This document shows, in pieces, positions 1 through 64,000 of a stretch of 64,000 nt of DNA (its first letter is position 1; every line of letters starts with the position of its first letter). The notes below the pieces were generated by a model. It was not told the DNA's origin. It saw nothing but the letters and a program-made list of their open reading frames with translations, and made no database searches. The position numbers and the translations under genes are program-made. The stretch lies in contig NZ_JAGTAS010000051.1 of the NCBI RefSeq assembly GCF_025685425.1, positions 62,001 to 126,000 of the forward strand. The letters run 5' to 3'. This DNA comes from Terriglobus albidus. GTDB lineage: Bacteria; Acidobacteriota; Terriglobia; Terriglobales; Acidobacteriaceae.

Positions 1-2
1 GA

Positions 3-1055
3 CAGCAACGGCAGATGCTGGATCAGGTGCTGGACATGTTCCAGTGGACCCCGGACTTTGATCTCGACCTGATGCATACGCATCAGAGTCTGACCGACGT
101 GACGACCAGAGTCATGCAGGGCGTAAGCAAGGTTCTCTCTGAGACGCAGCCGGCGGCTGTCGTAGTCCAGGGAGATACGGCAACCACCCTGGCCGCGGCT
201 CTAGCGGCATTTAATGCGCGGATTCCTGTCGCTCATGTCGAAGCCGGCCTTCGCAGCGGTGATGTTCAGAATCCGTTCCCTGAAGAGGCTTATCGGCGCA
301 TGGTGACAGAGCTTGCGACATGGCACTTTCCGCCGACAGAACAGGCGCATCAGCACCTCCTCAGAAGTGGTATCCCTCCCAATCGTGTATTTTTGACCGG
401 CAACACCGTGGTGGACGCCATGCACCATATGTTGCGTTCACCTGCGTGCTGTACCCCGCCACAGATTGCCAACGTGGACTGGGATCGTCACATTGTCGTG
501 ATGGCCACAGCACATCGCCGCGAGAACTGGACGCGCATGGAAGAGATCTGCGATGGCCTGCGTCGTGTCGCCGTCCTGGATCCTTCTATTCGAATCATCT
601 TTCCGGTCCATCCCAATCGGGTGATACGCGATGTTGTCTATCGCGAGCTGCAAGATATCCCCGGCATTGCCCTTCTCGAGCCACAAACCTACCCTGAATT
701 CCTTGCCTGCCTCTCCCGGACTCGGCTCGTTCTGACCGACTCGGGCGGAGTTCAGGAAGAAGCCACTTCACTCGGGAAGCCGCTCGTCATTCTCCGTGAA
801 GCAACAGAGCGTCCCGAAGTTCTCTCCTGCGGCCTGGGCGTACTCGCGGGCACAGACCCGTCTGCGATCGCTGCGGCGGCTGAAGCCTGGCTCAAACGGC
901 AACCGCCTCGCACCCATGGCAACGTCTTCGGCGATGGTTACGCGGCAAAGCGCATCGCACAGGTAATTGCGGAGGCACTTCTTCCCAATCAGAGCAGATT
1001 GGAGGAACGCAGCTCGCTTTCAGACATCACTGAAGCGCAAACCGTAAAAGCCTGA
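3..1055 (+). CDS. wecB: UDP-N-acetylglucosamine 2-epimerase (5' end outside window)
   Basis: Non-hydrolysing epimerase that interconverts UDP-GlcNAc and UDP-ManNAc in the cytoplasm, supplying ManNAc for surface polysaccharide. The frame is open to the window edge: the residues before the first Met (QQRQ) match the family segment that lies about 40 residues into the protein, so roughly 40 N-terminal residues are missing. Visible family motifs are GDTATT, HVEAGLRSGD, NPFPEEAYRRM, TGNTVVDA, AHRREN, VHPN, TDSGGVQEEATSLGKP and TERPE. It converges on a methyltransferase gene and the two ends overlap by 29 bp. The neighbouring methyltransferase and asparagine synthase suggest the edge of a glycan locus. 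The family call is secure; the pathway is inferred. Confidence 0.93.
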   Translation, partial: QQRQMLDQVLDMFQWTPDFDLDLMHTHQSLTDVTTRVMQGVSKVLSETQPAAVVVQGDTATTLAAALAAFNARIPVAHVEAGLRSGDVQNPFPEEAYRRMVTELATWHFPPTEQAHQHLLRSGIPPNRVFLTGNTVVDAMHHMLRSPACCTPPQIANVDWDRHIVVMATAHRRENWTRMEEICDGLRRVAVLDPSIRIIFPVHPNRVIRDVVYRELQDIPGIALLEPQTYPEFLACLSRTRLVLTDSGGVQEEATSLGKPLVILREATERPEVLSCGLGVLAGTDPSAIAAAAEAWLKRQPPRTHGNVFGDGYAAKRIAQVIAEALLPNQSRLEERSSLSDITEAQTVKA

Positions 1056-1968
1056 TGAAGGCACGCGGGTAGCCATTGCGCAGCGACGCGGGCTGTAATT
1101 GGCCTCGCATATATCGCAGATCTGCGTGCAGATCGACCGGAATCCGCACGCCGTCGTCGGTCGCGGGCCTCGCAAAAACACGCAGGTTTCCGTGGTAAAT
1201 CCCGTCCGGTTCCTTCTGGATATGCTCCACTCGAAGCCCGCTGCTACGAAGCAGATTCGTAAGCGTCGCCTCGGTAAAGTACGAGCGATGTCCGACATGA
1301 AATTGCAGGAGGTTCAACTCCTTCCAGTCCGCCCGCAGATCCGGAACCTCGAGCACCAATAACCCCTCGGGTGCGATACACCGCGCGATATTCCGGAGAA
1401 GTTCTCCTGGCTGTGAAAGATGTTCCAGAACATGGAAAAGGACAATCACCCGGGGCGCAAACGGCACACGCGTTTCTGCAGTAAATGGCTCCGGGGAGAG
1501 AACTTCTTCGCTGAACTGATATTCGCGTCGCGCATACTCGCGCTGCACATTTCCCGGTTCCAGGCCATAGATGAGGCGAACTCCTTCCTTGCGCGCAAGC
1601 GCGAGAAAGTCACCGAAGCCCGCTCCGATCTCCAAAAGAGATTCCGGTGTGCCGCCATATTGTTTGATAAGGCTCCAGCGTCTTTCCGCGAACTCGCGAT
1701 ATTGCCGATGCCCCTGACTGTCTGGGGGCCACCCCATCAAGGTGCTATAGATCGATCGGTAGAACTCAGCCTCCGGCTCTCCCTGCAGGCCAGATGCTGC
1801 GTATATCAAACCGCATTGTTTGCAACCGCTCACGTCAATTGGAAGCAGATAACGGTCGCGACGCAATAGTAATTCGGGACTCTTGCTGCCGCACGAAGGG
1901 CAGGCAAGTTCCGCCATTGCGCGAGCCGTCTTCCGAAGTTTCGACAAAAAGTTGGTAAAGGAGGACAT
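1027..1968 (-). CDS. Class I SAM-dependent methyltransferase with N-terminal zinc ribbon
   Basis: A 313-residue protein. Its N-terminus carries a CPSC...CKQC zinc-ribbon-like pair at about residues 23-55. A Rossmann methyltransferase core follows: the SAM-binding glycine motif EIGAGFGDFLALA, an acidic strand end near YGLEPG, and the motif VLFHVLEHLSQP, as in Methyltransf_23-type enzymes of sugar and polysaccharide loci. An alternative start is Met18, just before the zinc ribbon. It is divergent from the asparagine synthase gene, with 56 bp between them for both promoters, and its 3' end overlaps wecB by 29 bp. The substrate cannot be read from sequence; a sugar nucleotide or glycan is likely from context. 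Confidence 0.85.
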   Translation of the reverse strand: MSSFTNFLSKLRKTARAMAELACPSCGSKSPELLLRRDRYLLPIDVSGCKQCGLIYAASGLQGEPEAEFYRSIYSTLMGWPPDSQGHRQYREFAERRWSLIKQYGGTPESLLEIGAGFGDFLALARKEGVRLIYGLEPGNVQREYARREYQFSEEVLSPEPFTAETRVPFAPRVIVLFHVLEHLSQPGELLRNIARCIAPEGLLVLEVPDLRADWKELNLLQFHVGHRSYFTEATLTNLLRSSGLRVEHIQKEPDGIYHGNLRVFARPATDDGVRIPVDLHADLRYMRGQLQPASLRNGYPRAFIRLLRFALQ

Positions 1969-2024
1969 AGCCGCAAGAACTTGGGTTTCCAGAATAGTGC
2001 CACATTACGGTACAAAGGAAAAGT

Positions 2025-3902
2025 ATGTGTGGAATTTTAGGCATGCTTCACGACGGAACCGCAGGTTCACCGGCTGATCTGCGGCGCGGCTTGAAACACC
2101 TTGCGTCCCGTGGGCCCGACGGTGACGGCATTGCCTGCCTTACCGGTCAGGGAATGCAGCTTTTGACTACGGAAGCGCACACCTTATCTTCCCTCTTGCT
2201 TGCTCATTGCAGGCTCGCAATCCTTGATCAAAGCTCTGCCGGCTCGCAGCCCATGCTGGATGCCAGGACGGGAGATACCATCGTCTTCAACGGCGAAATC
2301 TTCAACTTTCTTGAACTGCGAGAACAGCTTCTTCGCGACAATCCATCGCTGCACTTTGAAAGCGAGTCGGATACAGAGGTTTTGCTTAAAGGATGGCAAC
2401 GCTGGCGAGAAGATCTCTTCCCGAAGCTCAACGGAATGTGGTCCCTGCTGCTCTACGATGCCGGTAGCCGTGAGTTAATAGCGTGCCGCGACCGCATGGG
2501 CGTAAAACCTCTCTATATCCACCGCACGACACATGCGGTCTATTTCGCCAGCGAGATTCCCGCACTGCTGGCCATGGCAGGCTTGCAGCCTGAACCCGAT
2601 CCATCCGCCATCTTTGACTATCTGTTCACCGGCATCGTCGACGCCACCCCGGACCGGACGTTCTATCGCGGCATTGCGGCAGTCGCACCCGGTGAACTCT
2701 GGCGTATTGATCCTCAACTGCAGGTACGCAGGATGCGCTATCACCAGTTCGACCTCGAACAGGACGATACCCCTGCGTCTCCGGCGGATCTTTTCGAACT
2801 GATGGAGAGCTCCACCGCTTTGCGGCTCCGGTCCGACGCGCCGACAGTGTCGCTGCTCTCCGGTGGTCTCGATTCGCCGTTCATCACCGCACTGGCTTCC
2901 AGACATGGCCACGATCCCCGCACCAGGTTTGTAGGCGCTTACACCTATGCCTATACCGACGACAACGGAGTTGCCTATGACGAGTCCGAACGTGCGGCGT
3001 ACATTGCCCGTACAGTCTTTCCCCACTGTACCCATACCATCTATCGCACTACGTCAGACCTGGTCCCGGATGATGTCGACCGCTTTTTCCGCATCCAGGC
3101 AGAGCCGACCACAACGCCCAGCCTGCTTGCCAGCCTCAAGATCTATGGCGCCATCCGCGAAAGCGGTGTGCGCGTCGTTCTCTCCAGCGAAGGAGCCGAT
3201 GAACTCTTCGGCGGTTATCCCCGGCCCTACCTCTCTCGCGCCCTGGCTGACGCTCTTCTAAGAGGAGATGCCGCTACTTTCTTCCGCCTATTGCGATCGC
3301 CCCAGGCGAAGCTCAGTGACCTGATGAGCAGAATCAGCTGGCACCTCCCGCGTGCCGCCGCAACCACCATGCTCCGCAGCCTCCGGATTAACGTGCAGTG
3401 CATCGCTCCCGAGCTCTGGGAAGACATGCAGCCGCGAATCTCCCACTGGCTGGAAGAGCGCACACAACCGCTCCAGCAACGGCTACAACAGGATGTCTTA
3501 TCCACCCTGTTGCCTCACGTCCTTCGCTGCGCCGATCGCAACTCCATGGCTAACTCTGTCGAAGTCAGAACGCCCTTTCTCGATTACCGTATCGTGCAAT
3601 ATGCACTCCGCCGGCCATGGGCAGACAAGGTCGGACCGCAGGGAACCAAGCTCCTGCTTCGTCGAGCCGCCCGGCAGATTCTTCCTGAAGCGATTACAAC
3701 CCCTCCCAAGAAACTTGGCTTCGGACACGCAGAACAGTACCGGCTCGGCAACCTGCATGCCATGTGGCTCCAACAGTACGACTCGCCTCAGGCACGAGCC
3801 TTCGTTATTCCGCCAGCAAGAGCTGGTAACCACGACACTCCTCTCGAGTTCTGGTGGCCCTACTCGGTCGCACGCTGGGTTACCAGCCTGCGGTCATCCT
3901 GA
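2025..3902 (+). CDS. asnB: Asparagine synthase (glutamine-hydrolysing)
   Basis: A 625-residue two-domain enzyme that makes an amide from glutamine and ATP. The start is fixed by MCGILG, because Cys2 becomes the N-terminal nucleophile of the class II glutaminase. The glutaminase domain covers about residues 2-210, with RGPDGDG, FNGEIFN and ESDTEVLL. The synthetase domain follows, with the PP-loop SGGLDS near residue 278 and SSEGADELFGGYPRP further on. The C-terminus contains RTPFLDYRIV. In acidobacteria such enzymes often sit in exopolysaccharide clusters and may amidate sugars or peptides rather than make bulk asparagine. The wecB and methyltransferase neighbours fit that, but a housekeeping role cannot be excluded. 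Confidence 0.93.
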   Translation: MCGILGMLHDGTAGSPADLRRGLKHLASRGPDGDGIACLTGQGMQLLTTEAHTLSSLLLAHCRLAILDQSSAGSQPMLDARTGDTIVFNGEIFNFLELREQLLRDNPSLHFESESDTEVLLKGWQRWREDLFPKLNGMWSLLLYDAGSRELIACRDRMGVKPLYIHRTTHAVYFASEIPALLAMAGLQPEPDPSAIFDYLFTGIVDATPDRTFYRGIAAVAPGELWRIDPQLQVRRMRYHQFDLEQDDTPASPADLFELMESSTALRLRSDAPTVSLLSGGLDSPFITALASRHGHDPRTRFVGAYTYAYTDDNGVAYDESERAAYIARTVFPHCTHTIYRTTSDLVPDDVDRFFRIQAEPTTTPSLLASLKIYGAIRESGVRVVLSSEGADELFGGYPRPYLSRALADALLRGDAATFFRLLRSPQAKLSDLMSRISWHLPRAAATTMLRSLRINVQCIAPELWEDMQPRISHWLEERTQPLQQRLQQDVLSTLLPHVLRCADRNSMANSVEVRTPFLDYRIVQYALRRPWADKVGPQGTKLLLRRAARQILPEAITTPPKKLGFGHAEQYRLGNLHAMWLQQYDSPQARAFVIPPARAGNHDTPLEFWWPYSVARWVTSLRSS

Positions 3903-4108
3903 TAACAACAGCAAGGCGACTGCCCGATCGCTTCTCCCACTCCATCACCACATACCAGGGAACCCGCCGATGTTTATCAGCCTTCGCGGAACCGTTCTCA
4001 AATGGGCCCGGCTCATCGATATCAAGGCATCCAATTCAGAACCATTTTTTCCACACATCGAACTTTTCCCGTGGATCCCCTCTGGACACACCCCTCCCGG
4101 CAATTACA

Positions 4109-4136
4109 ATTGGCAACAGCGAATGACGATTGGCAA
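4109..4136. promoter_or_regulatory. Direct repeat ATTGGCAA x2, possible operator
   Basis: Two identical 8-bp copies of ATTGGCAA begin at 4109 and 4129, a 20-bp period of about two helical turns on the same face. They lie 75-100 bp before the DUF882 gene in the 307-bp gap after asnB. Nothing else gene-like is visible in that gap. A regulator site is inference only. Confidence 0.2.
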
Positions 4137-4209
4137 GCCGCATTCGGGTCTCCGAGTCCCGGGCTTCCGACTCAGTACCGCGCAACCCTACAGTTGGAGA
4201 TCAGTTAAT

Positions 4210-4941
4210 TTGTCCCTGTATTTGCCTGCGCCTCTTCGGTCCCTCGTCTCGGCTCGTAAACTCACAGCCCTCTCCGCCATCGCTCTTCTGGGTATCTCGG
4301 CTCCATTTGCGAACGCAGGCAAGGCATCATCTCACCGGCATCCCCGCCTCCACGCCCTGGCGCACGCCTTTGCCAATGTAGCCCTGCCGGGAGTCGGCCT
4401 TCTTCCCGACGAAGAAGAGGACGTTCCCACCGACGGCCAGAAGTATGAGCTGAAGCTCGCCCATCCGTACACCGGCGAGATGATCAACGTGGTCTATCGC
4501 ATCGGCGACACCTATATTCCCGAGGCGCTCGATCAGCTCAACCACTTCCTCTGCGACAGCCACAACCAGCAGGTCACGCCCATCGATCCGCGCACTTTCG
4601 ACGTGCTGCACACGATGCTGGCCAAGCTGAACAAGCCAGATGGCGTCATCGACATCCTCTCCGGCTACCGCTCGAAGGAAACCAACGACGCACTGCGCGC
4701 CAGCGGCACGACCAACGCCGCAGAGCACTCGCAACACATCGAGGCCAAGGCCATCGACCTCCGCGTTGCCGGCGTCTCGGCAAAGCTGCTACGCGATGCA
4801 GCACTGTCGCTCGAAGCCGGTGGCGTTGGCTACTATCCTCGCTCCCAGTTCGTGCACGTCGACGTGGGCCCAACCCGCCAGTGGACCTACACCGCCTCAC
4901 ACGCGCATCGCAGACACTCGCGTAGAAGCAAGCGCTCGTAG
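4210..4941 (+). CDS. Secreted DUF882 (YcbK-like, peptidase M15 fold) protein
   Basis: Predicted periplasmic or cell-wall protein of 243 residues. I chose the TTG start at 4210: GGAGA at 4196-4200 lies 9 nt upstream, and translation from here opens with a classic signal peptide ending near FANAG. The reading frame stays open far upstream into asnB, but that part overlaps asnB and is not protein-like. The mature part has the DUF882/M15 zinc-peptidase signature: SGYRS, then SQHIEAKAIDLR (metal ligands His and Asp), and FVHVDVGP near the C-terminus. Relatives act on peptidoglycan cross-links or are of unknown role. The Arg/His-rich C-terminal tail is unusual. Confidence 0.8.
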   Translation: MSLYLPAPLRSLVSARKLTALSAIALLGISAPFANAGKASSHRHPRLHALAHAFANVALPGVGLLPDEEEDVPTDGQKYELKLAHPYTGEMINVVYRIGDTYIPEALDQLNHFLCDSHNQQVTPIDPRTFDVLHTMLAKLNKPDGVIDILSGYRSKETNDALRASGTTNAAEHSQHIEAKAIDLRVAGVSAKLLRDAALSLEAGGVGYYPRSQFVHVDVGPTRQWTYTASHAHRRHSRRSKRS

Positions 4942-4985
4942 TTAGAACGTATGTACCGGTGAGGTTATTCGAGCGCAGCTCGAAC

Positions 4986-5155
4986 CAGGTGGGAACAGCG
5001 GGCTTCAGCCAGGCTTCAGCCCTCGGACCATCGACTCAATATTGAAATGGGCTTCAGGCCCTGGGGCTTTTTCCTGACAGATAGGGAAGACCCAGGCTAA
5101 AGCCCATTTCCTTTGGCGCCGTTATCAGCGGGCTGAAGCCCGCTGCTCCCACCTG
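4986..5155. repeat. Composite nested palindrome (REPIN-like pair)
   Basis: Outer arms 4986-5010 and 5131-5155 are 25-bp inverted repeats with one mismatch, centred on a GGGCTTCAGCC-type palindrome. Inner arms 5044-5054 and 5099-5109 (GAAATGGGCTT) are a perfect 11-bp inverted repeat. The whole gap between the DUF882 gene and the next gene is dominated by this structure. Confidence 0.7.
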
Positions 5156-5376
5156 ATTCAGCCATACCTCCGGGCTATCTCGAATCAATGTCGATTGGGC
5201 GAGGCAAATGCCGGCCGAGCCCCCTACCCAAATACGTAACTTGATAGCAACCTTTCCTTGTTACGATTTGCATGCAATCGATTTCGTCTGTCGAGGACGA
5301 ACGTATTCGCTTTCCTGGACCCAACAGCCAAATCCAGACAACCAAACCTCTGCAGATGAGCAGGGAGAAAAAATCC

Positions 5377-8133
5377 GTGATTCGCAAAACGTATACCGTT
5401 TCCCTGGCTTCACTCTGCATGGCCTTCTCCCTCTGTGCCGGCCACACACAGGTCGTAACCAGCGATCCGCCAAAAGGCGCCATCCTGCCCAATGGCCGCG
5501 CCATTGATCCTGCGGGCACATGGACACCCATCGCTCCCATGCCATTCGCTCTTGCCGTCAGCCCTGACGGCAAACACCTCGTCGCACCATCCATCGGTTG
5601 GCCATTTGCACTCAACATCATTGACGACCCTGGCAGCAGCTCCCCTCGGTACCGTCGTTTTCCAGAGATCCAGGCAGAGCACGGAAGCACAATTCTGCCG
5701 TCGAACGATCCGCACCTGCGTGTCTCCTCGACGAACGACCCCAACACCCAGGTCCATATGGGCGTTGCCTATTCCCAGGATGGCTCGATGTTGTATGACC
5801 CTACGGGCGACTCAGGCGCGGTCGACATCTACGACAGCAACACCTGGCAGCACATGGGCCGCATTGAGCTCGACGGCAAACTGGACGGCAAGACGTACAA
5901 GGAGAGCTTTGCTGCCGTGGTTCTGCTCTCTCCCGATGGCAAAACACTGTACGTACTGGACCAGGGAAACTGGCGCGTTGTGGCTGTTGATCTGAGCTCG
6001 AAAAAGTTGATCGCCAGCCTCCCCACCGGCTCAAACCCGCTCGCCATGGCGCTTTCGCCGGACGGCAAGCGCCTCTACATCACCAACTCCGGCCTCTTCG
6101 AATACCGACTGATTCCGGGCGTAAAGCTGTCAGCTCCTCTACATACCGGGCTACACTTCGCCCCCTTCGGATACCCATCTGCGGCGGCACGCAAAGGAGT
6201 CAAAGCGGAAGGCCATGACGTCCCCGGACTCGGTGATGAAAACAATCCTCTCGGCAGTTCCTTGTGGACCTACGATGTCTCCTCGCCTGGAGCCACACAT
6301 CTCTTGTCAAAGCTTCGCCTCGGCCACCGCATCACAGAAGGTAACAACACGGTCGTAGGAGGCGCATCGCCCTCCGGTGTGGTCGTCGGCAAAGAACACA
6401 TCTATGTCTCACTGGCGCACGAGGACGCAGTCGCTGTGGTCTCGCCGGACGGAGCGAAACTCGAGCACGAGATTCCTCTCACTCCCTTCAGCGGCGCGCA
6501 GTACAACGACAAAAACGGACGTCCGCTGCGTGGAGTCATGCCCTTCGGTTTAGGACTCTGTAATGGGCAGCTCTTTGTCGCGGAGGCAGGCACAAACTCC
6601 ATAGCAGTTATCAATACCGATACAAACCATGTCCTCACCCATATCCCGGTGGGGTGGTATCCCGCAGCCATTGCATTCTCACCAGACCAGAAGACGCTCT
6701 ATGTTGCCAACAACAGGGGACAGGGAGCCGGACCAAGCATTGCAGCCGATCTGTCGGCCGAAAGCCGCCATTCCATTCATGAGCTTGAGTTCGGCAGCAT
6801 CTCCACCATTCCATTGCCGATCACGGAAGAGCAGTTCCCGCATTTGACGGCGGCTGTCGTGAAAGCGAACGAGGCCGCACTCAAAGAATCCATTGCCCTC
6901 CCGCACCTGCGTCACATCTTCTTCATCATCCGCGAAAACCGTACCTACGATGAGGTCTTTGGCGATCTCCCCAACTCCAACGGGGAGCCGAAGCTGGCCC
7001 GCTTTGGCATGCATGGATGGGAGGCGGAGGATGCGAAGCTCAGCCTCCGCGATATCTCTGTCACACCGAACGCCCACGCTCTGGCGGGGCGTTTCGCCAC
7101 CAGCGACAACTTCTACGTCAACAGCGAAGCCTCCGCTGACGGCCATCGCTGGGTGGTCGGCATGGCGCCTGCTCCCTGGATGGACGTTGCCTGGTCCACA
7201 GGCTACGGCGGCCGTCGCAAGGGGAACGTCGCCAGCGAAGCTCCAGGAAGACGGGCCCTGGGGGGCGGCGCGGATGCTCCGATGCCGGAAGACGAGCCGG
7301 AGTTCGGCTCACTCTGGGAGCACGTTGCAGGCGCGAAACTCCCGCTGCTCAACTATGGCGAGGGCCTCGAACTGGAAGGCGGCGATGAGCGCGAAGGCAC
7401 TGAACCCGAAGGGCAGCGCCTCTATCTCAACGCACCCGTCCCCCAGCCGCTCTTCGTCTCAACCGATCGCAAATTCCCGACCTTCAACATGGGCATTCCC
7501 GATCAGTACCGTTACGCTGAGTTTCAGCGCGACTTCACCGCACGCAGCAAGACCGGATATAAGCCGGCACTCACCGTGATCCGCTTGCCCAACGACCATA
7601 TGTCGAAGGCACGTCCGGCAGACGGCTATCCTTATCGCAGCTCTTTTGTCGCCGACAACGACCTCGCTCTCGGCAAGATCGTGGATACTATCTCGCACAG
7701 CGCCATCTGGAAAGACACGGCGATCTTCGTCGTCGAAGACGACGCGCAGGGTGGTGTGGATCATGTGGACGCGCATCGCAGTCCAGTCCTCATAATCAGT
7801 CCCTATACAAAACGCGGCTATATCTCGCACCGTCACACCAGCATGGCCAGTGTGCAGAAGACCATCTACGAGCTGCTGAACCTTGGGCCGCTCAACCTTG
7901 AAGACGCGCTTTCTGCCGACCTAAGCGATAGCTTCACCAATACTCCCGATCTGACGCCGTACACTTTTCTCCCATCGGACACGCGTATCTTCGATCCCCG
8001 CCGCGCACGCACCGCACATCCAAAGACCGCCGCGGAAAAGGCCGAGCTGCTCGACTGCGACGACCCGGTAGAACTCGACAGAGAAGTACACAGGAAAACA
8101 CTCAAGCCGCATCGGCGAGATGGAGATGACTAG
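5377..8133 (+). CDS. Bifunctional YncE-type beta-propeller / phosphoesterase
   Basis: Large secreted protein of about 918 residues. I prefer the GTG start at 5377, because AGGGAG at 5362-5367 is 9 nt upstream and the product opens with a signal peptide (MIRKTYTVSLASLCMAFS). ATG 5356 and ATG 5272 are in-frame alternatives without a good ribosome site. The N-terminal half is a propeller built from YVTN-like blades: SPDGKTLYVLDQGN, SPDGKRLYITNSG, SPDQKTLYVANN. The C-terminal half is the phosphoesterase (acid phosphatase/phospholipase C) superfamily: IRENRTYDEVFGDLPN, VNSEASADGHRW and SPVLIISPYTKRG. The fusion is a known architecture in acidobacteria. The substrate is unknown; phosphate scavenging is a reasonable guess. 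Confidence 0.88.
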   Translation: MIRKTYTVSLASLCMAFSLCAGHTQVVTSDPPKGAILPNGRAIDPAGTWTPIAPMPFALAVSPDGKHLVAPSIGWPFALNIIDDPGSSSPRYRRFPEIQAEHGSTILPSNDPHLRVSSTNDPNTQVHMGVAYSQDGSMLYDPTGDSGAVDIYDSNTWQHMGRIELDGKLDGKTYKESFAAVVLLSPDGKTLYVLDQGNWRVVAVDLSSKKLIASLPTGSNPLAMALSPDGKRLYITNSGLFEYRLIPGVKLSAPLHTGLHFAPFGYPSAAARKGVKAEGHDVPGLGDENNPLGSSLWTYDVSSPGATHLLSKLRLGHRITEGNNTVVGGASPSGVVVGKEHIYVSLAHEDAVAVVSPDGAKLEHEIPLTPFSGAQYNDKNGRPLRGVMPFGLGLCNGQLFVAEAGTNSIAVINTDTNHVLTHIPVGWYPAAIAFSPDQKTLYVANNRGQGAGPSIAADLSAESRHSIHELEFGSISTIPLPITEEQFPHLTAAVVKANEAALKESIALPHLRHIFFIIRENRTYDEVFGDLPNSNGEPKLARFGMHGWEAEDAKLSLRDISVTPNAHALAGRFATSDNFYVNSEASADGHRWVVGMAPAPWMDVAWSTGYGGRRKGNVASEAPGRRALGGGADAPMPEDEPEFGSLWEHVAGAKLPLLNYGEGLELEGGDEREGTEPEGQRLYLNAPVPQPLFVSTDRKFPTFNMGIPDQYRYAEFQRDFTARSKTGYKPALTVIRLPNDHMSKARPADGYPYRSSFVADNDLALGKIVDTISHSAIWKDTAIFVVEDDAQGGVDHVDAHRSPVLIISPYTKRGYISHRHTSMASVQKTIYELLNLGPLNLEDALSADLSDSFTNTPDLTPYTFLPSDTRIFDPRRARTAHPKTAAEKAELLDCDDPVELDREVHRKTLKPHRRDGDD

Positions 8134-8288
8134 GGCGTATCGGAACCCATACACTGGTGCCCCATCCATCGCGGTCGCCGGCAAACTTGATTCGCTGGGG
8201 TGATTCGTGAAGGACCTGCTTTTTCAACGGTCGCACGCACGGATTCCGGTTCCAGTTGCGTGCAAGAATCAGGCCTGAGGTCAAAGCC

Positions 8289-9158
8289 GTGACCATGATC
8301 AAGAGATTGTTGACAAGCCTAACCGTCGCGCTGGCGGCCCACTATGCCGCCAGCGCGCAGGATCAGTTCTTCCTTCAGATGTCTGACCCACAGTTCGGCA
8401 TGTACACCGCAAATGCGAGTTTTGCCCAGGAGACAGCGAATCTCGAATTCGCCATCGCGACCGCAAACAGGCTTCATCCTGCCTTCGTCGTAATTAGCGG
8501 AGATTTGGTGAATAAGCCGGGCGAACCAGCGCAAATAGCGGAATATCTGCGGATCACTCATCAGCTTGATGCGGGCATTCCCCTCTACAGCATCCCTGGG
8601 AATCACGATGTAGGGAACGTCCCGACACCTGAAAATCTCGCTGCCTACCGAAAAACGTTCGGTAGGGACTATTACAGTTTCCGGCACGGAGCGATGGAGG
8701 GAATCGTACTCAATTCGAGCATCATTCAACACCCGGAGCAGGTGATGGATGAGGAGGTCAAACAGCGTGAGTGGCTCGAGGCAGAGTTGAAAAAGGCTGT
8801 TGCCGAGCACGTCCAATGGATTGTCGTCTTCCAACATATTCCCTGGTTCCTGCACGATGCAGACGAGCCAGATCAATACTTCAACATTCCTCGAAGCGCC
8901 CGCACCCGGTATCTAAAGATCCTCAAGGACAACGGGGTACGGTATAACTTCGCTGGGCATCTGCATCAGAACTCCTTCGGAACAGATGGTGCATTCGAGA
9001 TGATAACGACCGGCCCGGTCGGCAAACCTCTCGGAAATGCAAGCTCTGGAATACGGATTGTTTCTATCGGCAAGGATAGACTCTGTTACCCATATTTTGG
9101 GTTGGGAAACCTGCCGAATAAAGTCGAGTCTGATCTATGCAACGAAGACCGCCACTAG
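8289..9158 (+). CDS. Secreted calcineurin-like metallophosphoesterase
   Basis: About 289 residues. The GTG start at 8289 has TGAGG 8 nt upstream and gives a signal peptide (MIKRLLTSLTVALAAHYAASA) from the next Met; ATG 8295 is the alternative. All metal-site motifs are present in order: SDPQFG, VISGDLVN, PGNHDVG, FQHIPW and AGHLHQN. The SDPQ form of the first motif is that of CPPED1-like phosphatases. It follows the propeller/phosphoesterase gene on the same strand after about 155 bp, so both may serve extracellular phosphate ester hydrolysis, but a shared operon is not shown. The substrate is unknown. Confidence 0.87.
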   Translation: MTMIKRLLTSLTVALAAHYAASAQDQFFLQMSDPQFGMYTANASFAQETANLEFAIATANRLHPAFVVISGDLVNKPGEPAQIAEYLRITHQLDAGIPLYSIPGNHDVGNVPTPENLAAYRKTFGRDYYSFRHGAMEGIVLNSSIIQHPEQVMDEEVKQREWLEAELKKAVAEHVQWIVVFQHIPWFLHDADEPDQYFNIPRSARTRYLKILKDNGVRYNFAGHLHQNSFGTDGAFEMITTGPVGKPLGNASSGIRIVSIGKDRLCYPYFGLGNLPNKVESDLCNEDRH

Positions 9159-9183
9159 AGTCATGCCGCTGGCGGCGTTCGAC

Positions 9184-9278
9184 GATAAGCGCTAAAGGCG
9201 CGTTCTATACCAGCCTGGGGCAACGCCCCAGATTTCCAGCACATTGGATATTAAAGGGCTGAAGGCCCGCTCTATAAC
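9184..9278. repeat. Twin intergenic repeat, copy A
   Basis: About 95 bp carrying a GGGGC..GCCCC hairpin (CCTGGGGCAACGCCCCAG) and a GGGCTGAAGGCCC palindrome. A close copy in the same orientation lies at 34316-34410. It fills most of the gap after the phosphoesterase gene. Confidence 0.75.
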
Positions 9279-9398
9279 TCTCATGCGAAGTGGCTAAACA
9301 ACCTCTGGAAGAGGAAAGGCAAAGCCCATGTCCGGATCCCCGGTGCATGGGCTCTCCCAAATATGTCGAACCGCCCTTAAGCTCGCTGAACACGCAAC

Positions 9399-9962
9399 TC
9401 AACGGATAGCAAAATCCGCACGGCAGCCGCGATCAACCCAGATGCCGTCGCGGTCATATCCCCAGGTTTCGCCCTGCCTGCAAGGCGACCCGCTGCGCTG
9501 CTTTATCAGCCGCACACCTCTCCTGATGGCTACACGGCAGTAGTTCCTGCCCATGTCGTTGGACTCACACGTAATGACACCGCTCGATGGACCCGACCAC
9601 CCATTATCCGGAGGCCTTGTATCCGGAGGTCTGTTATCTGGATACGGCGGATAGCCCGGACCACCGCCACCCTGGTACGCGTCCGCTCTCACAAGGAAGT
9701 CGGCACGGCAGCCACGATCCACCCAAATGCCGCGGCGATCGTATCCCCAGGTGTCGCCTTCCCTGCAAGGCGACCCACTGCGCTGATTCAGCAGCCTGAC
9801 TCCACGCGAGGTGTCCGCCTGGCAGTAGTGCCGCTTGCCGTCATCGGAGGCGCAGGTGAGTTTCGCGCCTTCACGATCCGTAGTTCCACTCTGAGCCTTG
9901 AGAGGTAATGCGGCAAGGACAAGGAAACCAAAGATAAACAGTAATAGTCGAAGTTGCTTCAT
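9399..9962 (-). CDS. Secreted tandem DUF3011 protein
   Basis: 187 residues from the ATG at 9962, which has GGGAGGGG just upstream on its strand; an upstream extension to 10007 is in frame but lies before the signal peptide. The signal peptide (MKQLRLLLFIFGFLVLAALPLKA) is followed by two copies of a roughly 60-residue DUF3011 unit. Each has four conserved cysteines in the pattern TC..YC...SPC...GCRADF plus the motif TWGYDR.GIWVDRGC. A Gly/Pro-rich linker (GGGGPGYPPYPDNRPP) joins them. Function is unknown; the paired cysteines suggest disulfide-stabilised extracellular or lectin-like modules. Confidence 0.85.
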   Translation of the reverse strand: MKQLRLLLFIFGFLVLAALPLKAQSGTTDREGAKLTCASDDGKRHYCQADTSRGVRLLNQRSGSPCREGDTWGYDRRGIWVDRGCRADFLVRADAYQGGGGPGYPPYPDNRPPDTRPPDNGWSGPSSGVITCESNDMGRNYCRVAIRRGVRLIKQRSGSPCRQGETWGYDRDGIWVDRGCRADFAIR

Positions 9963-10185
9963 AGTGCCCCTCCCATTCGCGTAGGACGTTGAGCCTAATT
10001 GAGCCAATAACCTGGATGGCTGCCTGTCGTACGTGTCAGCGGATTAGATGCAGAACAACTCCCTGACTGCTGCTACGCCACAGTCACTGAACCCAATAAA
10101 ATCTGCGAAATGAGATCACATATGGCGATTTGGCTCTCCTGATTTTCAGGGAAAGCCTTCTTTCGCGGATATATGGATTACTGAC

Positions 10186-10986
10186 TCAGATAAGGCTGCG
10201 GATGCTGCCACCATCCACGCCCCAAACTGCGCCGGTGACGTAAGAAGCGCGATCGCTGGCAAGAAACACCATGATGTTCGCGACCTCTTCTGGCTCGCCG
10301 AGCCGCTCCAGCGGAAGCTGCCGCAGCTTCATCTCGTGGTCGACGGCCTCCCGTGGGGGCATATTGTGGATCGCAGCCATGCCGTCGGCAAACCCACCAG
10401 GCCGCGACCAGAAGGTGCTCCAGATTGGCCCCGGGGCAACTGCATTGATGCGAACCCGGGGCGCCTCGGCGCGCGCAAGACTTTTCGTCAGGGAAAGCAT
10501 TGCGGCTTTGAGCGCACCATAGTCAGCCGGAACCGCTTCAGGCTGCCGCGCGAGATCGGATGCATTGTTCACAATGGAAGCGCCCTTTTTCTCTCGCAGC
10601 AGAGGCAGCAGTTGCCGGGTCGCGCGCACGGCCGACATGAAGTTCAACTGGAACGTCCGCTCCCACTGCTCGTCCGTCGTCTCCATAAACGGCTTCGGAT
10701 CGGCGTAGCCAACATTGTTGATTAACGCATCGAGGCCGCTGATCTGGCTCACCAGTGCATCAAGACCGCTCTTCATGCCTGCACCAGTGCTCAGATCTGC
10801 GACAGAGGCATAGGCCTTCACGCCCTGCGCACGAACCAGCTCAAGCGTATGCTCGAGTCCGGTTTTGTCGTGATCCACTGCCGCGACGTGCGCTCCCTCA
10901 CTCGCAAACGCAACTGCCGCAGCTCTGCCAATTCCATTTGCTGCTCCCGTAATGAGTACAGTCTTGCCTTCCAGGCCGGTCTGCAT
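10186..10986 (-). CDS. Short-chain dehydrogenase/reductase (SDR)
   Basis: Cytoplasmic NAD(P)-dependent oxidoreductase of 266 residues from the ATG at 10986, chosen because AAAGGA lies 7 nt upstream on its strand; ATG 11016 is a second possibility. It has the classical SDR marks: cofactor motif TGAANGIG, VDHD after strand 2, NNVG after strand 4, catalytic Ser within NNASD, and the YGALK Tyr-Lys pair. The C-terminal VTGAVWGVDGGS is typical. The Tyr is in YxxxK as expected. The substrate cannot be deduced, and there is no operon partner. Confidence 0.87.
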   Translation of the reverse strand: MQTGLEGKTVLITGAANGIGRAAAVAFASEGAHVAAVDHDKTGLEHTLELVRAQGVKAYASVADLSTGAGMKSGLDALVSQISGLDALINNVGYADPKPFMETTDEQWERTFQLNFMSAVRATRQLLPLLREKKGASIVNNASDLARQPEAVPADYGALKAAMLSLTKSLARAEAPRVRINAVAPGPIWSTFWSRPGGFADGMAAIHNMPPREAVDHEMKLRQLPLERLGEPEEVANIMVFLASDRASYVTGAVWGVDGGSIRSLI

Positions 10987-11131
10987 GCCGCAATCCTTTG
11001 GATTGATTTTTATCATTGAACGAGACCCTATAAAGGTGCAACTGCTCTTTATGAGGCGCTGTATGGAAAGAAGCAGAGAGCCGCGTCTGAGACGAGTAGT
11101 GCTGCTTCGAAATTTCTGCGCGGAGACAATT

Positions 11132-11536
11132 ATGCGCGATTTTGGCCTCACCCTCATTGTCTGCATTCTCATCAGTAGCACGAACTTAGCGAGCGTCGCC
11201 CAGCAAGCCCCGGCTCTATCGAAGACCGCCCTCGCCGTAAAACATAAGGCCGAAGGTCTCACCCCTCAAGCTCACATCACAGTGATCCGCATTGGCGCTC
11301 CTGAGGAGTTTGGCTGCTTCATCTCACATAGCCAGGATGGTTTTACGTTTTATGATGTCGACCAGAAGCAGGACGTGACGTTCAGATACGACGAAGTAAA
11401 GAAGATCAAAGACGGATATGGAGGATACAACTCCATCCAGGGCAGACATACCGATCGATCCAAAGGCATCATTATCGCCCTGGTCTTGGTAGCCGTATTG
11501 GGGGCTCTCATTGGAGCGGCCGCAGCAGCGAAATAA
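11132..11536 (+). CDS. Hypothetical secreted/membrane-anchored protein
   Basis: 134 residues from ATG 11132 with GGAGA 5 nt upstream. A signal peptide (MRDFGLTLIVCILISSTNLASVAQ) is followed by a beta-rich stretch (ITVIRIGAPEEFGCFIS, VTFRYDEVKKI), and the C-terminus is a hydrophobic helix (GIIIALVLVAVLGALIGAAAAA). The frame remains open upstream into the divergent SDR gene, but that part lacks a start with a ribosome site. I do not recognise the family. The layout suggests an exported protein anchored by its C-terminus. Confidence 0.65.
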   Translation: MRDFGLTLIVCILISSTNLASVAQQAPALSKTALAVKHKAEGLTPQAHITVIRIGAPEEFGCFISHSQDGFTFYDVDQKQDVTFRYDEVKKIKDGYGGYNSIQGRHTDRSKGIIIALVLVAVLGALIGAAAAAK

Positions 11537-11617
11537 CACACTATACCGGTCGACGGTGCAAATTATCGTGACTTCTCTCGTGTGAGCGCGGAAGGAGGTA
11601 ATCAGCAAGGAACTTGG

Positions 11618-11690
<73 letters not shown>

Positions 11691-11776
11691 AGATGGAAGC
11701 GGGTGGAATCACCGCTCTTGGCAGTTTACTGCAAGTCTTGAGCAAGGGGATTATGAGTCCATGCTTCCAAGCAGAT

Positions 11777-12850
11777 TCACGAGCCCATAGGGACAGGCAC
11801 GGCAACCTTCACCGAACGTGTGCCATACAGATAAAGACCCAACCAGGCCAACGGAGTCCATAGGTAATACGGTGATGTCATCCCGGCGCCGACCAGGACT
11901 TCCAGCAGGCCGGCAACGAGCACGCAGGCGAAGGGCGTCAGCGACTTCGCCTGATAGAGCGCAGCCATGAATGCAGGCAGCACGATGCACTCGTCCGTAA
12001 CCCACGCATAGGGCGCGACCAGCACAGAGACGAGCAGCACCAGGTTCCACTCCGGCCGTTTGAAGTAAACCCAGACACAGGCAATGGCGGCAGGCACAAG
12101 CTGAAGCCAGGGCCAGGAGCGATGGACCATGCGCAGCATCAGGCTCAGGGTGGGAATGAACTCATTCTGAAGGTCTGCACTCCCTATCATCTGGAGATAT
12201 TGCTGCCAGCCGTGCGGATCGATGGCGAGAGAGAACAGAACCATCCCTCCAATCGCCGTCACAGCCCCCAGCAGAGCGCGGCGGTGAAACAGGAGGAGCA
12301 CAACAAAAGGCAGGAAAAGATGCGGCTTAATTCCGCAGACGACCAGAGCCATCCCTGCGAGGAAGGGCTTCGAATCTTTCCAGCGCAGGAACACAACGAC
12401 GCCGAGCAGCAGGAAGAGGCCCATCTGGCCCGCCGTCAAACAGGCTAAGGCTGGTGGGAATAAGTAACCGATCAGATGCAGCCGGTCAGGCGGCCTTCCA
12501 TGCATCTCCCAGATGATCCGCACAGAGGCCATCAATGAGAGAACAAGGCCCAGCGACCAGAGAATAGCGGAAACCTTGTGGCTGAACAACGCTGCAAGCA
12601 CTGCCAGCGGAAACGCTGTCGGCGGATTGCGCATGTAGAACGGACGGTTATCGATGAAACCGGCCTGCTTCTCGACAGCCAGGATCGCAGGACCATACGG
12701 ATTCTGCTTATGCAGCAGTTGCTTGCCCGCGGCCCAGTAAGAGATGAAGTCTTTATTGGCCGCATTGCCTGACGACATGGCAAAGGACAGGAAGGCAACA
12801 CCAATCGCCAGTATGGAAGCAGCGACACCCATCCGTAGAAGCTTCTTCAT
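11777..12850 (-). CDS. GT87 / DUF2029 family membrane glycosyltransferase
   Basis: 357-residue polytopic membrane protein from ATG 12850, with GGAG 10 nt upstream on its strand. About nine to ten hydrophobic segments are visible. An early periplasmic-type loop has KDFISYWAAGKQLL followed by NPYGP, as in GT87 polyprenyl-phosphate-mannose-dependent mannosyltransferases. CGIKPHLFLPF is the conserved Lys-Pro-His helix of the family, and NPPTAF is also typical. The enzyme would add a sugar from a lipid-linked donor on the outer face of the inner membrane. The acceptor is unknown. Confidence 0.78.
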   Translation of the reverse strand: MKKLLRMGVAASILAIGVAFLSFAMSSGNAANKDFISYWAAGKQLLHKQNPYGPAILAVEKQAGFIDNRPFYMRNPPTAFPLAVLAALFSHKVSAILWSLGLVLSLMASVRIIWEMHGRPPDRLHLIGYLFPPALACLTAGQMGLFLLLGVVVFLRWKDSKPFLAGMALVVCGIKPHLFLPFVVLLLFHRRALLGAVTAIGGMVLFSLAIDPHGWQQYLQMIGSADLQNEFIPTLSLMLRMVHRSWPWLQLVPAAIACVWVYFKRPEWNLVLLVSVLVAPYAWVTDECIVLPAFMAALYQAKSLTPFACVLVAGLLEVLVGAGMTSPYYLWTPLAWLGLYLYGTRSVKVAVPVPMGS

Positions 12851-12990
12851 CGTGATCGAGCTCCAGAGAGGGCCCCACGGTAACACAACTCAGAACGAAT
12901 CTTCTAGAGTTTCCTGATCGCGAGCAGGTTACGTCGGCGACCTTCTTTATCACGTTGGCATCACACCTTGCTACCAAAGGAGGTTTCCTC

Positions 12991-13344
12991 ATGGCCGCGA
13001 CGAAGAAACAGGCAAAGAAGAGCACTCACGGCTCGCATGCAACCGGCTCGCACGCAACCGGCTCGCACGCAAAGGGCACATCCCGCCGGTGGTCGGCGAA
13101 GGTCAACACCGAATCCACCTATCCCGAAGAGGGCCTCTTCAAACAGGATGCCGAAACCATCGCCCGGCGACTGGCCTCGAAGAAGGTCTCGCCCAAGGGC
13201 CCGGCCTCCGGCATGCGCATGCTGGTCTTCTTCGAGAACCGCGCCGGCAACTCCCTCTCAACGGCACGCCGTAAAGTGCTGGAACATGCCAAGGAACTGC
13301 TGCACGAGAAGGTCGTCGCCGCCCGCAAGAAACGCGCCGCCTGA
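12991..13344 (+). CDS. DUF3175 protein with GSHATG repeats
   Basis: 117 residues from ATG 12991, with a strong AAAGGAGG just upstream. The basic N-terminus has a short repeat of the unit GSHATG (three near-copies, 13030-13077). Then comes the DUF3175 core: RRWSAKVN, TYPEEGLFKQ, ETIARRLASKK, GMRMLVFFENRAGNSLS and RRKVLEHAKELL. DUF3175 has no assigned biochemical role; the basic tails resemble small nucleic-acid-associated proteins, which is inference. A hairpin at 13375-13416 (arms CCACCTTGC) follows the gene but lacks a U-run. Confidence 0.85.
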   Translation: MAATKKQAKKSTHGSHATGSHATGSHAKGTSRRWSAKVNTESTYPEEGLFKQDAETIARRLASKKVSPKGPASGMRMLVFFENRAGNSLSTARRKVLEHAKELLHEKVVAARKKRAA

Positions 13345-13466
13345 TCTATCCGTCCGCTCTTACGAATGCCTTCCCCACCTTGCCCCGCCCTGACAACGTT
13401 AGGGTAAGCAAGGTGGCCACCAAAATCTAGACCCTCTCATCTAGCCTCTCTGCTAGGCTCGTCTGC

Positions 13467-13760
13467 ATGGGAGCATGGCTGCTGCACAAGCTCGCCTGGG
13501 CGCTGGGCATCGGAGCCCTCGCCACCATGGCACTGTACATGGGCGACTGGGCTGTGTGGCGCATCCGCGTTGCGCGAGGCGGCGGCATGGGCGAGGTGCA
13601 ACGCACCGAGGTTCAGATCGCATCCTTGAAGGGCAACAAGCTGGAGTACTACTATGGCGGCCAATGGCTGGCAGCCTGCAGCAAATCCATCTTCCCGCAG
13701 GCCGGCGAAGGCGCCTGCTGGTGGATCGATCGCCACCGCGAGGTCATCCAACGGTATTAG
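13467..13760 (+). CDS. Small membrane protein of unknown function
   Basis: 97 residues. One hydrophobic segment near the N-terminus (LGIGALATMALYMGDWAVW) is followed by a soluble domain with two cysteines and several aromatic residues (LEYYYGGQWLAACSKSIFP, GACWWIDRHREVIQRY). No clear ribosome site precedes the ATG. It reads like a conserved acidobacterial protein, but I cannot name a family. Confidence 0.6.
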   Translation: MGAWLLHKLAWALGIGALATMALYMGDWAVWRIRVARGGGMGEVQRTEVQIASLKGNKLEYYYGGQWLAACSKSIFPQAGEGACWWIDRHREVIQRY

Positions 13761-13766
13761 TGTGGT

Positions 13767-13842
13767 GTCTCATCCTGAGCGAACGGGGTCCCCAGCCAGC
13801 TTTGCTGGTTGGGGTGGTGAAGCGAAGGACCTGCTTTTCAGC
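13767..13842. repeat. Intergenic GTCATCCTGAGC...GAAGGACCTGC repeat with hairpin insert
   Basis: One of several copies in this window of a module opening with a TCATCCTGAGC-like block and closing with GCGAAGGACCTGCTTTTC. Here the middle holds a hairpin (CCCCAGCCAGC...GCTGGTTGGGG). Related copies are near 21678, 25721, 28321, 31061 and (inverted) 49698. Confidence 0.6.
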
Positions 13843-13924
13843 ACTTCCAGAATGACCTAATGTGACGGCGGACACCGATTCACATCCGCCATCTGGGCCA
13901 CGATCAAACATCGAGGTGAACCGC

Positions 13925-14479
13925 ATGACCCTGACCGTACGCAGCATCGCTCGGGAATCCATTGGCTGGTCGATCGCCTTGAGCGTCCTGATGATCCTTG
14001 TCGGCCTCTTCGCTCTCATTGCCCCACTGGCCGCAGGCGTCGCCGTCACCACCGTTATCGGCTGGCTGCTTCTGCTCAGCGGAGCCACCCATGTCTGGTT
14101 CGCCTGGCACGTCCGCAGCACCGGAGCCGTCATCTGGGAGGCACTCGTAGCCCTGGCCTACTTCTTCTGCGGCATCTATCTGCTGCTGCATCCTCTCGCC
14201 GGACTCGTCAGCCTTACTCTCATCCTCTCGGCCTATCTGCTGATAAAGGGCATCATAGAGCTGGTAGGAGGTTTCGGTCTGCGCGGCATGCCAGGCAGCG
14301 GCTGGATGCTGCTCGACGGCGTCTTCTCGATCGTGGTGGCGCTGATGATCTGGGCGCATCTACCCAGCTCCGCCGCCTGGGTTCCGGGAACACTGGTCGG
14401 TATCGCCATCCTCTTCAGCGGCTTCTCCCGCCTGCTGCTCTCACTCGCCGCACGGCGAGTCGTAACGGCTCTGCCATAA
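13925..14479 (+). CDS. HdeD/DUF308 family membrane protein
   Basis: 184 residues from ATG 13925, preferred because GAGGTG lies 6 nt upstream; a GTG at 13862 in the same frame has no ribosome site. Six hydrophobic helices come in a duplicated pattern typical of HdeD/DUF308 (ALSVLMILVGLFALIAPLAAG ... LDGVFSIVVALMIWAH). E. coli HdeD belongs to acid resistance, but the acidobacterial members are uncharacterised, and a stress role is only suggested. It ends 5 bp before thpR, so the two are probably co-transcribed. Confidence 0.82.
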   Translation: MTLTVRSIARESIGWSIALSVLMILVGLFALIAPLAAGVAVTTVIGWLLLLSGATHVWFAWHVRSTGAVIWEALVALAYFFCGIYLLLHPLAGLVSLTLILSAYLLIKGIIELVGGFGLRGMPGSGWMLLDGVFSIVVALMIWAHLPSSAAWVPGTLVGIAILFSGFSRLLLSLAARRVVTALP

Positions 14480-14484
14480 CCGCA

Positions 14485-15021
14485 ATGCGCCTATTCATCG
14501 GCTTACCCATCGCCGACGAAACCAGGGCAACCCTGCGCTCAATGGTGGACAGGCTGCGCACAAGCATTGATTCGAAGATAGGAAAGATCCGCTGGACCGA
14601 TCCCGAAGGCTGGCACATCACCCTGCAGTTCCTCGGCAACTGCAATGAGCAACAATACGACTGCCTGGTCCGCGCACTGCGTTTCGTGCAGATGCATCCA
14701 TTTCAGATCGAGGTCGACGGCCTGGACACCTTCGAACGTGCCGGAGTTCTGTTTGCGGGCGTGCGACTGAATGAAAACCTGGCCAGACTTCAGCATCAGA
14801 TCGTAAGGGAAACAACGACCTGCGGCTTTGCCCCTGAAGACCGGCCATACCATCCGCACATCACCTTGGCACGGACACCGAGGGGAACGAGAATCCCTCC
14901 TCACCAGCTCATGAGATCAAACTCCTCCACTTATCTCGCAGAAAAATTCTGTCTCTATGAGAGCGTGTCGGGAGTGAATGGCCCGCAGTATCCGATTAGA
15001 GCTCAGTTTCCAAACCAATAG
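14485..15021 (+). CDS. thpR: RNA 2',3'-cyclic phosphodiesterase
   Basis: 178-residue LigT/2H phosphoesterase, the normal length for the family. Both catalytic HxTx motifs are present: HITL at about residue 44 and HITL at about residue 125 in PYHPHITLAR. The N-terminal MRLFIGLP and RWTDPEGWHITL are typical of ThpR. Members open 2',3'-cyclic phosphates on RNA to 2'-phosphates in vitro; the cellular role is not settled. It follows the DUF308 gene after 5 bp. Confidence 0.9.
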   Translation: MRLFIGLPIADETRATLRSMVDRLRTSIDSKIGKIRWTDPEGWHITLQFLGNCNEQQYDCLVRALRFVQMHPFQIEVDGLDTFERAGVLFAGVRLNENLARLQHQIVRETTTCGFAPEDRPYHPHITLARTPRGTRIPPHQLMRSNSSTYLAEKFCLYESVSGVNGPQYPIRAQFPNQ

Positions 15022-15030
15022 AAAATACGG

Positions 15031-15140
15031 TTCGAGCTTACGCTCGAATTCCCACTCATGCTTCGCATGAATGGGGCACCCAGATCTTACCTACCTCAGA
15101 ATTGAGTGCCCCATCCATCGCATCGCGATGGGTGGGATGG
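15031..15140. repeat. Inverted pair of hairpin repeats beside the RAYT gene
   Basis: The first unit (15031-15083) has a TTCGAGC..GCTCGAA hairpin and then CCCA..CAT-GCTTCGC-ATG..TGGGGCACCC. The second (15107-15140) is the opposite orientation of the same type, GTGCCCCATCCATCGC and its mirror. They lie 7 bp from the stop of the transposase gene, where RAYT-associated REP pairs are expected. Confidence 0.65.
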
Positions 15141-15147
15141 TCAAACC

Positions 15148-15675
15148 TCAGGCGCCGCAGAATCCGGCGTAAGTCCACGACACTCGCTTCCGGATCTGTT
15201 CCGTCCACCACGAATCAATCTCGACGGTACCTGGAATGCCCGTCAAGTAATGCCGATAACTACTCCACGGCCAATCTTCAGGTCCTGCGACAAGACCGCG
15301 TGTCGAAGGATTCCGATGGATATAACGAAGCTTCTCAATCTCTTTTCCGCCAGAAAAGACATTGAAGTCGTAGTACCGCGTATGCCAGAAGTGCTCGCGC
15401 CCGGCTTTTAGTCTTCTTGATGTCTCTTGCTTCAAGAGCTTTACCGTCTGCGACAGAGATTCAAGTTCCGGCTCTGACACGAGCAAATGAACATGTTCCG
15501 GCATGACTACATATCCAACTACTTTAAACTGGTGCCTCTTACGCACACGCTCCAGGACAGACTCGAAGACGGTACATGCATCCGGCTCCCTTAGATAAGG
15601 GAGCCGTTGATAGCAACTGAAGGTCAGGAAATGGAGATGGTTCGCCTGTTGATACCTCTTGAGATGAGTAGGCAC
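15148..15675 (-). CDS. REP-associated tyrosine transposase (RAYT)
   Basis: 175-residue Y1 transposase-like single-strand endonuclease. The HUH pair is HVH at about residues 61-63 in MPEHVHLLVSEP, and the catalytic tyrosine is Y118 in LRYIHRNP. Both are intact, with the usual WPWSSYRHY near the C-terminus. RAYTs act on short palindromic REP sequences and are thought to spread them without being mobile themselves. It starts 6 bp after the glmS stop on the same strand, so it may be read from the glmS transcript. An inverted hairpin pair adjoins its 3' end. Confidence 0.9.
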   Translation of the reverse strand: MPTHLKRYQQANHLHFLTFSCYQRLPYLREPDACTVFESVLERVRKRHQFKVVGYVVMPEHVHLLVSEPELESLSQTVKLLKQETSRRLKAGREHFWHTRYYDFNVFSGGKEIEKLRYIHRNPSTRGLVAGPEDWPWSSYRHYLTGIPGTVEIDSWWTEQIRKRVSWTYAGFCGA

Positions 15676-15681
15676 GACCTA

Positions 15682-17559
15682 CTACTCCACCGTCACACTC
15701 TTCGCCAGATTCCTCGGCTGGTCCACATCACACCCTCTCCTCACAGCGATGTGATACGCCAGTAACTGCAGCGGCACCGTCTCCAGAATCGGCAACAACA
15801 ACTCCGGAGCCGCCGGGATATGCAGCGTGTGCTCCACCAGTTTGCTGATCTCGTGATCGCCTTCCGTCGCAATCGCGATCACGCGGCCTGAGCGGGCCGT
15901 GACCTCCTGGATATTCGAGAGCGTCTTCTCATACTTCAGCACCGACTGCGGGTCCGTCGGGTCCTGCGTCGCAATCACCACCACCGGCAGACTTTCATCG
16001 ATCAACGCATTCGGCCCATGCTTCATCTCGCCCGCCGGATAGCCCTCGGCGTGGATGTAAGAGATCTCCTTCAGCTTCAGCGCACCTTCCAAAGCGATGG
16101 GGTAATGAATGCCGCGGCCGAGGAAGAGGAAGTCGCGCGCATTGGAGAACGACTTTGCCAGATTCGCGCAGGCATCATCCACAGAGCGCAGCACCTCCTC
16201 CACCTTGCCCGGAATCTTCGAGAGCTCCGTCACCAGCTGCAGGCTCTGCTCCGCCGCTGCCGTGCCGCGTTGCTGCGCCAGGTACAGCGCCAGCGTGAAC
16301 AGTGCCGTAAGCTGCGCAGTGAACGCCTTGGTCGAGGCCACACCGATCTCCGGCCCCGCATTCGTTGTGATCGTCCCGTGCGCCTCGCGCGTAATCGCCG
16401 CGCCCACCACATTGCAGATAGCCAGTGTCGGAATACCGAGCGAGATCATCTCGCGCTGTGCCGCGATCGTGTCAGCCGTCTCGCCCGACTGCGTGATCAG
16501 CAAGCCGATCTCGTTCGGACTGGCGATCGGGGAGCGATAGCGATACTCACTGGCGTAATCCACCTCAACCGGCAGGCGGGCCAGCCGCTCGATCATGAAT
16601 TTGCCCGCAAGCGCCGCATGCCACGAGGTTCCGCAGGCAGCGATCGTAAGCTGCGTCGCCCGGCGAAACTCCTCCGGCCCCAGCTTCAGATCCGGCAGGA
16701 AGACCTGTCCACTCTCGAGCGAGACACGCCCCAGCGTGGTGTCGCGGATAGCGCGCGGCTGCTCATTGATCTCCTTCAGCATGAAGTGCTTGTAGCCGCC
16801 CTTCTCTGCCTGGATGGGATCCCACAGAATGCGCTGTGGTGTGCGATGCACTGGGCTACCTTCGAAATCAGTAAACCGCGCGCCCGCGGGCGTAAGCACC
16901 GCCAGGTCGCCGTCGGCCAGATACACAATGTCCCGGGTGTGATGCAGGATGCCGGGCACATCCGAGGCGAGGAAGTACTCGCCATCGCCAATACCGATCA
17001 CCGCCGGAGGTCCACTACGCGCCGCAATCAGTGTGTCTGGAGTATTCGCCGAGAGCACGCCAATGGCAAAGGCTCCGGTCAGGCGCTTCACCGCGCGCCG
17101 CACGGCAGCCTCCAGCGCCTCGGCGCCCTTATCCGGACCGCCCTTCAGCTCCTCTTCGATCAGGTGAGCAATGATCTCCGTATCGGTCTCGGTGACGAAG
17201 CTGTGTCCCTTGGCCACGAGCTCCTGCTTGAGCTGCAGGTAATTCTCGACGATGCCGTTGTGCACCACCACCAGCGTTCCGCTGCAATCGCGGTGTGGAT
17301 GAGCGTTCTCCTCGGTCGGACGCCCATGCGTCGCCCAGCGCGTGTGGCCGATACCATAGTTGCCGTGCAGAGGCTGGCCGGCGATCACCGTCTCCAGGTT
17401 GCGCAGCTTGCCCGGAGCACGCCGCAACTCCAGCCCTGAGTCAGAACCGGCGACAGCGATTCCGGCTGAGTCATAGCCGCGATACTCCAAACGGCGAAGA
17501 CCTTCAATGATAACGGGAACAACAGGCTTGGGTCCGATGTATCCAACGATGCCACACAT
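15682..17559 (-). CDS. glmS: Glucosamine-6-phosphate synthase (isomerising)
   Basis: 625-residue enzyme converting fructose-6-phosphate and glutamine to glucosamine-6-phosphate, the first step to UDP-GlcNAc. The start is ATG 17559 so that Cys2 of MCGIVGY is the nucleophile; the Met two codons upstream would mask it. The class II glutaminase (RWATHG, NGIVENY, ETDTEI) is followed by two SIS domains ([46 protein letters not shown]) and the C-terminal [11 protein letters not shown]. The product feeds peptidoglycan and the wecB substrate. A MITE-like element lies 28 bp upstream, within the probable leader; I see no glmS ribozyme. Confidence 0.96.
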
Positions 17560-17587
17560 GTCCACCAGTGTAAGATGGGACGCCCCG

Positions 17588-17703
17588 GTGAAGCATTTTC
17601 CCTGTAGGTGTAGAGTAGGGCTTCTGCATCTATGGGCGTTTTCCGCAATGAAAACGCCGCTGCAAGCCCTTCCGGGATACCCAGCAACAGGGAAAACGCT
17701 CTA
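17588..17703. repeat. MITE-like palindromic element, copy 1
   Basis: About 116 bp bounded by inverted ends (GCATTTTCCCTGT at the left, ACAGGGAAAACGCTCTA at the right) with a central perfect hairpin GGCGTTTT...AAAACGCC. It closely matches 37370-37485 and the reverse complement of 59255-59367. It sits 28 bp before the glmS start codon. Confidence 0.85.
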
Positions 17704-17914
17704 GAAGATCAAGAACAAACACAGTCCTGAGATTCCCTATGCGTGGATTTCCAGATTTCCAGACTGGAACCATCCCCACTAATAACCCGAGAGGACCTCT
17801 TCATAACCTGAGAAAATATCTCCTGGATCCGGCGAACAATACACCCTAGCGGTCCGTATCTCCCGTTGGCTCTCAGCCGGGAGCCGTCCCCTTTGGTTTT
17901 AAGGAGTTCCATCT

Positions 17915-20900
17915 ATGTTGCGAATCACACGATGCCTCGTGCTCATTGCCTTGGTTTCATTTCTATGCGGAAGCCTGCGTGCCCAGCAGGGCCAGGATCT
18001 GGCCTCTCTGGCCGGCGTAGTGACCGATGCTTCCGGCGCGGTGATCCCCGGAGTCGCCGTCACGCTGAAAAACCCACTCACTGGAGTTGTCTATACGGCA
18101 ACCACCAATAAGGAAGGTTTTTACCGCATCCCGGGCGTGGTCCCCGCCCAGACCTATGAGGTAACCTTCACCGCCACCGGCTTTTCTGATGCGCGTTTCA
18201 CCGACGTGCCGCTTCTGGTCGCCTCCGCGCGAACCCAGAACGCGCAGTTGAAAGCGGGTGAAGCTGTTGCCATTGAGGTTTCGGTCGAGGGCCAACGAAA
18301 TACCATCAATACCATCGACGCGACCATCGGCAATAACCTCGACATCAAGGCGGTGGACGAGCTGCCGATCGTAAATCGTCTCTCGCCGGTTGTGCTCTTT
18401 TCCCAGCAGCCGGGCATCAGCTCTGTGAATGGCACAACGCTCTCCGTGGCCGGAGCGCGTAGCGACCAGAACACCATGACTATCGACGGCCTGGATGTAA
18501 ACGACATCGCCGCAGGTAGCAGCACCTCCATGGTCGGCAATGCACCGGCGGATTCCATCCAGGAGTTCCGCGGAACGGTCGCCGGCCTTCTCGCCAGCAG
18601 CGGCACAGGTGGTGGAGGCCAGTTCCAGTTGATCACCAAGAGCGGCACCAACAGGTTCCACGGAAACATCAACGAATACCACCGCGATGTCTCCACGGTC
18701 GCCAACGACTGGTTCAACAATCAGGCCGGCGTTCGACGCCCAAACTATATCCGCAATCAGTTTGGCGGCAATATTGGCGGCCCCGTCCTGAAAGACCGTC
18801 TCTTCTTCTTCTTCAACTATTACGGCTCGCGTATCGTACAGTCCGGAGTCCAGAACCGCATTGTCCCCTTGGACTCTTATCGCGCCGGCAACGTCTCCTA
18901 TATCAAGGCGACAAACGGCAGCACCGCTTGCGCTGCCAACAGCCGGCAGGATACGACACCGCAGTGCATCGGCGTCGCCAATATCAATACTCTCGATCCG
19001 CAAGGGCGGGGCTTCAACTCCAATATCCTATCCGTCTTCAATAACCGTTATCCACACGCCAACCTTCTGAGCCAGGGTGACGGCGTCAACACCGGTGTCT
19101 ATCGCTTTACTTTTCCCCAACCGGATAACCACAACATCTATGTTGGCAAAGTCGATTTCAACCTGACGCAGACGCAGCGTATCTGGGCCCGCGCCACAGT
19201 AAGCCGCGAAGATCGTGTGTATGCAGCGCCACAATTCCCGACCGATCCCCTGACCTTCCCCTTCCAGGACCGCTCCTATGGGTACGTGATCGGTCACAAC
19301 TGGACGATCGGCAACAACAAGGTCAATTCATTCGAGTACGGGGATAACATCACCGTATTCAATTTCCCGACGCTGTATAACCCCACAGGGCTGAACACCT
19401 TCACTTTTGGCGGCGGCGCTACCACGTTTCTGAATGGCGCCTATGCCGCGCCTGGTTCGCAGCGCCGTCGCGTTCCCATCCCGGTTGTTCGCGACGATTT
19501 CAACTGGGCCATCGGACGCCATAACCTCTCCTTCGGTGGGACTTTCAAGTTCATCAAAACCAACAGCCTTCTCACCAATGACTACAACTTCGTCACCCTG
19601 GGCCTCGGTGGCAATCGAACCACACTCAATGCAAGCTTGCGTCCATCGGATATCCGCGCCGGCTCGACTGCTTCTAATACTTTTGACAGCGCCTTTGCTC
19701 TGGCTCTCGGACGCGTCGGCTCCATTAACAGCAATTACAACTACAACGCCGCCGGCAATGCACTCTCCCAGGGCAGTGGCGCGGTCCGCCGCTACCGCTA
19801 TTACCAGACAGAGCTCTATTTCGGCGATATCTGGAAGGTTACGCCACACCTGACCATCGACTACGGTGTTCGCTGGCAGTACTACTCGGTTCCGTATGAA
19901 GCCAACGGCCTCGAGGCTGTGCAGAACACAACGTTCGATAGCTACTTCGCTGCACGTCAAGCGCAGAGCCGTAGCGGCATCTCCAGCAATGCAGCGGTTC
20001 CCTTCATCACCTACAATCTCGGCGGCAAAGCCAACAACGGTCCCGACCTCTACTCACCCAATTACAAGGACTTCGCCCCGCGCTTCGCCTTTGCATACAA
20101 CCCGGCCTCCGATCCGAAGACGGTCTTCAACGGGTCCGTGGGCATCGTCTTTGATCGCACCGTCATTAATGCCGTGAATTTCGTGCAGGATCAGAGCTCG
20201 TATCTCTTCCAGAACACGGCCCCTCAGCCGTACGGTGGCCGTTCAAGCGCAAACGCAGATCTGCTCAACGATCCACGTGTGGGTACGAACCTGTCGGTAC
20301 CTGCTCCAGCAGCCGCTCCCGCAATCACCAAACCATTCACGCCATATGTCACCAACAATGTCGGGAACGGATTGCTAAGCGGCCAGTTCAACACCATCAT
20401 CGATCCCAAGCTGAAGGATCCGTACTCTCTGATGTACAACTTCGGCATCCAGCATGAGTTCCCCGCAAACTTCGTCATGCGGTTGAACTATGTAGGCCGC
20501 CAGGGTCGTCGCTTACTAGCGCAGGCAGATGCCTCGCAGTTGATTGATTTTCCCGACAACGCCTCAGGACAAACCCTCAATCAGGCGTTTTCAAACCTTG
20601 TCGTTCAGTCTCGGGCGGGCGGCGCGTTTACCAATCAGCCGTTCTTCCAGAACCAGGTCACCGGTGGCACCGCTTATGTCTACAGCAACTACGCGTCATT
20701 GCTCTACGCGGGTGATTTCGCTGATACCGTACAGGCCCTGTACGCCAGCGGTAGGCTCGGTCCAAATATCGGCATGCCGACGCAGTTTGCCGGCAACACC
20801 TTCATGACCAACAAGGGCTTTTCCAGCTACAACGGTTTTCTTGCAACAGTCTCGAAGAACTCGGCGAAGGGCGCTCGGTTTGACGTCAACTATACCTGGT

Positions 20901-21604
20901 CGCACTCAATCGATAACGTCTCGGCCGTGGCGAACTTCATCCCTTCCAGCCAGGGCTTCGGCTATGTCTGCGATGTAACCCAGCCTCGCGCCTGCCGGGC
21001 AAACTCTGACTTCGATATCAACCACGTGATCTCCGCCGACTTCATCTACGATCTACCCTTCGGCCGCGGACGCACCTTCGGTGCGAACACGCCGCTATGG
21101 CTCGACGAGATCATCGGCGGCTGGACACTCTCCGGTCTTCCGGGATGGCGTAGCGGCCAGGCACTCAACACCAATACCAGCGCGTTTGTCGCCGGTTATG
21201 CCAACAACTCGCCTGCAATCTTCAACGGCGATAGGGGCGCCATCCGCAAGCGCGTTCACAAGGCCAGCAACGGGGCCATAACCCTCTTCGATGACCCGGC
21301 AAAAGCGGCAGCCGCCTTTGTCGGTCCGATCGGGCTAACTATCGGCAATCGAAACGTCCTTCGCGGGCCGTCCGCCTGGGGCATGGATGCTGGATTAGCC
21401 AAGACGTTCAAGGTGATCCCCGAAAAGGTCAACCTGAAGTTCCGGGCCGATGCCTTCAATGTCTTCAACCATCCGGTCTTCTCTGCCCCGACCTCAGCCA
21501 ACCAGAACATTTTCGCCTCCTCCTTCGGAACGCTCACCAGCATGCAGTTGTGGAACGGAACCTCCTACCGCGTCGCGCAGTTCGCGCTGCGGCTGGAGTT
21601 CTAA
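17915..21604 (+). CDS. TonB-dependent receptor, Oar-like, with carboxypeptidase-regulatory-like domain (1)
   Basis: 1229-residue outer-membrane receptor; the start at 17915 has AAGGAG 8 nt upstream. Order: signal peptide (about 1-24), CarboxypepD_reg-like beta-sandwich (about 28-115, GVVTDASGAVIPGVAVTLKN and GFYRIPGV), plug (about 130-250, ARSDQNTMTIDGLDVNDI and GGGGQFQLITKSGTNRFHG), then a long beta-barrel (GGNIGGPVLKDRLFFFFNYYG) ending in the outer-membrane signature ALRLEF with terminal Phe. The family imports or binds large substrates using TonB energy; acidobacteria carry many copies of unknown specificity. An intrinsic terminator follows at 21624. Confidence 0.92.
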   Translation: MLRITRCLVLIALVSFLCGSLRAQQGQDLASLAGVVTDASGAVIPGVAVTLKNPLTGVVYTATTNKEGFYRIPGVVPAQTYEVTFTATGFSDARFTDVPLLVASARTQNAQLKAGEAVAIEVSVEGQRNTINTIDATIGNNLDIKAVDELPIVNRLSPVVLFSQQPGISSVNGTTLSVAGARSDQNTMTIDGLDVNDIAAGSSTSMVGNAPADSIQEFRGTVAGLLASSGTGGGGQFQLITKSGTNRFHGNINEYHRDVSTVANDWFNNQAGVRRPNYIRNQFGGNIGGPVLKDRLFFFFNYYGSRIVQSGVQNRIVPLDSYRAGNVSYIKATNGSTACAANSRQDTTPQCIGVANINTLDPQGRGFNSNILSVFNNRYPHANLLSQGDGVNTGVYRFTFPQPDNHNIYVGKVDFNLTQTQRIWARATVSREDRVYAAPQFPTDPLTFPFQDRSYGYVIGHNWTIGNNKVNSFEYGDNITVFNFPTLYNPTGLNTFTFGGGATTFLNGAYAAPGSQRRRVPIPVVRDDFNWAIGRHNLSFGGTFKFIKTNSLLTNDYNFVTLGLGGNRTTLNASLRPSDIRAGSTASNTFDSAFALALGRVGSINSNYNYNAAGNALSQGSGAVRRYRYYQTELYFGDIWKVTPHLTIDYGVRWQYYSVPYEANGLEAVQNTTFDSYFAARQAQSRSGISSNAAVPFITYNLGGKANNGPDLYSPNYKDFAPRFAFAYNPASDPKTVFNGSVGIVFDRTVINAVNFVQDQSSYLFQNTAPQPYGGRSSANADLLNDPRVGTNLSVPAPAAAPAITKPFTPYVTNNVGNGLLSGQFNTIIDPKLKDPYSLMYNFGIQHEFPANFVMRLNYVGRQGRRLLAQADASQLIDFPDNASGQTLNQAFSNLVVQSRAGGAFTNQPFFQNQVTGGTAYVYSNYASLLYAGDFADTVQALYASGRLGPNIGMPTQFAGNTFMTNKGFSSYNGFLATVSKNSAKGARFDVNYTWSHSIDNVSAVANFIPSSQGFGYVCDVTQPRACRANSDFDINHVISADFIYDLPFGRGRTFGANTPLWLDEIIGGWTLSGLPGWRSGQALNTNTSAFVAGYANNSPAIFNGDRGAIRKRVHKASNGAITLFDDPAKAAAAFVGPIGLTIGNRNVLRGPSAWGMDAGLAKTFKVIPEKVNLKFRADAFNVFNHPVFSAPTSANQNIFASSFGTLTSMQLWNGTSYRVAQFALRLEF

Positions 21605-21623
21605 TAGTAGGCAAACAACAACA

Positions 21624-21654
21624 GAAAAGCCCGGGCAATCGCCCGGGCTTTTTA
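21624..21654 (+). terminator. Intrinsic terminator after receptor gene 1
   Basis: Stem AGCCCGGGC/GCCCGGGCT with a 4-nt loop, flanked by AAAA on the left and TTTTTA on the right, 20 bp past the receptor stop codon. Confidence 0.9.
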
Positions 21655-21760
21655 TCTAAGTCCATCGGAAAAATGTGGTCATCCTGAGCATCGCGAAGGA
21701 CCTGCTTTTCTATCCTTCAATCCGCCCGAGGCTCTCGTTGTTTATAACGAAATTCACAGA

Positions 21761-22360
21761 CTAGATCTTGTCGCCCGGCGTGCGGTTCCACGTCTGCAGC
21801 ACACGCTGATCATGCTCGTATCCAAGAATCGACAGCGATGCCGGCACCAGAGAAAGCAAACGCGCGCCACGCGGCTCCAGCCCCAGCCACGTAGCAGCCA
21901 GGATGCGCAGGATGTGACCATGAGCCACCAGCAACGTGTCTCCCTCGGGTGCTTCGGCAAGCGCCGTATCGATCACTCTCTGCGCACGAACGGCGACTTC
22001 TTCGATCGTCTCGCCGTTGGGAATCTCGGAGTCGAAGATATTCCAGTGCGGATCGTTCCGCTGCTCGCGGATCTGCTGTGTCGTCAGCCCCTCGAAGATG
22101 CCGTAGTTCCACTCCGATAGATCAGGATTCACCACCGCATGTGGCCCATACCCTAGCAGCGTGCAGGTCTCGCGTGCGCGTTGCATAGGACTGGTCTGCA
22201 CCAGCGCAAAAGGCCTCTGATTCAACAGCGCCCCGACTGTACGGGCCTTCTCCCGTCCATTTTCCGTAAGGGGAATATCCGTAACGCCGGTGTGCTGACC
22301 TGAGAGCGACCACTCGGTTTCACCGTGGCGGACGAGAAAGAGACGAGGCTTGGAACTCAT
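21761..22360 (-). CDS. Histidine phosphatase family protein
   Basis: 199 residues. The phosphohistidine motif is LVRHGETEW near the N-terminus, the second conserved segment is SPMQRARET, and the second catalytic His is in LLVAHGHILR. NGETIEEVAVRAQRV carries the usual acid. The size and the LSEWNYGIFEG segment match cobC/GpmB-like phosphatases acting on small phosphate esters, not the glycolytic mutase. Only general phosphatase activity can be claimed. It converges on the first receptor gene, with a terminator between. Confidence 0.88.
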   Translation of the reverse strand: MSSKPRLFLVRHGETEWSLSGQHTGVTDIPLTENGREKARTVGALLNQRPFALVQTSPMQRARETCTLLGYGPHAVVNPDLSEWNYGIFEGLTTQQIREQRNDPHWNIFDSEIPNGETIEEVAVRAQRVIDTALAEAPEGDTLLVAHGHILRILAATWLGLEPRGARLLSLVPASLSILGYEHDQRVLQTWNRTPGDKI

Positions 22361-22470
22361 GATGTCAGTGTAGAGGAGAGACGTCGATCAATTGCGGAAA
22401 GAAGAACCGGAAGTCAGCCCTCGCGAAAACGTACCTCCGCGGCTGAAGCCGGCATCGTTGTGAGGCTTCG

Positions 22471-22617
22471 ATACGGCATGGCTGAAGCCATGCTCTTAAC
22501 CAAAACAAAAAGCTCATCCTGGTTTCGCGCTCCGCGCGAATGCCTTGCTTAAGGGGACGGCTTTCAGCCGTCCCGTACGTCTCCCAGGAGGAAAGCGGCT
22601 TCAGCCGCTGAGGTACC
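22471..22617. repeat. Inverted REP pair with TTGCTTAAG tags
   Basis: The left unit (22471-22506) is reversed and the right unit (22545-22577) is forward. Each is a palindrome around GGCTTCAGCC next to a conserved TTAAG tag. The right unit is preceded by a TTCGCGC..GCGCGAA hairpin and followed by a GCGGCTTCAGCCGCTGAGGTACC tail. The same composite recurs at 30827. The 363-bp gap here holds nothing else recognisable. Confidence 0.75.
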
Positions 22618-22723
22618 TCGCCGCATACTCTCCGGCAGTATCCCTTAGTGGAGTAAACCACTCCTGATAGAGCGATGCCCATCCCCTAACGCTAGTTCGA
22701 AGAATAGGCCGCATCGACTTGCC

Positions 22724-24226
22724 CTAAACAAACGTAACCAGCTTCGCCGAAGCCGCCGGCACACTCACCGGAATCGGCCCAGGCGTCTCGCGGATCATCA
22801 TCGTGTGCATCTCGCTGCCCAGCTTCGCCTCATGCGCCTCAAGCGATGGAGCCGTCAGCGTGCGGATATCCGCAATCCCCTTTGCCGTCACATTCACCGT
22901 AATCGAATGCTTCGCATCCTTGTTGATTACTGCCACCGCAAGCTTGCCACTCGGCAGCTTCGCCGCATAGATGCTGACGTTCACACTGCCGGTCTCCGCC
23001 TTTACCGGCAACAGCGTAGCGCCCGCCAACAGACCGGCAAAGCGCATGCCGAAGTTCACCGGCTCCGCCGTGTAGCGGCCATTCGGTTCTTCATTGATGA
23101 GCGTATAAAACGGCCGCGGATGCGGCACAGTGCGATCAGGCATCAGCTCTTCGCCGGGCAGCGTACCACCGAGCGAATCGGCCACCTCCTTGCCTCCACC
23201 GCCATGCAGATTCACACCCGAGTAGCCATAGCTCGCCAGCATCAGCAGATAATCCGCCGCCCACAGAGAAGCCGCAAAGACATCCGAGAAACCTGGCTTG
23301 CCGCCGCGATAGCACGTGTTGCCCTCAGTCATGCGATAGGGAAGCTTCAACGCCTCGCCCGCCTCGCGGGCCAGCTTCGCCTTCGAGATCGCAGCCGGAT
23401 CCGTCGTCAGCAAATTCTGGATCGTCGCCTTCGGATTCGACGGAGGACCCGTGAAGTAATAGTGATGCGACAGCGACACAAGCTGCGGCTTGTTCTCGAC
23501 CGCAGGCCACAGTGCTGCGATCTTCGGCAGCCAGGTCACATCACTGGCCACATCCGGAATGCCGAACTTCGCACTCGGCGCCTTGGCACGAATCGCGTTG
23601 GCATGCGTCAGCCAATCCTTCAGATAGGCCTCCACACCCCATGTCTTCGAGTCGCGCAGATGACGTCCGAAGATATCGACCTCATTACCGACCTGCAGAT
23701 ATTCCAGCCGGTCTCCCAGCGTTTTGATCACGAAGGCAGCCTCGTCGGCATTGTCCTCAGGCCGCGCCGTTCCCAGGTTCAGCCCATAGATGCAGGTCCA
23801 TCCCGTGGCCTTCAGAAACGCAGCAAGATTCCGAACACGCTCCGGCGAGATGATGTAGCTGAGATTGGCATTCGGTTCGCCAACCACGGTCTCCGTATGC
23901 GGACGCTCCGGTGGCTTCGTTCCCGGTTTTGCCTGCCACCACGAGAACTCGCCGGTGTTGCCGCCCAGACGCAGAACGCCGCGCGGCGACAGCGCCTTGA
24001 ACTCCGCAATCAGATTCTTGTTCGCTGCGGTAAAGACCTCCGGCTTGCTCAGCTGCTGGCGCTCGTATGACAGCCCAATGAAATTCAGCGGAATCGTGTG
24101 GGTAGGGTGCTGCGCATCAATGCTGACGGCGACAGCCGCCTCTCCGGCCTGGGCAAAGATACGGTGTGATAACGAAGTGGCGGCAAGCGTGGCTGCAGAG
24201 GTGCGAAGGAATCGGCGGCGGTCCAT
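22724..24226 (-). CDS. Glycoside hydrolase family 79 (beta-glucuronidase-like)
   Basis: 500 residues with a twin-arginine-type leader (MDRRRFLRTSAATLAATSLS), so it is probably exported folded. A TIM barrel carries the acid/base Glu at about residue 182 in LQVGNEVDIFG and the nucleophile Glu at about 301 in YRMTEGNTCYRGG. The C-terminal beta-sandwich (SVNVSIYAAKLPSGKLAVAVINKD) is the GH79 C-domain. The characterised Acidobacterium capsulatum GH79 is a beta-glucuronidase, which makes glucuronic-acid-bearing plant or microbial glycans the likely substrate. No linked transporter is seen. Confidence 0.85.
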   Translation of the reverse strand: MDRRRFLRTSAATLAATSLSHRIFAQAGEAAVAVSIDAQHPTHTIPLNFIGLSYERQQLSKPEVFTAANKNLIAEFKALSPRGVLRLGGNTGEFSWWQAKPGTKPPERPHTETVVGEPNANLSYIISPERVRNLAAFLKATGWTCIYGLNLGTARPEDNADEAAFVIKTLGDRLEYLQVGNEVDIFGRHLRDSKTWGVEAYLKDWLTHANAIRAKAPSAKFGIPDVASDVTWLPKIAALWPAVENKPQLVSLSHHYYFTGPPSNPKATIQNLLTTDPAAISKAKLAREAGEALKLPYRMTEGNTCYRGGKPGFSDVFAASLWAADYLLMLASYGYSGVNLHGGGGKEVADSLGGTLPGEELMPDRTVPHPRPFYTLINEEPNGRYTAEPVNFGMRFAGLLAGATLLPVKAETGSVNVSIYAAKLPSGKLAVAVINKDAKHSITVNVTAKGIADIRTLTAPSLEAHEAKLGSEMHTMMIRETPGPIPVSVPAASAKLVTFV

Positions 24227-24282
24227 AACGTTCTCAGCATAATGCTTGCGCGCGCAGGACCGTCAGCCGTTTGCCAAATGCT

Positions 24283-24648
24283 CTATACGTGATGTTTCCG
24301 GGGCAGATGTCCACCAATGTACGCCGCCGGCGTCATCACCAGGATGGCGATAATCGGCGCCCAGAAAGTAGAAAACTGGCGCCAGGTCTGCCAGATATTC
24401 CAGGCCGAAAGAATGAAGATGATCGCTGCCGCATTCGATCCCGCCGAGGTATTGGCCGCAATCAATGTCGCTAACACGCCGCCCACCAGAGCAACCAGGA
24501 TCCCCGCCAGTGCAGTCTCCACCATGTAGCCGGTCGACGCCGGCAGCCACGGATCATGCTTGGTGATGGAGAAGAACCAGACGAGATATCCGGCCAGCGC
24601 GAACAACGAGCCGGCAATAGAGCCGAGGAAAATACGAAAGTTTTTCAT
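24283..24648 (-). CDS. Hypothetical four-helix membrane protein
   Basis: 121 residues from ATG 24648; a TTG at 24666 is in frame but less likely. Four hydrophobic segments are visible (FLGSIAGSLFALAGYLVWFF; TALAGILVALVGGVLATLIAA; AAIIFILSAWNIWQTW; APIIAILVMTPAAYIGG), ending in a basic tail PRKHHV. I see no domain I can name and no partner gene; the upstream minus-strand gene is purS. Confidence 0.6.
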   Translation of the reverse strand: MKNFRIFLGSIAGSLFALAGYLVWFFSITKHDPWLPASTGYMVETALAGILVALVGGVLATLIAANTSAGSNAAAIIFILSAWNIWQTWRQFSTFWAPIIAILVMTPAAYIGGHLPRKHHV

Positions 24649-24694
24649 GGCCGGGAGGCGTGCCAATGGGATTATGCCACGTTGGCGCGCCCGG

Positions 24695-24940
24695 TTACTC
24701 CTCTATGCGGAAGCTGTATTCTTCGATCACCGGATTGGTCAACACTTCGCGGGCGATCTTATCCACCTGGACCTCGGCAGCCGCCTTATCCAGGCTGGGA
24801 TCGAGCGTCAGAACGAAATATTTGCCCTGCCGGACGGCCGTTACGCCGCTCATGGAAAGACGGCGCAAGGCGTTTGCAATGGTCTGGCCCTGGGCATCCA
24901 GGACGGTGGTTTTCAGCGTAACGTAGACATGCGCCTTCAT
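24695..24940 (-). CDS. purS: Phosphoribosylformylglycinamidine synthase subunit PurS
   Basis: 81 residues, the normal PurS length, starting at ATG 24940 (MKAHVYVTLKTTVLDAQG). GQTIANALRRLSMSGVTAVRQGKYF and the acidic C-terminus VIEEYSFRIEE are typical. PurS bridges PurL and the glutaminase PurQ in the FGAM synthase complex of purine synthesis. Neither purL nor purQ is in the window, so the subunits are encoded apart here. Confidence 0.88.
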   Translation of the reverse strand: MKAHVYVTLKTTVLDAQGQTIANALRRLSMSGVTAVRQGKYFVLTLDPSLDKAAAEVQVDKIAREVLTNPVIEEYSFRIEE

Positions 24941-25047
24941 CTGCTTGATTATAGAGGCAGGGGCCGGCCGCCTGAAGGCAGTGACTGGCATGACTGTGAT
25001 AAGGTTCCGCAGTACCCATTCCCATCCCGAGGATTAATAACTCCGCA

Positions 25048-25575
25048 ATGGTTGATTATCTTGGCTTGCCCATCGGCGACAAGTCGCCTGAGAGCGTGAC
25101 GGCTGTCATTGAGATTCCCCTCGAAGGAATCAAGAAGTACGAGTACGACAAGAAACTGGGCGTCTTTCGCCTGGACCGCAATCTATACTCGCCCGTGCAC
25201 TATCCGGGTGACTATGGATTCATCCCCAGCACGCTGGGCGACGATGGCGATCCGCTGGACATCCTGGTGCTGGTCGATACTCCCAGCTTCCCCGGCTGCG
25301 TCATGGATGCTCGCCCAATCGGCGTACTCGAGATGATTGACGGCGGAGAAGGCGACGAAAAGATCCTGGCCGTGGGCGAGGGAAATCCGCGCTACACCGA
25401 CGTCTCCGACTTCTCCCAGATCTACCCCCACATCCTGAAGGAGATCACCCACTTCTTCTCCATCTATAAGGATCTGGAAGGCAAGCGCGTCGAGATCAAG
25501 GGATGGAAGGGCGCCGCCGACGCCAAGAAGAAGATCCTGGAAGCCGCCGAAGCCTTCAAGTCAGGCAAGAAGTAA
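25048..25575 (+). CDS. ppa: Inorganic pyrophosphatase (family I)
   Basis: 175 residues, the standard size for soluble bacterial enzymes that hydrolyse pyrophosphate to drive biosynthesis. Metal and substrate motifs are intact: EIPLEGIKKYEYDK, SPVHYPGDYGFIPSTLGDDGDPLDILVLV (the Asp-rich site), VMDARPIGVLEMID and the Lys-rich KRVEIKGWKGA. It is divergent from purS by about 107 bp. A strong terminator follows at 25600. Confidence 0.95.
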   Translation: MVDYLGLPIGDKSPESVTAVIEIPLEGIKKYEYDKKLGVFRLDRNLYSPVHYPGDYGFIPSTLGDDGDPLDILVLVDTPSFPGCVMDARPIGVLEMIDGGEGDEKILAVGEGNPRYTDVSDFSQIYPHILKEITHFFSIYKDLEGKRVEIKGWKGAADAKKKILEAAEAFKSGKK

Positions 25576-25599
25576 ACCGCACACGGCATCCGCAAGAAC

Positions 25600-25634
25600 A
25601 AAGGCCGTCCTAACGGACGGCCTTGTCATTTTTG
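25600..25634 (+). terminator. Intrinsic terminator of ppa
   Basis: Perfect 10-bp stem AAGGCCGTCC/GGACGGCCTT with loop TAAC, then GTCATTTTTG, 24 bp past the ppa stop. Confidence 0.9.
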
Positions 25635-25652
25635 TAACAAATGCCGGGTGCC

Positions 25653-25689
25653 GGGTGCCCCATATCTCGGCTATGCCGAGATGTGGGCA
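25653..25689. repeat. GGGGCACCC hairpin repeat
   Basis: GGGTGCCCC followed by an ATCTCGG..CCGAGAT hairpin and GTGGGCA. It is the same type as those at 15031, 48350, 49908 and 60965 but with a different stem sequence. An inverted-type GTCATCCTGAGC/GAAGGATCCGC module adjoins at 25721-25759. Confidence 0.6.
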
Positions 25690-25782
25690 TTCGCGCTCCG
25701 CGCGAACCGTTTTTTGTTTGTCATCCTGAGCCGCAGGCGAAGGATCCGCTTCTCTACCCATATCGCTATCACTCGAAACGAA

Positions 25783-26649
25783 CTACGCCAACCGCCGCTT
25801 ATACAGCGCCAGCAACTCCGCCCAAGCCTTCTCCGCCCCCGGCTCGTTGTAAACCTGGCTGCCCTTCACCGTCCATCCATGCGCACAACCCGGATACACC
25901 TCCACCTTCGCCGGCAACTTAGCCGCGGCAAAAGCTTCCTTCAGCTTGTCCTTTGCCGCCGGATCACGCTGATCGTCGTTATCCGCCACAGCCGAGTACA
26001 CCTCAGCCTTCATCTTCGGAATCATCAGATGGGGGCTATCGGGCTTATCGGTCACCAGACCACCGCCATGGAAGGTCGCAGCCGCCCCTACCCGATCAGG
26101 CACCGTGGCCGCCGTGCGATAGGTCAGCGGACCACCCATGCAATATCCCTGCACGCCCATCTTTTTCTTCTTATCGGTCTGCGGCTGCGCATCCAGAAAC
26201 GACATGTAGGCCTTGGCGTCGCTGATGTTGGCATCCGCCGTCAGAGCCGCCGCCAGCGGCATCACCTTGGCCCGATCTTCGGGCTTGCTGAAATCGAACG
26301 ATCCATCAACCACCGGCGCCTTCGCGTTGCGATAGAACGGATTAGGCACCAGCACCACATAGCCCTCGGCGGCCAGACGACGGCCCATATCGCGGAAGAC
26401 CGGACGAAGGCCAAGGATATCGGTCCAGACCAGCACCGCCGGCCACGGACCTTTGCCTTCGGGATAGAACAACGCCGAATCGGCGACGCCCGAAGCCATC
26501 GGCACATTCACATCTTTTTCAACAACCTTCGACTGCGCCCCGGCAGCCGCGGAGGTAAGCACAACGGTTGCGGCAGCACCCAGGCCAAAGGCCCGGCGGG
26601 TAAGCGTGGGATCGTGAATCAGCCCCTGATGAATATGTTCATCGCACAT
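25783..26649 (-). CDS. Secreted dienelactone hydrolase family protein
   Basis: 288 residues from ATG 26649, chosen because AAGGAG lies 8 nt upstream; the GTG at 26658 would overlap that site. A twin-arginine-like leader (LTRRAFGLGAAATVVLTSAAAGA) follows a short hydrophilic N-terminus. The alpha/beta-hydrolase fold has the Cys nucleophile in GVQGYCMGG, an Asp in VADNDDQRDP and the His in YPGCAHGWTV, the Cys-Asp-His triad of dienelactone hydrolases. The true ester substrate is unknown; export is unusual for the classical chlorocatechol enzyme. Confidence 0.87.
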   Translation of the reverse strand: MCDEHIHQGLIHDPTLTRRAFGLGAAATVVLTSAAAGAQSKVVEKDVNVPMASGVADSALFYPEGKGPWPAVLVWTDILGLRPVFRDMGRRLAAEGYVVLVPNPFYRNAKAPVVDGSFDFSKPEDRAKVMPLAAALTADANISDAKAYMSFLDAQPQTDKKKKMGVQGYCMGGPLTYRTAATVPDRVGAAATFHGGGLVTDKPDSPHLMIPKMKAEVYSAVADNDDQRDPAAKDKLKEAFAAAKLPAKVEVYPGCAHGWTVKGSQVYNEPGAEKAWAELLALYKRRLA

Positions 26650-26747
26650 GACTGGCACTCCTTAGTTGAATTGCAGAGAAGATGTGTGGCAGTCAGCAAC
26701 ATTAACAACATTCGCTGCTGCTTGTCATAGGACGTGGCGGTCTACTG

Positions 26748-28088
26748 CTAAGACTCATCCGCGGCAACTCCATCCCGGGTGGCGACCGGCGAGCAGTTCC
26801 GGCAGAACAGATACAACACCGGTCCCACTGCCGCGATCAACAGAGAAAACAGCATCGCCGACATGCCATACGCACGCTCCTCGCGCGATGCCCACAGCGC
26901 AAAAAAGATCAGCACCGCCGGCCCGATACCAACAGCGATCGCCATCCCCAATCCACCCGGAATGCGGAAGGGCCGCCTCATCTCCGGCTCGCGCAGCCGC
27001 AACACCACCAGTGCCACATACTCCAGCAACAGCGACGCTCCATAGAGCACAAGATCGATGGAGATCAACCGCTCAAAGGTCAGCCCCAGCGCCAGGGCCC
27101 ACGCAGTTGCACAAGCTACGATGCAAACCCACGGCACACCCGCACGATTCACGCGGGTAAACACCTTCGGCAGCAGACCATCCATCGCCATCGCGAAGGG
27201 AAGCCGCGTATACGACATGGTCAGCGCCGTAAAGGTCCCCAGGCCATCGATGGATCCAACGAAAACGATCGAAACCGCCAGCAGCGGACCTCCGAAGACC
27301 TTCGCCGCATCCACCCAGGCGCCGGTGGTGAAGCGGTCCGGCGACAGCCCTCCCAGCCACACCGCCAACAGCGGCAGACAGTAGACAAACATCACCATCA
27401 CGGCTGCCCGGATCATCGCGCGCGGATAGTTGCGCTGCGGCTCTTCCACCTCAGCCGCAATGGTCGTGGCGTTATCCCATCCCATGTAGTTCCACATGGC
27501 CACCAATAACGCGCCAGCAATCGTGTGCTGCACCGGCAAACCCGCATAGGCATGCACTGCCGGATGGCGCACCGCGTAGCCCAGCGCGATGAGCACCAGA
27601 ATCGCAAATGGCGAGAGCGAAACGATCATCATCCAGACCGAGCCCTCGCCCACCGCAGCCGCACCTCGCAGATTCCACAGAACCGCCAGCAGAATCACCA
27701 GCAACTGCAACATGGTTCCGCGATGCCCCGCGGTCATGAACGGAGCCACCCGGCCCAGATACTCCGTGAAGATCGTGGGATAGATGGCCATATCGAAGAC
27801 CGACGCGGCCAGCGAAAGCCATGCCTCCTGGAATCCCCAGAAGGGCCCCAGGGCTCGCCGTACCCAGGCATAAAACCCGCCCTCAAGCGGAATGGCCGAG
27901 GCCAACTCGCCGATCATCAGCGCCGTGGGCAGGCTCCAGACAAAGGGCAAAAGCATCAATAACAATAGGGCGCGGCCGTAACCAGCCATGCCGATAATGT
28001 CCTCCAGGCCATACGGACCGCCGGAGACCATGTAATACGCGCCTGCCAGCAGCGGCAGCAGACGAAGCTTGCGGACAGATTTTTGCAT
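26748..28088 (-). CDS. APC family amino acid permease
   Basis: 446 residues with about twelve hydrophobic segments. The start MQKSVRKLRLLPLLAGAYYMVSGGPYGLEDIIG holds the TM1 break motif SGGPYG typical of the LeuT-fold APC superfamily. EGGFYAWVRRALGPFWGFQEAW in TM3 and NYMGWDNATTIAAEVEEPQRNYPRA in TM6-loop are family-specific. It should be a proton- or exchange-driven carrier of amino acids or amines in the inner membrane. The substrate is unknown and no metabolic gene is co-oriented. Confidence 0.88.
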   Translation of the reverse strand: MQKSVRKLRLLPLLAGAYYMVSGGPYGLEDIIGMAGYGRALLLLMLLPFVWSLPTALMIGELASAIPLEGGFYAWVRRALGPFWGFQEAWLSLAASVFDMAIYPTIFTEYLGRVAPFMTAGHRGTMLQLLVILLAVLWNLRGAAAVGEGSVWMMIVSLSPFAILVLIALGYAVRHPAVHAYAGLPVQHTIAGALLVAMWNYMGWDNATTIAAEVEEPQRNYPRAMIRAAVMVMFVYCLPLLAVWLGGLSPDRFTTGAWVDAAKVFGGPLLAVSIVFVGSIDGLGTFTALTMSYTRLPFAMAMDGLLPKVFTRVNRAGVPWVCIVACATAWALALGLTFERLISIDLVLYGASLLLEYVALVVLRLREPEMRRPFRIPGGLGMAIAVGIGPAVLIFFALWASREERAYGMSAMLFSLLIAAVGPVLYLFCRNCSPVATRDGVAADES

Positions 28089-28154
28089 TGCAGCGATGGC
28101 TTTGAATGTACGGGAATTTGCGGCCTTCCGGTATACTGATCTACATCGCGCGCT

Positions 28155-28247
28155 GGAGAGATGGCCGAGTGGCTGAAGGCGGCGGTTTGCTAAACCGTTA
28201 TAGGGCCAAAAGCTCTATCGGGGGTTCGAATCCCCCTCTCTCCGCCA
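28155..28247 (+). tRNA. tRNA-Ser (GCU)
   Basis: 93 nt including an encoded CCA. Acceptor stem GGAGAGA, anticodon loop UUGCUAA with anticodon GCU, and the long variable arm (AUAGGGCC..AGCUCUAU) typical of serine tRNAs. A TATACT -10-like box lies about 18 bp upstream (28132-28137). Confidence 0.96.
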
Positions 28248-28320
28248 GTTTCCCCCACAAATTTCAAGAAGCCAGAAACCTGAGACATTTCTCAGGCTGT
28301 ACAGAGCACGCCTTTTTCTT

Positions 28321-28460
28321 TGTCATTTCGGAGCGATCGGGGTCCCCAGCCAGCTTCTCTGGCTGGGGACGAAGCGTCAGCGGAGAAATCCGCTTTGATG
28401 GATCTTTCAAACTAGGTGCACCATCCTCGGGGTCCCCAACGAACTTTGTTCGTTGGGCTG
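28321..28460. repeat. Intergenic repeat cluster between tRNA-Ser and the next gene
   Basis: A GTCATTTCGGAGCG...GCGGAGAAATCCGC module with an embedded CCCCAGCCAGC..GCTGGGG hairpin, then a second GGGGTCCCCAACGAAC..GTTCGTTGGG hairpin. No gene is seen between 28248 and 28522. Confidence 0.55.
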
Positions 28461-28522
28461 AATGCTCGCAACGCTAGGATGGGCGGGAAGACCTCAGATT
28501 CCTACGCGTACCGGAATACACC

Positions 28523-28801
28523 CTAATTCACCACCGAGAACTCTTCCGACCAGAACCCAGCAGCCAGCAGCGTATCCTCATGCTGCAACTCACCCTGCGC
28601 AAGAAGAACCCCATTATCGAAGTTATTTCCGACGGCGAATGACGCTTCTCCAATCGGAAGAATGCCAACCTCCTCAAGGGCCACACAGGCATCCTCCGGA
28701 GTCTCAAATTCACATTGCCAGCAGTTCGAGGGCAGATCGCTACTGACAACTGTGACGCGGACGCCTTCCAGGCGGTGGCAGACCATAGCCGTCGCTTTCA
28801 T
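28523..28801 (-). CDS. Small hypothetical protein
   Basis: 92 residues, acidic, probably cytoplasmic. MKATAMVCHRLEGVRVTVVSS opens like a compact alpha/beta domain, and it has CWQCEFETPEDACVALEEVG with three cysteines, two as CxxC. The AGGGGG before the ATG is a close but usable ribosome site. It overlaps no better frame and stands alone between repeat clusters. I do not recognise the family; the reading frame could be spurious. Confidence 0.5.
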   Translation of the reverse strand: MKATAMVCHRLEGVRVTVVSSDLPSNCWQCEFETPEDACVALEEVGILPIGEASFAVGNNFDNGVLLAQGELQHEDTLLAAGFWSEEFSVVN

Positions 28802-28992
28802 GGCCCCCTAGGATGCAGCGACCGCGTGCAGGAGTTTCAGGTCCCACAAGAAAAATTGCGCACCTTGTACCGGATCACAACTTGCGGAGAATGATTTCAT
28901 CCGCCAGATTTCACCTCTCCCAATACCGCAGTATTTTGGAAGACGGAAACCTGTTGCGCAAAGCGCAATCGTTCGCATTGCGGTACGAATGT

Positions 28993-29025
28993 CTCGTTAA
29001 GGGGACGGCTTTCAGCCGTCCCGTA
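28993..29025 (+). repeat. REP with TTAAG tag (single)
   Basis: CGTTAAGG tag followed by the GGGACGGC..GCCGTCCC palindrome, forward orientation, in the 602-bp gap 28802-29403. The gap also holds a GTCATTTCGTAGCG..GGAGAAATCTGCTTC module (29105-29144). I see no gene in it. Confidence 0.65.
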
Positions 29026-29403
29026 CCCAAGCGACAAAGAGAGCGGTTTAACCGCCGAGCCAAATTGCATGTGTGCCGAAGTACAACCTCGCCGGCCAAC
29101 TTTTGTCATTTCGTAGCGCAAGCGGAGAAATCTGCTTCTCTACCATAGGAACCCCGCTACTCCCTGCCGTGCGAAACAGACGCTGCTTCGCACATCAAGA
29201 ATCTGTGGAGACGCTCTACAAACCACTTCTCGGAGGGTAGGGATAGCGGTTAACACACCGTGAATTCGACTTCCCGTTCAATTCCGGTCACTTGCCAGAG
29301 GAAAAAGCAGGACATTCGCCCGTGGTGTTAGTCTCTCCTCCATCCGACAATAGTAAAAACATCTGTTCCCTCGAACTGCGCGCATCATCTTACAGGACTC
29401 CGT

Positions 29404-30741
29404 ATGGCCTTTGAACCCTCTGATTCCGGGTCCCGCTCCACAGCGGACCAGTTTTCCGGTTACCCGGATTTGAAGAAGCGCTGGCTGTACATCATGCCGG
29501 TCGTCTTCGTCACCTATAGCCTGGCCTACGTCGACCGGGCGAACTATGGGTTCGGCGCCGCCGCGGGCCTGGCAGACTCCCTGAAGATCACCTCCGCCCA
29601 GTCCGCCCTGCTGGGGTCACTCTTCTTCCTCGGTTACTTTGTCTTTCAGATTCCCGGCGCAGCCTACGCCCGCAAGCGCTCCGCTCGCCTGCTCATCGGC
29701 CTCGCCCTGGCGAGCTGGGGAATCCTCGCCTCGCTGACCGGCGTCATCACCCAATACTGGGTCCTGGCTATCGACCGCTTTCTATTGGGAGCAGCCGAGA
29801 GCTTCATTCTGCCGGGCATGCTGATCCTCCTGACCAAGTGGTTCACCAAATCGGAGCGATCCCGGACCAACACCCTGCTGATCCTCGGCAACCCCGTCAC
29901 CGTCCTCTGGATGTCCGCCGTGACCGGCTACATCATCAAGGCCTTCGGCTGGCAGATGACCTTCGTGATCGAAGGCCTTCCTTCCGTGCTGTGGGGGATC
30001 ATCTGGTTCCTCGTCATCCGCGATAGCCCCGAAAAGACCTCATGGGTCTCCAAAGAGAGCACCACGAAACTCAGCGAGGTCCTGGAGAGAGAACAAGCCT
30101 CTCTTCCCAAAGTCGCAAACCTGTCCAGCGCCTATACCAATCCCAACGTCATTCTGCTCTGCCTGCAGTACTTCCTCTGGAGCGTTGGTGTCTATGGCTT
30201 CGTTCTCTGGCTTCCGGTCATGATCAAAGGCGGCTCTTCGCAGGGAATCGGCATGACCGGCCTGCTGAGCGCCATCCCATATGCCTGCGCCATCATCCTT
30301 ATGCTGCTGGTCAGCTACTTCTCTGACCGCACCGCAAAGCGCACACGCTTTGTATGGCCCTTCCTCATCCTCGCCGGCGCAGCCTTCTTCGGCTCATACC
30401 TCACCGCCGGCCAGAGCTTCTGGATCTCCTTCGCCTTCCTCATCCTTGCCGGAGGAGCCATGTATGCTCCCTATGGTCCGTTCTTCGCCATCATTCCCGA
30501 AATGCTGCCAAGCAATGTCTCCGGCGAGGTCACGGCGCTAGTCAACAGCCTTGGAGCTCTGGGCTCTTTCGCCGGCAGCTACTTCGTTGGCTGGCTGCAG
30601 GGATATACCGGCAACTCCAAGGCGGGCTACCTGCTGATGTCGATCGCTCTTACCCTTGCCGGCCTGCTCATCCTCCCACTCAAGGCAGAGCCACATCGCA
30701 CAGAAGCACCCATCCCCGCAGAGCACGCGGTCGTGGAGTAA
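29404..30741 (+). CDS. MFS transporter, anion:cation symporter (ACS) type
   Basis: 445 residues with twelve predicted helices. The motif YVDRANYGFG in TM1 and the GAAESFILPGMLILLTKWF segment in TM4 are characteristic of the ACS family (hexuronate, phthalate, sialate and tartrate carriers). The central loop DSPEKTSWVSKEE-like region separates the halves. It probably imports an organic acid with protons. GH79 some 5 kb upstream would release glucuronic acid, so a hexuronate substrate is attractive but unproven. Confidence 0.88.
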   Translation: MAFEPSDSGSRSTADQFSGYPDLKKRWLYIMPVVFVTYSLAYVDRANYGFGAAAGLADSLKITSAQSALLGSLFFLGYFVFQIPGAAYARKRSARLLIGLALASWGILASLTGVITQYWVLAIDRFLLGAAESFILPGMLILLTKWFTKSERSRTNTLLILGNPVTVLWMSAVTGYIIKAFGWQMTFVIEGLPSVLWGIIWFLVIRDSPEKTSWVSKESTTKLSEVLEREQASLPKVANLSSAYTNPNVILLCLQYFLWSVGVYGFVLWLPVMIKGGSSQGIGMTGLLSAIPYACAIILMLLVSYFSDRTAKRTRFVWPFLILAGAAFFGSYLTAGQSFWISFAFLILAGGAMYAPYGPFFAIIPEMLPSNVSGEVTALVNSLGALGSFAGSYFVGWLQGYTGNSKAGYLLMSIALTLAGLLILPLKAEPHRTEAPIPAEHAVVE

Positions 30742-30752
30742 CGCCATATCGT

Positions 30753-30820
30753 CTAGATGCCATTCTCCATCAGCTATAGAGCCATGAGGGAGGTCTAAAG
30801 CTGATGGAGAATGGCTCTAG
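30753..30820. repeat. Long hairpin element with 17-bp perfect arms
   Basis: Arms 30759-30775 and 30799-30815 (GCCATTCTCCATCAGCT and its exact reverse complement) around a 23-nt loop, extended by CTAGA/TCTAG. It sits 17 bp past the MFS stop. The ends resemble those of the MITE-like element (TAGAGC.ATT.TCC) without being the same. It could double as a terminator, but no U-run follows. Confidence 0.65.
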
Positions 30821-30826
30821 CTAGTT

Positions 30827-30997
30827 CGCGCCTGCGGCGCGAATGCCTTGCTTAAGGGGACGGCTTCAGCCGTCCCCTACTGAGTCCAGAAGAAATGCGG
30901 CTTTAGCCGCTGAGGTACCAAGCCATGACCTCAGTGGCTAAAGCCGCATTTCTTGCCACTTTATACGGCACGGCTGAAGCCGTGCCCTTAAGCAAAA
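30827..30997. repeat. Inverted REP pair (composite), second copy
   Basis: Forward REP at 30848-30879 and reversed REP at 30964-30997, both with the TTGCTTAAG tag. Between them lies a 26-bp inverted repeat with one mismatch (30891-30916 and 30928-30953). The left half repeats the composite at 22523-22617. Confidence 0.8.
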
Positions 30998-31138
30998 CAG
31001 GAGCAGACTCTCTCAACGAGAACAGCTCCAGCGTGATGGGTCTGAAGTCCTTAGCACTTTTGTCATCCTGAGCGCAGCGAAGGACCTGCTTTTTCAACGC
31101 TTCGGATAGCAAAAACTCTTCACGATCTATGTCACGAA

Positions 31139-32314
31139 CTACGACAAAACCTTCTTATAAGGTCCAAGAACCAGCACTCCGTCTTTGGTCACAACGACGT
31201 CATCCTCAATTCGTACGCCGCCATATACGGCTGTATAAATGCCCGGCTCGACGGACGTAAACATCCCCTCTTCCAGCACATCCTCGGAGCGGGGGCCAAG
31301 GATCGGCGCCGGTTCGTGGTATCCGAAACCGAGTCCGTGCCCGGTTACGTGCGGAAAGCTGGCGCCATACCCAGCATCTTCAATCACAGCTCTGGCTGCG
31401 GCATCGACGTCCCTGGCGCGCACACCAGGATGGATGGAGGCAACAGCCGCCTCCTGCGCCTTGCGCACCGTCTCAAAGATCCTGATCTGTTCGTCACGCG
31501 CATGCCCCGCAAGGCGAACGCGGGTCCGGTCTGCCCAGTAGCCATCGGCCACAACTCCGAGCTCCAGCACCGCAATATCTCCCTCGCCCATCGGCCTCAT
31601 GGTCGAGATCACATTCGGCCGATGCGCACACGCTGTTTCGGCATGCCCGGTAGTTACCTGCGCAAAGGCCCTCACCCGCACACTTTCGCGATAACCGGTA
31701 CCACGCACCATGACCGCCTGTTCTACCTGGGCAGCAAGCTGCACTCCGGAGATGCCGATCCCCACAGCCTGTTCAAACGCCTCCAGACCGAAGCACGAGA
31801 CCTCACTTGCTATCGCCAGCCGCGTAATCTCATAGGGCGTCTTCAGCACCCGCTCTTCCAGCATCAGCCGTGTCACGTCGACCAGCGTCTTTCCCTCACA
31901 CGCCTCCCTGAGCAGTCGGTGATAGGAAGCTGTGGGCACCAGGCTCTCGGCTGCATTCCATGAGGGAGCAACCATCTCGAAATCTCCCTCGTACCCAATA
32001 GTGCGCCAGCCTGGCTTCACCTGTTGCGCAAGCAGGTCTTTCACGGCCACCGCTGTCGGAGGATCCATCGCTCCACCCAGCGCATAGTAGATCGCTTCGC
32101 AGTCGACCAGCGAACTGCACACCTCCGCCTGATAACACTCCGGCACAATGCAGACCGATGTTCCTTCGCGGGGAAAAACCAGGTAAGCGGCACCAATCAT
32201 CGGCCAGTGACCGCTCAACAACAACACGTTCTCCGGTAGGCGGAGAATCAGTGCATCCAACTGCTTCGCTTCCATGGCCCGGCGCATGCGAAGCCTGCGT
32301 TCCTGATTCAGCAT
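31139..32314 (-). CDS. M24 family aminopeptidase P / Xaa-Pro dipeptidase-like protein
   Basis: 391 residues from ATG 32314, with GGGGAG about 6 nt upstream; 32335 is a longer option. The N-terminal creatinase-like domain (about 1-150, RLPENVLLLSGHWP) is followed by the pita-bread fold. Metal-ligand segments are ELGVVADGYWADRTR, HVTGHGLGFGYHE, SVEPGIY and GVRIEDDVVV. The first ligand, usually Asp in DxG, is Glu here (ELG), which occurs in some M24 members and may alter metal use. It is likely cytoplasmic, cleaving X-Pro bonds, though non-peptidase roles exist in the family. Confidence 0.85.
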   Translation of the reverse strand: MLNQERRLRMRRAMEAKQLDALILRLPENVLLLSGHWPMIGAAYLVFPREGTSVCIVPECYQAEVCSSLVDCEAIYYALGGAMDPPTAVAVKDLLAQQVKPGWRTIGYEGDFEMVAPSWNAAESLVPTASYHRLLREACEGKTLVDVTRLMLEERVLKTPYEITRLAIASEVSCFGLEAFEQAVGIGISGVQLAAQVEQAVMVRGTGYRESVRVRAFAQVTTGHAETACAHRPNVISTMRPMGEGDIAVLELGVVADGYWADRTRVRLAGHARDEQIRIFETVRKAQEAAVASIHPGVRARDVDAAARAVIEDAGYGASFPHVTGHGLGFGYHEPAPILGPRSEDVLEEGMFTSVEPGIYTAVYGGVRIEDDVVVTKDGVLVLGPYKKVLS

Positions 32315-32423
32315 TCCCTCTCCCCTTCGCCCCACGCATAGAGATAGAGCTTCTCCTACACGTGACCTGACATGGCATCACACGTTGCCTTCGGCTTCAT
32401 TGGCGATCGATTCGTTTTGTGCG

Positions 32424-33470
32424 TCAGCCGCTGGACTCTGTGCTGAGGCTGGTGAATTTGAGTGCCGCCGGCCGCAGCGCTGTGATCACTCCCATCAACT
32501 GGGCATCGACTCCGCGTGGCGGGGCCACTGCTTCTTCCAGAGGGATATCGACAATTACAGAGTTCTTCAGCGCCACCATCCTGCCATACCGGCGCTCATT
32601 CACGACATCGACAGCCGCGACGCCATAACGCGTGGCGAGCTGGCGGTCATACGCTGTCGGTGTACCGCCGCGCTGAACATGGCCAAGGCTGATGCTGCGT
32701 GTCTCATATCCGGTCCGTTCTTCAATCACCTTAGCCAGCGCAATACCGATACCGCCAAGCTTTCTGGTGGGAGAGGTCCACTCCGTGTTCGGCAGGTGCG
32801 CGCCCTCGGCCGCAACGATAATGGCGTACTGCCGTCCTTCCTGCCACTCGTACTGCACCTGCGCGCAGATGTCATCCAGGTCGATCGGTCTTTCAGGAAT
32901 CACGATCACATGAGCACCACCGGCAAGCCCGGCACAGGCGGCGATCCAGCCCGTATGCCGCCCCATCACCTCGCACACGATCACGCGATTGTGCGCCTCC
33001 GCCGTGGTATGCAAACGGTCAATCGCCTCCGTAGCGACATTCACCGCGGTATCGAATCCGAAACACATATCCGTGCCACTGAGATCGTTGTCGATCGTCT
33101 TCGGCACACCGACAACGTTCACGCCGACCTCGCTCAGCGCCAGGCTGGCGGCCTGTGTTCCGTTACCGCCGATCGCGATCAGGGCTTCAACACCATGACG
33201 GGCCATCGTCTGCATGCATTTCACATACCCACCATGCACCTGGCGGATATCAAGACGCGAAGAACGAAGAATGGTTCCCCCACGTGAAAGGATCTCGTCG
33301 GTTGTTTGGAGATTCAGCGGCATCGAAAGATCTTCGATCAGTCCACGCCAGCCTTCGGTGAAGCCGACAAACTCGTTCCCATAGTGCAGAACGCCCTTCC
33401 TCACCGCGGCCCGAATCACCGCATTCAGGCCCGGACAATCACCACCCGCAGTTACGATGCCTATACGCAT
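32424..33470 (-). CDS. pfkA: 6-phosphofructokinase with non-canonical active-site residue
   Basis: 348 residues from ATG 33470 (MRIGIVTAGGDCPGLNAV); ATG 33482 is an alternative. It phosphorylates fructose-6-phosphate in glycolysis. Conserved parts include PKTIDNDL with the catalytic Asp127 (E. coli numbering), MGRHTGWIA, and SLGHVQRGG. Two positions stand out: GGNGT has Asn where nearly all members have Asp103, and Lys is at 124 where E. coli has Gly. Gly at 104 argues for ATP as donor, while Lys124 is the pattern of the group with PPi enzymes and trypanosomal ATP enzymes. The donor should therefore be tested. Confidence 0.88.
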   Translation of the reverse strand: MRIGIVTAGGDCPGLNAVIRAAVRKGVLHYGNEFVGFTEGWRGLIEDLSMPLNLQTTDEILSRGGTILRSSRLDIRQVHGGYVKCMQTMARHGVEALIAIGGNGTQAASLALSEVGVNVVGVPKTIDNDLSGTDMCFGFDTAVNVATEAIDRLHTTAEAHNRVIVCEVMGRHTGWIAACAGLAGGAHVIVIPERPIDLDDICAQVQYEWQEGRQYAIIVAAEGAHLPNTEWTSPTRKLGGIGIALAKVIEERTGYETRSISLGHVQRGGTPTAYDRQLATRYGVAAVDVVNERRYGRMVALKNSVIVDIPLEEAVAPPRGVDAQLMGVITALRPAALKFTSLSTESSG

Positions 33471-33613
33471 TGCTTTTCCCATCAGAAAAATCCGTTCTCT
33501 GATGCGGCTCAAGGATAGCACCGCCCGCCTCTCACCGGGAGACCCAGAGAAGGAAGTTCCTCCTTTGAACTCGGTTCTCCGGCGGAACCAGAGACACTCC
33601 TATACTTGTCTTC

Positions 33614-34240
33614 ATGCGCTCTTTGAACACACTCTCTGAAGCCGCACAGCAAGCCGATGCATTGATCTTCGACTGCGATGGAACCCTGGTCGATACCATT
33701 CCGGCTCACCTGCATGCACTTCAGGTTGGTTTTGAACGCATCGGCCTCAAATTTCCCGCCGAATGGTTTCACCAGAATCACTCACTTACAGCAGATGCTC
33801 TGCTGCAGAAATTCCAGGATGACGGTCTCGGACAGATTGAGGATCCCAAGGCAGTTCTGGCGAAGCATGAGGCTCTCTTTCGCGAAAGCCTGCATATGCT
33901 CGAAGAGGTATCAGTCATCGCGTCGATTGCCCGCGAATACAAGGGGAAGCTCCCCATGGCCGTCGCCTCAAATGGAAATCGTGTGAACGTTGAGGTCAGC
34001 CTCGAAGCAGTAGACCTCCTTCCTTATTTCGATGCGATCGTTACCAGGGAAGATGTCCTCCACGGCAAGCCGGAGCCCGACATCTACCTCGAAGCCGCAC
34101 GCCGCCTCAACGTCGCCCCCACGCGCTGCCTCGTCTTCGAAGACTCAGAGACCGGCCTCGCAGCCGGTCGCGCCGCCGGCGCCAAAGTCATCGACATCCG
34201 CGACTACTACCAACCCACCTGGCAACAGGCAGCTCACTAA
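33614..34240 (+). CDS. HAD superfamily phosphatase/phosphomutase, subfamily IA
   Basis: 208 residues. All HAD motifs are present: DCDGTLVDT (Asp20 nucleophile, Asp22), VASNGN (motif II Ser), the Lys in HGKPEPDIY, and FEDSETGLAAGRAAG (motif IV). The cap domain lies between about residues 30 and 95. It resembles beta-phosphoglucomutase and sugar-phosphatase members such as YqaB. The substrate is probably a small sugar phosphate. It is divergent from pfkA, with 143 bp between. Confidence 0.88.
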   Translation: MRSLNTLSEAAQQADALIFDCDGTLVDTIPAHLHALQVGFERIGLKFPAEWFHQNHSLTADALLQKFQDDGLGQIEDPKAVLAKHEALFRESLHMLEEVSVIASIAREYKGKLPMAVASNGNRVNVEVSLEAVDLLPYFDAIVTREDVLHGKPEPDIYLEAARRLNVAPTRCLVFEDSETGLAAGRAAGAKVIDIRDYYQPTWQQAAH

Positions 34241-34315
34241 GGTTTACGTCCAAACCCATACATTGGGTGCCCCAGGTCCCTAGGGGACCTGGGCCCGGCC
34301 TTCACATACCGGCAC

Positions 34316-34410
34316 GACAAGCGCTGAAGGCGCGCTCTATACCAGCCTGGGGCAACGCCCCAGGTTAGGTAGCAGATAGAAGCTTAAAGGGCTGAAGGCC
34401 CGCTCCATAA
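34316..34410. repeat. Twin intergenic repeat, copy B
   Basis: Same orientation and architecture as 9184-9278, with the CCTGGGGCAACGCCCCAG hairpin and GGGCTGAAGGCCC palindrome. It is preceded at 34272-34294 by a CCCAGGTCCC/GGGACCTGGG hairpin of the GGTGCCCC type. Confidence 0.75.
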
Positions 34411-34506
34411 TCCCAACCTTGATCGCACCTCTCGATACATTTGGGGCAAAATACCAACCCCAACAAAAACCCGGAACGTACTAAGATCACCCTTCATCGA
34501 ATCCCT

Positions 34507-35469
34507 ATGCAACTACCCGATCTTGCAGTCATCAAAAAAGCGACAGAGATCGTCCGCTCCGTGATGCCGCCCACACCGCAGTACACCTGGCCATTGCTCA
34601 ATGCACGCACCGGCACTGAACTCTGGGTGAAACACGAAAATCACTCTCCGGTAGGCGCCTTCAAACTTCGCGGCGCAGCTGTGTATATGGACTGGCTGAA
34701 AAACAATCAGCCATCCGCGACAGGAGTCATTGCCGCAACACGCGGCAATCATGGACAAGGTGTAGCACTCGCGGCGACCCGCCTCGGGCTGAAGGCGGTG
34801 ATCGTCGTTCCCCACGGCAACAGCCGTGAAAAGAACCGGGCCATGGAAGCCCTGGGCGCCGAGTTGATCGAACACGGCGATGACTTCCAGGCATCACTGG
34901 AATACGCCATGCACCTGGCCGAAACCGAGGGCCTTCATTTCGTGCCATCGTTTCACCCATTGCTGGTGCACGGAACCAGCACTTATGCCCTCGAGTTTTT
35001 GACTGCCGTACCCGAACTCGAGGCGGTCTATCTGCCGATCGGAATGGGATCTTCGATCTGCGGCATGATTGCTGTTCGCAACGCCCTCGGATTGAAGACG
35101 AAGATTATCGGTGTGGTTGCCACGAAGGCCCCGGCATTTGCACGCTCCTTCCGCGAGAAGAAGGTCGTTCCTGCGTCAGCGAACTCACCGCTGGCCGATG
35201 GCCTCTCGTGCCGTGTGCCTGACGCAGAGGCTCTGGAGATCGCCCTCGCGAATGTCGATCACATTGTCGAAGTCGGCGAAGAAGAGATAGCCGCAGCCAT
35301 GCGCGCGTACTACCAGGACACCCACAACATCGCAGAAGGCGCAGGAGCAGCAGGACTGGCAGCCATCCTGCAGGAGAAAAATTCTCTGTCAGGTCAGCGT
35401 ATCGGTGTCGTGCTCACAGGCGGCAACGTCGACCAGGAACGCTTCATCGAAGCTTTGAGCGCAACCTGA
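34507..35469 (+). CDS. Threonine/serine dehydratase-like PLP enzyme
   Basis: 320 residues from ATG 34507 (MQLPDLAVIKKATEIV). Fold type II PLP enzyme: the Schiff-base Lys is in PVGAFKLRGA, the substrate loop is ATRGNHGQGVA, the phosphate-binding loop is PIGMGSSICG (the family usually has GGGGL here), and the C-terminal LTGGNVD positions the pyridine nitrogen. It lacks the ACT regulatory domain of biosynthetic IlvA, so it is catabolic or acts on hydroxy-aspartate or serine. The exact substrate is open. Confidence 0.85.
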   Translation: MQLPDLAVIKKATEIVRSVMPPTPQYTWPLLNARTGTELWVKHENHSPVGAFKLRGAAVYMDWLKNNQPSATGVIAATRGNHGQGVALAATRLGLKAVIVVPHGNSREKNRAMEALGAELIEHGDDFQASLEYAMHLAETEGLHFVPSFHPLLVHGTSTYALEFLTAVPELEAVYLPIGMGSSICGMIAVRNALGLKTKIIGVVATKAPAFARSFREKKVVPASANSPLADGLSCRVPDAEALEIALANVDHIVEVGEEEIAAAMRAYYQDTHNIAEGAGAAGLAAILQEKNSLSGQRIGVVLTGGNVDQERFIEALSAT

Positions 35470-35628
35470 GCTGTATCGACAAATTAGGTGAACCACTACA
35501 CCCGTTGCCCCATTCTTTCGCTGAAAGCGAAAGGGTCAGGCATCGCGCTTTGCGCGACCGCTTTTCATCAGCTCAGAAGCGATCGGCAGAGAAGCAAATT
35601 TCTCCGCTACGCTCCGAAATGACCAATT

Positions 35629-36018
35629 TCAATGCAGCCGCTTCTCCGGATGCAGATCATGACAAGCCGCACAGCTCTTCTGCAACGCCAGATAACTCTC
35701 CAACGCATGCTGTCTCTCGCCGCTCTTTGCCTGTGTACTGATCTTCTCCGCCAACTCAATCGTCTCCTGGTTGATCTTCAACACATCGTCAAAGCCCGGT
35801 TCTTTCCAAAGCGCCGTATCCTGCTGCAGCAATCTCACGATTTCACTACTCAGCGCTGCTGTCTTCGCACCATCTTTCGCATCCAGCGCATCACGCAGAT
35901 CGTCACGCGCATCCTGCAGCGTATCCATACGTGCACGCAGCTCCGCGAGCCTGTCAGCTGCTACAGCAGCCCCCAGCGTGGGGGCCGCCATCAGTGTGAG
36001 CATCCATAGACGTCGCAT
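35629..36018 (-). CDS. Cytochrome c'-like periplasmic protein
   Basis: 129 residues. The signal peptide ends near ADRLAE, then four mostly helical amphipathic stretches follow, and a single haem site CAACH lies near the C-terminus (Cys116-His120), the arrangement of class II cytochrome c'. Such proteins bind NO or CO, or carry electrons in the periplasm. It is the second gene after the uncharacterised secreted protein at 36034 (15 bp gap), so the two form one transcription unit, opposite to the DUF6152 operon. Confidence 0.78.
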   Translation of the reverse strand: MRRLWMLTLMAAPTLGAAVAADRLAELRARMDTLQDARDDLRDALDAKDGAKTAALSSEIVRLLQQDTALWKEPGFDDVLKINQETIELAEKISTQAKSGERQHALESYLALQKSCAACHDLHPEKRLH

Positions 36019-36033
36019 CGCGCTCCTCCATTA

Positions 36034-36927
36034 CTAGTCAGGAATCGACGTCACCGCCGGATGATCCTTGTCAGGCGGAGGCGGAAGCGGAGCGAGCTTG
36101 CCATAGCCACGCTGCCCATCCGGCCCGATCGGCCCAGGTCCCGGTCCAAGATGCGGCGCGTCCACATTGTCTTCCGCGCAAGAGTATTCCTTCACTTCAT
36201 CGCCCGGCTTACCCAACAGCCACGTTCGCTGATAGTGAACCGGCTCCGTATAGAACTTCGGATCTGTCACCGTCATGTCGACATGGATGTGGCCGATATC
36301 GGGCCGCGTCCAACGTTCGACCACATGCTGTTGATCGCTGTGTGGATTGGCATTCTCATCCGCCCAAGTCCGCTGCTCCTTGAACGCCGTAGAGTCGATC
36401 ACAAACGTATCCCCATCCCATGAGCCAATCTCCTCACCAAAGAACGACGGATCGGGATCTTCCGCATGCTTGCGGCCATCAAAGGGGACCAGCCGATAGG
36501 TCGTGTACCAGTAGAGAAAGACCGCATGGTCCGCACCCTGAAGCAACTGGAAGGGAAGTCCGCTTGCATTATGGCGTGGCAGACCTCCCACAATGCACAC
36601 CGCTTCCGGGTCGACCGTATGCTCCAGGTTGTACTTCAACGCGGCTTCACCGGCAGGCGTGAAGGGAAGCTTATATCCCGGATAATCCTTGCCCAGATTG
36701 CCCGTCGGCTTGTCTTTCTTCGATGGAATCCAGTAGCCCGAAAGATCCGGATGCCCATTCAGCCGCGGCGCCGGGCCTTTCGGCAGATCCGCTTCATTGC
36801 GCGAAAACGGTGAGTTCTCACGACCGGTCACATCCGGCGCCTTCTTTTGTTGCGCGGGCAAACCACCAGCGACAGAGAGACATACCGCAAGCGACACAGA
36901 TGCACGGAAACGCAGCATTGCTTTCAT
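36034..36927 (-). CDS. Uncharacterised secreted protein with NGHPDLSGYW motif
   Basis: 297 residues with a signal peptide (MKAMLRFRASVSLAVCLSVAGGLPAQ). The mature protein is rich in aromatic residues and acids: NGHPDLSGYWIPS near the N-terminus, FTPAGEAALKYNLEH, then VCIVGGLPRHN, FLYWYTTYRLVPFDGRKH, GEEIGSWDGDTFVIDST and HVVERWTRPDIGHIHVDMTVTDPKFY. I recognise this as a recurring acidobacterial type without known function. The many His, Trp and Asp residues and the cytochrome c'-like neighbour suggest a redox or metal role, which is inference only. Confidence 0.72.
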   Translation of the reverse strand: MKAMLRFRASVSLAVCLSVAGGLPAQQKKAPDVTGRENSPFSRNEADLPKGPAPRLNGHPDLSGYWIPSKKDKPTGNLGKDYPGYKLPFTPAGEAALKYNLEHTVDPEAVCIVGGLPRHNASGLPFQLLQGADHAVFLYWYTTYRLVPFDGRKHAEDPDPSFFGEEIGSWDGDTFVIDSTAFKEQRTWADENANPHSDQQHVVERWTRPDIGHIHVDMTVTDPKFYTEPVHYQRTWLLGKPGDEVKEYSCAEDNVDAPHLGPGPGPIGPDGQRGYGKLAPLPPPPDKDHPAVTSIPD

Positions 36928-37148
36928 CGCAAACCTTTCCAGCTGGCCTGAGACACAGCGGCACGCATGTATGGCCGTGCGCTGGGACAGACCCTTTTAC
37001 TTTGCTTGTTGAAGAGATTCAAGATGCTGGTTTCACAACCAGCAGACGCGAGGGCGCAGACTGTTTAGCAACAGGCGCAACAACAACGCATCTGTTCGAG
37101 CTGGTAGCGGCTGAACATGTGCAAACCGTAGAGCAATTTCTCTCACGA

Positions 37149-37169
37149 GTCAAGCACCCAATGCTTGAC
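37149..37169. promoter_or_regulatory. Palindromic operator overlapping a -35 box
   Basis: Perfect 8-bp inverted repeat GTCAAGCA / TGCTTGAC around a 5-bp centre CCCAA. The right arm covers most of the TTGACA at 37165-37170, so a bound regulator would compete with RNA polymerase. Confidence 0.55.
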
Positions 37170-37193
37170 AGTGCGTCAGCCTCAACTTAGAGT
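37165..37193 (+). promoter_or_regulatory. Sigma-70-type promoter of the cysteine leader
   Basis: TTGACA (37165-37170), exactly 17 bp, then TAGAGT (37188-37193). A start site 7 bp past the -10 box would be 37200, the A of the leader-peptide ATG, implying a leaderless transcript. Confidence 0.6.
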
Positions 37194-37199
37194 GCAACT

Positions 37200-37250
37200 A
37201 TGCATCCGCTCCGCACCATGCTTGGTTGTTGTTGCTCCCTCCATCGCTAA
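37200..37250 (+). CDS. Poly-cysteine leader peptide (attenuator uORF)
   Basis: 16-residue peptide MHPLRTMLGCCCSLHR with three consecutive Cys codons at 37227-37235 and its stop at 37248. It has no ribosome site; the predicted transcript begins at its AUG. Leaderless short ORFs with Cys runs are known in mycobacteria as cysteine-responsive attenuators, where ribosomes stall when charged tRNA-Cys is scarce. Here a matching antiterminator strand (37253-37260) and an intrinsic terminator (37336-37364) follow. The next gene downstream is the DUF6152 gene, beyond a MITE-like element. The call is inferred from layout, with no expression data. Confidence 0.55.
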   Translation: MHPLRTMLGCCCSLHR

Positions 37251-37335
37251 ATGGACGGGCGACGCACGCATCGGCGCGCAGGAATATGCTGAATTCACCG
37301 TAGATTTCAGCATCTCCTCACATCGCAAGGTTTAG

Positions 37336-37364
37336 AAGCCCGTTCCTCTCGGAAACGGGTTTTT
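37336..37364 (+). terminator. Intrinsic terminator / attenuator hairpin
   Basis: Stem CCCGTTCC / GGAAACGGG (one bulged A), loop TCTC, then TTTTTCGTTTT. No forward gene other than the leader peptide precedes it. Confidence 0.7.
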
Positions 37365-37369
37365 CGTTT

Positions 37370-37485
37370 TAGAGCATTTTCCCTGTAGGTGTAGAGTAGG
37401 GCTTCCGCATCTATGGGCGTTTTCCGCAATGAAAACGCCGCTGTACTCCTCTTCCGGGATACCCAGCAACAGGGAAAATGCTCTA
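37370..37485. repeat. MITE-like palindromic element, copy 2
   Basis: 116 bp with perfect 17-bp terminal inverted repeats (TAGAGCATTTTCCCTGT / ACAGGGAAAATGCTCTA) and the central hairpin GGCGTTTT..AAAACGCC. It begins at the T-run of the attenuator terminator and ends 31 bp before the DUF6152 start codon. It is the best-preserved of the three copies. Confidence 0.88.
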
Positions 37486-37516
37486 AGTCACATCCCAACA
37501 ACACAGGAAAGACACC

Positions 37517-37966
37517 ATGAAGAGCAGATTGCTTCTCTCATCTCTTGGTGCATTGGCGCTCGCATCCGCCAGTGCCTACGCCCATCACTCCTTCTCCGCC
37601 GAGTTCGACGGCAACAAGCCCGTTCGCCTGGTCGGCAAGCTCACGCGTGTCGAGTGGACTAATCCACACTCCTACTTCTACGTCGATGTCACCGATGCCA
37701 AAGGGGTCGTGAGCAATTGGGGATGCGAAGGTGCGGGTCCCGGAGCCCTGAGCCGCCGCGGTTTCAAGAAGGGCGACCTGAAGGTGGGTGACACTCTCGT
37801 CGTCGATGGCTATCGCGCCAAGGACGGATCGCACCTCATCGACGCACGCCGTGTCACACTTCCCGACGGCCGCAGCATCTACGGCGGAACGCCCGGCGAT
37901 GGCGGCCCCGGCGATGACGGCTCTGTTCAGGGAGCCTTGCCCAACACCGTGAAGCCCACGAAGTAA
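37517..37966 (+). CDS. DUF6152 secreted protein with mature N-terminal His-His
   Basis: 149 residues. The signal peptide has an AYA cleavage site after residue 22, so the mature protein should start HHSFSAEFD. The core (LVGKLTRVEWTNPHSYFYVDV ... LKVGDTLVVDGYRAKDG) looks like a small OB-fold barrel with a further His in TNPHS. The C-terminal tail is Gly/Asp-rich. DUF6152 has no known function. A free N-terminal His with a second His nearby recalls copper sites in CopC-type and LPMO proteins; that is inference. It starts an operon with two DUF6644 genes (5-bp and 10-bp gaps). Confidence 0.85.
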   Translation: MKSRLLLSSLGALALASASAYAHHSFSAEFDGNKPVRLVGKLTRVEWTNPHSYFYVDVTDAKGVVSNWGCEGAGPGALSRRGFKKGDLKVGDTLVVDGYRAKDGSHLIDARRVTLPDGRSIYGGTPGDGGPGDDGSVQGALPNTVKPTK

Positions 37967-37971
37967 CTCGA

Positions 37972-38469
37972 ATGGCCATGCCTCTGCTGCAGCACATCTG
38001 CCAGGTGATCTATGACTCGCAGATCGGAACACAGATCCGCGAGTCAGAAAACCTGTTCTCCATCATCGAATCTGTCCACGTACTCGCCATCACGCTGCTG
38101 GTCGGCACCATCGCCGTGCTCGATCTGCGCATGCTTGGTGTCGTGTTGCGCGAAGTCTCGGTCACACGCATCGCGCGCGCCGTCTTTCCACTCACGTGGT
38201 CCGGCTTCGGTGTGATGTTCGTCAGCGGCTTGCTGCTCTTCTGGGCGGAAGCGGCAAAGAACTATACAAACCCCGCCTTCCGCATCAAGCTCGTGCTGCT
38301 CGCTCTGGTGGGCCTGAACCCATTGATCTTTCACACCACGGTCTACCGCCGCGTACAGGAGTGGGAGACAGCCCGTTTCTCGCCCTGGCGTGCGCGTGCC
38401 GCCGCACTTGCTTCACTCACGCTCTGGTGCGGCATCATCGTCGCCGGCCGGGCGATCGCCTATTTCTGA
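37972..38469 (+). CDS. DUF6644 membrane protein (1)
   Basis: 165 residues with four hydrophobic helices. Helix 1 holds IIESVHVLAITLLVGTIAVLDLRMLG, a motif (ExxHxLA...DLRxLG) shared with the next gene. A second His sits in LNPLIFHTTVYRR. Conserved histidines in and at the edge of helices could bind haem or metal. It lies 5 bp after DUF6152 and 10 bp before its paralogue, so the three are one operon. Function is unknown. Confidence 0.82.
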   Translation: MAMPLLQHICQVIYDSQIGTQIRESENLFSIIESVHVLAITLLVGTIAVLDLRMLGVVLREVSVTRIARAVFPLTWSGFGVMFVSGLLLFWAEAAKNYTNPAFRIKLVLLALVGLNPLIFHTTVYRRVQEWETARFSPWRARAAALASLTLWCGIIVAGRAIAYF

Positions 38470-38479
38470 AAGGCTACGG

Positions 38480-38953
38480 ATGTCGCTTCGCCCCTGGTTT
38501 GTCGCTCTCGCTCATTCTTCGCTCGGGCAGTTCATGCAGAACTCGCGCTGGGGCTTTGCCGCCGTGGAAGCCGTGCACCTGCTGGCGCTTACACTACTCG
38601 GCGGCTCCGTTCTGGTGCTGGATCTCCGCCTGCTGGGTCTGATTCTGCGCCGCGAATCGCCACGCGTGCTGAACCGCGACCTCAGCCGCGTTCTGCTCAG
38701 CAGCCTGGCGATCCTGGTGTTGACAGGTGTCGCCCTGGTCTCAGAGGAGGCGTTGAAGTGCTATTACAACGCCGCCTTCCGCTGGAAGATGGCCCTGCTC
38801 GCCGCGGCCGTCCTCTTCTACTTCACCCTCTACCGCCGGGTCGTTCTTCGCCTGGCCAGCGCCGCGACCCTGGCCTCCCGCGTCACCGCGGTGATCTCGC
38901 TTTCCCTGTGGCTGGGGGTGGGTGTCGCCGGCCGTGCCATCGGGCTGATCTGA
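38480..38953 (+). CDS. DUF6644 membrane protein (2)
   Basis: 157 residues from ATG 38480, preceded by GAAAGG; the in-frame extension upstream overlaps the previous gene and is not family-like. Four helices share VEAVHLLALTLLGGSVLVLDLRLLG with its neighbour, and FYFTLYRRVV replaces the FHTTVYRR segment, so the second His is lost. Together the pair provide eight helices, like a split CopD-type membrane partner for the secreted DUF6152 protein, an idea based on layout alone. Confidence 0.82.
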   Translation: MSLRPWFVALAHSSLGQFMQNSRWGFAAVEAVHLLALTLLGGSVLVLDLRLLGLILRRESPRVLNRDLSRVLLSSLAILVLTGVALVSEEALKCYYNAAFRWKMALLAAAVLFYFTLYRRVVLRLASAATLASRVTAVISLSLWLGVGVAGRAIGLI

Positions 38954-38967
38954 CTCAAAACCTGACG

Positions 38968-39071
38968 CAAAACGGGTATGGTGCAAAAAAATTGACGCAA
39001 AAAGACGACAGGGGAGCGGTTCGTGAACCGCTCCCCCTCGTTCGTCTTAGTTCTGCGTCAAGCCCGTTTTG
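38968..39071. repeat. Nested 104-bp palindrome between convergent genes (includes bidirectional terminator)
   Basis: Four concentric arm pairs: CAAAACGGG/CCCGTTTTG (38968, 39063), TTGACGCA/TGCGTCAA (38992, 39054), AAGACGA/TCGTCTT (39002, 39042) and the core GGGGAGCGGTTC/GAACCGCTCCCC (39011-39022, 39025-39036). The core with T-rich DNA on its minus-strand exit is a good terminator for tatA; the outer arms exceed what termination needs. Confidence 0.8.
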
Positions 39072-39100
39072 ATCTTCAACGCGCCTGCGCGCGGGCCGGG

Positions 39101-39298
39101 TTACTTCGTCTCTTCGGGCTTCGGTGTGACGGCGTGCGTGTCCTTGGTGTCTTCGGTAACGCCCTTCATGCCTTCTTTGAAGCCGCGGAGACCTTCGCCA
39201 AGCCCCTTACCCAATTCCGGCAGCTTCTTGCCGCCAAAAAGAACAAGCGCGACGACCGCGACGACGATGAGGTGGGTAGGTGTGAATAGCTCGCCCAT
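39101..39298 (-). CDS. tatA: Twin-arginine translocase subunit TatA
   Basis: 65 residues from ATG 39298, with GGAG 7-8 nt upstream on its strand. A short periplasmic N-terminus with FTPTHLIVV, one transmembrane helix, the FGGKKLPELGKGLGEGLRGFKEG hinge and amphipathic helix, and an acidic tail. TatA forms the pore that exports folded proteins; the GH79, dienelactone hydrolase and MBL proteins in this window carry Tat-like leaders. tatB and tatC are not in the window. Confidence 0.93.
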   Translation of the reverse strand: MGELFTPTHLIVVAVVALVLFGGKKLPELGKGLGEGLRGFKEGMKGVTEDTKDTHAVTPKPEETK

Positions 39299-39408
39299 AA
39301 CTGTCTCCAGGAATCCTTGTTCTATTGTCGCATAAACCGCAGCCGGACGGACGCAGCGGCGTCCAACCGTTATATCTTGGAAGCTGCAGCTTTGCTGTCT
39401 GGAGGACC

Positions 39409-40185
39409 ATGCGACACGAAGTGACCCGGCGCGCACTTGCCGGGATGACCGCCCTGATTGCCACCACCCTGCTCTCCGCCACTATGGCAGCCCAGACTCC
39501 GGCCTCTACCAGTGGCCAGACGAGTGGATCGGCAGCCCCGGCCCAGCCCTCGCAGACGCAACCGTCGCAGCCAGGAACAGCTCCGAAACGCAACATTCAG
39601 TTCGCCCGCCGCATTCCCGTCACCTATGACAACCGGTGGGACGTATACGGCGGCCTTAACTTCATGAACGGCCAGGCCGGCCAGAACCTGCCCAAGCGCT
39701 ACAACATGGGCGGCCTCGAAGGCCAGGCGACTTACTGGCTGACCGACCGCATTGGACCGGCGGTCGACTTCCGCGTCGACTACGGCACCACTCCGGTCTT
39801 CCCGAATACCTTCCAGATCAACCGTCCGGTGGTCCGCCAGATTATCGGTATGGGCGGCGTGCAGTACCGGGGATGGAAGAACCAGCGCTTTGCTATCCAG
39901 TACCACGGCCTGGTGGGCGTCGGCGCCGGCAAGTTTGATGGCGGCACCCTGGGCGGCGTCAACGCTCCCAGCCACAACGCTGCCGCCAACGCCGTTGCTG
40001 TAGGTCTCTACTCCAATCGCGTGAAGCCGGTAGGCGCCTTCGGCGGCTCGCTGGACATCAACGGCAGCTACCGCTGGGCGATACGCCTGCAGCCGGACCT
40101 GATCGTGGAGCATTACGGTACCGAGTACCGCGAGTTCTTCTCCATCTCCGGCGGTCTGGTGTGGCGCTTCGGCCATCGCCAGTAG
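39409..40185 (+). CDS. Outer-membrane beta-barrel protein
   Basis: 258 residues from ATG 39409 with GGAGG just upstream. The signal peptide (MRHEVTRRALAGMTALIATTLLSATMAAQ) is followed by a low-complexity Ser/Thr/Gln/Pro linker, then alternating strands in the OmpA-like small-barrel pattern (WDVYGGLNFMNGQAGQNLPKRY, GPAVDFRVDYGTT, AIQYHGLVGVGAG, YRWAIRLQPDLIVEHYGTE). It ends in RFGHRQ rather than an aromatic residue, which is unusual. The role is unknown. A terminator follows at 40197. Confidence 0.75.
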   Translation: MRHEVTRRALAGMTALIATTLLSATMAAQTPASTSGQTSGSAAPAQPSQTQPSQPGTAPKRNIQFARRIPVTYDNRWDVYGGLNFMNGQAGQNLPKRYNMGGLEGQATYWLTDRIGPAVDFRVDYGTTPVFPNTFQINRPVVRQIIGMGGVQYRGWKNQRFAIQYHGLVGVGAGKFDGGTLGGVNAPSHNAAANAVAVGLYSNRVKPVGAFGGSLDINGSYRWAIRLQPDLIVEHYGTEYREFFSISGGLVWRFGHRQ

Positions 40186-40196
40186 CGGATAGTTTC

Positions 40197-40228
40197 AAGG
40201 CATCCCGGCTACGGCCGGGATGCCTTTT
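40197..40228 (+). terminator. Intrinsic terminator after the beta-barrel gene
   Basis: Perfect 13-bp stem AAGGCATCCCGGC/GCCGGGATGCCTT, 4-nt loop, then TT. It starts 12 bp past the stop. Confidence 0.85.
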
Positions 40229-40283
40229 GCATTTAAACACATGGCCCGCCTGCAGGCGGGCGATGGTTTACAAAATAAACAGC

Positions 40284-41549
40284 CTACTTCCCGGGCTGTC
40301 CGGACTGCATAAAGCTCTGGCTTACTGGGTTCTCATAGACCGAGTAGTCGCGTGTCACCACTGTCAGGCCACTCGGCGTAACGAAGTAGTTGCGCTTGTC
40401 TTCGGCAGGGTCGTATCCGATCACTGCTCCATCTGGAATATGAACGTCGCGATCGATGATGGCGTGGCGAATCCGCGAGTGCCGGCCGATATTGACGTGC
40501 GAGAAGATGATGCTCGAGTCGACATCGGCGTATGAGTTCACGCGTACATCGTGCGAGAGCACGGAGTTGCGTACCACCGCACCCGAGATAATGCAGCCGC
40601 CGGAGATCACCGAGTTGATGGCCATACCTGTACGTCCGGGTTCGCCGAAGACGAACTTCGCCGGCGGATACTGATAGGGCCGCGTACGCATGGGCCATGT
40701 CTTGTCGTAGAGATTGAAGATCGGCGAGACGGAGGCGAGGTCGAGATTGGCCTCGTAGTAGGCCTCGAGCGTACCCACGTCGCGCCAGTACAACGCCTCC
40801 TGCTTGTTCTCGTCGACGAAGTTGTAGGCCATCATTTTGAAGCGGCCAAGCAGGTTGGGCAGGATGTTGTGTCCGAAGTCGTGCTTTGAGTTCGGGTCTT
40901 CCGCGTCCTTGATCAGCTCCGGCAACAGCACATCCGTATTGAAGATGTAGATGCCCATGGAGGCATCGACCTTCTCGGGATTGAAGGGCGACCGCAGCTT
41001 GGTCTCCTTCGGCTTTTCGAGGAAGCCGTTGATCTCACCGTTGCGGCCAACATCCACTACACCAAAACGCGGGACCTCTTCCGGCTTGATGGGCAGCGTT
41101 GCCAGCGTCACATGCGCTCCGGACTGGATGTGCTGATCCAGCATGAGCTGATAGTTCATCTTGTAGATGTGATCGCCGGACAGGATGATGACGTACTTCG
41201 GCTGCTCGGAACCGATGGAGTAGATGTTCTGGTAGACGGCATCCGCCGTGCCCATGTACCAGTTCACGCTGACACGCTGCATCGGCGGCAGAATCTCGAT
41301 GAACTCACCCAGTTCATTGGCGACCACCGGTCCCCAACCTTCGCGGATATGGCGATTGAGTGAGAGCGATTTGTATTGCGTAAGGATGTAGACCTTTCGC
41401 AAGTCAGAGTTGATGCAGTTGGAGAGGGTGATATCGATGATGCGGTACTGACCGCCGAATGGAACGGCGGGCTTGGCGCGGTCACGAGTTAGAGGAAAGA
41501 GGCGCTCTCCGGCGCCACCGGCAAGCAGGACTCCCAACGTATCTTTCAT
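40284..41549 (-). CDS. glgC: Glucose-1-phosphate adenylyltransferase
   Basis: 421 residues. It makes ADP-glucose for glycogen. The nucleotidyltransferase domain opens with VLLAGGAGERLFPLTRDRAKPAVPFGG, followed by HIREGWGPV, the sugar loop GTADAVYQN, SGDHIYKMNY and GFLEKPKE. The C-terminal left-handed beta-helix (SVISGGCIISGAVVRNSVLS, VDSSIIFSHVNIGRHSRIRHAIID) is complete. In this family activity usually answers to glycolytic intermediates. It is likely monocistronic; a small hairpin (AAGACG/CGTCTT, 41590-41609) lies in its leader. Confidence 0.95.
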   Translation of the reverse strand: MKDTLGVLLAGGAGERLFPLTRDRAKPAVPFGGQYRIIDITLSNCINSDLRKVYILTQYKSLSLNRHIREGWGPVVANELGEFIEILPPMQRVSVNWYMGTADAVYQNIYSIGSEQPKYVIILSGDHIYKMNYQLMLDQHIQSGAHVTLATLPIKPEEVPRFGVVDVGRNGEINGFLEKPKETKLRSPFNPEKVDASMGIYIFNTDVLLPELIKDAEDPNSKHDFGHNILPNLLGRFKMMAYNFVDENKQEALYWRDVGTLEAYYEANLDLASVSPIFNLYDKTWPMRTRPYQYPPAKFVFGEPGRTGMAINSVISGGCIISGAVVRNSVLSHDVRVNSYADVDSSIIFSHVNIGRHSRIRHAIIDRDVHIPDGAVIGYDPAEDKRNYFVTPSGLTVVTRDYSVYENPVSQSFMQSGQPGK

Positions 41550-41658
41550 AGCACCCGAACACCTTTACTTGCTGAGGTCAGACTTCTGGGTAAGACGCAA
41601 CTTTACGTCTTCGCGTTCCCGACGGCCAAGAATATCCCGCCAAGGATGAAGCGATAAT

Positions 41659-41688
41659 AAACGGGGATGGCATCTGCCATCCCCGTTT
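41659..41688 (-). terminator. Intrinsic terminator (minus-strand small gene)
   Basis: Perfect 14-bp stem AAACGGGGATGGCA/TGCCATCCCCGTTT with a 2-nt centre, downstream of the minus-strand gene ending at 41798. The exit on that strand is ATTATCGC, moderately T/A-rich. Confidence 0.75.
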
Positions 41689-41797
41689 GTTGTTCTCTTA
41701 CAAAGATTTAAGAGTTCGCCGTCGGACAGAGACCGGGCAAGCGTCACCCCGCTACATCTTTCATCCTGATGGAGCGAAGCTCGATGGAGAGCGAGGC

Positions 41798-42079
41798 TTA
41801 CTGATTCTCGGAGTCTTCTACCGAGATCCGAAGCGACTTCAAGAAATTGACGTCGTTTGAGGTGAAGGGTCCGTTCATCGTGTCCTCCGCCTCGACGGCT
41901 CCCGCCGCTTCTTCTTCCTGGACCTCGTTCAGGCCGATGGTTGCCTCAAGCATGAGCAGCACGTCAAAGCCCTGCTCCCGGATGTCGCGCACTACACCTG
42001 CAATGTGCTCCGACTCGGAGACCGACTCGTGAATGGCTTCGCCAAGCTGCTGGATCAGGTCCTTCACTTTTTGGTTCAA
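41798..42079 (-). CDS. Small acidic hypothetical protein (TTG start)
   Basis: 93 residues from TTG 42079, with GGAGG 5 nt upstream; a GTG two codons earlier overlaps that site, and the longer frame to 42211 is not protein-like. Helical, with NQKVKDLIQQLGEAIHESVSESEHI and FDVLLMLEATIGLNEVQ, and an acidic C-terminus. No family is recognised. A terminator follows at 41659. Confidence 0.6.
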   Translation of the reverse strand: MNQKVKDLIQQLGEAIHESVSESEHIAGVVRDIREQGFDVLLMLEATIGLNEVQEEEAAGAVEAEDTMNGPFTSNDVNFLKSLRISVEDSENQ

Positions 42080-42351
42080 TGACACCTCCGTCGAATACCA
42101 CTTCGCCGCGCATCGGGTATTCCCAGCCTGAACAGCGGCGGGAACGGCATTGCGGGGTGTTGGGCACCGCTTGTTGACTCTTACATTACTGCTGTATTGG
42201 ACGACCCGCAATGGGTTCCGGATACGATTTTTAAAGACAGTTGCCAGTCAACAGTTTCCAGTTGACGAGGTACGGCATGGGTATGAAAAAGTCCGTCGAC
42301 ACACCAGGTGAGGCGACCCGCAGCACCATCGCTAGTCCAACTGGCAACTGC

Positions 42352-42540
42352 TTACGCCACCAGGGTATGGTGGTCGCTCCACGCCTCTTCGAGTTGGTGG
42401 GCAAGATCCCCGACCGTTTTTCCTTTTTCGATGGGTCTTTCCTTCTCCTTCTCTCTCCCCGGCACAGCACTCGGTCTGGAGATCAGAAACGCGGCAGCAG
42501 CGGCGCTCATAAAAGCGACCGTAAGAACAAGGATTCTCAT
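42352..42540 (-). CDS. Small secreted or membrane peptide, hypothetical
   Basis: 62 residues. A hydrophobic N-terminus (MRILVLTVAFMSAAAAAFLI) is followed by a basic stretch (GREKEKERPIEKGKTV) and an amphipathic helix (GDLAHQLEEAWSDHH). The composition is protein-like, and it faces a divergent membrane gene at 42630. CGGAG lies very close to the ATG. It could be a tail-anchored or periplasmic small protein; the family is unknown. Confidence 0.45.
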   Translation of the reverse strand: MRILVLTVAFMSAAAAAFLISRPSAVPGREKEKERPIEKGKTVGDLAHQLEEAWSDHHTLVA

Positions 42541-42629
42541 ACTCCGTTTGGATTACAGGTCGATCCCGCGGGGTTGGTCCTGCAACATCTGTTTCAGGGA
42601 AAAACTTCTCAACGCGTAGACTGGAAGAT

Positions 42630-43028
42630 ATGGATAAGGTGCGGCTGGGAAAGGTGCTGGGTGCGGGTGTTCGACATGCCGCTCGCACCGCCATTGAAGC
42701 CGGCAAGGCGGCCGCTGCGCCCGATCCCAATCCGGCTCCGCGGCAGACCGCGCGCCAGCACATTGATGTGCGGCGTGCCGCACGGGGCGCCAGCCGGGGT
42801 TTCTTTGGCAGCCTCAAACACGCCGGCCGCGCCGTCTGGCTGCAGGTGATGGGTACGCTTTTCGCGTTCTTTGCCCTGTATTTTGTGCAGGCGACGATTA
42901 CCCATTTCGGCTCCTACCGGGAGGGCGGCGTTCATCGGCAGCAGTGGTTCATGAGCGTAGCCATTGCATTGCTTTTTACATGGTTTGCGGTGTCCAGTTT
43001 TGTTCGGGCGGCCAAGAAGCCTCGGTAA
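42630..43028 (+). CDS. Hypothetical membrane protein with basic N-terminal domain
   Basis: 132 residues. A basic, Ala/Arg-rich N-terminus (about 1-60) precedes two hydrophobic helices (LQVMGTLFAFFALYFVQATI; WFMSVAIALLFTWFAVSSFV) and a basic tail RAAKKPR. The ribosome site is weak (GGAAG). Function is unknown; it does not belong to the gcv operon, which has its own promoter. Confidence 0.65.
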   Translation: MDKVRLGKVLGAGVRHAARTAIEAGKAAAAPDPNPAPRQTARQHIDVRRAARGASRGFFGSLKHAGRAVWLQVMGTLFAFFALYFVQATITHFGSYREGGVHRQQWFMSVAIALLFTWFAVSSFVRAAKKPR

Positions 43029-43128
43029 CCTCGATTCCTATGGGTTCCGTCGAATTTGTCGATACCCCAAGCCGGAATCGGCCCGAACTCTGGGGCTCCG
43101 AACCCACCGTGGCGTTGCGAGCGTTCAC

Positions 43129-43152
43129 CCCCAACGAACAAGTTCGTCGGGG
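43129..43152. repeat. Hairpin repeat CCCC-ACGAAC/GTTCGT-GGGG
   Basis: An ACGAACAAGTTCGT core with flanking C4/G4. The same core occurs near 28430, 49873 and 62932, always next to GGGGACCCCG-like or GGGACTCCG-like sequence. It lies upstream of the gcv promoter. Confidence 0.5.
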
Positions 43153-43217
43153 ACCCCGAGGTGTGGCACCTGGTAAAGGAAGATCCAGAACCACGTGTGC
43201 GCGGTTAGCGCACATGT

Positions 43218-43246
43218 GTGACACATCCACTCCCCTGAATTAAAAT
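43218..43246 (+). promoter_or_regulatory. Promoter of the gcv operon
   Basis: GTGACA (43218-43223), 17 bp, TAAAAT (43241-43246). The transcript would start near 43253, 45-50 nt before gcvT, too short for a glycine riboswitch, and none is seen. A small palindrome ATGTGT-G-ACACAT (43214-43226) overlaps the -35 box. Confidence 0.5.
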
Positions 43247-43299
43247 CAATCCTTGCCCTTCGCACCACAATCCAAGCTCAAACAAAGGTGGCCGTAACC

Positions 43300-44439
43300 G
43301 TGTCTGACTCTGGCTCCGTGCTTCGTAAAACCGCATTGAACGCCACCCACCGCGCTCTCAAGGCCAAGATGGTCGATTTCGGCGGGTGGGATATGCCGGT
43401 CGAGTATTCGGGCCTGATCGCCGAGCACATGGCCGTCCGGACCGGGGTGGGCCTCTTCGATGTCTCGCACATGGGTGACATCCAGCTCCGCGGGCCGGGT
43501 TCGCTGGATGCCGTGCAGAAGCTGTTGATGAACGACGCCAGCAAGCTGCAGGTGGGGCAGGCGCACTACTCCGCCATGCTGACGCCCGAGGGCACCTTCG
43601 TGGATGACGTCGTGCTGCACAAGCTGAGCGACAACGACTACCTGATCGTCATCAATGCCGGCACGCGCGAGAAGGACGTGCAGTGGGTCCGCAAGACGAT
43701 CGGCATGATGCCGAGTATCCATATCAACGACTACAGCGACATGTATACGCAGCTTGCCATCCAGGGTCCGAAGGCCATTGATGTATTGCGCAAGCTGACC
43801 GATGTCGATCTGGACTCCATCAAGAACTACTGGTTCACCTGGGGCAAGGTTTGCGGCCTGTATAACGTTCTGGTCGCCCGTACCGGCTACACCGGCGAGG
43901 ACGGCTTCGAGATCTATGTCCCTTCTGACGAAGCCACCAGTACCCGCGTCTGGAATGAAGTGCTTGAAGCCGGCAAGGAGTTCGGCATTCTGCCCTGCGG
44001 CCTGGGTGCACGTAACACGCTTCGTTTGGAGAGCGCGATGGCTCTCTACGGCCACGAGATCTCCGACACGATCAACGTCTTCGAGGCCGGCCTCGGGCGC
44101 TACTGCAAGTTGGAAAAGGAAGCGGATTTCGTCGGCAAGCAGGCGCTGCTCGCCGTACAGGCAGCAGGTGGACCGAAGCGCAAGCTGGTGGGCCTTGAGA
44201 TGGTCGACCGCGGCATTGCCCGCGACGGATATCCGGTCTTCACGCTCGATGGCAAAGAGGTCGGGGTCGTCACCTCCGGCTCACCTTCGCCCTTCCTGAA
44301 GAAGAACATCGCCCTGGCCTATGTTCCTGTTGAGTTGAGCGCCGTGGATACCGAGCTGGCAGTACAGGTCCGCTCCGCCATGGTGAAATCGAAGGTAGTT
44401 CCGTTGCCCTTCTACAAAAAGCCGAAGAAGACCACGTAG
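43300..44439 (+). CDS. gcvT: Glycine cleavage system T protein (aminomethyltransferase)
   Basis: 379 residues from GTG 43300 with AGGTGG 8 nt upstream; GTG 43288 overlaps that site. T protein takes the aminomethyl group from lipoyl-H protein to tetrahydrofolate, releasing ammonia. Motifs: FGGWDMPVEYSG, GLFDVSHMGD, the catalytic Asp region TYVDDVVLHKL-like segment, RTGYTGEDGFEIY, GLGARNTLRLESAMALYGHE and TSGSPSPFLKKNIALAYV. It is first in an operon with gcvH, gcvPA and gcvPB. Confidence 0.95.
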   Translation: MSDSGSVLRKTALNATHRALKAKMVDFGGWDMPVEYSGLIAEHMAVRTGVGLFDVSHMGDIQLRGPGSLDAVQKLLMNDASKLQVGQAHYSAMLTPEGTFVDDVVLHKLSDNDYLIVINAGTREKDVQWVRKTIGMMPSIHINDYSDMYTQLAIQGPKAIDVLRKLTDVDLDSIKNYWFTWGKVCGLYNVLVARTGYTGEDGFEIYVPSDEATSTRVWNEVLEAGKEFGILPCGLGARNTLRLESAMALYGHEISDTINVFEAGLGRYCKLEKEADFVGKQALLAVQAAGGPKRKLVGLEMVDRGIARDGYPVFTLDGKEVGVVTSGSPSPFLKKNIALAYVPVELSAVDTELAVQVRSAMVKSKVVPLPFYKKPKKTT

Positions 44440-44494
44440 TTCCCGGCAGTTCCGATTTGCATAGACCTTCCTAACGACTGGAGAGCGCACAGTA

Positions 44495-44872
44495 ATGGCT
44501 TACCCGACCGAGTACCGCTACACGAAAGAACATGAGTGGATCGCCGCCGATGGCAGAATCGGCATCACCGACTACGCGCAGTCAACCCTCGGCGATATCG
44601 TCTTCGTCGAGCTGCCTGCTGTGGGCGCTGAATTGAATGCCGGTCAGAGCTTCGGCACAGTCGAGTCCGTAAAGGCCGTCAGCGATCTCTACTCACCAGT
44701 AAACGGGAAAGTGCTCGAGGTGAACGAAGCCCTGAACTCCGCTCCGGAGTCGGTGAATGCCGATGCCAATGGAACCTGGATGATCAAGGCTGAGTTCGAT
44801 GCCTCGCAGCTCGAGAATCTGCTGACCGCCGAAGCCTACGAGAAGTTTGTCAGCGAAGAGACGGGTCACTGA
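44495..44872 (+). CDS. gcvH: Glycine cleavage system H protein
   Basis: 125 residues. The lipoyl-bearing Lys is residue 60 in [15 protein letters not shown], on the expected hairpin; EHEWI and [19 protein letters not shown] are typical. The ribosome site GGAG precedes the ATG by about 12 nt. It shuttles the aminomethyl group between P and T. Its stop shares one base with the gcvPA start, showing translational coupling. Confidence 0.96.
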
Positions 44873-46197
44873 TGCGTTATCTACCAAAGAGTCCCAGCGA
44901 CCGTGAGGCGATGCTTGCCGATATCGGCGCGAAGTCCATCGACGATCTGTTCGCGACGGTTCCGGCGGAGTATCGCCTTACCCGCGACTTGAATGTGCCG
45001 CGCCAGCACGGCGAGCAGGAGGTCATCGAGCACTTCAAGGCATTTGCCGAGAAGAATGCTCTCGGCTATGCCAGCTTCCTGGGTGCGGGCGCCTATCGTC
45101 ACTATCGTCCCGTGCTGATTGATACCGTGGTCTCGCGCGGTGAGTTTCTTACCAGCTATACGCCGTACCAGCCGGAGATCGCGCAGGGAACCCTGCAGGC
45201 GCTGTTCGAGTTCCAGACCATGATCTGCGAGCTCACCGGCATGGAGATCTCGAACGCCTCCATGTACGACGGTTCGACGGGTGCGGCTGAAGCCGTGATG
45301 ATGGCGGTCCGCGTTACCGGACGCAATGGAGCGGTGGTTGCGCGCACGGTACACCCCGAGTATCGCGAGGTGCTGACGACCTACGCGCAGCACCAGTCCA
45401 TTCCGAAGACCGAGGTCGACTACGATCCGGCGACCGGACGCGTGGACCTGGCCAAGCTTGATGCCGCGATTACCGATGACACGGCCTGCGTCCTGATCCA
45501 GTCGCCGAACTTCTTCGGAACGATTGAGGACGTGGCTGCTATCGCCGAGATCGCGCATAAGAAGGGTGCGCTGCTGATTGTCTCGATTGCCGAAGCGATT
45601 TCTCTGGGCATTGTTAAGCCGCCGGTTGAGGCCGACATCGTTGCGATGGAAGCACAGTCGTTCGGCGTGCCTGTGGGCTACGGCGGACCGTACTGCGGTG
45701 TGATCGCCTGCAAGGAGAAGTTCCTGCGGCAGATGCCGGGACGTCTGGCCGGGGAAACCAAGGACCTGGACGGCAAGCGTGGCTTCGTGCTGACGCTCTC
45801 CACGCGCGAGCAGCATATTCGCCGCGAGAAGGCGACCTCGAACATCTGCACCAACCAGTCGCTGGTGGCGTTGATGGTGACGGTCTTCCTGACGGTCTAT
45901 GGCAAGGGACTGAAGGATCTGGCCGAGCAGAACCTGGCCAAGGCACATTACGCAGCGCAGACCATCGGCGGCAGCGGTAAGGTGCTGTTCGGTGGAGCTC
46001 CGCGCTTCAACGAATTTGTGCTGCAGGGAAGCAAGACGGCGGAAGCTGCGAATGCTGCGCTGCTGGAGAAGAAGATCGTCGGCGGCCTGCCGCTGGAGAG
46101 GTTCTATCCCGAGCTTGGACCGAACACCTCGTTGTGGTGCGCGACCGAGCTGACAACCAGGGCACAGATTGATGCCGCGGCGGAGGTGCTGAAGTAA
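44872..46197 (+). CDS. gcvPA: Glycine dehydrogenase (decarboxylating) subunit 1
   Basis: 441 residues, the N-terminal half of the split P protein. [59 protein letters not shown] and [26 protein letters not shown] are diagnostic. It pairs with gcvPB to decarboxylate glycine using PLP bound in subunit 2. It overlaps gcvH by one base and abuts gcvPB with no gap. Confidence 0.96.
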
Positions 46198-47742
46198 ATG
46201 GGAGACAAGTTTGTAGGAACCCCGAAGAAGGCCTCAGTCCACGTCAATCAGAACGAGGACCTGATCTTTGAGAAGTCGTCGCCGGGCAAGAAGGCTTACC
46301 GTCTGAGCGAGCTGGACGTTCCGGCTGTGGATGCTGCCGCTCTGCTGGGCGATGCTGTCCGTACCGATCTCGGCGTGATGCCGGAGCTCTCAGAGATTGA
46401 GATCGTTCGCCACTTCACGCGCCTGTCTACCTGGAACTATGCGATCGATCTCGGCATGTTCCCGCTGGGAAGCTGCACGATGAAGTACAACGGCCGCGTC
46501 AACGAGCTTGTCGCTCGCCTGGAGGGTCTGGCCGAGGCGCATCCGTATCAGCCGGAGTCGTTGTCGCAGGGTGTGCTGGAGATTATGCAGGTGCTCTCCG
46601 ACTCGCTGCTGGATATCACCGGTATGGACTCTATTACGCTGCAGCCCGCTGCCGGCGCGCATGGTGAGTTCACCGGTATCCTGCTGGTTCGCGCGTATCA
46701 CGAAAGCAAGGGCAATCCGCGAAAGAAGATCCTGATTCCGGACTCGGCTCACGGCACCAACCCTGCCACAGCAGCAGTCGTCGGCTACCAGGTGCAGAAC
46801 CTGAAATCGAATGCCGAAGGCATGGTCGATCTCGCCGAGCTGGAGAAGCTGGTGGATGAGGATACGGCGGCGCTGATGCTGACCAATCCTTCGACGATCG
46901 GTGTTTTCGAGAGCGAGATTCATAAGATCGCCGATATCCTCCACGCCAAGGGCGCGTTGCTGTACATGGACGGCGCCAATATGAACGCGCTGGTCGGCAA
47001 GGTTCGTCCCGGCGACTTCGGTGTGGACGTGATGCACCTGAATCTGCACAAGACCTTCTCCACGCCGCACGGAGGCGGTGGCCCAGGTTCGGGTCCCGTG
47101 GCCTGCAAGAAGATCCTTGAGCCCTTCCTTCCGACGCCCGTTCTTGCGACTAAGAACGACGGTACGCTCACCCTGGACTACAACCGCCCGCAGAGTGTCG
47201 GCCGTGTGCGCGCCTGGTACGGCAACTTCGGTATGTTCATTCGCGCGCTGGCCTACATCCTGGCCAACGGCCCGGATGGTCTGCGACAGACGACGGAAGA
47301 TGCCGTGTTGAACGCCAACTATCTGCGTGCGAAGCTGGAAGACGTCTTCGACCTGCCTTTCAAGACAGCGTCGATGCACGAGGTTGTCTTCAGCGATAAG
47401 CTGCAGGCGAAGAATGGCGTGAAGACCGGCGATATGGGTAAGCGTCTACTCGACTACGGCTTCCACGCTTATACCGTGAGCTTCCCGCTGATCGTTGCCG
47501 GCGCCATGATGATTGAGCCGACCGAAAGCGAGAGCCGCGAGGAGCTGGATCTGCTGATCGATGCTCTGCGCCAGATCGCACGCGAGGCGGAAGAGAACCC
47601 GGAGCTGGTGAAGACCGCTCCGCATACAACCCGCCTGCGGCGCCTGGATGAGACCACGGCTGCCCGTAAGCCGATCCTTCGCTGGAAGGCTCCGGCTGCG
47701 AGCACCCCGCTTACTCCTGATACCGCAGCGAAGGAGTGGTAG
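46198..47742 (+). CDS. gcvPB: Glycine dehydrogenase (decarboxylating) subunit 2
   Basis: 514 residues. The PLP Lys is about residue 285 in NLHKTFSTPHGGGGPG. GSCTMKYNGRVNE, QPAAGAHGEFTGILLVRAYH, DSAHGTNPATAAV and YIHANGADGL-like loops are typical. The N-terminus (about 1-60) includes a basic lead-in SVHVNQNEDLIFEKSSPGKKAYRL. It is read directly after gcvPA. Splitting P into two subunits is common outside proteobacteria and eukaryotes. Confidence 0.96.
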   Translation: MGDKFVGTPKKASVHVNQNEDLIFEKSSPGKKAYRLSELDVPAVDAAALLGDAVRTDLGVMPELSEIEIVRHFTRLSTWNYAIDLGMFPLGSCTMKYNGRVNELVARLEGLAEAHPYQPESLSQGVLEIMQVLSDSLLDITGMDSITLQPAAGAHGEFTGILLVRAYHESKGNPRKKILIPDSAHGTNPATAAVVGYQVQNLKSNAEGMVDLAELEKLVDEDTAALMLTNPSTIGVFESEIHKIADILHAKGALLYMDGANMNALVGKVRPGDFGVDVMHLNLHKTFSTPHGGGGPGSGPVACKKILEPFLPTPVLATKNDGTLTLDYNRPQSVGRVRAWYGNFGMFIRALAYILANGPDGLRQTTEDAVLNANYLRAKLEDVFDLPFKTASMHEVVFSDKLQAKNGVKTGDMGKRLLDYGFHAYTVSFPLIVAGAMMIEPTESESREELDLLIDALRQIAREAEENPELVKTAPHTTRLRRLDETTAARKPILRWKAPAASTPLTPDTAAKEW

Positions 47743-47743
47743 T

Positions 47744-48007
47744 TTGGCGAATGTCTTCCACGATCGGCGTGAGGAGCTCGAGAAGCACGAGTTCATGATG
47801 GGCGTTGCTCGTGGAAGACTCGCTGTGTCTCTCGATGTGCTGACGGATGCTCTGGCGATGGTTGGGCAGCATGGTGTTTATTGCACCTCGAACCGGAACC
47901 CGGCGGTTCCGGCGCTGGATCTGCAGTTTGTGTTGTCGCAGATTACCGGGGCTAAGGAGCTGATCCAGTCCGTGATGCAGGAGCTGGAGAGTCAGAAGAA
48001 GATTTGA
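47744..48007 (+). CDS. Small conserved protein at the end of the gcv operon (TTG start)
   Basis: 87 residues from TTG 47744; AAGGAG at 47731-47736, inside the end of gcvPB, is 7 nt upstream. Helical and soluble (RREELEKHEFMMGVARGRLAVSLDVLTDALAMVGQHG; QITGAKELIQSVMQELESQ). It is 1 bp past the gcvPB stop and just before the operon terminator, so it is co-expressed with glycine cleavage. The family is unknown. Confidence 0.7.
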   Translation: MANVFHDRREELEKHEFMMGVARGRLAVSLDVLTDALAMVGQHGVYCTSNRNPAVPALDLQFVLSQITGAKELIQSVMQELESQKKI

Positions 48008-48025
48008 GGTCCGTGCTAGCAAACG

Positions 48026-48054
48026 AAAAGGCTCCGACAGTGTCGGAGCCTTTT
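48026..48054 (+). terminator. Intrinsic terminator of the gcv operon
   Basis: AAAAGGCTCCGAC/GTCGGAGCCTTTT stem with a 3-nt loop, followed by AAGC. It lies 19 bp past the last gene and 17 bp before a tRNA on the other strand. Confidence 0.9.
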
Positions 48055-48070
48055 AAGCTTTAGGGGATGG

Positions 48071-48144
48071 TGCACCCGAGAAGATTCGAACTTCTGACCT
48101 ACAGCTTCGGAGGCTGCCGCTCTATCCAGCTGAGCTACGGGTGC
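48071..48144 (-). tRNA. tRNA-Arg (CCG)
   Basis: 74 nt on the minus strand. Acceptor stem GCACCCG/CGGGUGC, discriminator A, D-arm GCUCAGCUGGAUAGAGC, anticodon loop CUCCGAA with CCG, T-arm with GUUCGAAUC. CCA is not encoded. Confidence 0.95.
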
Positions 48145-48349
48145 CCTATTCGACCAACTGCCAAACCCTGTCCCTTAGCCTAACACGGTTGAGCACGGGC
48201 CTCAGCGAAGCGGATTCGCAGCGACAGGTGCGAATGTATTGCTTAGGGCACGGCGGGTCGCGCGGAGCGCGACATGAGCGAACAAGTTCGCTGAGTCCCC
48301 GAACGTTCAGAATGACAAAACAAAGAGAGGTTCGAGCGTCGCTCGAATG

Positions 48350-48382
48350 CCCACATCTGCTTCGCAGATATGGGGCACCCAG
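48350..48382. repeat. GCTTCGC-loop hairpin repeat, copy identical to 49908
   Basis: 33 bp identical to 49908-49940: CCCACATCT-GCTTCGC-AGATATGGGG then CACCCAG. It is preceded by a TTCGAGC..GCTCGAA hairpin (48331-48347) like the one at 15031. Confidence 0.75.
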
Positions 48383-48391
48383 TACCATTCC

Positions 48392-49597
48392 TTAGCTGCG
48401 GGTGCGGTAGGGCTGGGAGGTGAAGAGAATGGGGGCGTCTTCGCGGGTGGAGTCGAGGACGAAGATCTGGAAGGTTTCGGTGTTGGCGGAGACGCGGACT
48501 ACGATGTGTCCCTGGCGGCTGCGGAAGTGGGAGACAAAGCGGTTGTTGGTGAGCTGGTTTGCGGGTAGAGACTCTGTGGCGTAGACGTCGTGGTGGGCTG
48601 CACCTGGCCACTCGCCGAGCATGCGTTGTGCCTGGGCTGGGCCGGGGTGGCCTACGTCCCATGCCTGGATGATGTAGGCCTGTGCATCCAAAGCGCGCAC
48701 GAACTCGCTGCCGGTAGCGTCGAAGTAGCCGTGATGGTTAGCGGCGGCGACGTCTGTCTTTCCTGCGAGCCGCGCGACCGGTGATTCCAGATCGAGCCAG
48801 GGAACGCGGCCGTCGTGCGTGTCGCAGTAAAGGTCTCCGCCGGTGTAGTAGCTGAATCTTCCGAAGGTCATGCGCAGTGCGATGGAGTAGAAGTTCTCGT
48901 TCGGCTGCTCTTCAGCGCTCAATGCCCGGCCTGCGGGTATCACGCTGCGGGAGGTCTCGCCCTGACCGGTCCAGATGCGGCCGTTGGCGGAGAGGATACG
49001 GATCTCGGTGCCATTGAGAACGATCTGGCGGTTGGAGCCGATCTTCGCTGCTTCAACCCGCTTGTGGTTGCGAACGCGCGATTGCAGATAGGCGAGATAG
49101 TTTGCCGCGAACGGGGCATCCAGCGGCCTGGCATCGCCGAAGTTGGGATAGGCGCGGTCGATATGGGTCTCGATCGGGAGCAGTGCGTCGACATCGCTGA
49201 GGCCGGTCAGCTTATAGCTGCCATCGGAAGAGGCTGGGCAGTTTGGTTCGAGATCGCCGACGTGGTCGGGGTGGATATGCGTGGCCAGGGAGTAGTCGAT
49301 GCGGCTGATGCCGTTGCGGCGGGCGTACTCGGCGATCCATTCGCCCGGACGTCGGCTGCCATTTGGACGTGGCGGCGAGGAGGTTTCGAGCGAGCTGGTC
49401 GAGGAGCCCGCATCGATCAGGAACGAGTGCCCTTCCGGAGCTACGATGAGCGTGCTGTTGCCGCGGCCGATATCGATGTGATGGATGTCGAGCTCGCCTG
49501 GTCGCTTTGCGGGAAGGATCGCGGGATTTTGCGCAAAGGCAGATGGGGACACGGCTGAGGCGGCGAGGAGACGAAGAACTGAGCGGCGCGAGAGCAT
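48392..49597 (-). CDS. Exported metallo-beta-lactamase fold hydrolase (ComEC-like)
   Basis: 401 residues from ATG 49597; the frame runs to 49780 but that part is repeat-derived. A Tat-like leader (MLSRRSVLRLLAASAVSPSAFA) is followed by an MBL domain: IDIGRGNSTLIVAPEGHSFLIDAG, metal motif THIHPDHVGD, YTGGDLYCD and AANHHGYFDATGS. The order and spacing resemble the C-terminal domain of ComEC and related extracellular nucleases or phosphodiesterases. Substrate unknown. Confidence 0.82.
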   Translation of the reverse strand: MLSRRSVLRLLAASAVSPSAFAQNPAILPAKRPGELDIHHIDIGRGNSTLIVAPEGHSFLIDAGSSTSSLETSSPPRPNGSRRPGEWIAEYARRNGISRIDYSLATHIHPDHVGDLEPNCPASSDGSYKLTGLSDVDALLPIETHIDRAYPNFGDARPLDAPFAANYLAYLQSRVRNHKRVEAAKIGSNRQIVLNGTEIRILSANGRIWTGQGETSRSVIPAGRALSAEEQPNENFYSIALRMTFGRFSYYTGGDLYCDTHDGRVPWLDLESPVARLAGKTDVAAANHHGYFDATGSEFVRALDAQAYIIQAWDVGHPGPAQAQRMLGEWPGAAHHDVYATESLPANQLTNNRFVSHFRSRQGHIVVRVSANTETFQIFVLDSTREDAPILFTSQPYRTRS

Positions 49598-49697
49598 AGA
49601 TGTTGGGAGCTGTTTGTTGAGTATGACAAATGAAAGGCGGTTCGTGCGTAGCGCGAATAACAATCCCTTACGCGAAGCGTAAGGGATTGGGTAACAG

Positions 49698-49950
49698 CAG
49701 GTCCTTCGCCTACGGCTCAGGATGACAAAGGTAAGGGATGTGGCTTCCTTGCCCACTCTAACTCCGTTAGGGTGGGGCACCCGGGCGGTTGAATGACATA
49801 TAAGAAATCAGCTTCAATTGAAGTTTGTGCTCACGTCCAACGAAAGGCGGTTCGCGCGTAGCGAATAGTTCACCCCAGCGAACAAGTTCGCCGGGGACCC
49901 CGAATGTCCCACATCTGCTTCGCAGATATGGGGCACCCAGGGTATGGGTG
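49698..49950. repeat. Cluster of hairpin repeats in the gap 49598-50013
   Basis: Contains an inverted GAAGGACCTGC/GGATGAC module (49698-49730), a CCCC..GCGAACAAGTTCGC..GGGG hairpin (about 49874-49896), and the 33-bp GCTTCGC-loop hairpin (49908-49940). No gene is seen in this 416-bp gap. Confidence 0.65.
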
Positions 49951-49968
49951 ACCCCAAAATGCAAAGCC

Positions 49969-49993
49969 AAAGCCCCGGCCGAAGCCGGGGCTT
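49969..49993 (-). terminator. Intrinsic terminator of receptor gene 2
   Basis: Perfect 11-bp stem AAAGCCCCGGC/GCCGGGGCTTT with loop CGAA; on the minus strand the exit is TGGCTTTGCATTTT. It lies 21 bp past the receptor stop. Confidence 0.85.
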
Positions 49994-50013
49994 TGATGTT
50001 GTTTGCACTAGGT

Positions 50014-53000
50014 TTAGAAGGACACCTTCGCCGAGAACTGTGCCTGACGCGGTCCATACAGCACGCTGCTTGTGGACGACGGCTGACCGAAGTTCTGGTA
50101 AGCGCTGGCGGCGGTGAAGTTCGTGATGGTGGTACCGCTGAGAGCAAACGCTGTCGTGTTGAACGACGTCATCTGACGACGGTTGGCCACGTTGAAGAGC
50201 TCCGTCAGCAGTTCCAGGCGGATGTTCTCGTGGATCGGGAACGAACGCGAGAGACGTGCATCTATGTTGCGGATACCGTTGCTCGGGTAAGCGTTGCGGG
50301 AGACGTGCGGCGCACGGCCGGCGTCAGCACCTGCGTTCAGGTTCACCGTACCGCCGGTTACACCGCCGTCCAGAACGCCGGTGCTGGGGCTGGCTGACAT
50401 GCGAGCTGTCAGCGGCAGACCGTCCTGCAGCGTGATGGCGCTGGAGAGCGTCCAGCCATTGGCCGCATAGGCAACCAGATGGTTGGAGAAACCGAACTTC
50501 GGAGCGATGACGATGCTGCCGACAAAACGTCCGCGCATGTCGAGATCCGAACGTCCGTACTCCTTCAATGTGCCGGGATTCTTCAGGTTATAAGGATCGA
50601 GGATCGGATTGGTTCCGTTGAAGGTACCGTTCACACCCGAGACCTGCGAACCATCGATGGCCTTGGACCAGGTGTAGTTTGCCAGCAGTTCCACACCCTG
50701 GCTCATCTGCTTGCGCAGCGTGAACGCTCCGGAGTGATACCAGGTGTTGATACCGCTGTAGCCGACCAGGATAATGCCATCGTTCGGCGACGGACGGGTC
50801 AGAGCGCTCGAATAGAAGGGCACTGTGATCGAACCGCCACTCGGCGTCGTGTAAGTACGGGTCAGTGAGGTGTGAGGCAGGTTGGCGTCGATGAAGAAGG
50901 GGAGACGCATGCCGCGGGTACCGACGTATGCAACGGTCAGAGTCGACTTGAGCGGAAGCTGCTGCTCCACGGCCAGATCGAACGAATGAGTATAGGGGTT
51001 GGTGAAGTTCTTATCCTGCCCGCGGAAGCTGAGCGGTGTCGCCGCAGCCGAGCCATTGACGGTCGGAGTGACAGCACCGGCAAACGGAGCGGCAAGCGCC
51101 GGTCCCGGAGGTGTGAACAGAACACCGGTGTTCGACGGAGCTCCGGTCGGGAAGGCAAGGCCTACGCCGGACTCAGTTCCCGTGGCCGTGGACGAGGTTG
51201 CACGAACCGTAAACTGCTGCTGGAAAACACCATTCTCAACACGGGTGCAATAGAACAGCGAACCCGGCGTGAGGGCATAGAACATGCCGTAGCCACCGCG
51301 AACGACCATTCCGTCAACCGGTGACCAGGCAAAGCCCAAGCGAGGCTGAATCATCTTCTTATTGATGAAGATGGAGTTAGTCACGCTGTTACCCAGCGGG
51401 CTAGGAACACCGTTGTAGCTGTTGGTGTAGGGCTGGGGCGGCTGGTTGACGAGCTGCACGTCATAGCGAACACCGGCCGTGAACGTGAAGTCAGAGCGAA
51501 TCTTCCACTGGTCTTCCGCGAAACCGGCAATGTGCTTAATCCAGAAGTCATCGGCGCCCACGTGGGTGATGGGATCGTTGACCTGGATGAACTGCGTGTA
51601 ATGACGGCCCCCATTGGCGCCGTAAACATCCTGCACCCAGTTGTAGAAGCCGGCGACCGCAGAGGGCTGCACCTGGCCGGTGAACTGGCTGTAGGTGTAG
51701 TTACCGTTGCCCTGGAAGAGGTTGGAGAGCTTCTCGTGGATGAAGTTCAGATCCACGCCGGCCTTGATGGAGTGCTTGCCATGGGTGGTCGAGTAAGTAT
51801 CCGCGAACTGCAGGCGCTTCTCATCCGGGAAGGCGCCGCGAGGCAGAGCCAGGGTTTCGCCGTAGGTCAGGATGTTGGAGATCGAGACCGAAGGTCCAGG
51901 CGCGTTCGTACCAGTTACCTCAAGGTCACGCGACCACTGGAAGTGAACCGCATTGGCGGAGTTCGACGAGAGCACCGACTCCCAGTTGGCGATCAGATAA
52001 CGCTGATGGAAGTCATTGCGACCATTGGCTCCGATCGATTCGTTGGTACGGGTGTTGTCCGTACGGTAGCCGTTCGGCTGACGGAAGTTCGCAAAGTTAT
52101 AGCTGACGCTTACGTGATTCTTGTCGTTGAACTGGTAGTCCAGACGCGGATAGACAATATCCTGAATCGCCGTGCGGGGATAGATACCCTGCTGCGAGAT
52201 GATGTAGTTCGCCGCGGCTACGCACTGTGCCGTCGTGACGCCGGTCGGGCAGGTCTTGTAAGCAGTGGAGTAGGTGTTGTTCGCCATCGCCAGCAAAGTC
52301 GACGGGGTTACACCGAGATAGAAGATTGGGTTCACCTTACGGAAGCCGTCATAGGTGATGAAGTAGAAGAGCTTGTCCTTGATGATCGGGCCGCCGATGG
52401 AGGCGCCGAACTGCTGCTGCTGGTGAACTGTGGGCGTCAGCAGATAGCTTTGGTTGTTCAGCTTGGCGGTGTACTTGGTGAGTGGATCCAATGCATTCAG
52501 CGTCGGATAGCGAAGGTAGTAGAACAGATCGCCGTGTGTAGCATTGGTACCCGACTTGGTAATGGCGTTGATTACACCGCCGGCAGCGCCGCCGAATTCC
52601 GCCGAATATCCCGAAGTCGAAGACTGGAACTCCTTGATGGTATCCAGAGAGAATACGTAGGGTGCGCCGATGGCGCGGCCACGAGCTTCGGAGAAGAACG
52701 CCTGCTGGTTGTTTGTTCCGTCCACCAGGTTGGTGTTGTAGAGACCCGAGATACCGCGGTATGAAATCAGACCACTGTTGCCGTCAGGAACCACGTTCGG
52801 CGTGAGCAGTACGAAGTTATCCCAACGACGTCCATTGACCGGCAGATTCGAGACGAGCTGCTGACTCACGGTCTGCGCCATCGAGGTCTTTTCGGTTTCG
52901 ATGAGGGGAGCGACATCCAGTACGGTAACGTCAGTGGAAACAGAAGCGGCGGGCAGAGTGGAATCGACCGTCAACATCTGACCTACGGTCAGCGTCAGGT

Positions 53001-53319
53001 TCTTCCGGGCGATCTTACCGAAGTTCCCGGTACCACCGGCGAGAACCTCATAGTGCCCGGGCTGCAGGAAGGTCGATGTGAAGTAGCCGTCGCTATTCGT
53101 GGTCACCGTACGGCTTGCGCCGGTGTCGGTGTTGGTGATGACGACAGTAGTGTTCGGAACTGCGGCGCCGGAGGCATCCGTAATGGTTCCGGAGATCGTA
53201 CCAGTCGCAGCGGTTTGTGCCAGAGCGCGCGGCGTGGCTACATAGGCCGGAACAACCAACATACCGGCAGTCAGCACAGCCGCGAATACACGCGTGCTAC
53301 AGATCTTTGCAATCTTCAT
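50014..53319 (-). CDS. TonB-dependent receptor, Oar-like (2)
   Basis: 1101 residues; GAGGAG lies 10 nt before the ATG. Signal peptide about 1-34, carboxypeptidase-regulatory-like domain about 37-125 (GTISGTITDASGAAVPNTTVV, GYFTSTFLQPGHYEV), plug with VSQQLVSNLPVNGRRWDNF, and SAEFGGAAGGVINAITKSGTN, then the barrel (GASIGGPIIKDKLFYFITYDG) ending QFSAKVSF with terminal Phe. The substrate is unknown. A TTGACA -35-like box on its strand lies at 53481-53486. It is about 45% shorter in extracellular loops than receptor 1 by eye, so it is not a recent duplicate. Confidence 0.92.
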   Translation of the reverse strand: MKIAKICSTRVFAAVLTAGMLVVPAYVATPRALAQTAATGTISGTITDASGAAVPNTTVVITNTDTGASRTVTTNSDGYFTSTFLQPGHYEVLAGGTGNFGKIARKNLTLTVGQMLTVDSTLPAASVSTDVTVLDVAPLIETEKTSMAQTVSQQLVSNLPVNGRRWDNFVLLTPNVVPDGNSGLISYRGISGLYNTNLVDGTNNQQAFFSEARGRAIGAPYVFSLDTIKEFQSSTSGYSAEFGGAAGGVINAITKSGTNATHGDLFYYLRYPTLNALDPLTKYTAKLNNQSYLLTPTVHQQQQFGASIGGPIIKDKLFYFITYDGFRKVNPIFYLGVTPSTLLAMANNTYSTAYKTCPTGVTTAQCVAAANYIISQQGIYPRTAIQDIVYPRLDYQFNDKNHVSVSYNFANFRQPNGYRTDNTRTNESIGANGRNDFHQRYLIANWESVLSSNSANAVHFQWSRDLEVTGTNAPGPSVSISNILTYGETLALPRGAFPDEKRLQFADTYSTTHGKHSIKAGVDLNFIHEKLSNLFQGNGNYTYSQFTGQVQPSAVAGFYNWVQDVYGANGGRHYTQFIQVNDPITHVGADDFWIKHIAGFAEDQWKIRSDFTFTAGVRYDVQLVNQPPQPYTNSYNGVPSPLGNSVTNSIFINKKMIQPRLGFAWSPVDGMVVRGGYGMFYALTPGSLFYCTRVENGVFQQQFTVRATSSTATGTESGVGLAFPTGAPSNTGVLFTPPGPALAAPFAGAVTPTVNGSAAATPLSFRGQDKNFTNPYTHSFDLAVEQQLPLKSTLTVAYVGTRGMRLPFFIDANLPHTSLTRTYTTPSGGSITVPFYSSALTRPSPNDGIILVGYSGINTWYHSGAFTLRKQMSQGVELLANYTWSKAIDGSQVSGVNGTFNGTNPILDPYNLKNPGTLKEYGRSDLDMRGRFVGSIVIAPKFGFSNHLVAYAANGWTLSSAITLQDGLPLTARMSASPSTGVLDGGVTGGTVNLNAGADAGRAPHVSRNAYPSNGIRNIDARLSRSFPIHENIRLELLTELFNVANRRQMTSFNTTAFALSGTTITNFTAASAYQNFGQPSSTSSVLYGPRQAQFSAKVSF

Positions 53320-53518
53320 GAAACGTCACTCCTCAAAAAGGGCGAAACAAAAATCAAAGGTTTCGAAGCGGTTCTATCGGTCAATAATCCCGGGGAACTC
53401 GTGGCGCGCTCGCTGGACGCGGCTGCGCCCGAAAAACCTGTTTCAGGTGTTAGTTCTACGGTCAGTGACCGCAGACGGGTTGTCAAGTAAAAGAATCACG
53501 AGGATTCATACGTACAAA

Positions 53519-53557
53519 CCTCACCGCCGGTATCGCAGCGCGATACAAACGGTGAGG
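53519..53557 (-). terminator. Two-part hairpin after the ABC-F gene's receptor neighbour
   Basis: Outer arms CCTCACCG/CGGTGAGG and inner arms GTATCGC/GCGATAC with a 3x3 internal loop, 12 bp beyond the ABC-F stop codon's upstream side (between the ABC-F gene at 53570 and receptor 2). It could end ABC-F transcripts, but no T-run follows on that strand. Confidence 0.5.
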
Positions 53558-53569
53558 ATTTGCGGGAAG

Positions 53570-55174
53570 TTATTTTGCTGCGGCCAGGACCTGCTGATAC
53601 TCGGCGTATGGTCCCTTGAAATCTTCAACCGTGCCGTCCTGGAAGTGCCAGATGCGGGTCGCGACCTCGTCGATCAGATCCTCATCGTGCGTCACCAGCA
53701 GTACCGTCCCCTCGTACTTCTGCAGCGCCTGGTTCAAGGCGTTGATCGATTCCAGATCGAGGTGGTTGGTGGGTTCGTCAAAGATCAGAATGTTGGGCTT
53801 CTGCAGCATCAACTTGCAGAAGATCAGGCGCGCCTGCTCGCCGCCCGACAGAGCCTCAGTCTTCTTCAGGCCCTCTTCGCCGCGGAAGAGCATCTGACCC
53901 AGAATGCCGCGGATGTCTTCTTCCGTAGCCTTCTCATCGAACTGATGCAGCCAGTCGGCAACCGTCATGCCCTTGGTCACGGTTCCGGTGTGGTCCTGAG
54001 CAAAGTAGCCGATGTTGGCCTCGTGTCCCCACTTCACCGTGCCGCCGTCGCGGGTGAACTCCTTGTCGTCGGTCTCCGGCATGCCGGCGAGCAGCGACTT
54101 CAGCATCGTCGTCTTACCGGTTCCGTTACGGCCAATCAGTACGACCTTCTCACCACGCATCACCGCGGAGGTGAAGTTCTTGAAGACCGGCACGTCGTAT
54201 GACTTGGACACTGCCTCGATCTCCAGAATGTGCTTGCCCGAAGGACGAAGCTGATCGAAGCGGATATACGGACGTTGAATGTTCGAGCGCGCCAGCTCGG
54301 TGGTTTGCAGGCGCTCTACTTCTTTCTTACGCGAGTTCACCTGAGACGAACGTGTACCGGCGGAGAAGCGCGCGATGAAGTCGTTCAACTGCGCGATCTT
54401 CTTTTCGCGCTGTTCGTTCTGCGACTCGATGCGCTGGCGGACCTGCGTCTTCTGCAGCACCATGTCATCGTAGCCGCCGGTGTAGGTGATGATCGTCTGA
54501 TAGTCGATATCGGCGATGTGGGTGCAGACCGAGTTCAGGAAGTGACGGTCGTGTGAGATGGTGATCAGCGTGCCATCGAAACGGACCAGGAAGTCCTGCA
54601 GCCAGTGGATGGACTCGAGATCGAGATAGTTCGTAGGCTCGTCCAGCAGCAGCGCCTGCGGATTGCCGAAGAGAGCCTGCGCCAACAGCACGCGGACCTT
54701 CTGGCCGCCCTGCAGCTCGCCCATCTTGCGCTCGTGCAGGTCATCGGCAATATCGAGACCCTGCAGCAGTACGGCCGCATTTGATTCGGCCTCGTAGCCG
54801 TCTTCTTCGCCGATCACGCCTTCCAGCTCACCCAGACGGATGCCGTCATCATCGGTCAGCTCAGCCTTCTCATACAGGTGGTCGCGCTCTTCCAGAGCAG
54901 ACCAGAGGGCCTTATTGCCCATAATGACAGTGTCGATGACGCGGTAGGCGTCGAAGGCGTACTGGTCCTGGCGCAGAACACCGAGCTTCTTCGGCCGGAC
55001 CACGTTGCCCTTCTGGGCGTCAATCTCACCGGTAAGCACCTTCATGAAGGTGGACTTACCGGCGCCATTCGGGCCCGTGAGGCCATACCGGCGGCCTGCG
55101 ATAAACGTGGTGCTTACGTCCTCAAAGAGAACCTTCGAGCCGTAACGCATGGAGACATTGGAAACGGAGATCAT
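53570..55174 (-). CDS. ybiT: ABC-F family ATP-binding protein (YbiT-like)
   Basis: 534 residues, no membrane domain. Two ABC cassettes: Walker A GPNGAGKST (about 36-44) and GRNGTGKTT (about 350), signatures LQGGQKVRVLLAQALF and LSGGEQARLIFCKLML, Walker B/DEPTN in ALLLDEPTNYLD and ILIFDEPTNHLD, and the H-switch His in SHDRHF and THDEDL. The first signature is LQGGQ rather than LSGGQ. Length and the segments LRQDQYAFDAYRVIDTVIMG and RFSAGTRSSQ match YbiT. ABC-F proteins bind the ribosomal E site and relieve stalled translation; the role of YbiT is not fully settled. Confidence 0.88.
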   Translation of the reverse strand: MISVSNVSMRYGSKVLFEDVSTTFIAGRRYGLTGPNGAGKSTFMKVLTGEIDAQKGNVVRPKKLGVLRQDQYAFDAYRVIDTVIMGNKALWSALEERDHLYEKAELTDDDGIRLGELEGVIGEEDGYEAESNAAVLLQGLDIADDLHERKMGELQGGQKVRVLLAQALFGNPQALLLDEPTNYLDLESIHWLQDFLVRFDGTLITISHDRHFLNSVCTHIADIDYQTIITYTGGYDDMVLQKTQVRQRIESQNEQREKKIAQLNDFIARFSAGTRSSQVNSRKKEVERLQTTELARSNIQRPYIRFDQLRPSGKHILEIEAVSKSYDVPVFKNFTSAVMRGEKVVLIGRNGTGKTTMLKSLLAGMPETDDKEFTRDGGTVKWGHEANIGYFAQDHTGTVTKGMTVADWLHQFDEKATEEDIRGILGQMLFRGEEGLKKTEALSGGEQARLIFCKLMLQKPNILIFDEPTNHLDLESINALNQALQKYEGTVLLVTHDEDLIDEVATRIWHFQDGTVEDFKGPYAEYQQVLAAAK

Positions 55175-55383
55175 TCGTCTTCTATTTTCTCATGTGTTGT
55201 CCAGCGTTAAAGCGGGAAGAGGGCGGCAAATGCCGGCCTCTTTTTGATGAATTGTGCGTTAGGAAACTGATGGATTTTGTCCCGGGTCTCAGCGTTTCCA
55301 CGGTAAGGGCGGGACAAGTTATTTGAGGTTGTCGGCACTCCAGACATTGCCCTCAGCGGTTAAAACCGCTGTTTGCCGCGAGA

Positions 55384-55438
55384 TACGGGCCGGCTGAAGC
55401 CGGCCCCTTAAGCAAAACATCCGCGCTCTGCGCGAACA
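55384..55438 (-). repeat. REP with TTAAG tag and GCGC hairpin
   Basis: TACGGGCCGGCTGAAGCCGGCCCCTTAAGC reversed unit followed by a CCGCGCTCTGCGCG hairpin, as in the composites at 22523 and 30827. The gap 55175-55516 holds nothing else recognisable. Confidence 0.65.
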
Positions 55439-55516
55439 GGAGAGGGACGGCATGTGCCGCCCCTCTCTGATGGATTTTGCGTGTACTGAAGAATCCCATC
55501 CGATGGTATTCATCTG

Positions 55517-58500
55517 TTAGAAGCGGACGATTGCTACCCACTGCCAGACGCGCGGCTGGTTGGCCTGCGAGGTGATCTGGCCGAAGGCTGTGTTGGTCCA
55601 GTCGGTGCTGGGCGCCGAGTAGACCGGGTGGTTCAACAGGTTAGTTGCCTCAGCCCGGAACTGGAGCTGCAGCGGCTCATAGAACCGTGCCAGCGAGAAG
55701 TTCCGCTGCAGGGCCATATCCCACTGGTTCAGGAAGTCGGCCCGCAAGCCGCTGAAACGAATCGGAAAAGTACGGATCTGGTACTGGTTCGGAGTCGCAC
55801 TCGTGTCGATGCCGCTGGTTAGCGTGTTGGTCGTTTTGGTTACGAAGCTATTGATATTGAACCAGTAGCCGGCCGCGCCGGTAGCCTGCGCCGCCGCCGA
55901 GGCCTTGTACCCGCTGCGTCCCCAGGCCGCATCCACAGGGTTTGTGCCTTTGTACAACGGGCTGGTGCCGGCCGGAGTAAACGACAATGGCTGCCCACTC
56001 TGAACCTGGTAGACACCCTGCATCTGCCATCCGCCGACCAGCGCGGAGACAAAGGCGTTGTCGTGCAGATACTGCCGTCCGCGGCCGAAGGGCAACTGAT
56101 AGATGCCGGAGGTGGCAAAGCGGAAGGTGCGATCGTTGCTCGAGGTTCCGTACCAAAGACTGGAGTCGGAGTTATTCAGGTACTGCGTCGCATCCAGCGA
56201 CTTCGACCAGGTAAAAGCCGAGGTGAAGGAAGCTCCGTTGGAGAAGCGGCGCAGAAGTTGCGCCTGCAGCGAGTGATAGATCGACATGCCGTTCGTCATG
56301 TACGCCGTCACGCCGGTGAACTCCGGATAGGGACGCACGAGCTGCGAGACAGCAACCGTCTTTCCAGAGCCCAGAGAGACGGTTGTGGGAGCGATGTTCT
56401 GGAACGGATTGGTTACCGTCGCCGACATCCTGTTCGCGGCATCCACGTCATAGCCGTTGGTCGCGGTCGACAGATACTGGCGTGGCACCGCATCGAACTC
56501 CTTGTTTACCGGCAGATGCAGGCCGTGGTTGCCGACATAGTCCACTGCCGCCAACCAGGAACCGAACGCACGCTGGAAGCCGAAGCTCCAACGCTGGTTG
56601 TAGGGCACCTGTGGATTTCTCGGCTGGAAGGTAACCGAGTTGCCGAGGAAGGTCTGCATGCCAAGCGAGTTTCCGGTCGGCTGCGCAATGCCGGACGGGA
56701 ACGGATTGGAGATCGGCGCGGTGAAGGTCACGTTGTCCGTGGTCGCCGACTGCGAGGTCGTCGCCGTGAAGCCCTGCTGCGGCAGAAGAAAGGTCGAGGT
56801 CGAACCGGCATTTCCGCCCGACAGGTAGAAGGTGCTCAGCGAGTCGGCAAAGAGGCCGTAGCCGCCGCGCATGACCGTGTTGTCCATAAAGCGCCAGGAG
56901 AAGCCGATACGTGGCAGCAGCATCAGCTTCTGTGCATCGTAGTCTTTGCGGTCAAACCCCTGCTCTCCCAGGAAGCGCAGGCCTCCGTTGACCGTCCAGG
57001 CTGATGCCGCCGGCAGAGTCGAATTCGAGCTTGCAATGGTGGCGTACTTCGCCTGTGCCGCCGCCGCAATGGGATTCGGCGTGTTGAAGTCGAAGTACGT
57101 GTTCGCCTTCTGGTTGCGCTCGCTGTTCGGCCCCTCGTACTCGTAGCGCAGGCCAAGATTGATGGTGAGGTTCGGCAGCGCCTTGAAGTCATCGTGGAAC
57201 CAGCCGGCCATGTAGTTGGACCGTACCGCCAGATCGGAGTTGATGGTGATGGCCGAGCTGTTCGGCAGCCCCATCTCGAACTGAGCCAGCGAATAGTCAA
57301 TGCTGGATGAGCCGCCGCTGGTCGATTGGGTGTAAGTGCCGGTGTGCTGATAGCGGCCGTTCGACTGCGTCGTAATGCCGGCGTCGACGTTGTACATGCG
57401 GTACTCGTAGCCGGTACGGAAGAAATGCCGTCCCAGGGTGCGCGAGATCTGCACCGAGCCCATGGTGATGTCGTTGTGTGAGATTACGCCGTTGTCTGAG
57501 TTCAGCGACTGGTAGCCGGTGATATCGAGACGCGGAAATGCCTGCGCATTTGGCCCGAGACCGTTAACCAGATAGGCGGGCATACCGATGGAGGTTGCAT
57601 TCAGAATGCCTTGTGACGGCACGACGTTCTGGTTCACAAAGCGTGTCCACGAAACGCGTGCTTCGAGCACCGTGGTCGGCGAGAGCACGAAGGTATAGCC
57701 CACTGCCGCGCCCTTGTTGCGATAGGTCAGGGTCGTTCCGGAAACCTGGCCGAAGTAGGCGTTCTTGCCGGGCTGCAGACGCCGGCTCTGCACATAGTGG
57801 CCATAAATTGACTGCCGGTTGGAGATGGCAACGTCACTGCGCACAACGTAGGCGTAGTAGTAGTCCGGTTCGGCGCCGGCATAGGAGTAGTTACTGGCGC
57901 CGGCGGGGTCACTGGTCGCGGTATTCGGTTGCGGATAGTACTTCAGCGCCGCAGCGGCAATGGGGCTGATACGTGAGCCGGGAATGATATTCCCCGGGAA
58001 CGGATCGCGCACCACCTTGCTGTTCACCGTGCGGCCCGAGTATGGATCGTAGAGCTGATACTTCGGCAGCAGCGCAGAGAAGTCTCCGTTGCGGAAGGCG
58101 GTAGGAGGCACACCAAAGGTCAACACGTTCGGTGTCGCTGCCCGCGAGTGCTCCCATCCGGTGAAGAAGAAGGCGTGATCGCGCCACACCGGGCCGCCCA
58201 CCGATCCGCCCTCACGCAGCCAGACCGCCTTCGCCGCGGGAGTGCCGCCGAGATGCCAGTAGTTCGAGTTCAGCGTGGGGTTCTGGTAATAGCCGAAGGC
58301 CGATCCGTGAAATGCGTTTGTGCCTGATTTGAGAGCGACGTTCACGAAGCCGCCGGCGGAGTGTCCCTGCGATGCGTCGTACGACGAGGTCTCCACGCGA
58401 TACTGGTTGATGAACTCCGTAGAGGGCGTGTACGCGGAGAGACGAATGCGGTTATCCGGAGCTCCGTCGAGGCGATATTCCAGCGAGTTAAGTACCGAGC

Positions 58501-59056
58501 CATTCACCGACACATTGGCCGTACCGCTGTCGTAGGTGTGGATGTTCGGATTCACGCCTGACGGAATGATGCCGGGCGCCAGGTTCTGCAGTGTGAACGG
58601 ATTGCCGTAGATGGAGGGCAGTTCCTGGATCGACCGCTCTTCGACGATCATGCCCATGGAGCCCGAGGTCTCCTGCAGCTGCTGTACGCCGGCCCGGACT
58701 TCGACAACTTCTGAGGTCTCGCCGATCTCCAGCGAGGCGTCCTGCTGGTTGGTGGCGTTCACGTCGACCACGGTGTGGGTGCGCTCCAGCCGCTTGAAGC
58801 CGGTCCGGTTCACGGTCAGGGTGTAGCTGCCTGGGTTCAGGCTGGGGAAGGTGTAGACACCGTCGTTGTTGCTTTTGGTGGTCTGCTGGACACCCGTCGC
58901 TTCATTGCGGAGCGTGATGGCGGCGTCGGGGAGGATGCTTCCGGTGTTATCGGTGATCCTACCAGTAATTGCACCACGCTCACTTTGGGCGACAACCGAG
59001 AGGGTGGAAGCCAGAAGGGCAAAGATTGCCAGAAACGTTTTTATTCCTCGATACAT
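55517..59056 (-). CDS. TonB-dependent receptor, Oar-like (3)
   Basis: 1179 residues. Signal peptide about 1-23, carboxypeptidase-regulatory-like domain about 27-115 (GAITGRITDNTGSILPDAAITLRN, GVYTFPSLNPGSYTL), plug (ERSIQELPSIYGNPFTLQN, HSAGGFVNVALKSGTNAFHG), and barrel (GGSVGGPVWRDHAFFFTGWE) ending VAIVRF with terminal Phe. The AGTSSN/Asn-Gly-rich loops are typical of the acidobacterial Oar group. Its leader region at 59057-59508 holds a copy of the MITE-like element shared with the divergent amidohydrolase gene. Substrate unknown. Confidence 0.92.
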   Translation of the reverse strand: MYRGIKTFLAIFALLASTLSVVAQSERGAITGRITDNTGSILPDAAITLRNEATGVQQTTKSNNDGVYTFPSLNPGSYTLTVNRTGFKRLERTHTVVDVNATNQQDASLEIGETSEVVEVRAGVQQLQETSGSMGMIVEERSIQELPSIYGNPFTLQNLAPGIIPSGVNPNIHTYDSGTANVSVNGSVLNSLEYRLDGAPDNRIRLSAYTPSTEFINQYRVETSSYDASQGHSAGGFVNVALKSGTNAFHGSAFGYYQNPTLNSNYWHLGGTPAAKAVWLREGGSVGGPVWRDHAFFFTGWEHSRAATPNVLTFGVPPTAFRNGDFSALLPKYQLYDPYSGRTVNSKVVRDPFPGNIIPGSRISPIAAAALKYYPQPNTATSDPAGASNYSYAGAEPDYYYAYVVRSDVAISNRQSIYGHYVQSRRLQPGKNAYFGQVSGTTLTYRNKGAAVGYTFVLSPTTVLEARVSWTRFVNQNVVPSQGILNATSIGMPAYLVNGLGPNAQAFPRLDITGYQSLNSDNGVISHNDITMGSVQISRTLGRHFFRTGYEYRMYNVDAGITTQSNGRYQHTGTYTQSTSGGSSSIDYSLAQFEMGLPNSSAITINSDLAVRSNYMAGWFHDDFKALPNLTINLGLRYEYEGPNSERNQKANTYFDFNTPNPIAAAAQAKYATIASSNSTLPAASAWTVNGGLRFLGEQGFDRKDYDAQKLMLLPRIGFSWRFMDNTVMRGGYGLFADSLSTFYLSGGNAGSTSTFLLPQQGFTATTSQSATTDNVTFTAPISNPFPSGIAQPTGNSLGMQTFLGNSVTFQPRNPQVPYNQRWSFGFQRAFGSWLAAVDYVGNHGLHLPVNKEFDAVPRQYLSTATNGYDVDAANRMSATVTNPFQNIAPTTVSLGSGKTVAVSQLVRPYPEFTGVTAYMTNGMSIYHSLQAQLLRRFSNGASFTSAFTWSKSLDATQYLNNSDSSLWYGTSSNDRTFRFATSGIYQLPFGRGRQYLHDNAFVSALVGGWQMQGVYQVQSGQPLSFTPAGTSPLYKGTNPVDAAWGRSGYKASAAAQATGAAGYWFNINSFVTKTTNTLTSGIDTSATPNQYQIRTFPIRFSGLRADFLNQWDMALQRNFSLARFYEPLQLQFRAEATNLLNHPVYSAPSTDWTNTAFGQITSQANQPRVWQWVAIVRF

Positions 59057-59254
59057 TGGGCCTCTAAATAGAAACTCTTCTTTGTATGCTGTTTTGAATA
59101 GTTTTGGAAACAGACGTATTGGTCAGTCCACTTCGGTCAGCGAGTATCGCGGTTCGTTACAAAATTTGTCAACTGGAAAAGAAGACACTCTCCTCGGAGG
59201 CGCGAGGGGGCAACAGAGGGTATGGAGCGATTTGGGTGAATCGATGCTCGCACT

Positions 59255-59367
59255 TAGAGCATTCCCTGTTGCTGAGTAGCACGGAAGAGGAGTACACCGG
59301 CGTTTTCATTGCGGAAACGGCCCATTGATGCAGAAGCCCTACTCGATACCTACAGGAAAATGCTCTA
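59255..59367. repeat. MITE-like palindromic element, copy 3 (inverted)
   Basis: 113 bp, reverse orientation to copies 1 and 2. Ends TAGAGCATTCCCTGT and ACAGGAAAATGCTCTA, with the central hairpin GCGTTTT..GAAAACGC-type core slightly decayed (GGCGTTTTCATTGCGGAAACGGCC). It lies between divergent genes, 141 bp before the amidohydrolase start. Confidence 0.85.
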
Positions 59368-59508
59368 GAGCTAATCCGACGTGGAGGTGTAACAGACATG
59401 GGATCTTCGGGCTTTTCCACTCTTGGCTCAGGAACAAAGCCGTGGCCGAAATCGTAGATGGTTGACAGTTGATGGCGGCGGTGCAAGCCATATGTGAAGA
59501 GGAGTCTG

Positions 59509-60726
59509 ATGACGAGAAGATTGCACCGCGAGGTACTTTGGCTTGTACTATTGCTGCTCACCCCATGTGCGGTTGGTTTGGGACAGGAACTGGCGATTGA
59601 AGACGCGGCTGTTTATACCTCGCCGGATGCGCCACTGCGTAGCCATGTAAACATCGTCATCCACCATGGTGTGATCGCGAGTGTCGGAGAGCAAGTACGC
59701 ATCCCTAAGGGAATCCAGACAATCTCCTGCAATGGCTGCGTTGTGCTTGCCGGGTTCTGGAATGCGCATGTTCATTTCATGGAACCGAAGTGGAACGATG
59801 CCGCACATCAGCCTGCCGAGAGGTTGACACGCCAACTGAGTGAGATGGTCACGCACTCAGGCTTTACGACTGTGGTCGATACCGGTTCGGATGTAGAGAA
59901 TACCGTCGCACTGCGGAAGCGGTTGGAGAGTGGTGAAGTCCTGGGTCCGCGGGTCTTCACCGCGGGAATTCCTCTCTATCCGGCGCATGCGTTGCCCTAC
60001 TATCTGGCGGATGTTCCGGCAGAGATCAAAGCGAAGCTGGGACAGCCCGATACTGCCGAAGATGCCAAGTCGCTTGTCGATAAAAATCGCGCCGCTGGAG
60101 CCGACCTCCTGAAGCTCTTCACCGGTTCGATTGTGAGTCCAAATCGGATCACCCCGATGAAAGTGGAGATCGCTCGTGCAGCCGCCGAGGAGGAACACAA
60201 GGGCGGAGGACTTGTTTTTTCGCATTCGTCGAATCTGGAAGGAACGAAAGTGGCGATCGACGCCGGTGTGGATGTTCTGGCGCATACGCCGGAGGTCACG
60301 CACGGAATTGATGAAGCTGTCTTACGCGACATGATCACGAGGCACATGACCATCATTCCTACATTGAAGCTCTTCTCCCAGGACCACGATATTGCGGAGA
60401 TTCGAGGACTGGACTATCGCTTTCACCAACGTGGCGGGCGGCTTGTTTACGGCACTGACACGGGGTTCCTTCCGGACTACGACCAGGGCGAAGAGTTTCG
60501 CCAACTGATGGCGGCGGGGTTTACCTTCCGCGATGTGCTGGAGATGCTGACGACCGCTCCGGCGGCTCTGTTCCATCTCTCACAGAGAGAGGGTAAGGTG
60601 ATGCCCGGAATGCGCGGCGATCTTACGGTTTTGTCCGATGATCCGGCGTCGGGAGGTCCTGAGGCGTTTACCAAAGTTCGAGATACGGTCCGTGGAGGGG
60701 TCGTGATCTGGTCGGCCGACAAATAA
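59509..60726 (+). CDS. Secreted amidohydrolase family protein
   Basis: 405 residues from ATG 59509, with GAGGAG 4 nt upstream; GTG 59494 is in frame but precedes that site. Signal peptide (LHREVLWLVLLLLTPCAVGLG), then the composite beta-sandwich/TIM-barrel fold. Metal site: HVH in GFWNAHVHF, Lys in ADLLKLFTG, His in LVFSHSSNLEG and VLAHTPEVTHG, and Asp in VYGTDTGFLPD. This is the imidazolonepropionase-like/prolidase-like exported group. The substrate is likely a peptide or cyclic amide; nothing nearby specifies it. Confidence 0.88.
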   Translation: MTRRLHREVLWLVLLLLTPCAVGLGQELAIEDAAVYTSPDAPLRSHVNIVIHHGVIASVGEQVRIPKGIQTISCNGCVVLAGFWNAHVHFMEPKWNDAAHQPAERLTRQLSEMVTHSGFTTVVDTGSDVENTVALRKRLESGEVLGPRVFTAGIPLYPAHALPYYLADVPAEIKAKLGQPDTAEDAKSLVDKNRAAGADLLKLFTGSIVSPNRITPMKVEIARAAAEEEHKGGGLVFSHSSNLEGTKVAIDAGVDVLAHTPEVTHGIDEAVLRDMITRHMTIIPTLKLFSQDHDIAEIRGLDYRFHQRGGRLVYGTDTGFLPDYDQGEEFRQLMAAGFTFRDVLEMLTTAPAALFHLSQREGKVMPGMRGDLTVLSDDPASGGPEAFTKVRDTVRGGVVIWSADK

Positions 60727-60964
60727 CCAAGGCTGCAGATAGATCGTGAGTTATAGCCGTAGCGTATGAGTATGTGGGGACTCGGGTAGGTTATCGGGTG
60801 CTTGTCCGGGATTTTGGGTTTTCCTAGCCCACCCTAGCGTTGCGAGGGTGGGGCACCCGGGTAAAGAAAATGGGGAAAAGCAGATTTCTCCGCTCCCTGT
60901 GGTCACTACGAAATGACAAATACAAAGGGACCAGAACTGGTTTCGAAGGGCTTCATCCCAAGAT

Positions 60965-60999
60965 CCCACCCATCGCTTTGCGATGGATGGGGCACCCAG
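60965..60999. repeat. GCTT(T/C)GC-loop hairpin repeat
   Basis: CCCACCCATC-GCTTTGC-GATGGATGGGGCACCCAG, the same type as 48350 but with different, still complementary arms. A GAAATGAC/GGAGAAATCTGC module (60883-60919) adjoins. The 306-bp gap 60727-61032 has no gene. Confidence 0.6.
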
Positions 61000-61032
61000 C
61001 GTATGGGTGATTCGCAGTATTTTGCCGCGGCG

Positions 61033-62124
61033 CTATTCCATTCCGAGGGCGACCAGGGCGTCTTTCATGGAGGGGGCGGCCGTTGCGTGGGCGCGGGTGG
61101 CGCCGGCTTTGAGGATCTCGGTCACCAGGTGGGGATTTGCTTCGTACTTGGCGCGGCGTTCCCGGATGGGGGCCAGCTCGGCCACCACGTTGTCGGCCAG
61201 CCAGCCCTTGCACTGGATGCAGCCGATACCGGCGGTTGTGCAGCCTTCGCGGACTTCGGCTTGCTTCTCTGCCGGTGAGAACACTTTGTGCAGGTCAAAG
61301 ACCGGGCAGACGTCCGGATTGCCCGGATCGGTGCGCCGTACCCGTGCCGGGTCCGTAACCATCGTCTTCAGCTTGGCGCGGAGGTCTGCTTCCGGCTCGT
61401 TGAGCATGAGCGTGTTGCCATAGCTCTTGGACATCTTGCGGCCGTCCAGGCCGGGGAGCTTCGGCGAGGGAGTCAGCAACGCCTGCGGCTCCGGGAAGGT
61501 CAGCTCGATCAGGCTGTTGGCCGAAACCTCGGCCTTGATTCGTTCCTTGTCGGATTCGGCCTGCGCGATGGCCTCGCTCCAGCGTGAGTCGTACAACTGG
61601 TTGAAGCGGCGCGCCACCTCGCGCGTGAGCTCCACGTGCGCTACCTGATCCTGGCCCACCGGCACAAAGTCCGGCTTGTAGAGCAGGATGTCGGCGGCCT
61701 GGAGCAGCGGATACCCCAGGAAGCCATAAGTCGCCAAGTCCTTCTCGCGAAGCTGTTCCTGCTGGTCCTTGTAAGTGGGCACGCGCTCCAGCCAGCCCAG
61801 CGGTGTGAACATGCTGAAGAGCAGGTGCAGCGAGGCGTGTTCGGGCACGTGCGACTGCCGGAAGATAACGCACTTCTCCGGATCGAGGCCGCCGGCGAGG
61901 AAGTCGAGCGCGACCTCGAAGCACTTCTCCTTCACATTGCCGGGATTGGCGTAGTCGGTCGTGAGAGCGTGCCAGTCGGCGATGAAGAAGTAGCAGTCGT
62001 ACTGGTCCTGAAGGCGGACCCAGTTATAGAGCGCTCCCATGTAGTTGCCCAGGTGGAGCTTGCCTGTGGGCCGCATGCCCGAGAGCACGCGGCGGCGCGA
62101 ATTGCTGACAGAGGTTTCGGACAT
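61033..62124 (-). CDS. trpS: Tryptophan--tRNA ligase
   Basis: 363 residues. Class I synthetase: the HIGH-type signature is PTGKLHLGNYMGALYNW, and the KMSKS loop is DGRKMSKSYGNT. Also DWHALTTDY, HVPEHASLHLLFSMFTPLGWLERVPTYK and GYPLLQAADILLY, all typical of bacterial TrpRS. C-terminal GCIQCKGWLADNV carries two Cys. Slightly longer than the 330-residue standard form. 44 bp after it begins the site-2 protease gene on the same strand upstream. Confidence 0.95.
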   Translation of the reverse strand: MSETSVSNSRRRVLSGMRPTGKLHLGNYMGALYNWVRLQDQYDCYFFIADWHALTTDYANPGNVKEKCFEVALDFLAGGLDPEKCVIFRQSHVPEHASLHLLFSMFTPLGWLERVPTYKDQQEQLREKDLATYGFLGYPLLQAADILLYKPDFVPVGQDQVAHVELTREVARRFNQLYDSRWSEAIAQAESDKERIKAEVSANSLIELTFPEPQALLTPSPKLPGLDGRKMSKSYGNTLMLNEPEADLRAKLKTMVTDPARVRRTDPGNPDVCPVFDLHKVFSPAEKQAEVREGCTTAGIGCIQCKGWLADNVVAELAPIRERRAKYEANPHLVTEILKAGATRAHATAAPSMKDALVALGME

Positions 62125-62167
62125 GACTGAATAGATGATGGTAAATCAGCGCTACAACGCTACAGGG

Positions 62168-62866
62168 TTACATGCCCAGCAGCAGGCTGTTGAAGGTGTT
62201 CAGCAGCGGGCTGAGGCCGATGGAGATAAGCCTCCCACCGAGGAACATCAGGATCAGGATGGAGAACATGCCGATGCGGTCGTACGTCTCCAGCACGGAG
62301 TAGGGGAGAAAGTGCCGCAGCACCTTGCTGCCGTCGAGCGGAGGCAGCGGAATCAGGTTGAAGACGAACAGGGAGAGATTGATCAGCACGCCGAAATAGA
62401 GCAGCAGCGCGATGGGAAACAGCGCCGGCAGCCCTTCGGTCGACGCCTGGGGAATGCGGAACGCCACCATCACTGCCGTCAGGACGGATCTTCCGCCGTC
62501 AGCCGTTGCATGCTTGATGATCAGCAGCAGCAACAAGCTTGACGTCGCTACAAAGAGATTCGAGGCGGGCCCGGCCAGCGTCACCAGGATGTCATCGCGC
62601 TTGTAGTTCTTGAAGTTACGCGGCGTGACCGGTGTCGGCTTCGCCCAGCCGATCAGCGGCATGTGGTAGAACATCGCCATCAGCGGCATGATGACCGATC
62701 CAAACGGATCGATATGCTTGACCGGATTCAACGTGATCCGTCCCAGCATCCGTGCTGTCGGATCACCAAGGCGGTTGGCCATCCATGCGTGCGCCGCCTC
62801 GTGGATGCAAAAAGCAAACACAAGAACGACAAATTCGAACAGGATCAGAAGGACTTCTTGATTCAT
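62168..62866 (-). CDS. Site-2 protease family membrane metalloprotease (M50)
   Basis: 232 residues, about six helices. Zinc motif HEAAH (His22, Glu23, His26) in helix 1 and the LPPLDGSKVLRHF motif, equivalent to the family NPDG, later in the chain. The short form without PDZ or CBS domains is that of the Mername/YwhC-like subgroup. It should cut membrane-spanning segments; the target is unknown. Transcribed toward trpS with a 43-bp gap, so possibly co-transcribed. Confidence 0.9.
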   Translation of the reverse strand: MNQEVLLILFEFVVLVFAFCIHEAAHAWMANRLGDPTARMLGRITLNPVKHIDPFGSVIMPLMAMFYHMPLIGWAKPTPVTPRNFKNYKRDDILVTLAGPASNLFVATSSLLLLLIIKHATADGGRSVLTAVMVAFRIPQASTEGLPALFPIALLLYFGVLINLSLFVFNLIPLPPLDGSKVLRHFLPYSVLETYDRIGMFSILILMFLGGRLISIGLSPLLNTFNSLLLGM

Positions 62867-62914
62867 GGATGGCTCTTACTGAGATGGTAGCAGTCTGGGA
62901 GAGCTACACGGCCG

Positions 62915-62996
62915 GGCGCCCCATCCATTGCTACTCACCCCAACGAACGAAGTTCGTCGGGGACTCCGCACCTGGGGCACCCGGTGTATGGGTGCT
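62915..62996. repeat. GGCGCCCC...GGGGCACCC repeat flanking a possibly truncated gene
   Basis: Opens with GGGCGCCCCATCCATTGC, has the CCCC.ACGAAC..GTTCGT.GGGG hairpin, and closes with TGGGGCACCCGGTGTATGGGTG. It ends 4 bp before the stop codon of the gene at 63001. Confidence 0.6.
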
Positions 62997-63000
62997 TCAA

Positions 63001-63546
63001 CTATTTCGCCGTAATCTCGCCGCGTAGTGTCAGTGGCTGGCGGTCGTCCAGTACGACACCGCGGCGGATCACTGTGCTGTCCTCCGCCGTGATGTTGTAG
63101 CCGAAGGTCATCCGGATACCAGAGCAGAGCTCCAGGCCTTTGCCGGCTGAGGCGAAGATGTGACGCGCCAACATGCAGCGGAATCTTTTCCCCAGCCAGT
63201 GATTCAACCCCAGCGGCGAGCGGTCGAAGGCCTCCCAGAAGAAGAGCAGCGGCTTGCGCGGGTAGTAGCGTGCTGCATCCACCTCCGGCAGCAACTCCGC
63301 CTCGAAGGTGAGGTTGCGCGGGTCCAGCGACTCGATCAGCACGTTCATCGGCAGCTCGGTCATCAACGTGGAGTTCAGGCGGCCGCCGTGCGGACGGCCC
63401 AGAACGATTTGGTGCAGCTCATCACGGACGATCTCAGCACGGCGGTCATAGCCCTCGTGCCGGGTGAACTCATCGTTCAGATGCGCAATCCACTTCTTGA
63501 AGATGATCTCGGCTTCGGGCGTTGGTCTGAGGTCGGTCGCTGGCAT
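63001..63546 (-). CDS. Acyltransferase-like protein, possibly C-terminally truncated
   Basis: 181 residues. N-terminal helical domain (EAEIIFKKWIAHLNDEFTRHEGYDRRAEIVRDELHQ), GRPHGGRLNSTLMTELPMNVLIESLDPRNLTFE, and LGLNHWLGKRFRCMLARHIFASAGKG. The last part (GIRMTFGYNITAEDSTVIRRGVVLDDRQPLTL) looks like the first turns of a left-handed beta-helix, as in LbetaH acyltransferases, but it stops after about one coil. From memory of the family the full helix is much longer, so the end may be lost. The stop lies 4 bp from an intergenic repeat. Confidence 0.65.
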   Translation of the reverse strand: MPATDLRPTPEAEIIFKKWIAHLNDEFTRHEGYDRRAEIVRDELHQIVLGRPHGGRLNSTLMTELPMNVLIESLDPRNLTFEAELLPEVDAARYYPRKPLLFFWEAFDRSPLGLNHWLGKRFRCMLARHIFASAGKGLELCSGIRMTFGYNITAEDSTVIRRGVVLDDRQPLTLRGEITAK

Positions 63547-63560
63547 GGCGGCAGTTTAGT

Positions 63561-64000
63561 CTATTCGACCGCAAAGATTGCAGTCACGGTGGCGGCACGC
63601 TCCACCTTGCGGCTATTGATTGCCAGCGGCTGTATCGTCGCCTTGTCAGCGGCGGCCATGGCCATCCGCATCATCGGAACGGGGCGTGGGGCTTGCGGCG
63701 CTTCGTTGCTGGCATAGACCAGCGGTCCCAGCTTTGAGTGCAGGCCGGCCGCCATCTGCTCGGCGATGCGCTGTGCGTGGGCAAGCGCTTTGGCAGCCGC
63801 CTGCGCCTCCAGCGCCAACTCGTCCTTCAACTGCCAGTCGATGGCTCCGCTCTGGTTCGCGCCGGCCTTGACTGCCGTGTCCAGTACCTTGGCCGCGGTC
63901 TCGGGCGAGGTCTTCACGCTCCAGGACTGGACCAGACGGAAGCGGTTCGCGGCGCGGTCCGGAGGAAGCTGCTTGATCTCAAAATCATTCAGCGGCGAGA
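63561..64000 (-). CDS. SIMPL (DUF541) domain protein, N-terminus outside window
   Basis: The frame is open to the window end, so the start lies beyond 64000; about 146 C-terminal residues are visible. The segment SPLNDFEIKQLPPDRAANRF, LVQSWSVKT, and the helix AAAKALAHAQRIAEQMAAGLHSKLGPLVYASN followed by the C-terminal strand ATVTAIFAVE match the SIMPL/DUF541 fold, usually a secreted or periplasmic oligomer. Related BP26 and YggE proteins are of uncertain function. It sits 14 bp upstream of the acyltransferase-like gene on the same strand. Confidence 0.82.
   Translation of the reverse strand, partial: SPLNDFEIKQLPPDRAANRFRLVQSWSVKTSPETAAKVLDTAVKAGANQSGAIDWQLKDELALEAQAAAKALAHAQRIAEQMAAGLHSKLGPLVYASNEAPQAPRPVPMMRMAMAAADKATIQPLAINSRKVERAATVTAIFAVE

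Follow-up and report, generated by a model that had tools for sequence, protein, structure and literature searches.

The locus lies within the window, by which we mean the whole stretch of 64,000 nucleotides of Terriglobus albidus DNA that was analysed. It consists of two gene sets pointing away from each other, each preceded by a short leader open reading frame (sORF) rich in cysteine codons. The promoters, sORFs, genes and repeat are as follows, with the basis of each assignment in brackets.

36034..36927, minus strand: 297-aa exported-looking protein of the HPDLSGYW family, behind the minus leader (without Pfam or NCBIfam match)
37065..37118, minus strand: second leaderless sORF, MFSRYQLEQMRCCCACC and a stop, Cys codons at 37085-37077 and 37073-37068 (sequence reading, twin loci)
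37125..37153, minus strand: minus-leader promoter, TTGACT-N17-TACGGT (sequence reading)
37165..37193, plus strand: plus-leader promoter, TTGACA-N17-TAGAGT (position check, sigma-70-like scan)
37200..37250, plus strand: leaderless sORF of 16 codons, MHPLRTMLGCCCSLHR and a stop (position check, comparison of 13 distinct twin loci)
37369..37486, no strand assigned: dispersed repeat of about 118 bp with 23-bp inverted ends, between the plus terminator and the DUF6152 gene (genome matches, locus alignment)
37517..37966, plus strand: DUF6152 protein, encoded by the gene that opens the plus operon (PF19649, E 3.8e-28)
37972..38469, plus strand: DUF6644 membrane protein (domain search)
38390..38953, plus strand: second DUF6644 membrane protein, whose true start is probably inside the ORF (domain search)

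In the plus leader, the -35 box TTGACA (37165-37170) is followed by a 17-nt spacer, the -10 box TAGAGT (37188-37193), six bases and an ATG at 37200, and the Cys codons of the sORF, TGT TGT TGC, occupy 37227-37235. These are the promoter, start codon and CCC-encoding sORF proposed in an initial annotation made from the sequence alone, and a position check returned the same coordinates for all of them. A scan of positions 36500-38500, in which 0.7 matches were expected by chance, gave two sigma-70-like matches, and this promoter scored higher than the other, with 10/12. Two sORF starts in the window have a leaderless promoter score of at least 9, and the plus sORF is the one with the Cys run. 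Moreover, TTGACA, most of the -10 box and the ATG are invariant columns across seven loci of the same genus. A search of 35000-40000 with the Rfam covariance models for riboswitches, T-boxes and other leaders returned no match up to an E value of 1.

The minus leader repeats this design, with TACGGT, six bases and an ATG at 37118, and its sORF points toward the gene at 36927-36034. The two leaderless starts (37118, minus; 37200, plus) are 82 bp apart and their -35 boxes stand back to back, with 11 bp between them. Judged from sequence spacing, the distance from promoter to ATG is compatible, in both leaders and at the twin loci, with a transcript whose first base is the A of the ATG. An intrinsic terminator was looked for after the minus leader and none was seen. 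The initial annotation covered the plus leader alone; its minus-strand twin, and the probable regulon described below, had been overlooked.

We know of no sulfur role for DUF6152, DUF6644 or the HPDLSGYW protein. A paper search found no literature on DUF6152, NCBIfam gave no match for six window proteins, and AlphaFold2, given a 10-row alignment for the 297-aa protein behind the minus leader, produced a model with a mean pLDDT of 35.8 and no usable fold. The repeat has 57 matches in the genome, including the copy at 37369-37486, some of them in tandem, and two of the related loci (G012 and G002) have an empty site where it sits in the window.

Conservation of the leader pair and its cysteine codons

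DUF6152 was found in 15 of the 101 genomes searched, seven of the 15 being from the window's genus. Both divergent Cys-rich leaders are present at all seven same-genus DUF6152 loci and the pair is absent from all 23 DUF6152 loci read from other genomes. Among 40 DUF6152 loci from named-genome contigs, seven have the pair, one of them repeating a same-genus locus, and 33 lack it. This gives 13 distinct twin loci, including those of Granulicella sp. S156 and L60, Granulicella paludicola and Occallatibacter savannae. A distance of 77-84 bp separates the two starts in 11 of the 13; extra DNA in G012 and G002 widens it to 370 and 408 bp. The leader peptides diverge from locus to locus (MHPLRTMLGCCCSLHR, MADIQALLCCCYSLLS, MFSLAASRCCRCSLPLEWTSACARL, MIPSQQARCCNTLSLSRCCAHLCR) with the promoter, the ATG and the Cys cluster kept. 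Loss of the Cys run in relatives was to have counted against the initial annotation; what we found is that the Cys cluster recurs, together with the leaderless promoter and the hairpin, at 13 distinct loci that are not phylogenetically independent, as CCC in seven of the plus leaders and as CC, not CCC, in the other six.

As a separate observation, four genomes (G078, G084, G091 and G098) carry large families of DUF6152 paralogues, with at least 38 matches per genome, and those of their loci that were read (among L028-L049) are without the leader pair.

The window's own genome contains 19 matches to the leaderless pattern, compared with six for a reversed control, and at six of the 19 the sORF has a Cys run. 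The reading frame was examined after 46 distinct leaderless-pattern starts, which comprise only the loci fetched by that pattern and, for the same genus, starts among the matches listed: within 90 nt, the motif TGYTGY occurs 48 times in frame 0 and never in the other frames. Likewise, Cys-Cys is encoded by 18 of 27 leaderless-pattern sORFs of 6-45 codons versus 102 of 1978 background sORFs. Thus, by its reading frame, the Cys run is a coding feature, not a DNA motif, and the leaders have the contiguous, in-frame, conserved Cys codons that are the mark of the mycobacterial type. Codon choice differs as well: 38 leaders, many of them related by descent, use TGT 102 times and TGC 44 times, as against 32 and 117 times in the long ORFs of the window.

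Leaderless genes seem to be common in this genome. At three further loci in it (L004, L007 and L010) the leaderless genes are longer and repressor-like (BlaI/ArsR-like, by eye), with palindromes between the -35 and -10 boxes. For Acidobacteria, the excerpts of a genome survey give a predicted share of leaderless genes of 13.3 % on average, in three genomes (PMC3160421).

Sister leaders and the genes behind them

Leaders of the same kind stand before sulfur genes. First, cysD, a gene of sulfate assimilation, was recognised in 31 of the 46 loci examined, the other 15 yielding no cysD, and a sORF with Cys-Cys lies upstream of it in 25 of the 26 loci from the window's family and in none of the five from outside it. 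The strict leaderless spacing from the -10 box is present in nine of these 25 leaders; in several same-genus cysD leaders the -10 box is, by eye, a few bases farther off or the start is GTG. No obvious intrinsic terminator was visible by eye in the cysD leaders, after which come pyrimidine-rich stretches. Second, among 20 matches to the YeiH-type transporter (PF03601), a family with a putative role in the export of sulfur compounds, eight have a strict leaderless leader, each with a hairpin and a T-rich tail. The other 12 divide evenly into those without such a sORF and those that have one (CC, at least three Cys) but do not reach a promoter score of 7; in the latter group CCC is confined to L178 and L184. 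Third, a fusion of a cysteine-dioxygenase-like (CDO_I) and a Rhodanese domain, identified by Pfam at L055 only, is preceded at L055, L070 and L081 by leaderless Cys-rich sORFs such as MAFPLLHCCRCDLPLVG, and a Cys/Met PLP enzyme (Cys_Met_Meta_PP) is the second ORF, behind a small one, downstream of another leader. On this sequence evidence, the Cys-run leaders look like a regulon that includes sulfur genes.

Further leaders precede AhpC/TSA-type, CHRD, GidA-type and outer-membrane barrel proteins, all four without an obvious sulfur link. Individual cases are a leaderless Cys-run sORF before a GidA-family protein (L063, 1536, plus strand), another before an outer-membrane barrel protein (L069, 1503, minus strand), and a third before a protein gene upstream of what we read as an Rhs-like ORF, again without an obvious sulfur link (L012, 1536, plus strand).

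These associations bear on two other explanations. That the element is a coincidence of a random promoter-like sequence and Cys codons beside an ordinary terminator seems hardly credible: promoter-like matches do arise by chance, as expected in the 2-kb scan, and 118 of 920 random 330-nt stretches from the cysD loci contain a CC sORF, as against the 25 of 26 above, but this explanation is already contradicted by the conservation at 13 loci, by the 48 of 48 runs in frame and by the association with cysD. Quite improbable, in our view, is that the Cys-rich nascent peptide senses a metal such as copper, or the redox state, and not the charging of tRNA-Cys. Cys clusters can bind metals or become oxidised, as this explanation would have it. 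The number and spacing of the Cys residues vary, however (CCC, CCCC, CC..CC), and little else is conserved across clades; the leaders favour TGT, a codon rare in the window ORFs; and the sister leaders stand before cysD and the CDO-rhodanese fusion. A redox role has been floated for the mycobacterial leaders too, in the available portion of one paper (PMC4633059).

Most of the proteins behind the leaders are, against an imperfect control, low in sulfur amino acids. In 14 of them Cys and Met together make up 0-2.5 % of residues versus a median of 2.96 % in 38 long non-overlapping ORFs of the window (p 4e-6); the three that are not low are the two DUF6644 proteins and that of L012. The 11 leader-bearing DUF6152 proteins recovered have no Met at all, compared with a mean of 1.5 in 43 others, in a count for which 15 of 69 loci, two of them leader-bearing (L080 and L081), gave no protein. 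Cys is more frequent in the leader-bearing DUF6152 proteins, at 1 versus 0.35. The equivalent comparison for YeiH recovered one of eight leader-free proteins, from a locus that itself has a Cys-run sORF. The low Cys and Met content suggests sulfur sparing. Depletion of Met and Cys was dropped as a proof of sulfur starvation, and kept as suggestive, since close leader-free DUF6152 relatives (L084, L085, L087 and L090) are equally devoid of Met; the low Met content may instead come from export or ancestry.

Architecture of the plus-leader RNA

None of 200 dinucleotide shuffles folds as well as the 173-nt plus leader (z -3.45). Four elements were recognised in it, on the plus strand.

37231..37263: protector helix 1:2, formed by 37231-37244, from the Cys codons through His, and 37251-37263 (fold prediction)
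37253..37260: proposed antiterminator strand 2, GGACGGGC, 3-10 nt after the stop (duplex energy)
37280..37318: hairpin linking strand 2 to strand 3 (fold prediction)
37335..37370: intrinsic terminator hairpin and T-rich tract, strand 3 at 37338-37346 and strand 4 at 37351-37359 (folding, comparison of 13 loci)

As the initial annotation had it, the linking hairpin of 8 bp is present (37286-37293 with 37306-37313), and so is the stem-loop with its T-run at 37335-37370. A simple consensus terminator scan of 36500-38500 reported none, which a one-base bulge in the stem probably explains. The terminator hairpin has a predicted energy of -14.7 kcal/mol (RNAfold; z -3.5 against mononucleotide shuffles), and with its T-run it stands as a 3:4 terminator before the first gene of the operon, DUF6152. 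All 13 distinct twin loci have a hairpin at this place, with z between -1.8 and -7.9. Two-sided substitutions that keep the pair occur, in at least one locus, in 10 of 11 stem columns; four of the 10 depend on the divergent G003 alone, and reading the pairs off minimum-energy folds biases the count towards pairing. The T-tail rule is passed by 11 of the 13, the exceptions being G003 and L080.

The protector helix has z -1.9 when the window stretch is taken alone. Similar hairpins are predicted in most loci but are modest one by one: z is -2 or lower in only five of the 13 leaders, the window's not among them. An RNAalifold consensus of the seven leaders of the 16-codon type consists of the terminator and a polyCys:GGACGG helix, with two-sided changes in six of 19 pairs.

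The antiterminator is more restricted. In the window, GGACGGGC (37253-37260) can pair over 8 bp, with one G-U, with GCCCGTTC (37338-37345) in the arm of the terminator, just as the initial annotation drew it; the duplex is predicted at -16.0 kcal/mol, and 0.8 % of 500 mononucleotide shuffles are as good. In the window clade (G000, G012 and G002) the pairing GGACGGGC:GCCCGUUC is equalled by 0.8-1.6 % of such shuffles. Two other loci, L024 and L088, are at 4 %, and the other eight miss the 5 % level. Over 11 clade representatives, eight of which do no better than shuffles at the 5 % level, the combined p is 0.018, or 0.10 when the window clade is excluded, and in the YeiH leaders about 9 % of shuffles or more do as well as any pairing. 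By these comparisons the antiterminator has good support in the window's clade alone.

The plus hairpin also bears on whether the leader might act in the mycobacterial manner, with the progress of the ribosome through the poly-Cys ORF gating the downstream ribosome-binding site and the hairpin being incidental. We consider this unlikely for the plus leader, in which all 13 loci keep the hairpin, with substitutions on both sides of the stem, and the DUF6152 start lies, among the twin loci, 99-266 nt beyond the stop of the sORF; the eight strict YeiH leaders carry a terminator too. It does have in its favour the minus and cysD leaders, which are without a visible intrinsic terminator, and the excerpts of two papers that describe the known mycobacterial leaderless poly-Cys leaders as translational attenuators (PMC9031893, PMC13236596).

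A model for cysteine sensing and its relation to known attenuators

Our preferred reading, to which we give a probability of roughly three in four, is that the twin is a divergent pair of cysteine-responsive leader-peptide attenuators in a family-wide sulfur regulon, the plus arm probably being a trp-like transcription attenuator. We infer the start site, the stalling, the cysteine response and the read-through from the features above, as follows. The two back-to-back promoters would fire outward, each transcript beginning on or beside the AUG of a very short Cys-rich ORF. With plentiful cysteine, the ribosome would pass the three Cys codons of the plus sORF, reach the stop at 37248-37250 and cover strand 2 (37251-37263), upon which the terminator 3:4 (37335-37363) could form and RNA polymerase would stop short of the DUF6152 operon. 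When little tRNA-Cys is charged, the ribosome would stall at 37227-37235 and mask strand 1, leaving strand 2 to pair with the 5' arm of the terminator and permitting read-through. In an untranslated leader the Cys codons would pair with strand 2 in the protector helix, and termination would be the default.

The minus leader would sense the same signal. No intrinsic terminator is visible in it or in the cysD leaders, for which translation attenuation or Rho is the probable means of control, and one mechanism therefore does not cover all leaders. The cysteine-responsive attenuator of the initial annotation largely holds up, with support from the conservation at 13 loci and from the sulfur genes behind sister leaders. 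That attenuation under leader-peptide control depends on Rho throughout is rather unlikely, as it would not account for the terminator hairpins that the plus leaders conserve; the pyrimidine-rich stretches without obvious terminators seen by eye after the cysD leaders do fit it, and the same idea was once proposed for actinobacterial cys leaders, according to the portion of that study available (PMC1262725).

Canestrari et al. reportedly described, in 2020, leaderless polycysteine sORF attenuators of mycobacteria. The leaders at hand resemble these in their predicted leaderless start, taken from promoter spacing, in the run of Cys codons, in the position before cysteine or sulfur genes and, presumably, in sensing by the speed of the ribosome on Cys codons. 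The position before such genes holds for sister leaders (cysD and CDO-rhodanese) and not for the window's own targets, which are without known sulfur role. They differ in belonging to another phylum, in the conserved terminator hairpin and Cys-codon protector helix of the plus leader, and in the divergent twin layout. Translational attenuation without an intrinsic terminator, as in the mycobacterial type, does not describe the plus leader; the minus leader shows no such terminator. In the portion of another paper available, leaderless poly-Cys leaders of mycobacteria are given as candidates (PMC4633059).

Candidate leader peptides of actinobacterial cys operons, for which the excerpts of Seliverstov et al. 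(2005) note no obvious terminators, are likewise short ORFs that precede those operons and have Cys runs close to their stop codons, and the acidobacterial cysD leaders share with them the lack of an obvious terminator; the DUF6152 and YeiH leaders differ in having intrinsic terminators, in a comparison made with those excerpts (PMC1262725).

The third relevant class may be illustrated by the ilvB1 leader, a case of trp/his/ilv-type transcription attenuation in the excerpts of one paper (PMC13236596). The plus leader resembles this class in having control codons in strand 1, a predicted protector 1:2, a proposed 2:3 pairing, a terminator 3:4 and a stop just before strand 2. It differs in its predicted leaderless initiation, its presumed cysteine signal, its targets of no known function and a 2:3 pairing that is clear only in the window clade. 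Attenuators of the trp/his/ilv type have their control codons in strand 1, with 1:2 as protector, 2:3 as antiterminator and 3:4 as terminator. An operon making the sensed amino acid was not found at the window, where the operons are DUF6152/DUF6644 and the HPDLSGYW-family protein. By the features compared, then, the element would sense like the mycobacterial leaders, its plus arm would act like a trp attenuator, and it appears to be a full member of neither class.

Among the top-ranked results of a literature search over open-licence papers, we found no description of an acidobacterial poly-Cys attenuator, in agreement with the initial annotation, which knew of no such case; the portion of a Granulicella WH15 omics paper at hand contains neither 'cysteine' nor 'sulfate'. 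It is an even bet, in our judgement, that Acidobacteriaceae possess a sulfur-starvation regulon sensed by leaderless poly-Cys attenuators at cysDNH, a transporter, the CDO-rhodanese fusion and very Cys/Met-poor exported proteins, that some of these are true transcription attenuators, two divergent ones sharing about 80 bp, and that the system either originated independently of the actinobacterial one or greatly predates it. If so, leaderless cysteine-responsive attenuation would extend from Actinobacteria to a major soil phylum and would gain a form with an intrinsic terminator as well as a twin layout of divergent leaders; a soil acidobacterium would turn on two adjacent, opposite gene sets when short of cysteine; and a leaderless sORF with a Cys run would provide a sequence handle for sulfur-starvation genes without a known function, such as those of DUF6152, DUF6644 and CHRD proteins.

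Outside the window's family, a possible case is the leaderless-looking Cys-rich sORF MATENARTRFSTIMCCAGPCGCSGAAVCLPSGAQERR, which lies 140 nt before a cysH-like ORF (L152, 2387, minus strand).
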